A stretch of DNA of 64,000 nucleotides, from contig JAJEKV010000284.1 in the NCBI GenBank assembly GCA_021234155.1, forward strand, positions 124,001 through 188,000, in the 5' to 3' direction. The DNA comes from Isoetes taiwanensis. Lineage: Eukaryota; Streptophyta; Lycopodiopsida; Isoetales; Isoetaceae. Below are positions 1-64,000 of this stretch, piece after piece. The position numbers and the translations under genes are program-made. Positions within the stretch are counted from its first letter, which is position 1; every line of letters begins with the position of its first letter. Under the pieces are notes generated by a model. The model was not told the DNA's origin. It saw only the letters and a list, made by a program, of their open reading frames with translations, and ran no database searches.

Positions 1-1820
1 CACTTTTATATATAACTGCAAAAATACCCCATGGTATAAATATTTCCTTTAGTTTCATGCCAACATAACGTATTCTTTCATATTACACATATTTTACTTG
101 CCATCATAATCCATGCTAGTGCAAATGTATGATGATATAATTCAATGTACTCATTGTCTAAGAATTGCACCTACACAAATGTCTATGAGTACTATGTCCA
201 TACAAAAAGGTTTCTCCTTCATGTTTCCAATTCTTTAAGTTCTCTATATGAAGCAGTACATTAGAATGTATTCTATGAGATGCCGAAGCAAAGAGAGAGC
301 CTTTGAACATGATTTAGTTTAAGTGATTTGGACACGATGTTGCATATGCTTTGCTCTACCAAGATTTGTTTATATCCCCAAATTTGGGCCATTATTTGTC
401 TGAAACTAACACTACACATAAATAAGTTACCAAAATACCGCAAATACATCCAATAACAGCCTACACGAATTTGCCTATCCAATAGCCTATACAGATTTTA
501 GATATGGGCTTGCACATCCCTTAGATTATCCAATAAAGATATTAGTAGTAGAAAGCTTCATCATAATCCAGGAGCTTCAGTTTGCAGAGTTGAGAGCCCA
601 ACCAAGCTCCATTGTCATACAACGCCATTGTCTGCAATAGGCAGTTGCAAGAATGGGGAACGCCATTGAAGTGAAAACATAAGAGGAAAAATTGCAAGCT
701 CAAGGTTACCTTAGCTATTTTAGCTTGAATGGACGCTTCGGTAAATCCCAGCTTATCAGCTGGCCACAATGCATCTCCAAAAAAAGTTGCTTGTGTAGAT
801 GTCCTGATTACCAGCTTTTAATTCAAATTTGGCTGCACTTTTTCCTGCATCTACAACCTGCAATCTGAACATTGAGTTTTCCAAAAATGCTAGGCTTCCA
901 AAACATTGAGCATGTTGTCATGCCTTATATTCTGCAAATAGACTGACAGCTTAATGTGGAAATACAGATCATAAAGGCATACCTGGAGTCCTGGAGTGTG
1001 AAGGGCATAAAGTTTCGGCTAATACATTTTCTACACAAAGTGCCTTCCTCAAAGTTGTGGCAAAAGGACCATCCTTCATACTCAAAATCATTTCTGGAAG
1101 CCACGCCTGCAAGATACTCCTACCTAGAACACAATGCTGTCCAATAATAATGTATCATCACAACTTAGGTGTTTTCCATCTTCTGAGCAATTTGCTTGGA
1201 TTTGAGAGCAAATTGTTTAAATTTGCAGGTTCAGGGAAGAGGCAATGCTGCAAAGGTAGCTCAACAAATCTGCTGTGCAGAATCAGATGCAGCAAGGAAG
1301 CATAAGGAAAAAATGTCTTCGAAAATATGGGGAGAAGAGGAGTTCTATTGGGTTCGTCAGGGCTGCCATTATTGCTCAACAATGGGGAGGCAAAAGGGTC
1401 ACCGATCACGCCACCATATTTAACCATATGCAGAGAATCCACACCAACAGGGAAGGATCCGGAGAAAGCCATGTAAACTTGCTTCATCATCTTCTGAGGA
1501 CACGCCAGACTTCTTGGGCTTTAAAACATATGAATGTTTTAGCTGCAATTCCACCTGCAATGGCTCCCCAATTAGCCATAGCCTTATGAATGGAAGCATC
1601 ACTGATATCAGAGATTTTACAAACAATTCCAAGGGACTGATTCTGCAGAATCAAGTTTCCCATATCTGAAATCTCACATCATAGATGCCATCTTCTTGAG
1701 GGACCAATCTCAATGCGACCCTTCCCTTCTTACTCTGCAAAGGTAAAGGATACTATGAGTCCTCAGCTTATAATGCTACAATCCGAATAGGAGAAAAAAG
1801 GATAAATCATATTTAAATAC
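1..1820. other. gene-poor stretch, possible captured exon scraps
   Basis: I see no complete gene. The minus strand at 542-780 has a short coding-like run (GDALWPADKLGFTEAS) that ends at a plausible donor, AAG/GTAACC. Another minus-strand run near 1560-1620 reads DISDASIHKAMANWG. Neither is a family I recognise. Because this stretch lies on the body side of a minus-strand Helitron 5' end at 2323, these are most simply captured exon fragments; that is inference. Confidence 0.3.
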
Positions 1821-2078
1821 CTGAGCACAGATGTTGATGGAATCGGATGAAGATGGCTGATTTGAAAGAACGGTTAAGCCACATCCTAAATCCCAACTTC
1901 CACAATCACACTTGCCTCCTGCTCTCCATCTCTGTAACAGAGGCGGAGGCCCAGACAATCCGAATGCAGGACATCCATGTTCACCTGCAGGAAGTATTAC
2001 TGTCACATTTGCTTTGTCATTTTCGCCTCTCAAAGGATCATTTTCATACGAAACTCCATACTGGACCTGGGCGGCCAT
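1821..2078 (-). pseudogene. DUF3527-like exon fragment
   Basis: A minus-strand open segment encodes roughly 85 residues, including GPPPLLQRWRAGGKCDCG followed by WDLGCGLTVLSNQ. I recognise the pattern 'P-L-x-x-R-W-R-x-G-G-x-C-D-C-G-x-W-D-x-G-C' as the core of the plant-specific DUF3527 domain, whose function is unknown. The exon ends with CAG/GTATTTAAAT, a good splice donor at 1821/1820. The usual later part of the domain is not visible in the left flank, so this is a partial copy. It sits just inside a minus-strand Helitron 5' end at 2323 in the same orientation, which fits gene capture. Family assignment is from remembered motif only. Confidence 0.55.
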
Positions 2079-2265
2079 AGCTTGAAAAGGGGAGGCTTGG
2101 AAGCAGGAATAGAAGACGGAGGACTTGCAGCCGCAGGTGGCGCCATAGCTGAGAATCTTGCCGGAGCAACCCTAACCCCTAAGCAAACGAAAACCCAACC
2201 CCTAAACAAACAAAATACCCTAACCCCTAAACGCATCTCGACCGTTAATATTCTAACTCAAAACC

Positions 2266-2323
2266 TGGGCCGTCCGATCTAGGGCTGGATCCAAACAATA
2301 CACTAAAACATTATTATATAAGA
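2266..2323 (-). mobile_element. Helitron 5' terminus (minus strand)
   Basis: Read on the minus strand, the sequence after a host A begins TCTTATATAATAATG and continues with a degenerate form of the block shared by the other 5' ends here (GGATCCAGCCCTAGATC). Helitrons start with TC and insert between A and T. The element body lies to the left; its 3' end is not in the window. A degenerate telomere-like run (CCCTAA units) lies inside it at 2166-2230. Confidence 0.6.
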
Positions 2324-2459
2324 TAATCATTCCAGTTTCATGAAGCTTTTATCCACTGTTTGCTCTAGAAGACAGTTGGCATCAATATCTAAACAATAAA
2401 GAGGGGTCTGGTTAATACATGAATAATCAATGTGAACAACAATCAGCTCCATGGACAAA

Positions 2460-3785
2460 TGTCTCTGGAAAATTTAACTCTGGATGGTTTGGCATTTTCG
2501 TCCCTAAAGCATGTAGATATAATTTCAACAACATTTATACAGCTGGAATATGATAAGAAGATGCATGCAAAGAAGGTGAAATAGAAAACTCGAGCTTGCT
2601 GCCCAAGCAAGAAAAACAATTGCAGAGAGCACAAATAGCTGCACAGATACCCTTTAAATAGCTTTAAATTCAGCAAGAAACTGACACTTATACCTTAACT
2701 CAAATTGCAACAAATGCAGGTTGGCCAGTCTAGATGCAGAATATTTTCTTGCAAAACCGTAGAACATGAATAAAAGAACCGCGACAGAGGCCGGGCCCCA
2801 TGATGATCTTCCAAAGATTGTTTTGGATGCAACACCTAAATCCATCATTGCAAAGGGTTTATCCGTGAAGCTAAAGAAAGAAGAAAGAGCAAGGCATCGA
2901 CTAACTACCTCGGTAATCTCAGCAAGAATCTAAATGGGCAATTAATTCCTTTGCCAATATTCTTACGGTCTATCAACCCCGACCGAATGTTGCACCTAAA
3001 CTCGTCTGCAAGCATGATCTAGTGCAATCTATGGGATATAGTACCGCAAAAACATTCTGGGGATATTAGAGAGTCTTTAAATTCAGCCATAAGAAACCGA
3101 CACTTATACCTTGGCTCAAATTGCAACAAATGCGGTCAGCCACTCTAGATGCAGAATATCCAAGGGTGATCAGAGAACATGAATAAAAGAACTGCATAGA
3201 GGCTAGACCTCATGATGATCTTCCAGTATTGTTTTGGATGCAACACCTAAATCCATCATTGCAAAGGGTTATCTGTGAAGCTAAAAACAAAAGAAATAGC
3301 AAGGCATTTTGACTAACTACCTGAGTAATCTCGCAGTAACAAAATGGACAATTTAATTCCTTTGAAAATATTATTAGGCCTACAAACCCCGAATGAATAT
3401 TGCACATAATCTCCGCTCCACGCAAGCATCATCTAGTGCAATCTATAGTGGGTTTTGAGCGCCTTGCTCCAAAGAAGCATAGCCAAGGAGCAAGTAAGCG
3501 GCTATCCTAGACTCTAAACCGTGGAACACCCTCAATATGAACGCGGCCTCGTAATACATTATCCGAGGTCCGACCTCTCTATAATAAAATATGAAGTCGC
3601 AAAACGTAGTGTTGGCCAGAACCACGCCACAATCGCCTAAAGCATGTAGATATAGATTAAAAAAGCATTTACAATTTTGGAATATGATGAGAAGATGCAT
3701 GCAAAGAAGGTGAAATAAAAACTCGAAGCTTAACTCGAGATTGATGCCCGAAAGCAAGAAAAACAATTGCGAGAGCACACAAAAT
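2460..3785. repeat. internal duplications, direct
   Basis: Two degenerate direct duplications are visible. Segment 2650-2970 (landmark CTCAAATTGCAACAAATGC, then TCTAGATGCAGAATAT) recurs at 3060-3400. Segment 2500-2640 (landmark GAAGATGCATGCAAAGAAGG) recurs at 3640-3780. Copies have many substitutions and indels, so the duplication is old. No reading frame is preserved in any copy. The region lies between two Helitron 5' ends and is probably non-coding filler of the outer element. Confidence 0.6.
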
Positions 3786-4697
3786 CAAGCTCCCCGCGAA
3801 GCGAACCATGCTCACATACGAACCGGGCTCCAGCTCGTTGGCGAACCATGCTCATACGAACCGGGCTTCACTCTGGCGAATTTCAAGCTTTGGCATAAGC
3901 TTCCAGTCCCTCCGGCCGAGGCGAAGAAAGCTCATCAAATGCTCCAACCCTAATTAGTTGTTGGAGCAATGCCGTTCCTTTGCAAATAAGAGCATATTGG
4001 CTACGTACCTTGTTTTTGCATTAGGAGGTAGATGCGTGTCTCTGATATGAATGCGAATCCGCTCTTCAGAAGATATTAGTTGACAAATTTGCCTTGTGCT
4101 TTATTTGCCATGTGGTGTGGATAAATCTGATGCCATATCCGAGAAGATCATTTGCTTCGAAATGGCCCCTTTGGGCGGTGTACTCGAGACGCCTGCTTGG
4201 TCTGGGAAGAAATTGTCTGATCAAGAAGTTTACAATAAGGAAGGGTCGGATTTTGCCATCTCATGAGATAGCTCGGAATGCACTAAAAATACCTGTTCAA
4301 CTGTTCTTCAGCAAACATTTTAGCAACATGGAATCCTTGTAGGCCTTCTGCTTCTCCAAATAACCCTATAACGGCCATGGCTGCATGAACAGAGCTCACA
4401 GAAAAAGCTGTGATAGTAAACGAAGTGTAGGGTGGTAACCTAGTGAGAGAAAAGAAGATGCGATGTAAACGAAGTGTAGGGAGGTTGCCATGGTTGCAGC
4501 AAGATGAGCTCAAGATGAGCTCGGTATGCTTGCCTCGAGCTCAATGGTTGCTATCAGCAATTCCAGAAGATGCGCTTCTGGAGGAGGAGCTAGCAGCTCG
4601 AAGGTGCTACTGGCGCCCTCGCTAACCCTAGCAAAAAAAAAACCATGTTATTTTAAAGAATCTGACGTGGCATCATCTCTTCCATTGATTTCATCAA
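3786..4697. other. no complete gene; one exon-like segment
   Basis: On the minus strand a run ending at 4293 encodes MAVIGLFGEAEGLQGFHVAK and then MFAEEQLNR, before a donor-like CAG/GTATTTTT. This resembles a captured exon, but I do not recognise the protein. The rest of the stretch shows only short, inconsistent reading frames. Confidence 0.3.
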
Positions 4698-4764
4698 ATC
4701 TGGGCCGCCCAAATTAGGGCTGGGTCCAACACTTACACAATAACGTTATAATTATAATATAAGA
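4698..4764 (-). mobile_element. Helitron 5' terminus (minus strand)
   Basis: On the minus strand, A/TCTTATATTATAATTATAACG is followed by the family block TAAGTGTTGGACCCAGCCC and CTAATTTGGGCGGCCCAGA. The match to the ends at 2323, 31519 and 56702 shows they are one family. The body extends left and probably contains the element that ends at 2323. The matching 3' end is outside the window. Confidence 0.7.
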
Positions 4765-4904
4765 TAAAGTTTTAGCGTATGTCATGAATCAAACCCTAAT
4801 TTGGTTGGATAGTTGAGATCGTCTTACTGCATTCGAAGGCCAAGATTTATTGCACGACTTCCCACACAGTAGAGCATGGCCTTGATTGGCCATGCTCTAA
4901 TCTC

Positions 4905-6035
4905 TTATGAGGAAAGAGAAAAGGAAAAGGGAGGAGAAAAGGGCAAAGTGAAAGGAAAAAAGGCACGGGTCAAAGGGAAGAAGAAAAAGAGAAAAGGAAA
5001 GGGAAAAGAGCACGGAAAAATAGAAAGGAAAAGAAAGGGAGACAAGGAAAGGAAAAAGACACTACGAAAAGAAGAAGAGAGAAAGAGAGAGGACAGGAGT
5101 AAAAAGGCAAGGGAAAAAGGGGAAGAGGAAAAGGATAGAGAGAAGGAAAGGGAAAGGGAAAAGAAAAAGACGGAGGAGGAGGGAGCGAAAAGGAACATTG
5201 GGAACAGGGAAGAGGAAAAAGGTGGATAAAGGAGAAAAAATGAAGGAAAAAAGGATACGAAAAAAGAGGATGAGAAAAAGGGAGGGGAGAAGCGAGGAGA
5301 AAAGGGAAAAGAAAAAAGGGAGGGGGAAGCAGAGAAGGGAAGGAAAAAGTGCATAGAGAAAACTGGAAGATTGATGGGGGAAAAGAGAAAAGGAAAAAAA
5401 GGAGGAGGGAAAGTGAGAGGAAAGGGGAAAAGGGAAGGTATGGAAAGAAGGAAAGCGAAAAAACAAAGGAGGAGGAAATTGAAGAAAAAGGCATGAAAAT
5501 AAAGGGAAGGGGAAAAAGGGCACTGAAAAAGGGAGAAGAAAAAAAGGTGGGAAAGATGAATATGGAAAAAGGGAAAGAGTAAAGGAAAAGGGAAAGGGAG
5601 GGAGGGGGGGGGGAGGGATGGGAGGAAAGAAGTGGAGGGGAGGAGAGATGAGGGGAGAAAAAGAGAAGGGGAGGAAAAAAAAGGGAATGAGGGAACAAAA
5701 TAGAAGAGAAAAATAGAAAAAGGAAAAAGGGAAAGCAGGGAATGGAAAAATGGAAAAGGAAAAAAAAAAAGGGAAAAGGAAAAGGGGTGGATAAAGGGTG
5801 AAAAAGAAAAAAAATGAGAAGGGCAAACATGAATAGAAGAAAGGGGAATTCGAAATTAGAAAAATAAAAACATTGAAGGGGAAAAATAAAAAAGGGAAAA
5901 AGTAGATGGTAGAAATAGAATAGTGGAAAAAGAAAAAAGGTAAATGGAAAAATGGAAAAGAGAAAGGGAAAAAAAGAAAGAAAGAAAAGCATGGAAAGGG
6001 AAAAGAAAAAAGAAAAAAGGGAAGGGGAAGTGGAG
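4905..6035. repeat. about 1.1-kb polypurine (GA-rich) tract
   Basis: The plus strand is almost pure A and G for over a kilobase (units such as GAAAAGGGAAAGGAAAAAG), with scattered single pyrimidines and a run of nine G near 5606. It is irregular, not a clean microsatellite. Long open frames on both strands (K/E/R/G-rich on plus, F/S/P/L-rich on minus) are composition artefacts. Homopurine:homopyrimidine DNA of this length can form triplex (H-DNA) structures in vitro, which is established for such sequences generally; any role here is unknown. It ends about 100 bp before a Helitron 3' hairpin. Confidence 0.9.
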
Positions 6036-6125
6036 ATGTGATCAAATGCTCTTAATTGTGTGATTATAAGAACGCGAATTCATTTTACAATTTGCTACAG
6101 TATATAATTTATAGTTCCTAACCAT

Positions 6126-6153
6126 GCCCAGCAACGCTGGGCTCCATTTCTAG
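6126..6153 (+). mobile_element. Helitron 3' terminus (plus strand)
   Basis: A perfect hairpin, GCCCAGC-AAC-GCTGGGC (6126-6142), is followed after seven bases by CTAG (6150-6153) and then a T. This is the canonical Helitron 3' end: a short hairpin upstream of CTRR, inserted before T. The body lies to the left and may include the polypurine tract. No plus-strand 5' end is visible between 1 and 6126. Confidence 0.75.
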
Positions 6154-6358
6154 TTGTATCAATAGTTTTCAAGGTATGCATAAAACTTAGACATTTCCAA
6201 GGACATTGAAGACCTAAAAAAGCATGGGCCCTTACTTATGCGCGGCAAAAAAATCCATCCTTTAAAAGCAAATTTAATACATTGACGATACTATTATTTG
6301 ACAATTTTAACAACAAATATATTTACATAAACAAGTAAAAACATACACCAAGACATAG

Positions 6359-6388
6359 GCCCGGCAACGTCGGGCGCACATTTACTAG
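6359..6388 (+). mobile_element. second Helitron 3' terminus (plus strand)
   Basis: The hairpin GCCCGGC-AAC-GTCGGGC (6359-6375) is followed by GCACATTTA and CTAG (6385-6388), then T. It has the same orientation as the terminus at 6153 and lies only 235 bp downstream. The simplest reading is that a younger Helitron inserted near the 3' end of an older one, leaving 6154-6388 as the older element's tail. Confidence 0.7.
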
Positions 6389-6842
6389 TTGTGTTTTAAA
6401 TACTTCTAAGGTTATTGTGTTTCTATTGTGTCTTATCTTTTAATAGATTTGTTTTATCTAAAAGGGTAAGCCATGTTCTCATTTGCAAAGGTTAAGTTGT
6501 GGTATTGCATCATGCAACTATAGTTATAATGTGTTTGTGTCCTTGATTAAATATGGATGCCGGTGAATAAAATTTCACCATAGAAATTGCACTTGGAAAA
6601 TAAAGACTTAAATCTTGGCAAAATAATATTAGCCATGATTCGCCTAGATTTCTATAAAAGAACATTCATGTCTAGAAAACATCCGCCAGCATAACTAATC
6701 TTGCAACTCTATTATTCGCCCGACCTTCTAAATTATGCTCAGACAAATTTGGCCTTAAGGGCAACCCTGCCAGTATTTGCATTATCTTCCCCTTTGTTTG
6801 ATTGATCTTATTCTAAATCAGCATCATAATGATCTATATTTG
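6389..6842. other. AT-rich, no gene seen
   Basis: No credible coding frame, repeat or RNA gene is visible. The right part probably belongs to the decayed Copia element that follows. Confidence 0.5.
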
Positions 6843-7696
6843 CTACATTAGTGTGTTTATATCAGAGTCAGTATCATCATCAGCATTATTCAAGTTGTTC
6901 GATTTAGGTAAATCATCACTTGGATAATTGATATCCCTATTCCTGTTCTTGTAGACCACATCCTCATTGAACACCACGTCCCTGCTGATAATTATTTGCC
7001 TTTTGTCTGGATCATACATTCTATAGGCCTTTGCTTGTTCATCATACCCTGCCAAGTAGCATTTAATAGCTCTGTCATCTAGCCTTTTCCTCAATTCCTT
7101 AGGTACATGAGCATATCCTAGGCAGCCATAAGCTTTAAACATTTCATAAGAGGGATATTTTCATTCCACATTTCTTCTGGTGTTTTCCCCTGAATGCTTG
7201 CAGAGGGCAATTTGTTTTGCAAAAGTACAGCTGTTTTGACAGTTTCTGGCATATCTAATTGCTTGAGCATGGATCGAACAACATTGAGAATAGTTTTGTT
7301 TTTCCTCTCTACTATACCATTTTGCTGAGGTGTGAACCTACAAGTGAGTTGTCTCCTCATTCCATGTTCTTTGTAGTGTTTGTTAAATGCTCCTGATAAA
7401 AAATCATCACCTCTGTTAGATCTGACACATTTAATCTTTTTCCCAGTTTGCCTTTCAACTTCTTATTCAAATAGTTTGTATGCTGAGAAGGCTTGATCCC
7501 TGTGCCTTAACAAATAACATTTAGTTTTTCTTGAAAAGTCATCTATAAATGTGATAAAATACTTTTTCCCAGTTATACTCGTGATATTTATGGGGCCACA
7601 TAAGTCTGTATGTATTAGATCTAGGATGCCTTTAGCGCTCTTGTTTGATTTCACCAATTTTAGTCTAGTATCACCAATTTCAGTCTTGTTATACAT
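6843..7696 (-). pseudogene. Copia retrotransposon integrase fragment
   Basis: Three minus-strand frames read in order as part of a Ty1/Copia polyprotein. At 7696-7463, HTDLCGPI...KYFITFIDDFSR is the start of the integrase catalytic core (the D of HTD is a catalytic acid). At 7360-7118, RFTPQQNGIVERKNKTI carries the P-Q-Q-N-G-x-x-E-R-x-N signature with the catalytic E. At 7142-6843, MFKAYGCLGYAHVPKELR...KCYLAGYD is the conserved segment after integrase. A frameshift or deletion between the first two removes the second catalytic D region. Reverse transcriptase, RNase H and LTRs are absent nearby. It is a dead fragment. Confidence 0.85.
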
Positions 7697-7699
7697 GAT

Positions 7700-8235
7700 G
7701 CCATTGATGTGCCTCTGGGAGTTAAGCTAACATTCTCAAATTCTCTTGCTAATGCTCTAGCCTTGGCCACACGTCTTCGTATTTGACGCCTGCTTTTCTC
7801 CAACATAGTTTCCAATCTTTTAGGTGTTTGATAAGATGGATTTTATCGGATAGCATCTGGGGTTTGAGCAAGATTCAAAGGAGTGTTATGCATAGTTACA
7901 TGCGTTGGTAGACCCCCACCATGGTCCTCATCAATAGTTTCACTTGGCAACGAACTCACAACATCCATACTTAGACCTGCATGGACTGATATACACTCGT
8001 CCAGTTCCTCTTGCAAGTTTCTGACAATACTTCCATAGGCAATTCCATCTCCCTCACATGCGTAATCATCCACATTACTGCCTCCCCTCGTTACACGTGC
8101 TCGTGCTCTCCACGTTAATTTACGTTTGCGGGCCAGGCGTCTCTTCCTAGCTGACTTTGATTCTTGCTCGGGTGTGGCATGTGTTGCCATGCCATCTTTA
8201 TAACTTCTAGGACTCATGGTTATTGATGTAACCAT
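7700..8235 (-). pseudogene. unidentified basic ORF, interrupted
   Basis: A minus-strand frame from 8235 to 7843 encodes about 130 residues with a basic patch (SARKRRLARKRKLTWRARAR) followed by an acidic stretch. Past its stop, the same frame continues with another basic, helical run (ETMLEKSRRQIRRRVAKARA), suggesting one nonsense mutation in an older, longer protein. The lysine/arginine-rich segments could be nuclear-localisation or DNA-binding sequence. I do not recognise the family. It lies directly upstream of the Copia fragment but does not resemble a Copia gag. Confidence 0.35.
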
Positions 8236-10160
8236 ACCCTGAACATGTAGATGAGGTTATGGATCCAATGGGGCGTCCAGGCCAAGAGTCTACTAAGCAG
8301 CTATATTTACACCTATGTATCTTTTGATCTAAAATGACATAATCCAATATAATATGACATGAATGCATTTTTGCCTTAAGATAAGCCCAAACCCTTAACC
8401 CTAGAGTAATATTAGAGAATAATATTAGAGAATACTAAATAAAAACCTACTTGTAAAGAAAGACCTCATATACACTACGTGTCCATGCCAGTGCGAAACC
8501 AAACTCACAACTTAGGAGAGCCCTAAATGTCCTATCGAACGTCCCACGGAACCCAGAAGACTATTGCTCTACTAATCCCTATGCGATGTCACCATGCACC
8601 CTAAGAAGGTAGTGGAATAAGTAGCAATGCAAAGCAATATCCTAAACCCCCCAAGATGAAAATTGTACGTAGGGTACTCATTAATTTTGAACGAAAGAAG
8701 GGCAAATGGTTGTTTTTACTCCAACGAACACAATGACCTTCATGTTTTAGCAACATCACATGTCACAAAAACAAAAGAAAAGGGGAAAAAAGAAAAAAGT
8801 AGAGGCAAAAGAAAAAGAAGGAAAAAAGAAGAAAAAGAAGGAAAAAATAAGAAAAAGAAGAAAACAAAAGAGATGGAGAATCTCAAGTAAACAAAATTAA
8901 AATGGACACCCATTAATAGATAAGCTATTTATCCATTGACCATATTGTTGGATTACATCAATAGGGTACATAAGGCATGTACCTCATAATATTGAAAAAG
9001 TACAATATAAGAGTACTCTAAAGAGATACTCTTTAATCGCAAATAAAGGGTGCTACAGCCGCATCTTCAAAAGGGCCACCTACATACAAAAAACTCCAGC
9101 ACTACGCGGCATGCCTAAGGAATCAATCCATGTTTCCATCCACACCATCTACCCCATTTCTCAACTGAAACAGCATGTCATCAATGACTTCTTTGACGTC
9201 CTTCACTTCTACAAAAGTGCTTTCGCTGTAAAAGTTCTCAAGCTTGACAATAAGCTTCTCCATATCAACGCTTATCAACTTATGCACACACTTTGGACAT
9301 GGCCTCCAAGACTGCCATTCATACCACGACCCCAAGGCTTTGACAACAAAGGAGTTGCGACTGACGTGCACCTCCTTCCGAATCAAACACTCGGCAACAT
9401 GGCCGCCAAAAGCATACCATGGCACCAAAATTCTCACCATCTACATGAAATAGGAAAATGAATTAGATAAAGTTTAGGCAAGGACGGCATGGACACGTGT
9501 GTAGTAGAGGACAGCTTATAGGCAACTACTTTGACTCAAACAACCCTTTCACTCAATATATGAAGCACACTAATGCACATTCTACCCTAAACCCTTATCG
9601 ACATACCTTTTGCAAAATGAAACAATAAATAAGAGTAGAAGTGTCAACTAACCTTGGAAGAGCAATCCGATGACCAGCGAGCTACGTCTATTTTGGTTAC
9701 AATGAATGCAAGTCAATGATCTCCTGCAAGCTCACGAAAACATCGTCTCATCATTATGTCACATTCTATATACATCATGTGCGTCTATATCTGTATACAG
9801 TCTTCACACACAGTCACAAAAGATAAAATACGAACTGCAAAAATAGAAAAAAAAAATGCACAGCAGAAGTATGACCAATTTCCAATCCTAACTAAAAAAG
9901 CTTTCTCAACCCTGGCCACTAAGTCGATTTTCCTGGGCCATTCCTGAACTAAATTTCTCCTCCACACTTAGCATGGACGGAGCGTCATTGCCTCCTCAAA
10001 GCATGTGCAGTTATAAAAAATCAAAGCTATAACCTTTCTATATCCAAGCTTCCTTTTTACACAGGCATGTCGAATTTATCCAGCCTTTGGGTTCATGCCA
10101 ATAAATGAACAGCAATATAAAATCAGATGAATTTGAAACAGCAGTTAAAATGCAAGAAAA
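8236..10160. other. no recognisable gene
   Basis: There is a purine-rich simple stretch at 8770-8885. The minus frame at 9440-9123 (about 105 residues, with WYEWQSWRPCPKC) has a C-x-x-C pair and a charged C-terminal part, but no family I know, no splice context and no promoter signal. I see nothing else supportable. Confidence 0.4.
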
Positions 10161-10189
10161 TGTTATAAAGATTCACTTACGTCTCTCGA

Positions 10190-10942
10190 GACCAGACCCT
10201 CGAGAGCACATGCACTGCTGACGAGGGGGTGCAAACAGAGGCTCATAGGGATACCGATATGGAGATGACAGATAAGGATCAAGGTGGCACGCAAGCGCAG
10301 GATCATAATGCCATGCCGGATAAGGATCATGGGAGCACGCAGGCAGCAGAATTTTCTCAGACAGCGGTGGACAGAAGCTTGAATTTGCGCATCGTGGGTG
10401 TGCCAGAGGCAAATCCCGCCTTGGATGTAGAACAGGCAGCTAATTTCTTCACAGATGTTATGCACATTCAGAGGCCCGCCACTGTTACAGCACGCAGGGT
10501 TGGGGCTCAGAGACCAGACCGGCCTCGCCATATCATCGTGCAGTTCAATAGCCCACAGGACAGGCTGTATGTCCTTCAGCACGGAAGTCATCTAAAAGAC
10601 ACCTACTTCTCGGTTCAAGAGGATCTCTCTCCGGTCCAGCTGACCAGGCGACGACAGGAATTGTGTAAAGTGCGAGAGGCTAGGTTGCAGCAGAAGTGGG
10701 CAGTGTATCGGGGAGGTACAGCAATCATCCGAGACCAGTGGCCTCAGAACCCATGGTTTGGGTTCATTTAGCGCATGTTCACGTACTTAGCTACTTATAA
10801 GTATTTTTGTTGCGTTTTTGTTATGTTGATATTCATTGTTTCTTTTGTTACTGTTATCGGGCTTACGCCCCATCTTTTGTATTGGGTCCCATAACCCGAT
10901 TGGGTTCTCGCGGACGCTAAAATTTCTATCTATCTATCTTGT
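10190..10942 (+). mobile_element. L1-type ORF1-only retroelement, 5' truncated
   Basis: The frame ending at 10771 encodes the RNA-binding part of an L1 ORF1 protein: SLNLRIVGVPE (RRM strand 1), RRVGAQRPDRPRHIIVQF (RRM core), then LSPVQLTRRRQEL and KVREARLQQKWAVY (C-terminal domain). It ends with a stop after WFGFI. Only about 150 bp of 3' UTR follows, with two small hairpins (GGGCTTACGCCC; GGGTCCCATAACCCGATTGGG), then a (TATC)n tail at 10929-10942. ORF2 is absent and the tail follows ORF1 directly. The frame is open upstream without a clear ATG, so the 5' end is truncated. Confidence 0.7.
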
Positions 10943-11855
10943 TTCCTTCCACAATTTTCTCCTTCTCCATCTACCTGCATACACATCCGTAGTTGTTAAT
11001 GATTGTGGGATCTAAAAATTGATGTAAAGGTAGTAATATTGACCAACTATAATTATGCCCAATAGGCCATTGAATTATAGTCACTTTAACATTTCTTAGA
11101 TTGCTTACCACAACCAATTAAAGTGCCTAATCTAAGCTTTGGGTGTATCGAGTGTTGCAGCTTCTTCATAATCCTTCTGCTGTGAGAACAAAGAATGGAG
11201 CAAATACAATGAAAAAATAGTGCCTAATCTAAGCTTTGGCTGTTGTAAAATAATTTCTCAGCATTTGGAGGTCCTACATGCTGGAGTTACTCTAACAATA
11301 AGACATGAAACAGAATTTTACCTTTAAAAAGTAGATGCTATTGTGCAGCAAGGAGCAAGGCATTTGCAGCAGCACTGGAGGAAAGTATTAGGCAGGGTTT
11401 ACCACCACAGGATGCAACAAAAAAAAGCAGAAGCAGCTGGAAAAAAAGCTACCAAGATAACATCTAAGAAAATTAAAAGAATAACAAGTCCTATATAACA
11501 TCCTAGAGAACAGTAGCGGACTGAACAGCTAAAGGGGATGGAGCACGTGGCAAAGCAGCAGAGAGCGTAAACAGATAATACACAGAGAATAATGAAAATT
11601 TAGAATAAAAATGCAGGAACTTAACACGAATGACCATCGTCATAATCATAACACTTAGGGGAGGCGTAATAATGAAATAATGAAAATATAGAGAAAAGGA
11701 CGAAATGTACGTGTGTCAGACAAGTAGCTAGGAGACATGTGGCGAATATTCGCATACGAAAATTCGGAAAGACAAGATAGGACAAGACAAGCATTTAAGG
11801 CAGACGGTCGTATTGAATGAGCGGGAATTCAGACAGATTTTCGTAACCCTAGAGG
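10943..11855. other. no gene seen
   Basis: No coding frame or structured repeat is supportable. The right end is presumably the promoter of the ORF at 12008. Confidence 0.4.
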
Positions 11856-11863
11856 CTATATAA
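11856..11863 (+). promoter_or_regulatory. TATA box candidate
   Basis: CTATATAA lies about 150 bp upstream of the ATG at 12008, with GGCTATATAACAG context typical of a plant TATA element. Transcription would start near 11885-11895, giving a 5' leader of about 115 bp. Confidence 0.5.
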
Positions 11864-12007
11864 CAGTGGTAACAGGAGATAGACTAATTGTGAAAACCAG
11901 CTCTCAAGATTTTCCAGCGCCTAGAGCTCTTGAGTTCTCGAATTCAGATTACCAGTGAAGCGCCAGTGCATCTCCATCTTCGCCTTCGCCACAGCTTAAC
12001 AGCGGAA

Positions 12008-12556
12008 ATGGACAAGGGTAAGAGAGTGGCAGTCGACAGCGATGGGGAGAAGAAAAAGATTAGGAAGCGACCCGGATCTGGAGTCCCGGGCAACCTTACG
12101 GTGCCCTATAATCCTGACCTCGAGGATTTCAATCCCTGGTGTATCTGTGAACCAGAGTGTTGGTGTTTGGGACGGGGTCTGCCGTCGTGCATCAGCTGCG
12201 GGCGAGTGCACTGCCTGTTCTGCGACCGAATCCACCATGCTCAGGATATGCGGGATCATGGCTATACTTTAGGGTTACTGGAGGTGCTTGGAGTATTAGG
12301 CGACAAAAACGATTCAGTAAGGTGCCAGGATCTAGACAGAACTATGCAGTGTTTTAATCGACTGCAGATTCATGCAGCAGTACAGCGGTCTCCAAGATAT
12401 CAGCACAACCTTACAATCTGTGATCTTGGGAAGGTTTGTATATATTGTTGCGAGAAGAACCCTGTTGATTTCATGTATCGAGCATATATGGGGAGAAACT
12501 TGGAAAAAGTTAAAAAGATTGGAGAGCCGACTGCAGAGAAAAAGCCAAAGAAATGA
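12008..12556 (+). CDS. cysteine-rich protein of unknown function
   Basis: An uninterrupted 182-codon frame starts at the first ATG after a TATA box. The start is basic (KGKR, then KKKIRKR at residues 16-22), a likely nuclear-localisation signal. Residues 45-77 carry a dense cysteine/histidine cluster: CICEPECWC, CISCGRVHCLFC, then IHH. This is consistent with one or two zinc sites. Four more cysteines lie at 138-148 (ICDLGKVCIYCC), and the tail is lysine-rich (AEKKPKK). The arrangement suggests a small nucleic-acid-binding protein, but I cannot place it in a family. The absence of stops, the TATA box and basic ends make it more credible than neighbouring ORFs. It could be a host orphan gene or an unrecognised element's accessory gene. 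Confidence 0.5.
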   Translation: MDKGKRVAVDSDGEKKKIRKRPGSGVPGNLTVPYNPDLEDFNPWCICEPECWCLGRGLPSCISCGRVHCLFCDRIHHAQDMRDHGYTLGLLEVLGVLGDKNDSVRCQDLDRTMQCFNRLQIHAAVQRSPRYQHNLTICDLGKVCIYCCEKNPVDFMYRAYMGRNLEKVKKIGEPTAEKKPKK

Positions 12557-13655
12557 ATGTCCGGGATGGGGAAGGACAACAATGGAGGGGATGAAGGGGC
12601 TGCATGTAATCCCTTTTGTTTTTACCTTTTATCTTTTACTTTTCGCACTCTTTTATGATTCTAGTTTTGCCAAAATAGGTAAGATGTGTCAGCATAAAGC
12701 TGTATGAAATGTTTGAATGATGCGGGGAAACCCGAACATAGAAGGAACAAATTTTGCCTGCGAGACATGTTTAAGAGTGGCTGAATAAGCCAGAATATGC
12801 AACTGTGAAAATCACCTTCTCTTTTTGAATATAAGATAGAATTACGCATGAAAGACAGTTTCTTTTGTTTCGAAGATCAGTACGTTCTTAGTGTCAATTA
12901 CATTCTACATAAAGTAAAGTGATGTTTTCCTATCCATAACTCTTAGATTATTCTATGCGGAAAGTAGTCAAGTAGCAATTTACAAAATTATACTAAAAGT
13001 GTAACCGTACGTCTCTCCATGCATTCCTGAGGTGACTATACTGGAGGGTAAGTTTGGGTGACTAGCGACTCTGTCACAATTCAACAAATGGCACGATTCC
13101 TACGTGTACAGATAAATAGGCAACATGGATATTCACCCAAGATGCGGGAAAAACGTGACATCAAGCGTGACAGCAAATAAACTCACTCAGAATACAGGAA
13201 AAGGTGGTAGCATGCGAGATAGTAAAATATTGGTTAAACAAGATAGCAACCCCAGAGCACAGAAACAGGTACACAGGGACAACGGAAAACCCAAGTACAC
13301 AGAAACAGCAGGGAAGACAAAAGACGGGTGCCCATAGCAACAGACAGATTGTAAAAAGGGTAAAAGAGCAGCAGGAAACAGGGGGAGGCTAAAAGTACTT
13401 ACCAAGGCCAGAATGTACAAGGGCAAAAGATAAATAAACAAGGGGGGCCACAGAACCAGCATAAAAGCCTTGAGAAAAAGGTGGTAAACTCGGGACAGAC
13501 TCAAGAACTAACAGCTGGTGGGAGTAAAAGTAAACAGATGAAACAAATGAGACCCGAAAATAACAGAACGTAAGACAGACATACAGAGGGGAGGCAGATG
13601 GAAAAGGACAGATGCACGGACGGACAATGAAAACAAGGGAAAAGGCAAATTATAA
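12557..13655. other. no gene seen
   Basis: The 3' flank of the cysteine-rich ORF begins with a T-rich stretch (12610-12660). Beyond it I see only short frames without homology. The minus-strand frames at 13187-13740 are leucine/phenylalanine-rich and are shadows of A-rich DNA. Confidence 0.4.
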
Positions 13656-14090
13656 GGAGCAAAAGCGGACAGTATAAAGTGCAGAACAGAGAGTTCCAAC
13701 CTCCGACGCACGCCAGTTTAGCGAGGGCTAGACCCACCAACTGGTTAACTGGAGTACTACAAATCTAAAAAGGTAAATGTATAAGGCCGCAAGACCGTAT
13801 GAGTAAAAGGTGGACAGAATAAGATACGGGACAGAGAGGCTCAGCCTCTGCCGTACACCAGGATAGCGAGGGCTAGACCCACCAACTGGTAATCTGGACC
13901 ACTATAAACTCAAAAATTAAGTGCAAATTGCACAAACTGCGAAAGGCAAACTAAGAGTAAAAAGCGGGCGGAATAAGCTACGGGACAGAGAGGCTCAGCC
14001 TACGCCGTACACCAGGATAGCGAGGACTAGACCCACCAACTGGTATCCGTACCACTACAAACTCAAATACTCAAAGACATAGTATATGGC
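13655..14090. repeat. three tandem copies of about 150 bp
   Basis: Three direct copies share GCGAGGGCTAGACCCACCAA and CTGGT (near 13719, 13868 and 14019) and, in copies 2 and 3, ACGGGACAGAGAGGCTCAGC upstream. Spacing is about 150 bp. Copy 1 is more diverged. No frame is conserved across copies. The conserved core reads, on the minus strand, somewhat like a tRNA D-arm, but no full cloverleaf forms. Confidence 0.8.
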
Positions 14091-14397
14091 ACAGAGTACA
14101 TGGACAAGAACATAAATAAATAAGCGTGGAAGGACGGGAATCGAATCGCCAAACAATCATTATAGAAGGGGATATTGACATACTCGAGGAACGAAGTATA
14201 TATTAAATAATGGAGGCCGAATAATTAACAGGTATTCCAATATTCAATATGTAGCATAATAACAGGGGGTTTTCTTTGTGTTTTTGTACGCTTTTCACTA
14301 AGGTTTTCCTATGATTTCGTGATGTATTCAAATGGATGTACTAATGTGTACATCTAGAGTGCACCATTTCTGAGCCATTGATTTTAGCTTTTTTTTT

Positions 14398-14640
14398 TCA
14401 ATGGTCAATAACCAATGGCTCACAACAAAAGCCCTTTTTTGTGCGTGTGGTGCATAATAGTCAACAACCAATGGCTCACAACAAAAGCCCTCTTTTTGTG
14501 CGTGTGGTGCATAATGGTCAACAACCAATGGCTCACAACAAAAGCCCTTTTTTTGTGCGTGTGGTGCATAATGGTCAACAACCAATGGCTCACAACAAAA
14601 GCCCTCTTTTTGTGTGTGTGGTGCATAATGGGCACATGAA
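14398..14640. repeat. 57-bp tandem repeat, four copies
   Basis: Units begin at 14412, 14468, 14525 and 14582 (landmark CCAATGGCTCACAACAAAAG), with spacing 56, 57 and 57 bp. The period is a multiple of three, so both strands give spurious repetitive open frames of 19-residue units. The first unit has a 1-bp difference in its T-run. A classic minisatellite. Confidence 0.9.
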
Positions 14641-15274
14641 GGGCTTGAAGGGTGCATGTAGTGCAGTTTCCCCGCCGGCAACACATTTCTTATCATAACT
14701 TTTGATCCAGAGCTCTGTTTCAGATGATTTTTATTGCATTGGAAAACTCTCCCCGAGATCTTTTTGGTAGTGTGTGATATGGATATGTTTGGTTAAGTTA
14801 TCTATGCTAAAACAGCAATTTTTTGGCCGGGTTTGGTAGGCTTTCACATCCTACCAGCTGATTAATACAGGATTGCGCTATTGGATATTGTTTTATGGCT
14901 CATTCCGAATGAAGCTTGCAAAATATTACCATGGATTTTTAGATTTTGAGGCAGTTATTAAGCAAATTCCAAGGCTTCTAGATCTTTGTGCTAACAAGCA
15001 GAAAAGTTTCCCACTTTGGTTTCTCACCACAAGAATCCTTAGAGGCCAAATGCTGCTGTTAAATTCCAGTTGAAGTGTTTGTGTACGGGTGTTGCAAACT
15101 TTATGACTTTCAGAATAATGGGATCAATCTGCTCTATCTTTATGGTAACTTTTACTTATGTTCTATTTGTTTTATTGTGATGAAATTCAAAAGCTACAGG
15201 TGATGAAAGCCTCAAATGAATTCTAGTTTTTTTTTTGTTTGAATTCTAAAATTTTTGTCACACTGAGGGGGGGG
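14641..15274. other. no gene seen
   Basis: AT-rich sequence with no convincing coding frame or repeat. Confidence 0.4.
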
Positions 15275-15399
15275 GTGTGACGTCCCTAAGGCCCCGAAGG
15301 GGCCAAATTTTTTTTTTTGCAACACAAACCATTAACATCCAACATATAAAAATTAAATCCCCCAACACATAACAACCAACACATAACAACCATTGACAT
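15275..15399. repeat. G-run, hairpin and ACACATAACAACC repeats
   Basis: A run of G leads to TGTGACGTCCC and a perfect short palindrome AAGGCCCC-GAA-GGGGCC (15288-15304), then poly-T, then degenerate repeats of CAACACATAACAACCATTGAC that merge with the left arm of the foldback element. TGTGACGTCC is a common LTR start in plants, so this could be a scrap of an LTR; that is weak inference. Confidence 0.5.
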
Positions 15400-15854
15400 T
15401 AACAACCAACACATAACTACCATTGACATTAATTAACACAACCATTGGGTCCAACACATTTAAATTAAAATCCCCCTTAAACCCCCTTTGGTTTGGGTGC
15501 ATATTCACCGGGGGTGACGTAGAGGGCGGCGAGAGCCCTCATAATTGTATTTTGCACGTACGAAATCAACACCATATAGTATTCCGCTTGAAATCTTATA
15601 GTATTTTGCGAATCTTGTTATACAGTATAGCAAATTTTGTACTTGCATACTCCACAAACGAGGAACTTTACGTACGGTGTAGATTAAGGAATAAGGGGTG
15701 AATATGCCTATCCAATAGCTCTCGTTGCCCGGAGTCACCCCCCGTGTGAATATGCACCCAAACCAAAGGGGGTTTAAGGGGGATTTTAATTTAAATGTGT
15801 TGGACCCAATGGTTGTGTTAATTAATGTCAATGGTAGTTATGTGTTGGTTGTTA
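15400..15854. mobile_element. foldback/MITE-like element, 455 bp
   Basis: Two arms of about 120 bp are near-perfect inverted copies: TAACAACCAACACATAACTAC at 15400 matches the reverse complement of the sequence ending at 15854. The arms contain CCCTTAAACCCCCTTTGGTT and end in a G-rich stretch (CGGGGGTGAC / GTCACCCCCCG). The loop is about 200 bp. Because the arms match, the same short peptide appears on opposite strands. No transposase is encoded. No clean target duplication was found. Confidence 0.8.
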
Positions 15855-15992
15855 ACGGTGAATTTTCGAATTAACGGACCGTTTGAGGCTTCCGATATAT
15901 ATACTGATGAAATGAATATGGCAGCGTAGCATCGTACAGGTTGTGGTGAGCATGCAGGCGAAGAATACAGCGACACAGCACATACCCAAGCT

Positions 15993-16351
15993 ATGGCGGA
16001 AAGTATCAACCTCAGCCAGACCAAGAGAGCAGAGGCGGCAAGGGCACCGGCAAGCCAACAGGATCTCAAAGATTTCCTAGCACAGATAAACAAGCAGCTG
16101 GAGACTAGGATACCCAGCATGGATGCACTCAACACGCTAGCGGAATCAGTCAACCGAAACAAGGTAGCCATCGCCAGCATGGACGTGAGGATAATAGGAA
16201 TGGAAAAGACAAGCGAGGAAATGCAGCGCAGAATGGACGAGATTGAAGAGGAGAAAGCCAAAATCCTGAATAGGTTGGTTGAATTAGAAAAAGGAAATGT
16301 TCAATTGAATGCATGGGCATTTGATAAAATAAAACCGCATATTGTAGAGTA
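15993..16351 (+). pseudogene. LINE ORF1, N-terminal part
   Basis: From the ATG at 15993 the frame encodes about 119 residues: a short leader (AESINLSQTKRAEAARAP), then a heptad-patterned coiled coil (LAQINKQLETRIPSMDALNT through MQRRMDEIEEEKAKILNRLV), and KIKPHIVEY. A coiled coil before an RNA-binding domain is the standard L1 ORF1 layout. An in-frame stop lies upstream near 15926, supporting this start. The frame is cut at 16351 by a 9.4-kb insertion; the RNA-binding part resumes at 25746 in the matching phase. Confidence 0.75.
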
Positions 16352-16382
16352 CACACTGACCCCAATTTTTGGTCCACAGTTG
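16352..16382 (+). repeat. left terminal inverted repeat
   Basis: Pairs with 25712-25742 with a few mismatches. Subterminal DNA to about 17150 contains repeated GACAYGTGGCATAT and ACAYGTAGAAAAA motifs. Confidence 0.8.
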
Positions 16383-17218
16383 TTTTTTTGTTGTACGGAA
16401 GTGTTGTTTTATGCCAAAAACAACACCAAAATGGCCCCAAAAGTCCACGTGGCCTGTTTATCCGGATTTGCACAAAGAGACAGTGGTTTTTTGGCAGAAA
16501 TTTCCCACTGTGGTCTTTTGGCAGAAAAATCCACGCGTAGAAAAAATTGACATGGTTTTTGTGAATTTTTGTCAACGTGTACTTTTTTCCTTCACTATTG
16601 TTTTTTGCCGGAACCATGTGTTGTTTATCTTTAAAATAGCACATGTAGGTTTTAATTTTACTACACCTGAAAAACTAAATTACAACACTAGAAATAAAAC
16701 ACAACAAAGAAAAGAACACGTAGGAAATAAAAAATTGATGTTTTCAAGTGTTCTTTTTGCAATATGGACATGTTATTTCAAGTGTTGTTTTTGCGAAATT
16801 AAAAAAAAAAATCACGTATGGCCTTTTTTTAATTTACAAAACCCTACATTTGTTATTGAAATCTAGCTATAGTTTTCATAAAATAAGGACATGTAAAAAA
16901 TAATATTATAACACGTAGAAAAAATGTGTGTTTCTAATGTGGTTGTTTAACTAATGAGATTTTGACATGTGGCATATTCTAAATAAAAAAACATTATTCT
17001 AGCTAATCAAGTATGGACACGTGGCATATTTTTGAAATAAAAAAAACATTATTATTACATGTAGAAAAAGAAGTATTGTTTCTAATATGTCTTCTATCAA
17101 ATCAAATGTTGACACATGGCATATATTAAAATAAAAAATTACCATAAACCACAATTTAAAAGCTAATATATTATGAATTTTTCATTTAGCTTTTTAATTG
17201 TTAAAAAAAAAGCCTTTT

Positions 17219-17231
17219 GGGAATCGAACCC
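17219..17231 (-). other. tRNA T-arm / pol III B-box-like relic
   Basis: On the minus strand, TTGGG-TTCGATT-CCCAA forms a perfect 5-bp T-stem with a 7-nt loop and matches the B-box GGTTCGANTCC. No matching acceptor stem, anticodon arm or A-box is evident upstream, so this is a relic (old tRNA or SINE head), not a tRNA gene. Confidence 0.4.
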
Positions 17232-19377
17232 AAACAAGTTCATAAGGCATACTATGGATTGCAATCTAAATTTTAACGTGAGATTATAACATTCAATGGT
17301 TAAGGTTTCAAACAAATTGAATTAATGGTTGTGGTTAAAAACAATGTAGCATAATTGACAGTGTGGGCTTTGATCAAACCTCTTGGTGTAGATGGTTCAA
17401 GTGCAATGCTATGTTCCCGAGCTTCAGGAGAGGACATAGATTTATAGTATGACATAGATTTATATTTTATACTTCCATTCACCACAGATTGGGATCTCCA
17501 AATCAATATAGAATTACAATTTTATAAGAGTAAATTACTTCTTCGATGATCGTGGCAGAGCTTGCAAGCGCTCTTCAAATAAAGAACATGTGTAGCCCGT
17601 GACCGCTTCAAACTAGAAGCTCTTCTCTCCGGGTCGAGAGGGTAGTTTCAGAGATCTCGGTTTCAGAAAAGTAGAGTAACCATCGGATGAAGAACTGCAG
17701 AAAAGAAGAGGATCGAGTTCCCCATACAATAAAAAGCATATTCGATTTTAACAGAGGAAAAGACTTACGCGTGAAGCTTTTAGCAACACCAAACAAGAAT
17801 GGCGGGAGGAATTTAACCCGTGAAGGAATGAACCTCTACCCCATCGATTGTGGCTGCAGTTGGTATTAAGGGAAAATACCTCTATTATACGCTTGCTACG
17901 GGTCTCATAAACCAGCAATGCTACCGATCTCATAAACCAAGCAAGGGAATCACGGACACCTTGGCCTCATCATCTTCTTTGCACAAAACAAGAAGGACAA
18001 AGTAAAAGAAAAGAAACAAATGCAATAAAATGAATCGGGTCTGCAACCAAGAACGTCACTTACCTTTGAAGCTTTGAAGCTCGCCTGAATCAGGAAACCG
18101 GTCATGTGATGAAGAAAGGTTTTCATCTTGCCTCTTATTGTGGCAGTGAGGAATAGATTCTCTATGTTCTTTGGATGTATCGCGCCAGCAGCAGCCGATT
18201 GACGGCGAGACTAGGGATATGGCCAGATTACGGATATGGCGAGATTAAGGAAGATTAAGGATATGGCAGAAGCCAGATCAAGGATATGGCGAGACTAGAT
18301 AGAAGCCAGATATGGCGAGACTAGGTAGAAAGACTAGGTAGCTCGCATTCACAAAGTTCAAAGGGTCGAATCGAAGACAAGAGGGATTGTGCCACTGCCG
18401 GATCGAAGAAAAGAGGGGCTATGCCAGCCGAAATTGCCATCACTATAGCCTAACACCATAGCCATCACCATAGCCTCCCCGTGCCTCCAGGCCTCCGTGC
18501 CTCCGGCTATTGTTGCAAGATGGTATGAAAGCCTGCGGCACCTCCCTCACGCCCTCGCTGGATTTGGCTGCCAAAGCGCCCCTGATGCTGGCGGCTATGG
18601 ATATGGATCAAGAAAAGAGGGGCAAAGGCTATGGCTATGGCCGGATTTGCCATTACCATGGCAAAGGGAGTGTCGCCACAGTAGAGGGTGGGAAAGAAAA
18701 AACAGGACACAGGTAGATGTCATTAATTGTAGCCCTTCAAGGAGCCAATCAAATTAGAGGACTCGGATCACGATCTCTACCGTTGATCGCTTCGTCAATC
18801 TCCACCATTCATTCTAGAACCAATAAAATTATAGGACTGGGATCAAGATCTTTGCTAATTACCTTGGCCGTTAATACAATACTACAGTATTATTTTATGG
18901 TTTACGCGTAGCAAAAGCATTATTTTAATTTTCAGCATATATTGTTTACCAGCAAACATGCTCGGATTATCGAGTGTCACCCAAGCGATGGGTTATTTTG
19001 ACTCAATGGCTACTTGCATAACAGGTGCTTGTGATAGTTTTGAAAAATAAGAACTTTTGGGTTAGATAGCTTTGCCGAGTTGTTGTGGTCAAGCATTATT
19101 TGGTCTTGCCTTGAAGCTTAAATCTATTTAATTTGATTAGCCACAAAGGGAAGTTGTTTTTTGCTATGGAATTTGATTGCCTAAGTATTAGATCACTCCA
19201 AAATTATTATCTTGAGCTTATAGAAAGGGCGAGACTGTGGTTCTCTAATAGTTGGGCATATATTGGACATATGGTGGGCAAAAATGTTCGAGCCAAATGT
19301 TAAATGCACCGCTTGATTATGCTTGTTTGTAGAAAATATTAACAACTTAAATCTGAATGCTAATTTCGTGTCATGTG
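17232..19377. other. interior of CACTA-like element, no gene
   Basis: Mostly unique sequence, with a simple GGATATGGCGAGACTAG-type repeat at 18210-18335. Splice-like signals (CTTACCTTTGAAG near 18060) hint at captured host sequence, but I cannot translate a recognisable protein. Confidence 0.4.
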
Positions 19378-20162
19378 GGCTCCAACATGCCACCTATGCT
19401 CAAACATGGCAAGCTAGCTCAAGCACGCCACCTAAGCTCAAACACGCCAAGGTGGCTCAAACATGCAACCTAGGCACCAACATACCACTTAGACTCTAAC
19501 ATGCCGCCTAGGGGCTCAAACATGTCAAGGTGGCTCAGAGATGCCACCTAGGCTCCGACATGCCACCCAAACTCCAACATGCCACCTAGGCTTCAACATG
19601 ACACCTAAGCTCAAACATGACAAGGTGGCTCAAACATCCCACGTGGGCTCCAACATGCCACCTAGGCTCCAACATGCCAAGGTGGGCCAAACATGCCACG
19701 TGGGCTCCAACATGCCACCTAGTTGGCTCAAGCATGCCACGTGGGCTCCAACATGTCGAGGTGGCTCAGACATGCCAAGGTGTCTCAAACATGCCACCTA
19801 GGCTCCAACATGCCAAGGTGGCCCAAACATGCCAAGGTGGCTCAAACATGCCACCTAGGCTCCAACATGCCAAGATGGATCAAACATGCCACCTAGACAT
19901 GTTTGAGACACCTTGGCATGTTGGGGCCTATGTGGCATGTTGGAGCCTGCATGGCATGTTTGAGCCATCTTGGCTTGTTTGCGCCACCTTGGCATGTTTG
20001 AGCTAAGGTGGCTTGTTGGAACCACCTTGGCATATTGGACCCACCTTGGCATGTTTGAGCCACCTTGGCATGTTGGAGCCTAGGTGGCATGTTGTGAGCC
20101 ACCTTGGCATGTTGGAGCCCGCGTGGCATGTTTGAGCCATCTTGCCATGTTTGAGCCATTGG
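19378..20162. repeat. 19-bp minisatellite with orientation switch
   Basis: About 27 units in one orientation (AACATGCCACCTAGGCTCC alternating with AACATGCCAAGGTGGCTCA) run to about 19897. There the array flips to the reverse complement (CATGTTTGAGCCACCTTGG and CATGTTGGAGCCTAGGTGG) and continues to 20162. Two 19-bp variants alternate, giving a higher-order unit of about 38 bp. Since 19 is not divisible by 3, all frames yield false repetitive peptides (HATWAPTCH type). The flip makes a large imperfect palindrome. Confidence 0.9.
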
Positions 20163-20724
20163 CAGAGTCAGTTCACAGTTCCGAAGTAGGAAAGTTGCCC
20201 GCCCGTGGCCAGGGTTCTTTGGGAGAAGACCTTTGGGGCGAACTGCCTCCGGAAGGTTTTAAAGGTCCATCTTCTGGCATTAACACCCTCCCTCTATGTG
20301 ATGACATTGTGCAAGATTTTGGTCGAATTTGACTAGGATATAGCCTCCGAAACGTAAACCCTGTGTGTTGCTAGGTTATTGAAGGGTTTACGTTATGGGG
20401 GTCGAGTTTTAGTCGGTTGCACTTGGGACATGGTTGAGAAGCTGCAATTGAAAATATGATGCAATAGGAACTGATGGAATGGGGTTTGGAGTTATCCTCC
20501 TCCCAGTATGGCAATTAGAATTCAAGAGCGCCTTTTGCAGTAGCAAAATTGTTTCGGATCATTCAGGATGGCCAATAGATCCAAACTCAACTATTTCAGT
20601 TGCAGAGGCTCCGCATGTGTGTTTAGCAAAGGTGCACCTAGCTATCCAAGAAAACGACCACGTTTTGGCCTCTGAAACGTAAACCCTGTGTGTTGCTAGG
20701 TTATTGTAGGGTTTAGGTTTCGGA

Positions 20725-21430
20725 GGCATGCATGTTGGAGCCACCTTGGCATGTTGGAGCCTAGGTGGCATGTTGGAGACCACGTGGCATGTTTGAGCCA
20801 CCTTGGCATGTTAGAGCCTGGGTGGCATGTTGGAGCCTGCGTGGCATGCTTGAGCCACCTTGGCATGTTGGAGCATAGGTGGCATGTTGGAGCTCGCGTG
20901 GCATGTTTGAGCACGTTGGAGCCCTAGGTGGCATGTTTGAGCCATTTTGTCATGTTGGAGCCTAGGTGGAGCCCACGTGGCATGTTGGAGCCCACGTGAC
21001 ATGTTTGAGCCACCTTGGCATGTTGGAGCCTAGGTAGCATGTTGAAGCCCATGTGGCATGTTTGAGCCACCTTGTCATGTTGGAGCCTAGGTGGCATGTT
21101 TGAGCCACCTTGGCATGTTGGAGCCTAGGTGGCATGTTGGAGCCCATGTGGCATGTTTGAGCCACCTTGGCATGTTTGAGCCTAGGTGGCATGTTAGAGC
21201 CCCGCGGTGGCATGTTGGAGCCTAGGTGGCATGTTTGAGCCAACTTGGCATATTTAAGCCTAGGTGGCATGTTGTGAGCCACCTTGGCATGTTGGAGCCT
21301 AGGTGGCATGGTGGAGCCCACATGGCATGTTTGAGCCACCTTGGCATGTTTGAGCCTAGATGGCATGTTGGAGCACCTTAGTGAGCCTGCATGGCATGTT
21401 TGAGCCTATGTGGCATGTTTGAGCCACTTA
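20725..21430. repeat. 19-bp minisatellite, second block (reverse orientation)
   Basis: About 37 units of CATGTTTGAGCCACCTTGG / CATGTTGGAGCCTAGGTGG in the same orientation as the right half of the first block. It is embedded within the first 805-bp unit, whose edge sequence is duplicated at the junction. Confidence 0.9.
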
Positions 21431-21582
21431 GGAAAGGCTGCCTCGACAACCTTTATGAGGTCCATCTCCTAGGGTCTGGCCTCTCCCCTCTAGAGAGAAA
21501 GATGGTCGAGTTTTATTCAGTTGCACTTGAGACATGGTCGAGAAGCTGCAGTTGAAAACAAGAAGCAATAGAAACTGACGAA

Positions 21583-21705
21583 ATGGAGTTTGGATTTACC
21601 GAGGCAGGCTTTCCTACCAGTGCTCCTCTGGGAGGGCAAATGCCAATGCCTCCCTTCCCGGAACCCGGTTTTCCTATCCGACCGTTGAATTCTCCATTCA
21701 AGTAA
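21583..21705 (+). CDS. 40-residue proline-rich micro-ORF, copy 1 of 4
   Basis: ATG to TAA, 40 residues: MEFGFTEAGFPTSAPLGGQM followed by PMPPFPEPGFPIRPLNSPFK. The same 123-bp frame is present at 22386-22508, 23198-23320 and 24003-24125, differing at a few residues (positions 2, 6, 9 and 16) with no indels, whereas flanking parts of the 805-bp unit have many 1-bp indels. This may mean coding constraint in an ancestor or a conserved nucleotide function. The reverse strand is also open across the segment, so coding strand is uncertain. No known family. Confidence 0.25.
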   Translation: MEFGFTEAGFPTSAPLGGQMPMPPFPEPGFPIRPLNSPFK

Positions 21706-22385
21706 CTTGCTTCGAAAGAGGGCTAAAAAATTCAAGATCTGTCAGGAGAACATATCAAAGCTGCAAAAGTGTCCTGCGGTCGGCCGGGTGTAGAAACCCA
21801 AGTGTTTTGTCGTTCGGGCGCATACAAAGGCTTCGGAATGGAGATTTGACTTATCGCCATGTCAAATTAAAACGGCCGAAATTACCCTAGGGACCAAGTT
21901 ACACGGTCATTTTTTGCAGCAACACATGGCAGTATTCCGCACCCTCCGCTAAGGCCAATTCACTACGAACGTGTTGGACGTGAGCTACTTTGGCGCTTCC
22001 TGGAGCAGGGGTGGTCTTACGCTCCGCGAAACTTGGTCTCCGGGGTAATGTCGATGTTTTGAGTCCGTTGGCGTAGTCGGATCCACGATTCCCGGTGGGA
22101 GAGTTGCCCGTCCGGGCGGGGACCTTCCAGAGAGGACCTTTGGGTCGAACTTCTTCTGGAAGGTTTTAAAGCTCCGTCTTCTGGCGTCAACGCCCTCCCA
22201 CTACCTCATGACATTGTGCAAGATCCTGGTCCAATCTGACTAGGGTATGGCCTCAAAAACGTAAACCCTGTGCATTGCTAGGTTATTGTAGGGTTTACGT
22301 TATGGAGGTCGAGTTTTATTCAGTTGCACTTGAGACATGGTCGAGAAGCTGCAGTTGAAAACAAGAAACAATAGAAACTGATGAA

Positions 22386-22508
22386 ATGGGGTTTGGATTT
22401 ATCGAAGCATGCTTTCCTACCAGTGCTCCTCCGGGAGGGCAAATGCCAATGCCTCCCTTCCCGGAACCCGGTTTTCCTATCCGACCGTTGAATTCTCCAT
22501 TCAAGTAA
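22386..22508 (+). CDS. proline-rich micro-ORF, copy 2 of 4
   Basis: Same 40-codon frame as at 21583, with I at position 6 and C at position 9. Full length. Confidence 0.2.
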   Translation: MGFGFIEACFPTSAPPGGQMPMPPFPEPGFPIRPLNSPFK

Positions 22509-23197
22509 CTTGCTTCGAGCAGGCTCAAAAAAATTCAAGATCTGTCCGGGAGAACATATCAAACCGCAAAGTGTCCCCGATCGGCCAGTGTAGAAACCCA
22601 AGTGTTTTGTCGTTCGGGCAATTACAAAGGCTCAGGAATGGAGATTTGACTTTGCCATGTCGTCCAAACAAATGAAATTACCCTAGGGACCAAGTTACCA
22701 CGGTCATTTTTGCAGCAAAAGAAACACGAACCCTCTACATGGCGGTATTCCGCACCCTCGCTAAAGGCGAATTCACTACTGAACGTGTTGGACATGAGCT
22801 ACTTTGGCGCTTCCGGAGCAGGGTGGTCTTACGCTCCTCTAAACTTGTTTCTCGGGGTAATGTCGATGTTTGAGTCCGTTGGCGAGTCAAATCACGGTTA
22901 GGGGGGGGAGTTGTTGCTGTCAGGTGGCGGGGACCTTCCGAGAGGACCTTTGGGTAGAACTTCTTACGGAAGGTTTTAGGGCTCCGATCTTACGGCGTCA
23001 ACGCCCTCCCACTACCTCATGACATTGTGCAAGATCCCGGTCCAATCGACTAGGGTATGGCCTCAAAAGCGTAAACCCCGTGGTGTTGCTAGGTTATTGT
23101 AGGGTTTACGTTATGGAGGTCGAGTTTTATTCAGATTGCACTTGAGACATGGTCGAGAAATTGCAGTTGAAAACAAGAAGCAATAGAAACTGACGAA

Positions 23198-23320
23198 ATG
23201 GGGTTTGGATTTACCGAGGCAGGCTTTCCTACCAGTGCTCCTCCGGGAGGGCAAATGCCAATGCCTCCCTTCCCGGAACCCGGTTTTCCTATCCGACCGT
23301 TGAATTCTCCATTCAAGTAA
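23198..23320 (+). CDS. proline-rich micro-ORF, copy 3 of 4
   Basis: Same 40-codon frame, consensus sequence (MGFGFTEAGFPTSAPPGGQM at the start). Full length. Confidence 0.2.
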   Translation: MGFGFTEAGFPTSAPPGGQMPMPPFPEPGFPIRPLNSPFK

Positions 23321-24002
23321 CTTGCTTGGCAGGCTCAAAAATTCAAGATCCGTAGGAGAACATATCAAACCGCAAAAGTGCCCTGCAGTCGACCGTCTAG
23401 AAACCCAAGTGTTTTGTCGTTCGGGCAGTACAAAGGCTCAGGAATGGAGATTTGACTTCGCCATGTCATCCGCAACAACGAAATTACCCTAGGGACCAAG
23501 TTATATGGTCATTTTTTGCAGCAAAAGAAACACGAACCCTCTACATGGCAGTATTCCGCACCCTCCGCTAAGGCCAATTCACTACGAACGTGTTGGACAT
23601 GAGCTACTTCGCTTCCAAGAGCAGGGGTGGTCTTCTGCTCATGAAACTTGGTCTCCAGGGTAATGTCGATGTTTCGAGTCCGTTGGCAGAGTCAGATCAT
23701 AGTTCCGGGGTGAGAGAGTTGCCCGTCCGTGGCCAGGGACCTTCCAGAGAGGACCGTTGGGTCGAACTTCTTCTGGAATGTTTTAGGGCTCCGTCTTCTG
23801 GCGTCAACGCCCTCCCACTACCTCATGACATTGTGCAAGATCCTGGTCCAATCTGACTAGGGTATGGCCTCCAAAACGTAAACCCTGTGCGTTGCTAGAT
23901 TATTGTAGGGTTTACGTTATGGAGGTCGAAGTTTTATTCCGATTGCACTTGAGACATGGTGAGAAGCTGCGATTGAAAACAAGAAGCAATAAACCGGGCG
24001 AA

Positions 24003-24125
24003 ATGGGGTTTGGATTTACCGAGGCAGGCTTTCCTACCAGTGCTCCTCCGGGAGGGCAAATGCCAATGCCTCCCTTCCCGGAACCCGGTTTCCCTATCCG
24101 ACCGTTGAATTCTCCATTCAAGTAA
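24003..24125 (+). CDS. proline-rich micro-ORF, copy 4 of 4
   Basis: Same 40-codon frame, consensus sequence. The frame is also open upstream (from 23892) through part of the repeat unit. Confidence 0.2.
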   Translation: MGFGFTEAGFPTSAPPGGQMPMPPFPEPGFPIRPLNSPFK

Positions 24126-24479
24126 CTTGCTTTGAGCACGCTCAAAAAAATTCAAGATCTGTCCGGGAGAACATATCAAACCATAAAATTGTCCCGGTCG
24201 GACGTAGTGTAGAAACCCAAGTGTTTTGTCGTTGAGGCAAGTACAAAGGCTCCGGAATGGAGATTTTACTTCGCCATTGGATTTTTAGTGCAAATCGTCT
24301 AAGTGCAATAAGTTATCTTGTTTTTCAAAGAACCATTGGATTCTTAGTGCAAATCGTCTATATTGTTTTTCAAAGAACCATTGCATTCTTAGAAAGAACC
24401 ATTGGATAAGATAAATTAGATACAATTAAAACCATTGGATGACGTGGATAACTATTGGATCGTCTATAGCGAACCTTAG

Positions 24480-24990
24480 TACCAACTAGATATAGGCATG
24501 GTTTAATGGTGTTCCACTAATGATATCCAAAATGGGGGGATAATGTTAGGATATTGCGTAGTCTTGCCATTTTATAATGCTTGGGGATTTGTTGCAATGG
24601 TCCTATTCCCCATAAACAATTACATCTCAAATTCTTAATGGTCTAAATTATACCAAGATGTAGGAACGGTTTAATGGTGTTCCACCAACGATATCCAAAA
24701 TGGGGGAATAATGTTAGGATATTGCATGGTCTTGCCATTTTAATGCTTGGGGATTTGTTGCAATGATCCTTTCCTCCATAAAGAAATACATCTCACAATT
24801 CTTAATGGTTTGTTATGCAAAAATGTAGGCGTGGTTTGATGGTCTTTCTCTAACAATATCCAAAATGTTAGGATGTTAGGATTTTGCGTGGTCCTATGAC
24901 ATTAATGCTTAGGGATTTGTTGCAGCGGTCCTGCACCCCCTCAAGGAATACAAATAAAATTCTTGATGGTTTTGTTATGCAAAAATAGGC
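24480..24990. repeat. about 167-bp direct repeat, three copies
   Basis: Copies start near 24501, 24669 and 24834 (landmark GGTTTAATGGTGTTCCAC, then TATCCAAAATG and GCTTGGGGATTTGTTGCAA). Non-coding. Part of the right subterminal region of the CACTA-like element. Confidence 0.8.
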
Positions 24991-25076
24991 GTTAAGTAAT
25001 TGAAGTAGTTGAAGTAACTTGTCTTACATGGAATACTAGTATAAGGACATGTGATCGTGCACGTGCATCACATGTA

Positions 25077-25545
25077 GCAAATCAAGTACTCTGTCCTACC
25101 ACTATAAAGACCCGTGATATGGAAGGATAGGACATGTAGAGAATCAAGTATTCTTTCCTACTTCTATAAAGACATATGACAATAGAAGTATTACACATGT
25201 CGTAATTCATGTATTCTTTCCTACAATGCCTTAGCAAATAAAGTACTCTGTCCTACTACTATAAAGACATGTGACATGAAAGCATACGACATGTAGAGAA
25301 TCAAGTATTCTTTCCTACTTCTATAAAGACATGTGACAATAGAAGTATTACACATGTCGTAATTCATGTATTCTTTCCTATAATGCCTTAGTAAATAAAG
25401 TACTCTGTCCTACTACTATAAAGACATGTGAATGGAAGTATAGGACATGTAGAGAATCAAATATTTTTTCCTACATCTATAAAGACATGTGATAATAGAA
25501 TTATTAGACATGTAGAAATTCAAGTATTCTTTCCTACAGTGGATT
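25077..25545. repeat. 157-bp subterminal direct repeat, three copies
   Basis: The landmark AAGTACTCTGTCCTAC occurs near 25084, 25241 and 25398, exactly 157 bp apart. Each unit holds ACTATAAAGACATGTGA, GGACATGTAGAGAATCAAG and TATTCTTTCCTAC. The recurring ACATGTAG/ACATGTG core also occurs in the left subterminal zone, so these are good candidates for transposase-binding sites. Confidence 0.85.
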
Positions 25546-25711
25546 GTATTATAAAATGAACATGTCACAATAGAAGAAACTACAAAACAACAGTGGATGT
25601 TTTAGTCCACTGAAAAAAGAACACCATTATCGAACAAAACCATACCTCCAGAAATCCACATGTAGGATTCTTTGAAAACAGGACATGTAGACCTACCAAA
25701 ACTGATGTTTT

Positions 25712-25742
25712 CAACAGTGGACCAAAAACCGGGGTGAGTGTG
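25712..25742 (-). repeat. right terminal inverted repeat
   Basis: Inverse of 16352-16382; ends GGGGTGAGTGTG, followed by the GTA target duplication at 25743. Confidence 0.8.
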
Positions 25743-25745
25743 GTA

Positions 25746-26269
25746 TGAGGAACAGACTAGAATTAGGCATGACGTTAGGCTTATAGGGATAGCAGAGAAA
25801 CCTAACGAAGATACATATCAAGTGACTGCAGAGGTGATAGAGGTGGTCTTCAAAGAACACAGGAGCATAATTGTCAAGGCAGTGCGATCAGGACAATGGA
25901 GGGGGAGAGCAAGGCACATAAACTTGACGCTCAGGGATCGATCAGCCAAGGAGAGGGTATTGCGGATAGGATCCGGGGCCGAGCGGGGATCAAGGTATGT
26001 GAAGCACTTCTGTGATGCAAAGGCGGGGCTACATTGGGGAGTGGCCAAGGCCGAGAACTAAAAGCGAGGATACAAAAAGAGGGGTCAAAAATGGCAAGGT
26101 GTTCTTGCACAAAAGAGTACGAGAACTGACAGGAGCGGGACAAGACCTAGGATCAGGAGCTCAGGAGACAGGGAGGTTGACGGATGGGGAGACAAATATG
26201 GAGAAGGAGAATACCAACCCACAGGGGGGCTCCATACAGTACACGGAACACAAAGGATGGCAGCCGTAG
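25746..26269 (+). pseudogene. LINE ORF1, RNA-binding part
   Basis: Continues the frame broken at 16351. RIRHDVRLIGIAEKPNED is RRM strand 1, then VRSGQWRGRARHINLTLRDR and VLRIGSG form the rest of the RRM-like fold seen in L1 ORF1 proteins. The first frame stops at 26061. A +1 frame from about 26020 to 26269 continues with KNGKVFLHKRVRELTG, resembling the normal C-terminal domain, so one frameshift is likely near 26050. ORF1 binds element RNA in the retrotransposition particle; here it is disrupted by both the insertion and the frameshift. Confidence 0.7.
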
Positions 26270-26459
26270 CCCCCACACCCATTCAAGACATGAGGGGAAG
26301 AAAGAGGGGGAGAAAGAGGGGGAAAAGGGGCCGACGCAGACGGAATAGCACGAGCCGGGAATATGAATCCAACCCGACCATGAAAACAAGAGGGAGACCA
26401 AGAAGATTGGGAAACGGAGCAGAACACACGGACACCCAGAGAGAGCAACCCCGAGGGAA

Positions 26460-29400
26460 AAGACACTGAAGATATGGTACTGGAACTGTACTGGGTACCC
26501 TTGGGATGATGGGGAGAGGCTGGAAGGGGCACACGGTTCTGATATAATATGTTTGGTGGAGACATGGGAGCACAACATAAAAAGACTACCAGAGGAAGAA
26601 GGGTACCAACTATTCACGTGCTGGAAGGATAAAAACTTCAAAATTGGAAGAGGGAGCACAGGATTAGCCTGTTATGTTAAAGAAAATGTAGTAAAAAGTG
26701 CGTGTATTTTGCAATCTGATGTCAATAAGAGATACATGGTTTTGAATATACAATTGCAGAACAAAATTGAATTAATCCTGATTTTAGCTTATTACCCACC
26801 AAGCAGTGATAAACTAGAACTGTTAGAACTGGGGGAGACTATGATGAAATGGAAAGAACAGGGTCCAATGATATTAATAGGCGATCTGAATGCCAGAACA
26901 GGGCAGGAACATGCACAAATCACGAGTATGGAAGACACAAATGGACAATGGACTAGCAAAACAAGATCAGAGGAATGGGACAAAAGTACAGAGGACAGAG
27001 CAGAAGTCAATGCCAGGGGAGAGTTACTACTTGAGATATGCTCGACCACAGGGGTAACTATAACCAACGGGGTACAAAAATGGGAAGGATCAGGGAAGTA
27101 CACGAGTCAGAATGCACACGGGAAAAGTATAATGGATTATGTGATAATGAATGACACTGCAGCGGAGATAGTATCGAGATTCAAACTCCTAGACTGGCCG
27201 ACCGACAAAAGGGAGAGCCACAGACCCATACAAACACTTATGGAAGACGAATGCACCCCGAAAGACAGGCATCAAGAAACAGAGGAAATTAACGGAAAAC
27301 TGAAAATACAATTTCAAGAGAATAAAATAGATGTATTTGTGCAGTACGTTCAAGAAGAAATGGGGAGATGGAATTGGGGGAAACACGGAGCAGACGAAAA
27401 TGGAGACAGGCTTAATGACATAATAGTGAAAGTGGCAGCTGAGGTTTTTGGAAAGAGAAGAAGAAAAAGAGGGAAGGATGCGTTCAAGGCCTCGAGTTGG
27501 TACGACGATGAATGCAGAGAACAGAAAAGAAGGGTCAGAGAGCATAAAGGGAGGGAGACATATCAAAAAGAGAAAAAGGTATATCTGAAGATGTTGAGAG
27601 CAAAGAGAAACAAAAACCTGATACAACATCAATGGGGACTGGCTAAACTCCTGAAAAAGCAACCCCGGAAATTCTGGAGAGGGTTCCAAAAGAAAGGACA
27701 AGGGAATCAGAAAAATGGTAGTACACAAGAGGATATTGGGGCAGAAGGATACCTGGAGAAACTATATAGGACTGGAGCATCTCCAGCACCAATACCAGAA
27801 TTACAAGGGATGGACAAGCCATGTTTTAATACACAGGAAGTGATGATGGCACTGAATAGAATGGCTAATAATAAAGCCCCAGACCTATACGGGTTAACAG
27901 TGGAACTATTAAAATGTGTAGATGCAGTAATTGTGAAACAGGTGACAGATATTTTCAACGGGATCATACACACGGGACTGGCGTATAACAGGGTGATACC
28001 CCTACACAAGGGAGGGAGCAGACACGAACCTGGAAATTACAGAACTATAATGGTGAGTTCCATTTTCGCAAAATGGTTTGGAAAAGTTTTAGACAACAAG
28101 CTGAAGCATTGGGCAGAGGGACAGGCAGGGTTCAGGCCGGATCACTCAACAACAGACCACCTAGTGACCCTCAGGATACTGGTAGAACAGAATAGAAACC
28201 AGGGGAAGAAAATAATATGCTGCTTTGTGGACTTTAGGAAAGCGTTTGACACAGTCCCGAGAGAAAAACTGATACAAAGGCTTATAGATATGCAGGCACC
28301 AAAGGATATGGTGGGGGCAATTGCAAGATTATACTATGGTGTATATGCGAAAATGGAAGAAGAAGGGAAAGCGATAGATTGTGACACAGGGGTCAAACAG
28401 GGGTGCCCACTATCCCCCACTTTGTTTGGAATATACATAGATGCTCTACAGGATTTTGTAGCAGAATAGCAAGGGGACACAGACGCACCTATTCTAGGAG
28501 ACACTAAAGTACCCATCATGCTATATGCAGATGACCTGAGCATGATGGCGACAAAGAACAAGGGGATGCAGGTGTTAACAAACCGGGCCGGAAAAATCAT
28601 GAAAAAACAGGGCTGACAATTAATCTCGCAAAAACCAAAATAGTCTTTTTCGGCCATAAAAGTAGACATAAACCGTTTAGATATTTGGGAACAGAACTAG
28701 AAGAATCAACAGAATACAGGTATCTAGGATATGATATGCACGGCACAGGAAAATGAGCTAAAGGGGCAGATACAAGATTCCAAACGGCCATCGGAAGCTA
28801 CTACAATATGAAAAATTTCTGCAACAAAAGCAGGATAGTAAGCTGGGAAATTAAATGCTATCTGTTCAGCGCAATAGTTGCAACTACGCAGCTATATGGG
28901 GCAGAGGCTTGGGGACCGGGTCTGACAGAGAAAAAATGGGAAAAACAAGAAGGAATTTACAGGCAATGGCATAAACAGGAATTTAAGCTGAGAACGAATA
29001 CACCACAAACAACTATAGTATATGAGACAGGGCAAAAACCGATGGAAGTAAGGGCATGGGAAAGGACCATCAGATATCTTATAAGGAACAATGCAGGTGG
29101 AAAACCAAATAAGCTAGCAAGCATCGCGATCAGTGAATCAGCGAAAGGCCACATAATCGAGGGCAACGGATGGTTTAGGGATGTAACAATATGGACAAGG
29201 AAGATGGGGATGAATCTGAGTGACATCATTACTGAAGGAGAATGGAATGATGAGTGGACAAACAAAGCCACGCAAGCTTGGTTGCAAAATCACACGGGTC
29301 CCAAGACAGCATGGCTTATGACAGTATTCAACCCGGGACAGCAGATAGGGCAACAGATGTACCAGGATAATCTAATAGGAAAAGCAAGGAAAGATATCCT

Positions 29401-29701
29401 GGCAAGATTCAGAATGGGAAGCCACGACCTAAGAATTGAAAAGGACATGTGGCGGGGAATAGAGAGAGAGGATCGGATATACAGAATTTGCGACAGGGGT
29501 GAAGTGGAAGATGAAAATCATATGTTGAACGAATGCCCGGTATATGAAAGCATCAGGAACAAGTACAGAGATATAAGGTGGGGTCAGCCCGTACACACCA
29601 TGATGACAAGGCCAGAAACATTGAGGGATCTGGCAGACGCAATACGGGAAATGACGGCAAAGCACCGAGAAGTACACAAGGAAAAAGGGTTTCTGTTATG
29701 A
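26460..29701 (+). pseudogene. LINE ORF2 (endonuclease-reverse transcriptase)
   Basis: The frame is open from about 26460 (KIWYWNCTGYPWDD, a typical endonuclease start). Endonuclease motifs include LVETWE, ILIGDLNARTG and SIMDYVIMN. RT motifs follow: FAKWFGKVLDNKL, QAGFRPDHSTTDHL, CFVDFRKAFDTVP (catalytic D), KQGCPLSPTLFGIY. A TAG at 28467 truncates the frame just before LYADDLSMM (28521-28547), which keeps the catalytic Asp pair. A frameshift near 28612 and a TGA near 28755 follow. The C-terminal frame 28808-29701 ends with a zinc-knuckle-like C-x-H-x-C segment (ICDRGEVEDENHMLNECP). L1-type target-primed retrotransposon, recently dead: few lesions and well-kept motifs. Confidence 0.9.
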
Positions 29702-29941
29702 ACCGCCTGAGAGGCGCAACATAAACGCCCTGAAAACGCTCAGCTCAAAGCTGATTGATAACGACGCGCCTGTGCATGGCCATGAAGCCGATCCAAAGCG
29801 GGGTGCCGGTATTAATAGAGAAAAGTAAAGCCTTCAGAAAAGGTTACATTGTAAACCAGCATGATGTGCTAGTAGCGCCCGTAAGGGAGCTCGCCCATGC
29901 TACATAAGTCCACGGGCCTCAGGGTACAAGGAACAATAATG

Positions 29942-30008
<67 letters not shown>
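29702..30008 (+). repeat. LINE 3' UTR and (ATCT)n tail
   Basis: A short 3' UTR of about 240 bp leads into 17 or so uninterrupted ATCT/TATC units at 29940-30008. The tail replaces the usual poly(A), and the element at 10.2 kb has the same kind of tail. This marks the 3' end of the LINE. Confidence 0.9.
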
Positions 30009-31518
30009 TATATCTGCAAGATGGGATTTCTTTGAGGCAATGAGGGGCCTTGGCACTTTGGGAGGCACATGGATAGGTGGACTTCGAGCAGAAAAAAGAC
30101 TTGGTCGAGTAGGATACTTCATAGGCAGCCATCTTGGAAGTTGGTTAAGATCCTGCTCAAGCAAGCCATCATACTCTCATAAATCAAAAAGATTCTTATA
30201 GCTCTGAAGTTCCAGCAGTTAATCAAGTTCATCTTCTTTGAAAATGTCATCTCGTTATTGCACATTGTAGCTTCTAAAAATCGGAGATGTCCATGCTTAT
30301 CTGTGTAGCATATGTCTTGATATTATCGACCCTAATACGTCAAGCTTCATCAAGAAGATGGGATCCCGGATACTTGCTGCCATACTTTACTACACATTCT
30401 GATGCAAGCCTAATGATTTCAGATTAATGTATCAATTCAAAACCCAAGAATCAACTTACAGCCAGTAGAGGAAGCAGCCACAAAAACAAAAAAAAGCATC
30501 ATTGCACAAAACAAAAAAAAAGCCCACCTGCTTGATCAATCACAGTGCAGTAAACCTGCTGGCACCGCTCGTTCCTCAACTACATAGGCATCTCCAACCT
30601 GTTCAAAAATCTACTGTAAAACCGGACAAAAAAATCTTCATGCACTTACCATTACATACAAAAACACCTACCCGAATAGCCAGAATGCAGCAAGCCTCCA
30701 GTGTCAATATGCCCAGCTCCTTCCTCGGCTACAGAGGTTTATGGAAACCTGAGAAATAAATTCACCAACTCAGTTTTATGCAAGATCCGGCCGAGCTTCA
30801 TTGCAAGATTCTTGGGTTTTGCCATCGCTTTACCTGCAGCTCCACTCACCTTAAGATTCCAAGCCAGGGTAGTGCGCTCCCAGTATGCCGATGACGGATC
30901 TGCTTGAGGCGCAACAAAGCTGAGCTGAGCAAAAATTCGTAGTAATCTAACCCACCGAAATGCTTCCTCCATCTAAATTCCATCATTCAATGCTGGCGGG
31001 CCTGTTCAAAAACCCGGAATTTAATTTCGTCAACTTGGATCCCCGAGTGGGGAAGTTGGATGCCGGAGGGGGAGCCGCAAGATGAAGGGAACGCTGCATG
31101 CGGCGTTACATGCGGCGTTCCATGGCACGCACCCCAACACCCTCCAAAAATAAGAAAGAAGATGAGCCAACAAAATGTCTTCTTTAAGACTTCATTGCAA
31201 GCGTACAATTCAAGAGCTTTATTTTTTGTTAGTTTCATAGGCTTCATTCCTATGTTATTTAGCCGTTCTTTTGTTCTTGAAGTCACATTGGACTTAAAAA
31301 AAAATTAAGGAGTTGGTGTCTGCAAGTGTTTATGTGACACACCTCGTACATTTTTGTTATCAATTTTATCTTAGAGATGCTCCTTGTATACTGGTTCATT
31401 AACCAAATGGTTTATGCAAGCACAATATCTTTTAAGGAACATGGAACATGTACCAAAGGTGTTATCTATAATGAATGTGTGCATGGATGCGTGCGTGCAT
31501 GTGTGTATGTGTGTGTTA
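30009..31518. other. no gene seen
   Basis: No convincing coding frame. A minus-strand frame at 30972-30739 is open for 77 codons, but I recognise nothing in it. A small GCGGCGTTMCATG repeat lies at 31098-31125, and a GTGTGTATGT purine-pyrimidine stretch lies just before the Helitron. Confidence 0.4.
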
Positions 31519-32656
31519 TCTTATATAATAATGTTATTGTGTAAGTGTTGGACCCAGCCCTAGATCCAACGACTAAGATTTCACTAAATGGAGGGCTTAG
31601 ATTTTTATTATCGCAGATTTTTAAAACAAAACGAAAAGGAAAGCCGCGAACAGAAAGGGAAGCAGCGGCGGAGGCTATGGCAATGGTGCAATCAGAGGAG
31701 ACGGAATGGAAAGGATAGCTAGGTATGGCAATGGTGCAACCAAAACGAAAAGGAAAGCCGCGAACAGAAAGGGAAGCAGCGGCGGATTGCTATGGTTTGG
31801 CTTTGGCCTCTTTTCCTTCATCGATTTAGGGCTTTTGACTCTGCATCAAATGCTAATCCGTTTACTGCATGAGTATGCAGTAGACTTCCCTTCCTTTTCC
31901 TTGGCGCATCCAGCTATTGCATGAGTATGCAGTATGCTTCCCTTCATTTTCCTTGATTCTTTAGCTTTTCTGTAGACAACAACATGTTGGTGGTGCACCA
32001 ATTGAAGCTGAGCGGCAAACTAATCCGATTGTCGATGTGCAAGTCTCACTTGCCATTTGGTCGACCGAATTGCATGCGCGGTTATAACGCGGTAAGAAAT
32101 CCTACAAGATTTTTAGAATTTTAGTTCCACATAAGTCTTTTGAGGTTTCTTATGTTCCGGGAGATGAAAGTCCTAGGAAGCATGGCAATGCATCTATTTG
32201 ATATTGATCATCATTTTCACTTTTGATTAGTGACTTTCCATAAGCAGTCAGGGATACTCCAAGCAGTGGTGAATATTATGCATTAAAGATCATGATTGAG
32301 CAGTGCTCTTCTTCATTGTTACAATCTTGATTGAAGATTCTCAAAAGGCCAGGTATGATTCTGCATTTTAGAGTTTCTTAGTAGTAACCTTTGAGTGCCA
32401 AATAATGGGAAGATGTCTAGGGATGCTTTAGGATTAATGTTTTTTCTTCTTTGTTGCAACGTGATTCTTCAAAAATCCCTAAAATCCCATTTTCCTTTTG
32501 TGCCTAGCAGAATGTAGCAACTACAAAAAGGAGCTGGATAGAATGCGGCAACTGTGGTTGGATAATTGATCTGTTTCTTTAATTTGAAGTTGTTGGGTAT
32601 GTGGTGTCCTTCTCGCATGTAAGCACGTTGACTTAGTGGATTAGGAATCCTGGTAT

Positions 32657-32848
32657 TTCGAGCAAATCAAGTGGCATGGTTTTGAGCCAACCATGGAGCA
32701 GAATAATTGCATGATTGATCTTCTAGGCCATGCCTGTTATTTCAAAGAGGCAGAGAATATATTACAGGCCTTTAGCAAAATGTATGGGAATGTGGAAAAA
32801 GGAAGAAGATGCTTTGATAAATTGGTTTGTATCAATCCCATGCTGGGT
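32657..32848 (+). pseudogene. PPR protein fragment, copy 1
   Basis: Encodes FEQIKWHGFEPTMEQNNCMI, then DLLGHACYFKEAENILQ, and after a deletion YGNVEKGRRCFDKLVCINP. This matches the end of a plant PLS-type PPR protein: a repeat of the form Y-x-C-M-I-D-L-L-G-R-A-G-x-L-K-E-A, then the E-motif region G-N-V-E-x-G-x-x-x-F-x-x-L. PPR-E proteins direct RNA editing in organelles. The middle is deleted and the segment begins and ends abruptly. A captured, non-functional piece. Confidence 0.75.
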
Positions 32849-33973
32849 ATGTCCTCATGTTATTGTGTAAGTGTTGGACCCAGCCCTAGATCCAACGACT
32901 AAGATTTCACTAAATGGAGGGCTTAGATTTTTATTATCGCAGATTTTTAAAACAAAACGAAAAGGAAAGCCGCGAACAGAAAGGGAAGCAGCGGCGGAGG
33001 CTATGGCAATGGTGCAATCAGAGGAGACGGAATGGAAAGGATAGCTAGGTATGGCAATGGTGCAACCAAAACGAAAAGGAAAGCCGCGAACAGAAAGGGA
33101 AGCAGCGGCGGATTGCTATGGTTTGGCTTTGGCCTCTTTTCCTTCATCGATTTAGGGCTTTTGACTCTGCATCAAATGCTAATCCGTTTACTGCATGAGT
33201 ATGCAGTAGACTTCCCTTCCTTTTCCTTGGCGCATCCAGCTATTGCATGAGTATGCAGTATGCTTCCCTTCATTTTCCTTGATTCTTTAGCTTTTCTGTA
33301 GACAACAACATGTTGGTGGTGCACCAATTGAAGCTGAGCGGCAAACGAACTGATTGTCGATGTGCAAGTCTCACTTGCCATTTGGCTGACTGAATTGCAT
33401 GCAGTTATGGCACGGTAAGAAATCCTACAAGATTTTTAGAATTTTAGTTCCACATAAGTCTTTTGAGGTTTCTTATGTTCCAGGAGATGAAAGCGAGCAT
33501 GGCAATGCATCTATTTGATATTGATCATCATTTTCACTTTTGATTAGTGACTTTCCATAAGCAGTCAGGGATACTCCAAGCAGTGGTGAATATTATGCAT
33601 TAAAGATCATGATTGAGCAGTGCTCTTCTTCATTGTTACAATCTTGATTGAAGATTCTCAAAAGGCCAGGTATGATTCTGCATTTTAGAGTTTCTTAGTA
33701 GTAACCTTTGAGTGCCAAATAATGGGAAGATGTCTAGGGATGCTTTAGGATTAATGTTTTTTCTTCTTTGTTGCAACGTGATTCTTCAAAAATCCCTAAA
33801 ATCCCATTTTCCTTTTGTGCCTAGCAGAATGTAGCAACTACAAAAAGGAGTTGGATAGAATGCGGCAACTGTGGTTGGATAATTGATCTGTTTCTTTAAT
33901 TTGAAGTTGTTGGGTATGTGGTGTCCTTCTCGCATGTAAGCACGTTGACTTAGTGGATTAGGAATCCTGGTAT

Positions 33974-34165
33974 TTCGAGCAAATCAAGTGGCATGGTTTT
34001 GAGCCAACCATGGAGCAGAATAATTGCATGATTGATCTTCTAGGCCATGCCTGTTATTTCAAAGAGGCAGAGAATATATTACAGGCCTTTAGCAAAATGT
34101 ATGGGAATGTGGAAAAAGGAAGAAGATGCTTTGATAAATTGGTTTGTATCAATCCCATGCTGGGT
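33974..34165 (+). pseudogene. PPR protein fragment, copy 2
   Basis: The second copy from the internal duplication, identical in sense to copy 1. Past the duplication it reads into Helitron sequence (CQVSLPKQKN). Confidence 0.75.
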
Positions 34166-35722
34166 ATGTCCTCATGTCAAGTATCTTTGCCGAAACAAAA
34201 AAATTTCTTTGGATGTGGTGAAGCTTAACTTTTTCTCCCGCTGTTCCTTTTTTTCCCTCTCTACTCATGCCGGAGACGCTTGAAATGGCCTGACCTGAAT
34301 AGACTTTTATTGGCATCATGTACAGATAGATGCTAGAGTTTAAGTTCACGTTTCTATGCTTGCATAATAACTTGGATGCCTGCAGATAGTGCTTACAGTT
34401 AGATATCATACTGCAATTAGTAGGTTGATGTTGGCTGCCTATGCTGATGATGTGCAAATAGATAAAAAGTCATGCATGCAATTGCTAGATTCGTTTACAT
34501 ATTGAAGTAAAAGTTAATTCTGCATAAGCACTCAAATGTTTTCATTGGGAGAATGCTCAAGACGCCATCGTTGGTGAGAATGCGGTTATCATGAAGGTAA
34601 TTCTACAAAGTCCAGTCCCAACATTCTGCAACATAGCTTCTTATGGCAACATCTTAGAGTTTTTGAAAATGGTAATTTCCAAGGTTAAACACTATCAAAT
34701 ATGCAGGGCAAGGCAGAAATAAATATATTAACATAACAACTCAAAAGTAGGGATGGAATCTCAATGAGCTATTGAAGTTATTCCAAATCATGCACCTTTA
34801 GTCAACTATATATCCACATGCAATGTGATTTTACTATATGGTTTTTTAAACAAAACCGTTCACAATTCCATAATATATTGCAGTATTGGTTAGCACATTG
34901 TGTAAATGGGAAGACTTATTGGAAATGCATGTATTCCTTCTATCATAGCAGTTGTGACCCATAACATCATAAAATCTACATGTACTTTTCAATTGTAAGG
35001 TATTTATTTATGAGAGCCAGTATTTATAAAAGCCCATTCCTCCTGAGTTGAACAATACATTATTATGGCATAGAAACAACACAATTTGCACTTTTTTATT
35101 TTTCTTTTGTCTTTTCACTATTAGTTGTGCTTGATGAAGCATATATAGAGTTCTCAAAAGAGCCCTCGCGTATGTCATGGGTGAACCTCTTACAACAACA
35201 ATATTATCCAATATTCCAAGTATTACAACAATAGATATTATCAAAGATTTTGCATTTGGAGATATCCATGATAAGCATAGATTTAAGCAACGTCACATTT
35301 CTCTCAGAACACTTCATTAAGTATCACTATGTGGACGTATGTACACACGTATTTGCCTGTTAATCCCAATGAGCAACAATAAACTCAACAATTAATTTGC
35401 AAGTTTTAGTTCACATGGCTCTCTAAAAAACATACAACCAATTAAACCTTTGCCACTTTTCAACGACGCATTGAGCAAACCTCTAATGCTTCAACTCTAA
35501 CAAACATGGAAGACATTAAAAAACTTTGTCAATGCATCAAGCTATTCTAGGCCCAAAACCATGAATGCAAAAGCTTCTAATAGAGGAAAGAATTAGAAAG
35601 CAAGCTAAAGCATTGAAAGAAAGGATAATGCATCGAGTGGTGAGCAGCACCTCGGTATCACTGCTACTTGATCATTGACAGGTCCCCAACTTGTGCCCAG
35701 CAACGCTGGGTACCGTTACTAG

Positions 35723-37550
35723 TTATCTATAGTGAGTGTGCTTAAGTGCCCCATAATTAACAACAAGAATATTAGAAACTCCTAACCCTAATTATAAGCC
35801 TAGACAATAATACTTTTTTGTTGATTCGATAAATCTTGAATGTTCTATTAGTTGTATTTGACGATATCCAAATTTGACTTAAAAATCCCAAATCCTAAAC
35901 CAATATAACCATTAGCAACTATTTATTGAGCAATAATAGTTGTGTGTTGATTCGATAAACCTTGAATGTTTGCATTGTACATCCCTTAAGAGTTGCATTG
36001 TGCAATTTGCCTAGAAAAATAATTTGTGCATTTGTGACGCTTGCAAGTGGTTCACGTAAATTAGGTGAAGTTTAAGCACTCATAACAGAGCATTCCATAG
36101 GATATGAAGCAAATTAAGTGATACATAGAATTATAGAAGCAATTGCTTTAGATTAAGTTCACATTATCTAGAGATGGCAACATATACTATTTGTGGATAT
36201 CTCCAACTCCAAACTAAGGCAGATTAAGTTCACATTATCTAGAGATGCCAACATGTAATATTTGTGGATATCTCCAGCTCTAAACTAAGGTATCACTGCA
36301 CATTTTCTTACATTTTGATACCTTTCATGATAGGTTACTCCAAACATTTTCATCAAAGTGCTAAATGCAAAAAAGTTGGAGCAGAATTTTGTGTTTACCA
36401 AAGATGCTAGAGTTAATGCAAAAAAAGATATAAGAATGGAGCAAAATGCGAGATATGTCATTATGTGTTGAAATCTCTCTGAATCATTCAACTATCACAA
36501 AGGAGTGTTAAAAACAATTGTTCACCTATTATTTTCTACAACATGTGAGCTCGCATATTCTTTTCCAGAACAATTATAGTTTTTTAGCAATGAATAATTG
36601 CTTAGATGCTAGTTCTTATCCATTGCAAACAATCTAATCTATAATGGCAAATAACTTCAACATTTGAAATCTCTCAGCAATTCCAAAGTCCTCTACTTGT
36701 ATATCCACTCCAATCTGTTCTACAGCTACTATGGGGGAGTTTGTCTTTATCCACAACAAATGTATCCTTGGAGTGTTTCTCATGTATCAACCCTTTCCAA
36801 CGGCTTCAAAAGAAGCCATGTACAATATAAATAAAATCTTTTTAAAACACTTCAACATGGCTTTCAGAACTACATTTTTTTAACAGAAGGAATTTCCAAT
36901 GTTACAAATGAAAGCAATCAAGATGATTTTTTAACAAAAGGAATTGCCGATGTTACAAATGAAAGCAATCGAGTCTAATTTATGCTGCTCATAGTAAATA
37001 GTATTTTGTAAATTTCTCGCATGGTCAAATTGGATGTCCTACCATGACCACATAAGAAGAGTCTAATCACAGCGAAAATTTTGTCCAGGCCCTCAGAAGA
37101 TTCATGTCCATTTGGTCATGGATTGCCAAAATGGGATGGCGTCGGAACAGCGGCAAGCACAAAGAGGAGAAATTTCAAGGATGTTCCTTTTTTATGTAAT
37201 CAACGACCCAAATTGATGCACCTTTTACGAACGGCCGAGATCGGTTGCCCCATTTCACGAATCCTCTTAACACCTTCTTAGCCACACTCGACGGCCAGGA
37301 TGACTGGGGTGCATGATCTTATGCATGCCCACCATGCCCCCATGCATGCGTCCTCCATGAGCTGTCATGATCTCTATTGTTGATATTCTAGCGGACGGTG
37401 AGGATTCAGAGCCAATCCATGGGTATGCATATATGGGGTGCGGATGGGGGGGCATGGGAAACCCCCCTCATCCTAATAACTATATAAATATTAGGATAAG
37501 TTTTGCCACACATGGCAAATTGTGTTGGGAAAAAAAAAATTTGGGGCCAA
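35723..37550. other. no gene; one 71-bp tandem duplication
   Basis: AT-rich. The segment around 36150-36221 (AGATTAAGTTCACATTATCT, then GTGGATATCTCCA) is repeated at 36222-36292. Nothing coding is supportable. Confidence 0.5.
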
Positions 37551-38721
37551 CTCCCTAATTGGTTGCAAATTGGCACATAAACATGAAATGAAATTGATAC
37601 ACATGAAAATTATATAAAGTACATATGCAAGTATACAAAATACATATGCAAGTATGCAAAGTCTATCAATATGCACAACTGCCATTGTCTCCATCCCTGC
37701 AATCATGGGTCGAGTCATGTTGTCCCCCTCCACTCCATGTCCTTGAAAGAATGGTCTGTCATCTCGGACATCGATGTCATATTCTTCCTCTGCCAAGTTC
37801 TAGGCCTGACCTTCATGGAGCATCCGTACAATCCTCTAGAAAAAATAACATTAGAAACTGTGCTGATCAGTAACATCTCCATTGACTTCAAGTTATATAT
37901 TGACCTCTCTATCGGCTTCATGAAGTAGCCATATATTATGTCCCGCCATGTATAACTCAGTCAGGTTATAACATATTTTTTCTTACATCGCACTAGTCCT
38001 GAATGGGCACAAATCTGTATTGCACGTACTGAAAATAAAGTAACAGTTAGTAGGTTTGCATTTCACATAGTAACTGCTACTTTATTTTCAGTACGTGCAA
38101 TATGGATTTGTGCCCATTCAGGACTAGTGCGATGTAAGAAAAAATATGTTACAGCCCGACTGAGTTATACATGGTGGAACATAACATATGGCCACTTCAT
38201 GAAGCCGATAGAGAGGTTAGTATATAACTTGAAGTCAATAGAGATGTTTGATCAACACAAATGTTATTTTTTGTAGAGGATTGTACGAATGCTCTATGAA
38301 GGCCAGGTCCAGAATTTGGCAGAGGAAGACTATGACATCGATGTTCGAGACGACAGACTATTTTTTCAGGGACGTGGAGTAGAGCAGAACGACGTGACTC
38401 GATGCCATAATGACAGGGATGGAGACAGTGGCAGTTATGCATATTGATAGATTTTGCATACTTTGTATATCTGCGTATGTATTTTATATAATTTTCATGT
38501 GTATCGATTTCATATCATGTTTATGTGCCAATTTGCAACCAATTAGGGGCAATATTATTTATATATCATGCGTGACAAACCTATATTTGTCACGAGTGAC
38601 CAAATTATTTATATATTGCGTGACAAATGGTTTCACGTTTGTCACGAGTGAGAAAAGTCATTTGTAATAGTGATATTTTGCATGACAAAAACTATGACAA
38701 CAAGGGTTATCTCTACTAGTG
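37551..38721. mobile_element. CACTA element end with 1-kb hairpin
   Basis: Arms 37551-38049 and 38071-38550 are inverted copies around a loop of about 20 bp (CGTACTGAAAATAAAGTA / TACTTTATTTTCAGTACG). Each arm holds the same coding relic (LAEEEYDIDVRDDRPFFQG). To the right, repeated GCGTGACAAA / TTTGTCACGAGTGA motifs look like CACTA subterminal repeats. The end at 38721, read on the minus strand, is CACTAGTAGAGATAACCC, very like canonical plant EnSpm/CACTA termini. The opposite end was not found. An internal terminus-like CACTATTACAAATGAC ends at 38672. Confidence 0.65.
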
Positions 38722-39200
38722 ACGTACGAGGTAATCATTCCCTCAAACACGCATAGAGGTCATTGCAGATCCAACTGAGGAATGCACTGGAGCTTCAAGA
38801 ATCATTTAGATCATCTTCATGCATGTATCAATGTCAGATTATACCAAAGAAAAAGACAATAATGGACAAAAACACAGGGTTAGTGAACAAAAGTTCACCC
38901 AAACAACTGGACATTTGGCAAAAATTTGTGATTTAAGTTTTGGAATGAAGCAGGAGTTGGGGGCGGGAGCAAAGGTCATTAATGTTTCTATCTTATCTAG
39001 CACCCACATCAAAGGCACGTGCATTGCCGAACCTAAGTATAGATGACACCTGGAAAGCACTTAAGAGCCTCAATATAAAAATTCTGTACAAGCTCGCTTT
39101 CCCATTGGTTGCACATTTTTTGACGTGGCATGGAGTTGTGGCCCTTATTTGATCCCATATATCCTCTAATGTATGCAACTCTATCACTACTCCACTTGAG
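38722..39200. other. no gene seen
   Basis: A short spacer between the CACTA end and the Copia fragment. No coding frame of note. Confidence 0.4.
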
Positions 39201-39647
39201 TTTGACATCACACTTCTTCTCAATGATCCCGAGGTCTCTCCATCACTGCATTTTCTCCGAGATAACTATCGACAAATCCTTGGCATGCTGAACTTCTCTA
39301 CCATATCCACACGTCTTGATATTGCTTTCTTCTTGAGTAAACTTAGCCAATTTTCCCACTCTCCCAGGCAAACTCATTACTCTTGCCTCAAGCGAATTCT
39401 TCGATACATCTCAGGAATTGTCTCACTTGGTATTGAATATTCTGCCAGCTCAACCTTTGTTCCTATCCATGCTTATTGGACAAGGATCACCATGACTGCA
39501 AAGCAAACAACATTAGTCTTTCCAGCATTGAATCACAATGCTCATGAAACAATTTGGTTCCAACGTTTATGGCTCCAACTTTCCATTCCAGATTCATCAT
39601 TCACAGTTATCCATGTAGATAATCAAGGTGCCCTAGCCATAGCTTGA
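39201..39647 (+). pseudogene. Copia reverse transcriptase-RNase H fragment
   Basis: One frame reads FDITLLLNDPEVSPSLHFLR, then DNYRQILGMLNF, TRLDIAFFLSKLSQFSHSPR, QTHYSCLKRILRYISG, and finally VIHVDNQGALAIA. These are the conserved Copia steps: thumb to connection (Y-R-x-x-x-G-x-L), T-R-P-D-I-x-F, L-K-R-I-L-R-Y, and the RNase H D-N-x-G-A motif. The A-D-W region of RNase H is deleted (AYWTRITMTAKQT). A short internal fragment with no LTRs. Confidence 0.8.
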
Positions 39648-39885
39648 AATCCAGTTCCCTTTTTCCTTTTTTTGGTTGAGAGCTAGAGTTATACTTATAA
39701 AAATGAAGATACAGTGAAACTAAAAGAAAGAAGGCCCCAGAAGAGGCATGAGCACGAGCCTCCCATATTGGGCTGAGGCGCTCTAGTCATTGGGGGCAAA
39801 GCCACCCATGTCCTCCATCCAAGAACACTTGAAATACTGATAGAACCCTTGGGAAGAGCCCAATTTATCCAAAGATTTATCATAA

Positions 39886-42111
39886 TTACGACCCCATTTT
39901 CTGATAGGGGAGGTTGCCATTATTGCTACGATCATTATCCATTTCGTCTGGATCAGCAAATTGGCTTTCACAGTATTGAAGATGAACACCATGATCAGGT
40001 TCAAGAGGTGAATTAGCTGGTGCAGCAGCAGTTTCATTGGGAATTAACCCTCTTTTCAACATTAATCTAGCTTTTGCCTTTTGCCTAGCTTCAATCACAC
40101 CCCGTGTAAAAGGCCTACCAACATCAAATATCTCCTCAATGCCTAGCTTCCTTTTCCCATCTTGATGGAAAAGAATAGCTCTCATTCTATTTGCATTGTC
40201 TTCCCTCTTTTTTTCTACCATTTTCTCAGCCTCTTTCAAAGCCTTGGCCTCCATCCTTACTTTCATTTGCAGCTCTTTACCCTTTCTTTTCTCTTCTTGA
40301 ATTAACTCTTTCTCAACTTGCTTTTCTAACCTTATCTTGTTGGCTTCTACCTTTCTGTTATGCTCATCTACCTTGGCCCTTAACATCTCATCTGATGTCA
40401 CCATGAGTCTATTTGCAAGCTCAATTGGCAATCTACTCTTCCTTACCTTTGGAATGCTGGAAGGTGCAGGGCCATTGGCTATTATAACAGTGGAAGGGAC
40501 AACATTGGCAGTACCAAATTTTGTCCCAGGAGCAACATTTGAACTTGGATTTGGAGCTGCAAGAACTGGACCAGCAACATTTGCAACTTCAGTGGCAACA
40601 GCGGCAAGTGCAAACAAACTTGCATCAGCACATGCAAGCCCATTGGGATTGGCGTCTTCATTCACCTGCACACGCATGAACAATCTAAATCAACAACTTA
40701 TAACAATAATTAAACAATATTTTAAGCATGGATTTAATAAAAAATCTTACCTACAACTTCTTGGACATTTGGCTCAACATCCACTGCCACATTTTCGTCC
40801 TCTTCCTCGTCTTCACTGTCTTGAACAATCATACTCTCAGCCACTTGGTCTGGTTGCACAGCAAGCATTTTCCATGGCCAAATTCCTGTGGCAGCAAAGC
40901 CGGCTTTGATGTTCACTGCAATTAATGATTGTCTAAGAGACTGAGAGACCAATGTTGCCATGTCCTCCTTGTTTGATTCATGCATATCATTCTGTCCCAT
41001 GTATTTGTGTCTCAAAGCTTTAAATGCACCCTTCATAGGTCCAAAACAAGAAACATCAAGTGGCTAGAGATTATGAGAAGTATGTGGAGGTAGTTGGAAT
41101 ATGTGCAAGCCCATTTCCTTGGCATGTTGGATCACTTTCAGGTTCACGTGTGATCCATGGCCATCACAAATCAATAAATGAGGTCTTTCTAAACTAATGC
41201 CTCCTAGCACATTCTTCTTGAAGTGATCCAGCCATGCATCAAAAAACTCATTAGTAATCCAGGCTTTTTTTTTATAAGACATAGCTGCTCCAGGTTCACA
41301 GCCAACAAGATCATATCCCTTAATTTCTTGCCTTTAAATATATAAAGATTGGGAATTGTATGGCCTGCAACACTTACACAACATAGGGTAGTTAATCACT
41401 CTCTATTCTTGGGGATTGTTTCAGTAACATTTCTATCCCCTTTTCTGGCCACAATTCTCATCCCACATCTGCTGCCTGCTTGCACACCCATTTCATCACA
41501 ATTCCATATTCTACATGGTTCTAAATCTAAATCATCAAAAGCTTTTCTAAGGCCAATGTAAAAACCTATCAGATTAGTGGAGTTAATGGCGTTTACTCTT
41601 TGCACCTCAACACACTAGGCAGATCTAAGTGAAAGCTCAGGATGTCTACCTCTAAAGAGATGCCACCATTTGTGTCCAGGTATGCCATCTTTGAAGTATG
41701 CCTGTTGGCACACATCTCAGCTACCTTCTCCCTCATGACACGAAGTGTGACTCCCCTACCCTCATCACACATTTGTAATGCCCACTGAACCAGGTCTTCT
41801 TCCTCCACATCTGATAAACCTTTGGGTTTTGATCCCCTTTTCACCTCACACTCACCAAAAACCCAACGAGTTAGAGTGGTTAATGGAATACCATAATGAA
41901 GTGAGGCTTTTCTTATGGACTTCCCATCCTCAACAGCTTCCAATGCCTCCTCCATGGCCTCCATAGTCCATGCCCCTCTTTTACATGACTTCACTCTCTT
42001 GCTGCCAAGGATAGAAGGAGGCACAGGGGTATGGATCAATGATTTAGTAGGCCTTTTTGATATGCAATTACTCTCTGAAGGTGGAGCAATCTTCCTCCCT
42101 CGAAGATTCAT
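39886..42111 (-). pseudogene. pogo/Tigger-type (CENP-B-like) transposase
   Basis: Reading 42111 to 39886: an N-terminal helix-turn-helix of psq/CENP-B type (WTMEAMEEALEAVEDGKSIR, then KASLHYGIPLTTLTRWVFG), then catalytic segments WNCDEMGVQ (first D), HLLICDGHGSHVN (second D) and LQPLDVSCF-type PLDVSCF (third D), then FRATGIWP-like FAATGIWPW and a long lysine/glutamate coiled coil (EEKRKGKELQMKVRMEAKAL). Lesions: frameshift near 41700, TAG near 41620, TGA near 41395, a frameshift near 41320 and TAG near 41068. Catalytic residues survive. Cut-and-paste Tc1/mariner superfamily. I could not find its terminal repeats. Confidence 0.85.
40666..40754 (-). other. predicted 89-bp intron in pogo-type gene
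   Basis: On the minus strand GTT/GTAGGTAAG at 40754 and GTGTGCAG/GTGAATG at 40666 join NVQEV to VNEDANPN in frame. A donor four bases later (GTAAGAT) would break the frame, so the first is preferred. Confidence 0.6.
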
Positions 42112-42646
42112 GGTGGAACAAAACTGAAATGGAATTACACAACAGGAATTTGAAGATGGATAAGGTATGTGGGACTACATATAAATATGTCTACTTCTTG
42201 GGGGGAATTAAATGGGGGCAATTAATGGAGTTAAAACAAAGGGGGAAGACAAACCTGGGGCTGCAGATGCAGCCAAGGCATCAATCCACACATCCCTGAC
42301 CATTCGTATGGTTTCATCATAAAAAGTATCTCCACATGCATGCAATGTCTAAGGCTGAAAAACGGAAAAAAATGTCAGTTAAGTTCAAGTCAAAGATACT
42401 AAATAATAAAAAGATTTTGGAAAACTTAGCTTTTGATTTCGTAGCATAGAGCACCTACAAGGTTTTACCTCCATATCTCCCTTGTGAAGCCCAAGTTTTG
42501 GGGCCAAAACTCCCTCAACTGCTCAAGAAATTGCTTGAGAGATCCCCATAGGAAGACCGTTCCTACTCCATGGAGGACAAAGGAAATCGTTTGCGGAAGA
42601 TTGAATATCTGTGGTAGTGCGGGGGTCTCCATCAGAGGGTGCAGCT
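42112..42646. other. no gene seen
   Basis: Probably the 5' flank of the pogo-type element on the left. No terminal repeats recognised. Confidence 0.4.
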
Positions 42647-42826
42647 ATGGCCATCTTCGTAAACCCTAAACCCTATCTCCCAGCTGTCGCGGGAATGCTT
42701 AGGGACGCTTCACATGTCACCGGCAAAAACTTGCCGGACGTCAAGCCGTTGGAGACGCTCAGCTGTAAACTGCTTCAGCAGTTCGGGGACGAACGACTTG
42801 GACATCGAACCGGCCGTCTCAAATGA
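42647..42826 (+). CDS. short ORF, possible first exon
   Basis: A 59-codon frame from ATG: MAIFVNPKPYLPAVAGMLRD, then ASHVTGKNLPDVKPLETLSC. It is proline/leucine-rich and reads like real protein, perhaps the first exon of a host gene, but I do not recognise it and see no clean donor before the stop. It lies about 420 bp upstream of the receptor kinase on the same strand and in a different frame from it. Could be a remnant. Confidence 0.3.
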   Translation: MAIFVNPKPYLPAVAGMLRDASHVTGKNLPDVKPLETLSCKLLQQFGDERLGHRTGRLK

Positions 42827-43265
42827 ACTGCATGTGAATACAGAAAATTTTACATGTGAGGCGCCTCTTAGGGGTCACCGTTGCCGGAAAAAACAGTTTC
42901 CGTTAGCCATCGTAGCCCTAAACCGTCCAATGGAGGTGCCCCGTATGTGGGCCATCTCCCTTACAGCTTATCTTGGCTGGCTGGCAACATGGTTTGGCCG
43001 CTGCCGAAGAGCAAGGGAAGCGCCGATCCGTAAATAGCCCCCGTTGAGTACCGTACTTTAATCCGAGTAAGGAGTAAGGAGTCTTTCGAGAATTGTGGAT
43101 TCTATCATTTTATTCCTAATGGGGCCTCTTTTGAGTCGCATTATTCTCTAAATAAATGTGGATAAATGAAGGTGCAACGCAAAGGAATCGTTTGCGCACG
43201 TATTCAGCCTTCAGTTTTAGAACAAAGGCCTTCTCTCTTCAATGAAAGCAAGGGGGAAAAAAAAA

Positions 43266-44861
43266 ATGCCAGAGTTTATGGTGAAATGTGCGCTATTGCT
43301 CGCTCTTATCCGATGTGCAACATCAAATTCTTCCCGATGCAATACAGAATACGGATGTGGAAATTATGGAATTTGTGATCCATCTCGAGGAGATTATTGC
43401 TTCTGCGCTGATACTTTTACTGCCATAAGTCCGACCAACGCTTCCGCTGGGTGTAACCTAGGAGAGGGTTATACAACCCAATTCATAATGCTAAAAGGTG
43501 TGGCCTATTCTTTTTATCACGGATCTGATCCATTTTATTCTTCATATAATTCTTCAGATTGCCAAAATGCCTGCGTGCAACAAAACACCTGTTATGCAGC
43601 ATTTTTCAACGGATCTGGTGCTTGTCACCTCTTACTAAGGAAACCTGGTTCCCTCCTATATACTCTTGATCAGAAAGATGTTGCCTTCATCTATGCTGGT
43701 GGCACTGGCAAGCACTCCTGCTGTAGTGGATTTCCCGTTGGCGCAATTGTAGGTATTGCTCTTGGAGGTTTAATAGTTTTAATTTGTTTAATTTTGCTTA
43801 TATATCGTTGTAAGCTCAATCAGCATAAAAAAAGAAAGATCCAGGTGGCTTGGCCTGGGAAAAGCACAAAAAAGGGCATAGGCCCGATACAGTATTCATA
43901 CTCTGAGATAAAGAAGATGACCAAGAATTTCAATGAAAAAATAGGTCACGGAGGATATGCTGATGTGTATAAAGGATTTACTAATGGTACAGAGTTAGCC
44001 GTCAAAGTAATCAGGGCCATTGGAAATCAGGCGAGAGATTTCAACAGGGAGATAACAGTGCTTTCAATTATTCACCACTTCAACCTGGTTGATTTTGTGG
44101 GGTATTGCGCAGAAGGGACTAAAATGATTCTAGTGTATAAATTCATGGAGAATACTTCCCTGGACAAATGGATTTTCAGCAATTCTGCCAATCCGCTAAG
44201 CTGGGTGAAAAGATTTGACATCATAACAGGTGTGGCATCTGGAATGACTTATCTACACGAGCAGTGTGGAAACATTGTTCTACACTTAGATTTGAAGCCT
44301 CAGAACATACTATTAGATAAGAATTTTGCGCCTAAAGTTGCTGATTTTGGTCTTAGCAGGTTGCTAGACAGGGATCAACCCATGACATTCACTCAGACCA
44401 TAAGAGGATCACCCTTATACATAGCACCGGAAACCATGACGGGAGCTGGTCTAAATGAGAAGATGGATGTTTACAGCTTTGGAATCATAATGCTGGAAAT
44501 TGTGGCCGGGCGAAGAATTATAGATATATCTGGATCAGCACTGGCACAAGCTGTCTCAAGCATTGAGAGGGAAGATTTCTTTCCATTCGAATTGGTGGAT
44601 AGTGCCATACATACGTCTGTAGATGAAATTCAAGCTAAGAGGGTGATTCGAATTGCTTTTCTTTGCCTTTTGGCACCTGCTCAACGTCCTGTCATGTCTT
44701 GTGTTCTTCTTATGCTGCAGAAAAGGATACCCACCCAAACCCTTTCCGCTGCACAAGAAGCAAATCTGAAGGAGTGTTTTGCATCCAAACGTTCACCCCT
44801 GGCAGTTGTTGCAACACCTGTTATGAGCTACAGCTATGATGGGGACTTTGCTCCTGCATGA
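43266..44861 (+). CDS. receptor-like Ser/Thr kinase, lectin-less, non-RD
   Basis: Intron-less and complete. Starting at 43266 (MPEFMVKCALLLALIRCATS) gives a signal peptide directly; an ATG at 43242 adds only MKARGKKK, and residue numbers below count from it. Residues 33-57 are a compact EGF-like cysteine module (CGNYGICDPSRGDYCFC). 71-150 is PAN/apple-like with paired cysteines. 166-188 is a membrane helix followed by a basic stop-transfer. The kinase domain has a glycine loop GHGGYADVYKG (235-245), Lys255, Glu270, HLDLKPQN (348-355), DFG (368-370) and APE (395-397). HLD instead of HRD makes it a non-RD kinase, a class often tied to pattern-triggered immunity. It resembles S-domain (SD2) and LRK10-like kinases but lacks the B-lectin domain. 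Plasma membrane location is inferred. Confidence 0.9.
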   Translation: MPEFMVKCALLLALIRCATSNSSRCNTEYGCGNYGICDPSRGDYCFCADTFTAISPTNASAGCNLGEGYTTQFIMLKGVAYSFYHGSDPFYSSYNSSDCQNACVQQNTCYAAFFNGSGACHLLLRKPGSLLYTLDQKDVAFIYAGGTGKHSCCSGFPVGAIVGIALGGLIVLICLILLIYRCKLNQHKKRKIQVAWPGKSTKKGIGPIQYSYSEIKKMTKNFNEKIGHGGYADVYKGFTNGTELAVKVIRAIGNQARDFNREITVLSIIHHFNLVDFVGYCAEGTKMILVYKFMENTSLDKWIFSNSANPLSWVKRFDIITGVASGMTYLHEQCGNIVLHLDLKPQNILLDKNFAPKVADFGLSRLLDRDQPMTFTQTIRGSPLYIAPETMTGAGLNEKMDVYSFGIIMLEIVAGRRIIDISGSALAQAVSSIEREDFFPFELVDSAIHTSVDEIQAKRVIRIAFLCLLAPAQRPVMSCVLLMLQKRIPTQTLSAAQEANLKECFASKRSPLAVVATPVMSYSYDGDFAPA

Positions 44862-44866
44862 TAAAA

Positions 44867-44880
44867 CAGCGTTGCTGGGC
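44867..44880 (-). mobile_element. half of a Helitron 3' hairpin (relic)
   Basis: CAGCGTTGCTGGGC is most of the family hairpin, missing its outer GCC and CTAG. It sits six bases after the kinase stop codon. Probably a truncated copy of the 3' end found intact 100 bp further on. Confidence 0.5.
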
Positions 44881-44966
44881 TAAGTTCTTCCCTGCATCCT
44901 TGTCATCCATATAATATGTTGTAATTATAGATATTGCATTGTACTCATAAACTCTTATATTAATCA

Positions 44967-44994
44967 CTAGTAATGGTGCCCAGCGTTGCTGGGC
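44967..44994 (-). mobile_element. Helitron 3' terminus (minus strand)
   Basis: CTAG (44967-44970), TAATGGT, then hairpin GCCCAGC-GTT-GCTGGGC (44978-44994). Read on the minus strand this is the family 3' end, with host T supplied by A at 44966. The body extends right. No 5' end lies between here and 46803, so this element must enclose the Helitron(s) starting at 46804. Confidence 0.8.
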
Positions 44995-46803
44995 ATATTA
45001 ACATCTTTAACACTTACGTGGAGCATCATTTTGCAATAGTTCTTAGAAATAAGTCTCTTTCCTTTTGCTTGTCTTTAATCTTCCTCCATATTGAAGTAAA
45101 GTACCCTTTGCACTTAGAAGATCATGGTAAAGAGATACATTGTTGTTTTCATTGTTGTGCAGAGCATGTCCCCTTTTGCTTGCCAGGTTATGTTGTTGTC
45201 TGACCTAGCTTGCCACGGTTATGTTGTTGTCTGACCTAGCAACTGTTTGCAATTGTCTGACCTAGCAATTGCATGTAAAGAGCATGTCCCCTCATGCTGC
45301 AATTGGGCACGTAGCAAATTCTGAGCTTCCTAAGCTTCCTAAATGTAAACAATAGGCCGTACATAAAATATTGCTCTATATATTTGGTTTCAACATCTCA
45401 GCATTAAACCCGTGAACCATTGAACTCACCTTGTACCAAAAAAAAAAAGGGTATAAACAATAGAAAAAAGTGCCCAATGTTTAAGGGCTTTGTGTTCGTG
45501 AAACAATGGCTTTTTTTTCCATTCAAAAATTGGGCTTTTTTTTCCATTCAAAACTTGCTTTACGATGACCACATCTATTTTATAAAAGATGTTGGAAACA
45601 ATTGTTTATTTCTAAACCCTTAATGGAGATTAATGTTTATTTCTTGTCATTTTTGAGGGTGTTTAATGTTTATGCAAACTTAATGTTTATTTAACCCAAA
45701 TGATGCTCTAATGTTGTCATCTTAACGAAAGAACTGTCCTCTATTACCCAACAATGAAGTCATTACATAACTAATTGCTTCAATTAAAAACCTATAGCCC
45801 ATGCACATGTTAACACTCGAAGCATTCTTACATGTAGTCCAATATTTGTGGCGATTCGGTTGAATTCCACACTAACTCTGAGAATGTAAGTGAATTCAAT
45901 CAAACCATATGCAACTGGCATCAGGTGTCACAAATTCAAGCTTTAGTGCTTTGGACATTGCCAGATACAAAGACTTCATCAAGTAACATGTTATTTGAAG
46001 CCTTGGTGGTATCCCATTGAGTCATGGTAGAGAATAGAATTCATTGAAATGGAAATATACTTTGCATGGCAATGCATATCTTTGAATTTCTTGTATCCAA
46101 AAAGCTGAAGACAAATTTACCTGCATATATGGGTCCAGTAAGCACAAAGCTTCAGAATCTTTGAGATACTATCAAACACATTATTCCCAAGCATTAGCAA
46201 GCTAACCATTTGATTGTTGTTAGTTTTATATATGCAGCATAACAATGTCAAGTATCCACTATAGCCCATATAAATATTTCTCATCTCATTTAGAAAGACA
46301 AAAATGTTTTAGTGATGGCAAGACAAAAGGAAGAAAAGACATTTGCTCATGTGGGCACAACTACATAAAATCCTATTGCAGATCTAGAAGGTTGAAAAAA
46401 AAAAGAAACTGATATGCAAATTTACTACAACAGGCTTTGGTCTTAAGAACCTATGTGTTGCAGCCTATAATAGATACGAATTATAGGTTCACACACCTAT
46501 AAATTGTTGGGAGCATGTTGGGCTCACAAATCAAAATTATTAGTTGACCTTTTCTTCACTATGCTCAATAGCACAAAACTCAAATTAGATACATATAAAA
46601 TGCAAAGAAAGCTCAGAGAATGTATTTTTGCTTCCAGAATATGACATTTAGCTATCATGGAGATGCTTCATGAGACCGTCTATAAGAATAAAGAACTCAT
46701 TAAAGAAGGCAGAACCCCATTAAAGAAGACTACAAATACAAAGAACTCATGCTTTCACCATCTTAATTTCTAAAACCTCAATAGAATCAAGAAATAATAA
46801 CAA
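44995..46803. other. Helitron interior, no gene
   Basis: AT-rich, with a small repeated TGTCTGACCTAGC motif at 45195-45270. No coding frame I can support. Confidence 0.4.
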
Positions 46804-46831
46804 CTAGTTATGGTGCCCGGCGTTGCCGGGC
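46804..46831 (-). mobile_element. Helitron 3' terminus (minus strand)
   Basis: CTAG (46804-46807), TTATGGT, then hairpin GCCCGGC-GTT-GCCGGGC (46815-46831), a compensatory-change variant of the family hairpin that preserves pairing. Host T corresponds to A at 46803. Confidence 0.8.
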
Positions 46832-49800
46832 CTACTAACAATTTGAAAGTTAATTGTTTAATACAAAAAAAAAAAGATTTGGAGCATGAAAATTTGCATT
46901 TGAAGATTGTAGGAGCAACAATGGAGCATAAAATTTGCATTCTCGCCACATGTTTTCAGGTACAACAATTTGGGCATGTCCACTGTAACTATTGATGTTG
47001 GTGGGCTTAGCAGCCGTTGAGGGGTAGGGTTGCAAAACATAAATGTCCAGCAATATCAATCATAAGAAGTTGTATATGTCAAAAGCATTGGTCTATAATG
47101 TTTTATAATTTTTACTTGTAGAGCATAGACCAATTTCTTTGACCATTGAATATGAATAAAAGTTGTGAAGTAAACTGGAGGATTGAAATTTTACCAAACA
47201 CCACAAAGATCAATTCATTCAATGATGTGATAAAAAATATTTTAAGGCGAGAAGTAAATTGAAATATAGATTTTCCACCACCAAATGTATGCATCTAGCA
47301 TGCTCATTGAAATAAAGTTCAGTAAGCCTACTCGATTCAATGAAATGAAAGGCTCTCCAAATACTTTTCCAACTACAATTCTAAGAATGCAAAGCTAAAT
47401 GGTGTGAGACTTGCCACCGCCTCAATGGCATATTAAGAATTTGTTGGCAAGATGCTTTATTTGAAACTATTATTAGCATGTCGTTGCCTTACAAATTTGA
47501 AAATTGCATTGTAGATTGGGGGAAATGAGGGACATTACAAATTTGAAAATTGCATTGTAGATTGGAGGAAATGAGGGACATCGTGGGTGTTGTATTTGAA
47601 GTTGTTTGTAATCAATGCTTTAGGGAAAACAAATAATCTACATTGACACTTATAAAAGACGTTATAAGAAAATGTATTTGGAACATAGCAAGTTTTAAGA
47701 AAAATGTATAAAATACATTTTGAACTTAGCAAGTTATATACACAACTGGCATCAACCTTTTATCCTATAAAAAATGACCAAAAATGTCCATGAAATTTTT
47801 AGTGAGCTCCAATGCATTAGCAAATGACATGATATTGAAAGTGCAGAGAATATAAATTAATTGGAAAAGATGCCAGAAATTATGACCTAGAAAATGCCTT
47901 AGTTTATTCTAATTTCCAGCATTTTGACAAAGCCATCATATTTCTTAGCATGCAATCATTGATTATGCTGAGAATTTCCTGTGAACCGACTTTGTTAGGC
48001 ATATTAAACGAACGTTGCTTATTGCTTTGGATGCCATATCCAAGCTTGTAGAATGATCGTTGGATATATTCTATGTCCTACTGTACAACCAGATTAGAAA
48101 ATCCAAGCTCTCCAACTTTAATGTGCATTTACTTATATCAAGACAAAAGCCTCAAGATTTGAAATTTGTTGGTGGTGTTGCAGCTATTCGGACAGACTCT
48201 TGCCTCATTTTTTAGAAGTAGGAATGATGCAGATTTGAAGGGTCTGGAATGCCACAACAATAAAGAAATCCTTTATCAGGTAGATAATGAAGAATTGAAT
48301 CGACATGCAAGGATAATAGCAATTAAGGGAAAAATAAATGCATGATTCAATAGCCACATAAACTAAATGTGACCACCAGATTATTCAATATGGCATTATA
48401 TCTAGGCGTAGTATCTTCATCATATGTTTTGAAGCTATGAGCTTGCAGCAAATCTGACAAAGCAACTTGTAGCAATCATTATCTAATGGACCCTAGCAAC
48501 TGCTGGGAATGATGCTCAAACAAATGCGACATATTTGGAGATTAAAAAGACTTCCTCAATTCTAAATCTTTTTTTAATACTTTTTACCCTCTCATGTTCA
48601 TATGAAGGTTTCCTCCACGTTCCCTAAGATACAGGGTTTCATACTTATCTAAAGAAAGGCTACCAATTTGTAGTAGAGATTGTAATATCCAAACTTTTCT
48701 AGAAATTATCCGACCATCAAATAAACATTGTCCCCACATGCTTGTCTTCACCAAGATTGCCAGAATGTAAAAGCACGGAATAATACGCACATGTTTGCTT
48801 TAAGTGGCCCCGTTTCACTGTTCCATATCTGTCATTTCTTCTAAATCCCCTAGAATTTTTTTTATTAACAAACAGGAAACTGGCAACTTGAAATAACGGA
48901 CATAAAAATTTCTCATGTGGACAACTGCAAATAACAGTGAGAATTAGATTGAGCAAACCATGAGCCTCGGAAGTGAGCTTGGGACAATCACAAACATCCT
49001 AAGAATGTTTTGCGGTTTGATCCAGCGACATTAATTTGGATCAAGGATAAATGTACAGCCTAAGCCTATGCTAAAATCGAAGTGTAGAACACAAAGTTTA
49101 ATTTGTACCTGGTAAAGCATAGGGGTCAATATGATGGGAAGTGACCAATTGCTTTCTGCTTCATTTGACACCCACCACGACACAACCACCAAATACCACC
49201 ACCACACACCCAGCACACTACCACCATCACCATATCCACCAAAGGGCCAGCTTCATTCTCCCTGTCATAGTGCAAAGTGCAAAGTATCTCCAGTCTTCAA
49301 AAAGGATAATATGTCTAATACAAAACTAAGTGTCTGCAACTTCTGAGCCGCTAGATATGGCAATGAAGTAAGAAATGCAAGAAAGAAATAATTATTTCTA
49401 GACGAAGACTTATTCACAATCAGGTAGAAGATATAATTATGAGGGATACTTTTGTGCTTATGTGCACAACACAGTTGCTTAGCAGCAAGAGGATGGAATT
49501 TCACAAAGCATGCTATGCATTTCTGAAACTATCAAAGACCCACATAGAAATTATTTGAAATTTAGGGCGCCCATCAATATGCCTACATCAAAATGGAACA
49601 TGCACATACAAATTGAGTTGATGTATGACCATTTAGGTCCATAGCAACATGGCACATTGGTGTATAGAAGTAGTCATGGATCTGTTTTCATGCAACATAC
49701 TTTTCTGCTCATGCTGAAACACTTCAATTATGGAGATCAGAAGTCGATAATGCAACATGTCTGCCTTCGTAAATAATGTGAGTTGTACCATGCAATACAT
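46832..49800. other. Helitron interior, little structure
   Basis: AT-rich. A 47-bp tandem duplication (ACAAATTTGAAAATTGCATT, then GATTGG and GAAATGAGGGACAT) lies at 47489-47582. No supportable coding sequence. Confidence 0.45.
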
Positions 49801-49833
49801 TCCATCTTCATATTCACCACAATTTGTGCTGCA

Positions 49834-50004
49834 GGCCCCACAATGCAACTGGAACATCAAGACTTACAAATGCACCAATGGTTATAGACGGCAAGGCCAT
49901 TCTTGGGGATATAACAGTGCCCAATAGAAGCATGCCACAATTCTATAGGCTTAAAAGCAATTTAATGGAAGCACTATCCTTAGAGTTTGGATTTGCTGAA
50001 GGTA
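49834..50004 (+). pseudogene. exon-like segment, unidentified
   Basis: Plus-strand coding-like run between CTGCAG/GCCCC and GAAG/GTATTGC: LTNAPMVIDGKAILGDITVP, then NRSMPQFYRLKSNLMEALSL. It has both splice consensus sites and no stop. The protein is unknown to me. Its orientation is opposite to the Helitron. Confidence 0.3.
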
Positions 50005-50973
50005 TTGCATGGAGAAGAGAACACACGTGCAAAAACAGTTAAAAATAGTATCGTTCATATGGATCTGTTGGCTATTTACTGCGCATCATTCAATCTTAAT
50101 TTGCAGTGCTATACAGCAGATCTATACTTTGTAATAAAAGATGTTAGTTTTCCAATTAAACTCAGTACATCTAGGCCAACTTTCTCCTTCGATATGTTAG
50201 TGTACAGAAACATGTTAGTGTCTATGCCAAGAGCTGCTCCATATGCAAGAACATGGTTCGATAATGAAGGTGCAGGATGCAAGAAAGCAGCACTTATAGA
50301 TAAAAACAGCGAGAAGAAATAGGGCAGTCATTAATCAAGGAGTCATTCTATTGGAGAAGAGTGCTACCACCACACTTTGCCAGGAAACCTCATCAGCATG
50401 GTGCCATTTCATACTTTACCTAAGTCAAGGGATGGAGAGCTTAAGAAACCTCTCAACATGGTACATTTCATAATTTGGCCATTTGGCTCTATTACAGCTA
50501 AATCAAAGCTGTCAAGCATATGAAACAATATTTGAGTAGCTCGAACCTCCTGAATAGCAACCAAATCAGAGAAAAGAAAAAGTCCCATATAAGATGGAAC
50601 ACTACAAAGACTTGTGTACAAAATATGTTTTGAAACAAATGCAAAAACCTCCTTAATGACTTACACAAAGCTGCAAAACTACTGTCTATGTTTCATTAGA
50701 AGGACGGTGAAATACTACCTTTGAATTGTAAGCTCAAATGTTAAAGCTGTAGCTAGCCCATTGTACAGAACAACCAATATCACTACTTGGCACATTCGTT
50801 TCACAAAGGCAAGGTTTTGATCGGGATCACTACTCTGCTCCATTGGCAACGCTCGACCTCAAATTTGTGCTAAACAGAAGCAAAGAATACCATATCTTGA
50901 GCTAAAAACTCGAAGATCAATATGCAATTGCTCCATGCAGAATAATGCAGTCAACGGACATCATAGAACATAC

Positions 50974-52808
50974 CTCCAGTTGATGGAATCCCTCATCTTT
51001 GCAATTGATGGGAGCCCAGGAGAGTAACATTGACGCAGTGAACTCATGCAAAGAGTCCATCGAAGATGCAGCAAATTTTAAGCAGAGCCATTCTACAACA
51101 ACTTCATATTCTATAGCAAATTTATATTTTAGCATCTTGCATAACGCAGCACTAATGAACCAAGATACAACCAGATATCTTTAGAAGTGTACTGAATTAT
51201 TTACTGTACCTCGTATCCCATAGCGACTCTTTGGATGCTTGCCCATGTCAACGGTCTGATGTAATTGCCAAACATCAGCGTATATATCAAATAATGGAGA
51301 AGCGATGGAACTGCAATATGGTACAATGTCATCCAACTAACAAATAGGCCACATAATGAAGTCGGCACATGGGAATAGCTAAATATTGATTCCATAGAAA
51401 GTAAATAAAGAACGCAAGAGATAAATTTCTTGCATTACATATTTTTCAGATAGATTTCTTGCTTTACATATTTTCCAAGAAATTATATTGAAAATTTGAA
51501 CTTTCTCCCCAATAAAGAGCTACATGAATATGTAACATACACATTCGTATTACATTTGTCTTCTGAAACATAGTATGAAAATAAGAAACTGGAAAGAGGA
51601 ACCAACCATCTAGCAAATTTAAATGGGACAGTGTGGGACACTTATTAGTTAGATTCGTGGCTCTACCATTATCTCTAATGACAGTAACATAGGCCACGAA
51701 TGTGATGGTAAATTTTCATTCTTTACTTGCAAAACAAAAATGATGCCCACATGCACAGCAAGAAACAGAGGTAGAAATGCATGGCTTTTTGGATAAGTGT
51801 GAACATAACCTTCTGGCTTAGTGTATATACAGGGAAAGAAAGAAACCATGAAGGGAAAAGCGGCATGTGAAGAATCTGAAACATTTTATGTACCTGAATA
51901 AAAAGAATAGATTTACCTGAAGAAACAAAAGGGTGAATTTGTATTTCTTATTTGCAAAACATAAATAAATGATGCCCACATGCACATCAAGAAAGAGAGG
52001 CAGCACGACAAAAGAGAATGTAAGTCTTTTTTAGATAATCATGAACAAAGGACATAAACAAACCATAAAAACATGAGCAGCGTGTGAAAACGTTGAGCTT
52101 TTCATATACTTGAATGGAAAGAAGGGGCTTACCTGGAAAAACAAAAAGTGATTGAAGAATGGTATGCAAACCCCTAACCAAGCCTTTTGATTTGACCCCA
52201 AAAATAAGATGTGGATGCCATTGGAAGCTTTGAAGAAGTTAAGCATTTCATATACTTGAATGGAAAAAAAGTGGACTTACCTGGAAAAACGAAAAGTGAT
52301 TGAAGAATGGTATGTAACCCCCTAAGCCTTTTGATTTGACCCCAAAAAGTAAGATGTTGAATGTCGTTGGAAGCTTTGCTTCTCTTGCATGTAGCTTTAA
52401 TATACAAAGAGATATTGCCGTGACAAAGCCTCTAAAGACCCAAACCAAACTTGCCCATACTTATACGCAAATTCTTTGGGGCAATATCATTATCTTCTAC
52501 AAAAATTTCAAAAGCATTTGCCTGCCAATTTACTTGAGACCTTCGTTGACATGGCAAACGTTACAAATCTTCTATAATAAAACTTCCTTTCATAACAAAA
52601 ATATGGAAGAAACGACTCATAAAATTTTCAGATTGAAGCTTTTCAGTTTATATGTAATTATCTACAAAATGCAAGTGGATATCTTTGTTATGGCCCAAAC
52701 TGCAGATCATCACCATAATGATTGGATAAAGAAATAGCAAAGAAATAGTGAGTGAGACTCATATATAACTGGCTTACCTTGTGGGAAGCATGGAAATTGA
52801 GTCGTATC
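50974..52808 (-). pseudogene. captured multi-exon gene fragment, unidentified
   Basis: Several minus-strand segments end at consensus donors: ...QLEGFH-type run ending GGAG/GTATGTTC at 50974, HYLIYTLMFGNYIRPLTWAS before ACGAG/GTACAG at 51210, and a 31-bp exon at 52808-52778 (TGCAG/GATACG...CAAG/GTAAGCC). A segment with TTCAATCACTTTTCGTTTTTCCAG/GTAAGTCC is present in two or three tandem degenerate copies at 52030-52400. The aromatic, hydrophobic character suggests a membrane protein. I cannot identify the family. Confidence 0.35.
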
Positions 52809-54142
52809 CTGCATTATAAGAACATATATCATGGAGATGTTTGTAGGCCAATATAGACAGCACATGGGCAGTAAAATGTAGCAAAAATAACAGATGAGTT
52901 AACCGCTTCTCAGATTATTCTGCTAAGACAGGGGCTAGAGGAACCTGGGAATTGTCCTGGTAACATAAAAACAGAGGTGCTAAAACTGAAGAGATCAAAA
53001 CATTGCTTGCCCAAATGTCAGTTTCACTGCCCATAACACTACATTCTATATAGAAATTCATCACAATGGACTTACTGAGAAATGCCCTTCTGACCAAGCT
53101 GTCCAAATTGGCAGCTCCTCAGAAAGCCAATGCTCCTATTTCTGTCAGAAACAAAAGGCCTTCAATATATCAACCATAAATACACAATACAATATCTAAT
53201 CACCTCAGGTTTTATAGAGGTAGAAGAGCTCCTTCAACTGGGATCAATGATTTGATAACCGAAAATTGAATATTGGGACCTCTGCAAATGACTGAATCAT
53301 AGAACTAAGATTCGAGGGCAGGAGAGCCGGATCTACCTGCCTATAAATGCTCAAACGCATCTTAAGAGCTGGTGCGGCCGGAATTGCAAGATGCTTTGCT
53401 CATGGTGGAAGGATTAGTGCACTGCAGATCATCACCATAATGATTGGATAAAGAAATAGCAAAGAAATAGTGAGTGAGACTCATATATAACTGGCTTACC
53501 TTGTGGGAAGCATGGAAATTGAGTCGTATCCTGCATTATAAGAACATATATCATGGAGATGTTTGTAGGCCAATATAGACAGCACATGGGCAGTAAAATG
53601 TAGCAAAAATAACAGATGAGTTAACCACTTCTCAGATTATTCTGCTAAGACAGGGGCTAGAGGAACCTGGGAATTGTCCTGGTAACATAAAAACAGAGGT
53701 GCTAAAACTGAAGAGATCAAAACATTGCTTGCCCAAATGTCAGTTTCACTGCCCATAACACTACATTCTATATAGAAATTCATCACAATGGACTTACTGA
53801 GAAATGCCCTTCTGACCAAGCTGTCCAAATTGGCAGCTCCTCAGAAAGCCAATGCTCCTATTTCTGTCAGAAACAAAAGGCCTTCAATATATCAACCATA
53901 AATACACAATACAATATCTAATCACCTCAGGTTTTATAGAGGTAGAAGAGCTCCTTCAACTGGGATCAGTGATTTGATAACCGAAAATTGAATATTGGGA
54001 CCTCTGCAAATGATTGAATCATAGAACTAAGATTCGAGGGCAGGAGAGCCGGATCTACCTGCCTATAAATGCTCAAACGCATCTTAAGAGCTGGTGTGGC
54101 CGGAATTGCAAGATGCTTTGCTCATGGTGGAAGGATTAGTGC
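52699..54142. repeat. 722-bp tandem duplication
   Basis: 52699-53420 is repeated at 53421-54142 with only a few substitutions (for example CGCTTCTC/CACTTCTC, ATCAATG/ATCAGTG, GCGGCC/GTGGCC). The near identity implies a recent event. It duplicates the small exons at 52778-52808 and near 53068-53143, so both copies give the same 63-codon shadow frame. Confidence 0.95.
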
Positions 54143-55735
54143 CACGGCAATCCTCTAGTGCTCTATTGGTGCAAAGATTCTGGCACTGCATGAATACCCT
54201 TGTAAAAACGCCCCAAAAATGTACATAGGCTACACGATTCAATCGCATGGCAAAAATTGGACACCTAGAACCTCCAATCTGGAAGGATAGGAATTCATCG
54301 TGCATGCAGAGAAAATCCATAAACCCTTCAATATTTTGGAAAACCATTTGCTCCCGATTTTTGGAACAACGGGTAAAACATTCCGGCGAAAAAAAAATAA
54401 CAATCTTAGAAAATCAACTTAAAAAAAAATCCAAAAAAGTTTTCTGCCACACCGGATATTTCCAAATTAACAAGATTGATAACATCAGAATGTAATGCAA
54501 CAGGATGCAGATGTCCCATACTGACCGTTTCTTGCCTTGGAAGCTGGATTTGTCTTGTACTTTAAATCCCTGTTGCATGCATCCTTTGTCAATTTTGTCC
54601 GGATAGGATATGCAGGTCGTTTCCACATCACCTGCAAATCAGACAGATTGCAATCTATAAAGCTATGCAGGACAAATCTGTTAAAAAAGATGGAGTTGGC
54701 GAAAGATTTTACTTTCTATATGCCACTGCTTTCTTCACATTCTTTAGGCATCCTTTGCAGTGGATCTACAGTTTCAACCTCTGCACTTTCAACACCATTG
54801 TTGGCAAACTGCATATAATCAACCCAAGAGATTCATGTCTCGAACCGCCATAGCACACGGAAATCGAATAGATTCTCGGTGTTACTCTCTTTACCCATGA
54901 AAGCTTAGTGAGCATTCAGGTTATCATGGCCATAGATGCTAGTTCTAGACGGGATAAAACATTGGCTCTAAGCATCGCCAAGCATGAACATGTTAGCTAA
55001 AAGATGAGAGATAATCGCCCAAAGATCTGTATAGAGATGATTACTACATGCTACATTTGTAAAAAATAGAGCCTATGTCATCCCAGTCAACCTACGACCT
55101 AGACTATATTTATCTTAAGAGGCATAAAACTGGACTAAACATGGAAAATACCATTCTAATCAATCGAACTAAGTTTCACAACAACTTCCCAAACCAAAGC
55201 ATGAACCGATCCTTCATTGCCATGGATTTTTGCAAAGATATAGCAACTTCAATTCGGGCTCCATATCCAAAGAAGAAAATATATAGGAATGGGCACTGGC
55301 CGAACTCTCCCCGCAAGAAGATCATGCAACAAAACCACAACCGATTAGCTTCCTTTGATAAACTCGGTGGACCTAATATGAAGCGGGGAAATAAAACAAA
55401 GATCTAGAATCTGTATTTACCAAAAGCTTGTTTGTAATATTCCTTCGAGAGCATGCCACAATATTTCTTCAGAACAATCGCAATGGGTCGCCCGACTTCC
55501 TTCTCCGGCCCTATCATACCTTCCCGACGACCATCCAAAGTCTTTTATGCTAGAACAATGATTTACGCTTGCAAAGTTATGAGCAAAGTTATGACAATCT
55601 CACGCTAGTTCAATTTTGGAAATGATTTTTGCTAGCAATGTGGCGATCCGGACACACTCGTAAATTTTTGGTTATCCAGAAGAGTTGCATGTGGAGATGT
55701 GCTTTCGGCGATCCGAAGGCTATAGCCGGATCCAG
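54143..55735. other. Helitron interior, one exon-like run
   Basis: On the minus strand at about 54810-54710 there is a run FANNGVESAEVETVDPLQRM preceded by TATATGCAG, an acceptor-like site. Otherwise I see nothing supportable. Confidence 0.3.
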
Positions 55736-55739
55736 AAGG

Positions 55740-56430
55740 CTATAGCCGACTTCTCACAATGGACCGCGATAAGGCATCTTCCTTATCCTCATCGGACATT
55801 GGTCGCAAAACCAAGTCCAATTTAGGCATGTATCCGCCTCTTTCATTTGGATCCATAACTTCTTCAAAGATAGCATAAATTTTTCGCGACTTCGGGTGCC
55901 TTTTATCTCTAACTACAAACTCATGGACCCCGTTGTTGATCTCGATCCATGCCTTTGCGGGTTTTTCCACGCTTTTGTTGAATGTCCGAGAAATTCTACA
56001 TTGACAAAGATCATTCCACATGCAAGAATCTGAATATATCCCCGACATAAGAAGATATCAAAGAGCATCCCGAGGATCTAATTTAAGAACCGGTAAAAGC
56101 ATCTCACGCCTAGGACCACATTGCCATATGTTTTACTGGTGACTAATAAAGACTTCCAACCAATGCGGTCCGAATGCATAGTCGGAGTAAAGTCTACGCC
56201 TCATTCAAAAGCCCCGCGACGACCGAAAAGATCAACTATGCAATTATATGGCACATATTTAGCATCAAGCCATATTCTTTCATTGACTTCGAAGAAGTCG
56301 AGCATCATCCCAAACCACCCCGCCATAGCTCCTCTGTTTTCTCGCCGCTGCGGCATTGTAGACCTAAATCGATTCTTTTGGATTTCTCTCACCCAATCAT
56401 GCAACGATTTTTCATGGACACATAGAAACC
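55740..56430 (-). pseudogene. PPR protein E/E+ fragment
   Basis: Reading leftward: LDAKYVPYNCIVDLFGRRGA (56404-56201 frame) is the final PLS repeat (Y-x-C-I-V-D-L-L-G-R-A-G). The frame 56048-55740 gives SGIYSDSCMWNDLCQCRISR, then KAWIEINNGVHEFVVRDKRH and PKSRKIYAIFEE. These are the E and E+ motifs (x-x-W-I-E-V-x-x-x-V-H-x-F-x-x-x-D-x-x-H-P) of plant RNA-editing PPR proteins. The DYW deaminase is absent. The frame is broken between the two parts. It is captured host sequence near the 5' end of the Helitron and in the same orientation. Confidence 0.8.
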
Positions 56431-56640
56431 GACAAAATCTTCACACAAAAAGTACCAAACCATGCTAGATTTCTTACGCTTCGTCATGCAAATATTGCAA
56501 TTTTATTCTGTCTCCTTTCTTGCCGCCCATGAATAGAATAACAGATGAATGATCGTTCTAGAAACTAACGGAGTGAAAGCCACCCTCGCAAACCCTAAAA
56601 ATCTTATGATGTGGCCTCATCCTCACCATCAGTTTGGTCG

Positions 56641-56702
56641 AATCTGGGCCGTTAAGATTAGGGCTGGGTCCAACACTTACGCAATAACATTATAATATAG
56701 GA
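56641..56702 (-). mobile_element. Helitron 5' terminus (minus strand)
   Basis: Minus strand: TCCTATATTATAATGTTATT, GCG, then TAAGTGTTGGACCCAGCCC and TAATCTTAACGGCCCAGA. Its first T is immediately preceded by CTAG of the next Helitron's 3' end. Confidence 0.75.
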
Positions 56703-56730
56703 CTAGTAACGGTGCCCAGCGTTGCTGGGC
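56703..56730 (-). mobile_element. Helitron 3' terminus (minus strand) of the Rep/helicase element
   Basis: CTAG (56703-56706), TAACGGT, then hairpin GCCCAGC-GTT-GCTGGGC (56714-56730). The helicase stop codon is about 130 bp further inside, as expected for an autonomous Helitron's 3' end. Confidence 0.85.
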
Positions 56731-56863
56731 TTATGTTGGAAGTTTGTAAATATTTTGGCCGCAATGAGAAAAGTGTGCGGTGTTCTTTTATTATTGGGGA
56801 AAAATTCTTCAAAAAACATAGTAATAGTGTACAGCGTAATAGAAACTGAGAGATCTCTAGAAA

Positions 56864-59800
56864 TTAAGCGCCTATTTCATCTCGTAGAATCTCTTTGTAG
56901 ACTACATTAGGTGTGAACCTCCTATTGTCTTTTAGCAGCCTTCCTTGTCTTGAGGTGTCTTGAATGTATACCTTCACTCCGTGTTGTGTAGTGCACCTTG
57001 AGAATGCGACGTAGAGCTGGCCATGTGCGAAAACTGGCGTTGGTAGGTAGATGCCAACGGAGGTCATGGACTGGCCTTGCGACTTGTTGATTGTCATCGA
57101 GAATGCGAGTCGCACGGGGAACTGTCTTCGCTTGAAGGGGAGGAGGTCACTGTCTGATGGCTCTAGGGTTATCCTTGGTATGAGGACCCGTGTTCCTTTG
57201 TAGGTGCCTGTGATTATCTCTGCATCTATGATTCTTGGGTGCGCTTTGATGACGCGAAGGCGGGTGCCATTGCAGAGACCGGCCTTCGGGTTCATGTTTC
57301 TGAGTAGGATGATGATGGCTCCGTCCTTGATGTGCAGCTTATGCGGTGGCATGCCAGAAGGGGTTAGGTGGTTGATGAACTCGATTGGGAAGTCCCTTGT
57401 AGCATCTTCGCCTTCTGCAATGATGGTGTCTACGCTCGTATATATATGGAGTTGTCCATTCAACCTTGAGAGGACCTTATCATTGATCTTCAGCGTGTCT
57501 TCATTCTTTGGTGCCAGGATGGCTTTGTCATACAACATGTGCACATTTGCCTCTGTTATTTCCTTGCCGAAGATGCTGTCAATTAAGTCGTCTTCCACAA
57601 CACATTCTTCGGGTATCTCAACCAAGTCGCGGTCGAGCCCTGGCTCATTATGCATCTGTTCCCCGTTACCGAGACGTAGCAGCCAATTTGAGAAGATTTG
57701 TTCGTCTTTTCCCACCCGCATATTTTGTGTCAGCTTGTGGGTCTTGAAGTTAGTCCACAGGGGGTTCCGCTTGACACACTTCGAGATGACTTCCGCCCTT
57801 GTTGCACGTTTGACCACAGGCAACTGCTGCCGAAAGTCGCCGCCGGTGAGCATTATCATTCCCCCAAACGGCCTGTCATCCTGGCGGATCTCGCGTAAAA
57901 GCCTGTCGACGGCAGTGAGTGCATGCGTGTGCGTCATTCCCATTTCATCCCATACCATGATGCTTGCCTTTCTAAGTACTTCTGCTTGTTGGCTTGTTGC
58001 ACGCAGTGCGGAGGTTGCCTCTTGTGTCAGGTTGAGTGGTAACTTGAATGTCGAATGGACTGTTTGTGCTCCCTTCAAGAGGAGGCTGGCAATGCCTGTC
58101 CAAGCCACTGATACAACACCAACACCACATCCTCTTAGTATACTGATCAGGCTGTTGAAGAGGAAAGTCTTGCCCGTGCCTCCCGGGCCGTCCACATTGA
58201 TACATGGGGCTTGATGTTGGCTGATTGCATCGAGGATAATGTCGGCTATGTGCTTCTGTTCCCTGTTGAGCTTGCCGTAGTTTTCCGTCCCTCTTTCAAC
58301 TCCTCTTTTTCGCGATCGAAGGTCCGTTTCATTTGGGAAGTTGCCTAGGATGTCTATTTGTGGTTCGGTAGTCCAAAGCCTGCGACATGTGCCGCCGTTC
58401 GAAAAATTTCGTCAATGTCTTTTAGTGCATTGTTGTAAGCTTGCTCTTGTGGCATTTGCCAGCCGGTAATCTTCTGTCGCGGCTGTCCTTGAAGAGCTCC
58501 CATAGCCGCATTGGATCTTGTGGGTCATTGTACGTGCAAATGAATGCTAATGTTTGGCGAGCCGCATTGGCATCCGAAAGTTGCTCGCATCTTCGAGTGT
58601 CTTCTCCCGCATCGGCATCCAAGAAGCCGAGCTCTTTGGCGCCTTCCTTGAAAGTTGAACATAGTTTTCCATTGGCGCGCATATCTTCGAAGTGGTCGCC
58701 CTTGATATGTAGCAAATGTAAGACGAAGGTAATAACGGTCACCATCCTTAGGGCTCACATTGTACATCCGGTGTGATGAGCTTGAACTTTCCCTTCCTCT
58801 TTTTCCGGACGCCCCGCTTGTAAATGTGTAGTCTTTGGGGTATTTTCGGATAAGTGTATTCATGTGTACTGGTCGTTCTTGTTGAGCTCAAACCATGCGT
58901 CAAGATTGTTTGCTTTTTGCATCCGCCGCTCAATGGCTTGTCTTTCTTGGCCTTCCGATAATACACGCTTGGTTGTTTTGGCGATGAACGGGTAGTCGTG
59001 GTAATCGTGTGGGAATTGCCATGCATCTTGAACCCATATAACCTCCACATGGCTTCAGCTGCAGAGACGTATCTCGTATCAAGGTACTGCTCCACCTCGT
59101 CCCAATTGAATGTGGATGTTGATTCCCCCGTCGGTTCTACAGTGACCTTGATGGATGCTCGATCATGCCCTTTGTGGATGTACTTGTAGATATACTTTAC
59201 GCTCCCGACGCTGAAACACTGCTCTACATTGATATGTGCCTCGTACTTTTCAAGCAGCCATCTATTATGGGGAACTATCCATCTGTTGTCAATAGGCGTG
59301 TTGCCCCTCATGAGATGGCCTGTATCCCGTCTTCTGTACTCTGGGTAGCCATTTGCACTGACTTTGGTATTGTCATTAAATGTCTTTGGATATCCCTTTG
59401 TGCATTCCTTCATTGGGCTGCCTTCCTTGGCTTGCATGCAAGGTGCGTTTGGGTTGAGGGCCCCGCATGGGCCGTGGACCATATGCTTGATGACGATCTC
59501 TCGCAGGTTGGGGTTTTCTGGGCCTGGCATCTCAGCACTCGTGATGCTGTCAATGGCATCGCTATCCCGGATCTTGTCTTCTTGCTCGAGAATCATGAGA
59601 AGGTGGCAGTGCGGCAAGCCTCGTTTTTGGAACTCTATCGTGTAAGTGTGCGCTTTCACCTTGCCCAAGATATCATTTTCGAAGAGGTCATGAAAGAACT
59701 CTTTGAGCTTTGTGTGGAATACGCGTACAACCAAATCTGGCCTATCATGCGGCTGTTGTCCAGGAAGTAGGTTGTGTCTAATCTCTATCCAATTTGGGTT

Positions 59801-61331
59801 GGATGTAAATGTTACAAAGAGGTCGGCTTTGCCAAATCTTCGGATCAAGGCCATCGAATCCTGGTAGTTTTGTTCCATTGCTCTCGGGCTGCCAATGTGT
59901 GAGGAGGGCGGGATAACCAAATTTTGCCGATCTTAAGCCTCTTTGCTCGCCCGTGGTCTATGTAGTCAATAAGGCCTTGGTACAACCTCGACCAAGAACT
60001 TCCTTTGGTTTTGCTTGATCCAATTTAGTTCATTTGCCTCCACTCTCGAGTAGACATCAACAATGAATTGTTGTGTTAGCTTGCCTGCACAAAGCAGTGG
60101 GTTGCAAGCTGATCTCCTTATTGCCAGCCGGTAATTGTAGAATTGAAGCATGCTCACATTTTCATGTTTCCTTGAAGACGTTGATGTGGAAGATGTTTCT
60201 GCTTTCTTGATTCCTATCCTCCAGCCTTGGTCACCAAAGGGGAAGAGAATGGGATAAACCAAGGGATCAAGATTTGGGTTTGTGATTGGGATTTTTTTCA
60301 AGCCGCCACCTTTTTGGTGTATGCAGATGTCCCTATCGAATGGTGGCTCTCCGTCTGCGTTGACAAATATCACTGCGACTTCGTTTGAGCATGCTGCGTT
60401 GTACCTCCTAAGGTCCGTGTTTCGAAAGCAAAGGTTAAAGTACATCCCCGATGTCCCTCACCCCTTCACGGACTGTTGTGCATGCTTTTTCTACATCATG
60501 CATCATCATGAGGGCTGCCTGATAGGGGCTGATTTTACGTAGTTCGGCTAAGATTCTTTTCGGAAGTTGGCTGTCACAATTTTCATTTCGTGGGTTTTGA
60601 GCTCGTGGTTTCATGTGCAAAGTCGGCATCTAGAATATAGAGTCGAGAATATGTTGGTGCTTGCTAACCATTGGCATAAGCCGGACCTACTCTATGGTAG
60701 GTTTGTCCTTGGATCTTGAAACAATATGGTCCGTGGCCTTGAAACCTTTCGATGTTTGGCTTAAAGGAAGCAAAGGCAAGAGCACTATTGTAGGCCCCGG
60801 ATGTGTTGGTGGAAGTTAATGCTTTTTGGATGTTGATGGCTCAATAGGCTCGAATGAGATGGGGATTGGTTGTAGGGGTTCCAACTTGATTTGTCCATCA
60901 TGGCAGCAGTTTGTACCATCGCCCTTGAATGCAATCGCCCCCACGTTGTATGCACTCCCTATTGAATGAACCGCAATGGTGTCGTTCTACTTGTTGACTT
61001 CAAGTGTCCTTGCTATTCTCAGTATGTGGGTGGTTGAGCTCGCCATTGACGTTGATATTGTGCAAGTTCACCCAACCTTTGTTGTTGCTCTTCTTACATT
61101 TCTATGGCAGCTTGTTGGGCTCTTCTTTGACGCTCATATTGGGAGTGTTGGGCCAATCTTTGTCGATGTTGGTCTTCTCGTTTCTATGGCGGTTTGTTGT
61201 AGCTTTCTTTTCTTGTAATATTCTTCTTCTCTTACCAATCGAGCTTCACGGTCCTGCGATGTCTCTCTAGCACGCTTCTCCCTATAGTTATTTCTCTCGA
61301 ATGCACGCCTTCTTTTTCGTTCTTCCGTCAT
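56864..61331 (-). pseudogene. Helitron Rep/helicase (RepHel)
   Basis: Start near 61331 with the basic N-terminus (RRRAFERNNYREKRARETSQ). Then come HDGQIKL, YNSALAF and YHRVGP-type zinc/N-terminal signatures in shifting frames, and the Helitron-like N domain (60445-59966). The Rep domain has the HUH motif GLPHCHLLM and the tyrosine motif KYIYKYIHKGHD. The Pif1-family helicase has LNREQ, GPGGTGKT (Walker A), VWDEMGM (Walker B), GGDFRQQLPVV, LTQNMR, and TINKSQGQS and YVAFSRC near the end. It should nick and unwind for rolling-circle transposition. Frames shift near 58850, 58740 and 58440 and at several points in 59960-61130, so it is dead, although catalytic motifs are intact. Confidence 0.9.
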
Positions 61332-61958
61332 TATGAATTAGATGTGAGGAGGATGTTGAAGATTTGTGAGTCCTTGCTACCTCCATGAATATATTTAAGC
61401 CTTGTCAAAGGGGAAAAGGCAAAAGGCAAAAGGGAAAATGGAAAAGACAAAAGGTGTTTTGCCTTTCTACGCTTAGAGGAAAAGGTAAAAGGTGTTTTGC
61501 CTTTTTTAAGTCTAATAGTGCCTATTACGTTTGGGAGGAAAGGCAAAAAGTGGTGTTGTCCTTTTATTGTTCAAATAGTGCCTTTTATGTTTGGAGGAGA
61601 GTCCTTGAGTATTTTACGTTTAGTGGGGTTGAGGGGCCTTGGCCCCTAACGCTCTGCGCCAATCTCAATACTCAAGAAGAATGTATGAAGCATTTTTGGC
61701 CAGGGTGTGAGGAATTGTTGCCAGGGTTCATTGATCAAATGCACCTAGAGATCAGTGGCAAGTTTAGTTGGCCCACCTAATAACATACATTTTGTAACAT
61801 TTCTAGGAATTAATGTGCATCTCCGTTCTCAAGCATTTCCTTCTGTGTAGCGCTTCCTTTTGTATTCTTGAGAACAAACCTGCAAGTTAATTAATTTCAA
61901 GTATAAATCCGGACACGCATAAATCAAAATATCTAAATCAGCAATAAGGAGAAGGCAC
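61332..61958. other. Helitron upstream region, imperfect AAAGG repeats
   Basis: The region upstream of the Rep/helicase start. Degenerate GGAAAAGGCAAAAGG repeats lie at 61408-61560, alternating with AAATAGTGCCTWTTA copies. No separate gene is seen; it may hold the Helitron promoter. Confidence 0.4.
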
Positions 61959-63098
61959 CTGAAGCAAGTTGTAAAATACTTTCGCCATCAAAAGATCTTA
62001 CATCTCCTGAACCGGTTTCATGTTCGCTGGAAGATATTATTGCATTGCCATCGAACACCCTTTCTTCTTTTGTGCCTTTTTTCCAAGATGAACACAAAAA
62101 TGTCAGACAAAATTATCATTTTGTCTTCATACACCTGAACAGTATATACTACCTGAACACATATAGGATCAGAAAAGGAATCTTCTTTTCACTGTTTTAG
62201 AATAAATCTACGACAATCTTCATATAAGCTGACTCAATGAAATGCAATTGATCATGATTTTGGTTTGTACAGGTCCTTATACAATATTCACTGTTATGAA
62301 AACTAACAATATATGTTTGTGGAATAGTCGCAAGGACGGGAAGTGAGAGCATGCATTGATTAATTGTGCTTGCATGAACTATGAATCACGCAAATAAAAT
62401 CAAGAACAGCAAATTTAATGTTTTAACAAATGATTTAGGTGGGAAACATGCAGCCATTCACCATGCTGATATGCAAAGCTGAGAGAGCAGTACACATACT
62501 GTTTCACCATCCTCCACGAAAAGTTTTGCAGTTTCAATGCCAGCCTATGAAACAAAAGTTCATGTTAAAAGGAATTATGTAATGCAAACTCACGTGTGTA
62601 ATTCGAAATAATGCAAACAATATAAATCTGGACATAGCATTGGACATTACCACTCACATAGTGCTTTCACATCACAGCCATTTGCCAGCATACCTACTTT
62701 TCCTGTCAATGTGGATACTTTTGAAAAAAAGAAAACGTACCTCTGGCAATATCGGGATGGAAGGCCTTGGATTTGAATGATAAAGGAAAATAATGCCCCT
62801 GTGCTCTGTTCAAGCCCCCTTCATCCTCAACTCCGGCAGCTTCCAAATCATATTCTTCATCCTTAATCACCAAAGAACGAAATATACACTCTGACTTTCC
62901 CAGGGTATCCATCGAATTGACAGCAATATTTATGGCCCTATATGGGTTCGCTGAGGTAAGATTCTCAGCTGTGCAACGAAACAGAAAAACACAAAGTTAT
63001 AATAGAACACAAAACCCGTAAATAGCTGAACTGAGACAAAACAAAAGAGAAAAAAATGTCATACTCGCCATAGCCAGAGATGCAGCCACTGGATCCAT
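61959..63098 (-). pseudogene. captured host gene 5' part, four exon-like segments
   Basis: Exon 1: 63098-63065, MDPVAASLAMA then a donor (GCGA/GTATGA). Exon 2: 62968-62741 (GCACAG/CT...AGAG/GTACG), joined in phase 1 through a 96-bp intron; it reads TENLTSANPYRAINIAVNSM, then GKSECIFRSLVIKDEEYDLE and HYFPLSFKSKAFHPDIAR. Exon 3: 62544-62500, AGIETAKLFVEDGET. Exon 4: about 62079-61959, GNAIISSSEHETGSGDVRSF then LQLAS. Exon 2 to exon 3 does not join in phase, so an exon may be missing. Exon 1 has a diverged duplicate at 63160-63125 (MNPAAASLARA). I cannot name the protein. No stop occurs within the exons, so capture is fairly recent. Confidence 0.5.
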
Positions 63099-63540
63099 AT
63101 TCCCCTGTTTATGCATAGAGTAATGGAGGAGCAAAAGGTTTTGTGGTCGCCCTAGCCAGAGATGCGGCCGCCGGATTCATATTCTTTTTTGAGCACTTAA
63201 ACGATGAACCATAAACGGGCCCCCGCTTTTTACTAACCCTAAAGCTCTTGAAGTCTTACCAAAGAAACCGGCTACATCACCAAGTTGAAGTAGGCTACAT
63301 GCTAGCCGCCATAGCTACTGCTTCTCCATAACCTGAGATTCAGGATTTGAGTCGGATATACAGAATGGAAACTCTGAAGCAAAGTAGCTAGCCGCCATAG
63401 CAAAAAAAAAAACCTCACGACCTTTTTTTTATTTTTGGGTTCCTAAAATAAAACCTCACGACTTTTTGTTTATTTTTGGGTTCCTAGGTGTCCAAATCTC
63501 AACCATTAAATCTCAACCCTAACCCTAAATCTCAGCCTTT

Positions 63541-63577
63541 GGATTTAGGGCTGGATCTACAAAGCGTTATTTAAAGA
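63541..63577 (-). mobile_element. Helitron 5' end-like sequence
   Basis: Minus strand TCTTTAAATAACGCTTTGTA then GATCCAGCCCTAAATCC, aligning with the ends at 2323 and 56702. Not preceded by A. Confidence 0.45.
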
Positions 63578-63889
63578 GGGCCACATGACCGTAACTTTCT
63601 TGATCGGTAGTGGCTTTATTAATGGCCGTCTAGTGTTATTTCAAGACAATATAGCATCTTTTTTTTTTTTGGTTTTTTGCCGAGCATATCCAAAATAACT
63701 GCATTTCATGAGAATACACTTCAGTTTTGTTCTTTTTCTTCGCACGTTTGCACAAACACAAATTGACACTTTGAAGCAATTTTAGAGTGTCCACGTAGCC
63801 ACCAGGTGGGATTTTTGTGCAAGTGGAGGCTATTTCAAGCGTTGGATTTCATCTACGGCCATTAAAATTCATGGAAATTAGAGTTAGTT
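63578..63889. other. no gene; possible promoter of the ORF at 63890
   Basis: Contains a poly-T run at 63660-63671. No clear TATA box, though AT-rich segments exist. Confidence 0.3.
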
Positions 63890-64000
63890 ATGGGAGCGTC
63901 TTCGACAAGCAAATTCTGGTCGTCGGCGTTGCCCCAGCGATTTAAGAATTTATTCCTTGATTTTTCATCTCCATCTTCCCGATTTACTTTAGCAGCCATG
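63890..64000 (+). CDS. possible gene start, runs off the window
   Basis: Open from ATG to the edge, 37 codons: MGASSTSKFWSSALPQRFKN, then LFLDFSSPSSRFTLAAM. The N-terminus M-G-x-x-x-S is a plausible N-myristoylation signal, and the residue composition looks like protein. Too short to assign a family. Confidence 0.3.
   Translation, partial: MGASSTSKFWSSALPQRFKNLFLDFSSPSSRFTLAAM

Follow-up and report, generated by a model that had tools for sequence, protein, structure and literature searches.

A high-copy, CACTA-like DNA transposon family with CACAC ends in Isoetes taiwanensis

The window, a stretch of 64,000 nucleotides of the Isoetes taiwanensis genome (contig JAJEKV010000284.1, positions 124,001 to 188,000 of the forward strand), contains a DNA transposon whose precise insertion interrupts an older LINE. 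This copy probably belongs to a young, high-copy and apparently non-autonomous cut-and-paste family with a mode of action resembling that of CACTA (En/Spm) elements. The best reading is that the family is CACTA-like and Tpn1-like, has non-canonical ends and is mobilised by a trans-acting enzyme, the gene for which did not turn up in the loci sampled.

The element proper, as delimited by its ends, their pairing, the duplications and the terminal inverted repeats (TIRs), spans positions 16352–25742 of the window (9,391 bp, + strand). At the left edge, the triplet GTA (16349–16351), which is LINE sequence, is followed by CACACTGACCCC from 16352. At the right edge, GGGGTGAGTGTG terminates at 25742 and is followed by a second GTA (25743–25745). 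The original prediction of a precisely bounded insert featuring CACAC ends and a 3-bp GTA duplication is upheld, the boundary being exact by virtue of the empty LINE site; its coordinates, 16349–25745, took in both GTA copies. The inverted ends it had described are present, but their length is 31 bp and not 12. The 5′ (16352–16382, + strand) and 3′ (25712–25742, − strand) TIRs are imperfect and match at 27 of 31 positions; when 200,000 inverted pairs of 31 bp were drawn at random within the repeat-rich element, 20 agreed as well as this.

The insertion host is the ORF1 frame of the LINE, the 5′ part of which lies at 15930–16351 and the 3′ part at 25746–26061. A piece of ORF2 coding for endonuclease and reverse transcriptase (Exo_endo_phos, 8.4e-06; RVT_1, 2.7e-20) is found at 26367–28469, and all three segments are on the + strand. 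The two ORF1 halves adjoin at the exact insertion point, corresponding to the empty site, in all nine LINE paralogues fetched (L006–L014; L005, which is the window itself, was left out). The joint carries a single GTA triplet in six of the nine, and one substitution in each of L008, L010 and L013. Read by eye, the joint between GAGTA and TGAGGAAC gives the in-frame peptide KPHIVEY-EEQTRIRH. Since the halves are adjacent in all nine paralogues, the claim that the insert precisely splits ORF1 holds.

Other copies with the same ends, which the original prediction proposed to look for, are abundant. Searches allowing up to one mismatch revealed 1,568 family ends in the genome (792 + 776), compared with none for a reversed-pattern control. 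Among the first 100 ends listed, 26 convergent adjacent pairs occur within 35 kb, and all 26 join one G-type (5′) and one C-type (3′) end. Exact 3-bp duplications, AT-rich and varied in sequence, flank 25 of these 26 pairs (10/10 in a first batch and 15/16 in a second). When left and right flanks of the 16 second-batch pairs were combined in mismatched fashion, the triplets matched in 2 of 240 combinations. The A+T content of 26 duplication triplets, that of the window included, is 74%. The single pair lacking a matching duplication, C536, has a third end nearby. The duplications at 25 of 26 pairs indicate that CACAC is the true terminus and, because a high-copy family shares it, CACAC is not a mutation of one copy. 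In the best 40 of 1,192 candidates, a favourable selection from which the window was excluded, identity to the 5′ 352 bp of the window copy is 95–99%. The family probably numbers several hundred copies in the genome.

Five full copies were compared. All have the two ends, subterminal regions rich in ACATGT, 19-bp minisatellites and repeats of about 805 bp in common; the remainder of the interior differs. In the window copy, the 5′ subterminal region (16352–17250, + strand) is AT-rich, and its first 335 bp or so are found in all five copies. The ACATGT motif occurs 5 times in the 5′ 900 bp, against a base-shuffle mean of 0.28, and 15 times in the 3′ 900 bp, against 0.30; across the five copies, the corresponding counts are 2–5 and 14–16. 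One copy, C9, features additional internal ACATGT clusters, with 25 motifs in its middle. A 19-bp minisatellite, the unit of which resembles GGCTCAAACATGCCACCTA, extends in direct and then inverted orientation from 19378 to 20158, and a second 19-bp array, inverted with respect to the first, occupies 20730–21374 (for instance, arms of 206 nt are 88% complementary). These are followed by about 3.5 tandem copies of the ~805-bp repeat at 21504–24277 (repeat pairs D4, D8, D9 and D14), three copies of a ~165-bp repeat at 24480–24970 (pairs D13 and D16) and three ACATGT-rich 157-bp subterminal repeats at 25075–25538.

The segment at 17250–18950 varies, being present in only some family members, and may plausibly be a fragment captured, in antisense orientation, from a putative host gene. 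The link comes from pieces of DNA that recur in collinear order at other loci, C1035 and C1093 among them; the 1.5–1.8 kb fetched there contains no CACAC end. Fourteen genomic matches exist for a 40-residue frame at L092, and its similarity to the window element is weak (E 0.023 at an unrelated place; E 0.075, 8/11 residues, at the DNA match). Scanning the window for Rfam families and for tRNAs gave no match.

None of the five full copies contains TnpD-like sequence detectable by tblastn with 40 TnpD fragments (E 0.01); in a positive control with two TnpD loci, which are themselves the source of two fragments, all 40 match at either locus. A Pfam scan of 10 of the 62 frames listed for the window element gave DUF1459 as the sole match (E 0.059), under its cut-off. 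Both results accord with the earlier statement that the element carries no recognisable transposase. A search with the TnpA-domain profile (PF03004) gave no match anywhere, controls included, and hence says nothing on TnpA. Fourteen interior samples of 600 bp each, taken from three long CACAC pairs, were also devoid of TnpD matches; 4 of the 14 matched the known family interior, and one sampled pair is C536, which has no matching duplication.

CACTA TnpD domains are abundant in the genome (167 matches; 150 of 2,312 candidates scored), many of them as part of long open frames. The 40 fragments fall into six groups (A–F) at 20% distance, and 11 loci were chosen from all six. In these loci and 5.6 kb upstream, CACACTNACCCC does not occur on the gene strand at up to one mismatch, and the closest 26-bp match, whichever the strand, has 6 mismatches. 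Longer stretches around group C and F genes revealed no CACAC-ended autonomous partner, nor did some 4.6 kb of sequence preceding the TnpD of C520 on its upstream side. Among 150 TnpD places and 229 ends listed (C534 included twice, one partial match, C1076, omitted, and further places viewed by eye), TnpD lies less than 20 kb from a CACAC end at two loci (0.83 expected), and is outside the CACAC element at both. The suggested search for a transposase-encoding relative with CACAC ends has therefore yielded none in the loci sampled, though CACTA transposase genes are abundant.

One group C locus (C1039:2423011-2435695) is a 12,685-bp element with paired CACTACTACAAAAAT ends and a TTT duplication. 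Like the CACAC family, it has inverted-repeat ends and a 3-bp duplication; in contrast, its ends are of the CACTA type and it carries a 526-residue frame with a TnpD domain. It sits inside a copy of the CACAC family, as its flanks match that copy. A second group C locus, C1071, has the same 3′ end motif. Candidate end motifs for four further groups come from one locus apiece, without a duplication: CACTACTAGAG in group A, CACTACAAGGG in group D, CACTACAAGAG in group E and, on the 3′ side, CACTACAAGAGG in group F. The respective motif is absent from the second loci of A, D and E (L076, L082 and L084). Group B aligns to group A, with CACAACAAGAG in one copy. We also considered a CACTG-ended sister family; as just 7 exact end matches lack the A before CACTS, no such family is seen.

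The presence of the CACTA-ended C1039 element, in a genome rich in TnpD domains that often lie in long open frames, would fit with cross-mobilisation of the family by ordinary CACTA-ended transposases, without a CACAC-specific partner. We regard this as unlikely, since the TIR of the C1039 element, beginning with CACTACTACAAAAAT, has little beyond CAC in common with CACACTGACCCC, and CACTA transposases are generally regarded as specific for their own ends.

The first five bp of CACTA elements are described as highly conserved CACTA in one report (PMC4158355), and a TIR range of 10–54 bp is given in another (PMC4938662). The family ends in CACAC, as fixed by the duplications in 25 of 26 pairs and in the window, and for this reason strict CACTA membership fails. 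The 3-bp duplication, the 31-bp TIR and the short repeats clustered in direct and inverted orientation near the ends (157-bp repeats and an excess of ACATGT) are those of CACTA elements, and the five full copies combine conserved ends with a variable interior in a Tpn1-like manner. TnpD (Transposase_21) domains, abundant in the genome, did not appear between CACAC ends in any of the samples and listings covered, which represent part of the family and of the TnpD candidates. The original designation as CACTA-like is thus supported by duplication, TIR and subterminal repeats, and not by the terminus or by a CACAC-ended transposase relative.

The deviating terminus, as well as the absence of CACTA transposase from the five full copies and the 14 interior samples, might instead point to another DNA transposon superfamily that makes 3-bp duplications. 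This is still less probable, because the CAC start, the 31-bp TIR, the AT-rich duplications and the subterminal clusters together constitute CACTA anatomy. PIF/Harbinger is another plant superfamily with 3-bp duplications and favours TWA targets, and only 2 of the 26 triplets (TTA and TAA) are TWA. No supporting point was found for an assembly artefact, for similarity by chance or for a CACTA element that acquired a point mutation in its end; all three can practically be dismissed in view of the 1,568 ends against none in the control and of the duplications.

For a CACTA-like family mobilised in trans, a TnpD-type transposase would recognise the CACACTSACCCC ends, and a TnpA-type protein would bind the clustered ACATGT-rich subterminal repeats. 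Excision would be followed by insertion with a 3-bp stagger, and the cargo between the ends (minisatellites, 805-bp repeats and possibly captured gene pieces) would be carried along, as in morning glory Tpn1. The 3-bp stagger and the CAC start suggest a CACTA-derived transposase with terminal recognition altered at bases 4–5, the gene for which was not found in the loci sampled. It is conceivable, and we propose it only tentatively, that a lycophyte transposase lineage, CACTA-derived or separate, switched recognition to CACAC, perhaps via an outward CA duplication before CACTS, yet amplified hundreds of passenger elements of 9–30 kb.

Tpn1 elements end in CACTA. The Tpn1 family of Ipomoea nil is filed in the CACTA superfamily and comprises hundreds of non-autonomous copies, putative autonomous copies being very rare; it features 28-bp inverted repeats, AT-rich 3-bp duplications, tandem subterminal repeats of 122 and 104 bp, and a variable interior with captured host DNA (PMC5105172). 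The Isoetes family resembles Tpn1 in copy number, inverted repeats, duplications, subterminal repeats and variable interior, but differs in its CACAC ends. In addition, the 19-bp minisatellite and ~805-bp repeats are common to the five copies compared, and host-gene capture is only suggested. Jozin, a CACTA element of Chenopodium, is similar in that it has direct and inverted units near its ends, contains fragments of captured genes and, in some elements, satellite arrays; in contrast, it has CACTAGT ends and its own transposase gene (PMC8978399). The pvCACTA1 family of common bean is likewise numerous and makes AT-rich duplications of 3 bp but has more than 12,000 copies, and its report names CACTA as the end shared across the superfamily (PMC4938662).

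Because identification of CACTA elements often relies on the five bases at their termini, a large CACAC-ended family would be missed by motif-based annotation. If terminal recognition did change, the family would provide a clean, naturally occurring case of altered end specificity within a superfamily that takes its name from its ends. With hundreds of exactly bounded copies, it allows a clean test of how stringently terminal bases are recognised by CACTA-type transposases, and the family adds an example from a seed-free plant of Tpn1-style passenger elements.

In the window, which is C779:124001-188000 of the searched genome, the LINE ORF1 breaks off directly after a GTA triplet (16349-16351), the left target-site duplication. 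The insert, which extends from CACACTGACCCC at its start (16352) to GGGGTGAGTGTG at its end (25742), is directly followed by a second GTA. The insert as originally described, splitting ORF1 and flanked by GTA on both sides, is confirmed in the window sequence. The described inverted ends are also present, and the terminal inverted repeat is longer than first noted, as 27 of the 31 outermost bases match between ends. Other features of the window include a tandem repeat at 14400-14631 (57-bp unit, 4.1 copies, 96% matches), a plus-strand receptor-kinase-like frame at 43221-44858 (protein kinase match, weak PAN match) and minus-strand Helitron frames at 56864-59932 (Helitron_like_N and PIF1 helicase matches).

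Uninterrupted LINE copies reveal the empty site. With the 300 bp on the left side as query, 40 matches were scored out of 570 candidates, and ten of the loci, one being the window itself, were excised. In all nine other loci, which were chosen by their left halves, the ORF1 halves are contiguous and adjoin at precisely the predicted base. The triplet just before the joint is GTA in six loci and carries a single substitution in L008, L010 and L013. Identity of the window LINE to these paralogues is 96.0-98.3% in the left half and 82.1-89.7% in the right half. The nine loci diverge among themselves in the same direction (mean identity 97.1% left, 91.1% right), indicating that the right part is generally less conserved in these LINE copies.

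The CACAC ends are widespread. In the searched genome (1,658,258,908 bases, 1,110 records), the end pattern CACACTNACCCCNNTTTTTGGTCCAC, with at most one mismatch, matches at 792 places in forward and 776 in reverse orientation, and its reversed control matches nowhere; if most copies kept both ends, the family would comprise roughly 780 elements. The first 100 ends listed, all without mismatches, include 45 G-type (5') ends, 54 C-type (3') ends and one T. They form 26 adjacent convergent pairs within 35 kb, each with one G-type and one C-type end, spanning 8.6 to 30.3 kb (13 of 26 below 10.8 kb). A further five neighbouring ends, also within 35 kb, are not in convergent orientation. All 26 pairs were examined, and identical flanking triplets were found in 10/10 pairs of a first batch and 15/16 of a second, so that paired ends with 3-bp duplications, as anticipated, recur in many copies. 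When left triplets are compared with the right triplets of other elements, 2 of 240 combinations match (second batch, 16 pairs). The single exception, on record C536, has a third end close by and may reflect mispaired ends. A+T content of the 26 triplets, including that of the window, is 74%. Because the duplications abut CACAC, the boundary of the element is CACAC and not a shifted CACTG.

Bases 13-14 of the 5' end vary across the family. The AA form that continues into the complete GGTCCACAG occurs at 380 places, GA with base 7 free at 93, and a pyrimidine at base 14 at 13, the dinucleotide being AC in every one. A non-A base precedes CACTS in 7 exact matches.

Five full copies were compared: those of the window (9,391 bp), C23 (9,797 bp), C9 (17,906 bp), C241 (13,837 bp) and C124 (14,302 bp). 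All share a 5' end, 335 bp to roughly 1 kb long (identity 78-89%), and a 3' end of about 0.9-1.5 kb (93-97% identity). The 19-bp arrays and 805-bp repeats of the window are matched in all five, in varying order and orientation. The remaining interior is not common to the five copies and may hold further insertions; one candidate is a LINE-like piece noted by eye in C241. ACATGT is clustered at the element ends. The 19-bp arrays occur in both orientations (e.g., 206-nt arms with 88% complementarity), and their transcript could form a long hairpin. A 76-bp stretch of this minisatellite is also found at C1030 (~8655185-8655260), a locus whose 22.6 kb of examined sequence showed no CACAC end.

The 1.7-kb segment at 17250-18950 is found at full or near-full length at ten other places, and as fragments elsewhere. 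Copies in C1042, C1067, C1007, C1062 and C455 lie immediately inside listed 5' ends. Pieces in C1035 and C1093 are collinear, with no CACAC end found within the 1.5-1.8 kb fetched around them, which suggests, but does not prove, that the segment is a captured gene fragment. At C1035:13412600-13414400, a MITE-like inverted repeat, recognised by eye, adjoins a relative of this segment.

As first noted, the element carries no recognisable transposase. The listed frames that overlap the element and span 60 residues or more number 62. Ten chosen among the longer ones were scanned against Pfam, and the sole match, DUF1459 (E 0.059), is under its cut-off. Searches of the five full copies with 40 fragments of TnpD, the CACTA transposase, from this genome found nothing at E 0.01; all 40 match each of two TnpD loci used as positive control.

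Transposase_21, the TnpD domain, is abundant in the genome (167 matches; 150 of 2,312 candidates scored), and clustering of the 40 fragments at 20% distance gives six groups. A CACAC-ended, transposase-coding relative was sought and not found in the upstream stretches of 11 TnpD genes or among 150 TnpD places and 229 ends listed; both sets are partial and do not establish its absence. Within these sets, TnpD lies within 20 kb of a CACAC end at two loci, vs 0.83 expected. Two candidates were rejected as internal genes. The C962 TnpD (182,553-183,107) is separated from the 5' end by a 3'-type end at 184,726 and, provided that these ends are a pair, lies outside the element, and the C520 TnpD (75,543-75,947) lies outside a pair with an ATG duplication that starts only at 78,539. 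A group C element (C1039:2423011-2435695; 12,685 bp) features paired CACTACTACAAAAAT ends, a TTT duplication and a 526-aa TnpD frame. The sequences on its two sides align to adjoining parts of C124 that overlap by 3 bp, indicating that this CACTA element lies inside a CACAC-family copy. Groups A, D, E and F show a CACTA-type motif at a plausible position (one locus each), and group B a one-base variant. In group B loci of C1040 and C907, a frame upstream of TnpD is presumably SET-domain-like, as judged by eye; in the latter (L078), homology to the former (L077) starts abruptly next to an unrelated upstream frame. Missing an autonomous partner in such a sample is unsurprising, given that in Ipomoea nil a single putative autonomous Tpn1 element is described alongside 339 catalogued copies (PMC5105172).

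Narrow combined queries of the open-licence literature listed no paper evidently describing a CACTA/EnSpm family with CACAC or non-canonical ends, and the papers listed by the queries that named CACAC do not contain the term, weakly suggesting that the family is novel; CACTA has no occurrences in the Isoetes taiwanensis genome paper (PMC8566536). The CACTA-like assignment stands insofar as the element behaves as a non-autonomous member of that superfamily would. Formally it is no more than a candidate member, since its terminal motif does not conform and the transposase is missing. Insertion of a DNA transposon into a LINE is in itself an ordinary kind of event; the terminus of this large family is unusual and well-fixed.
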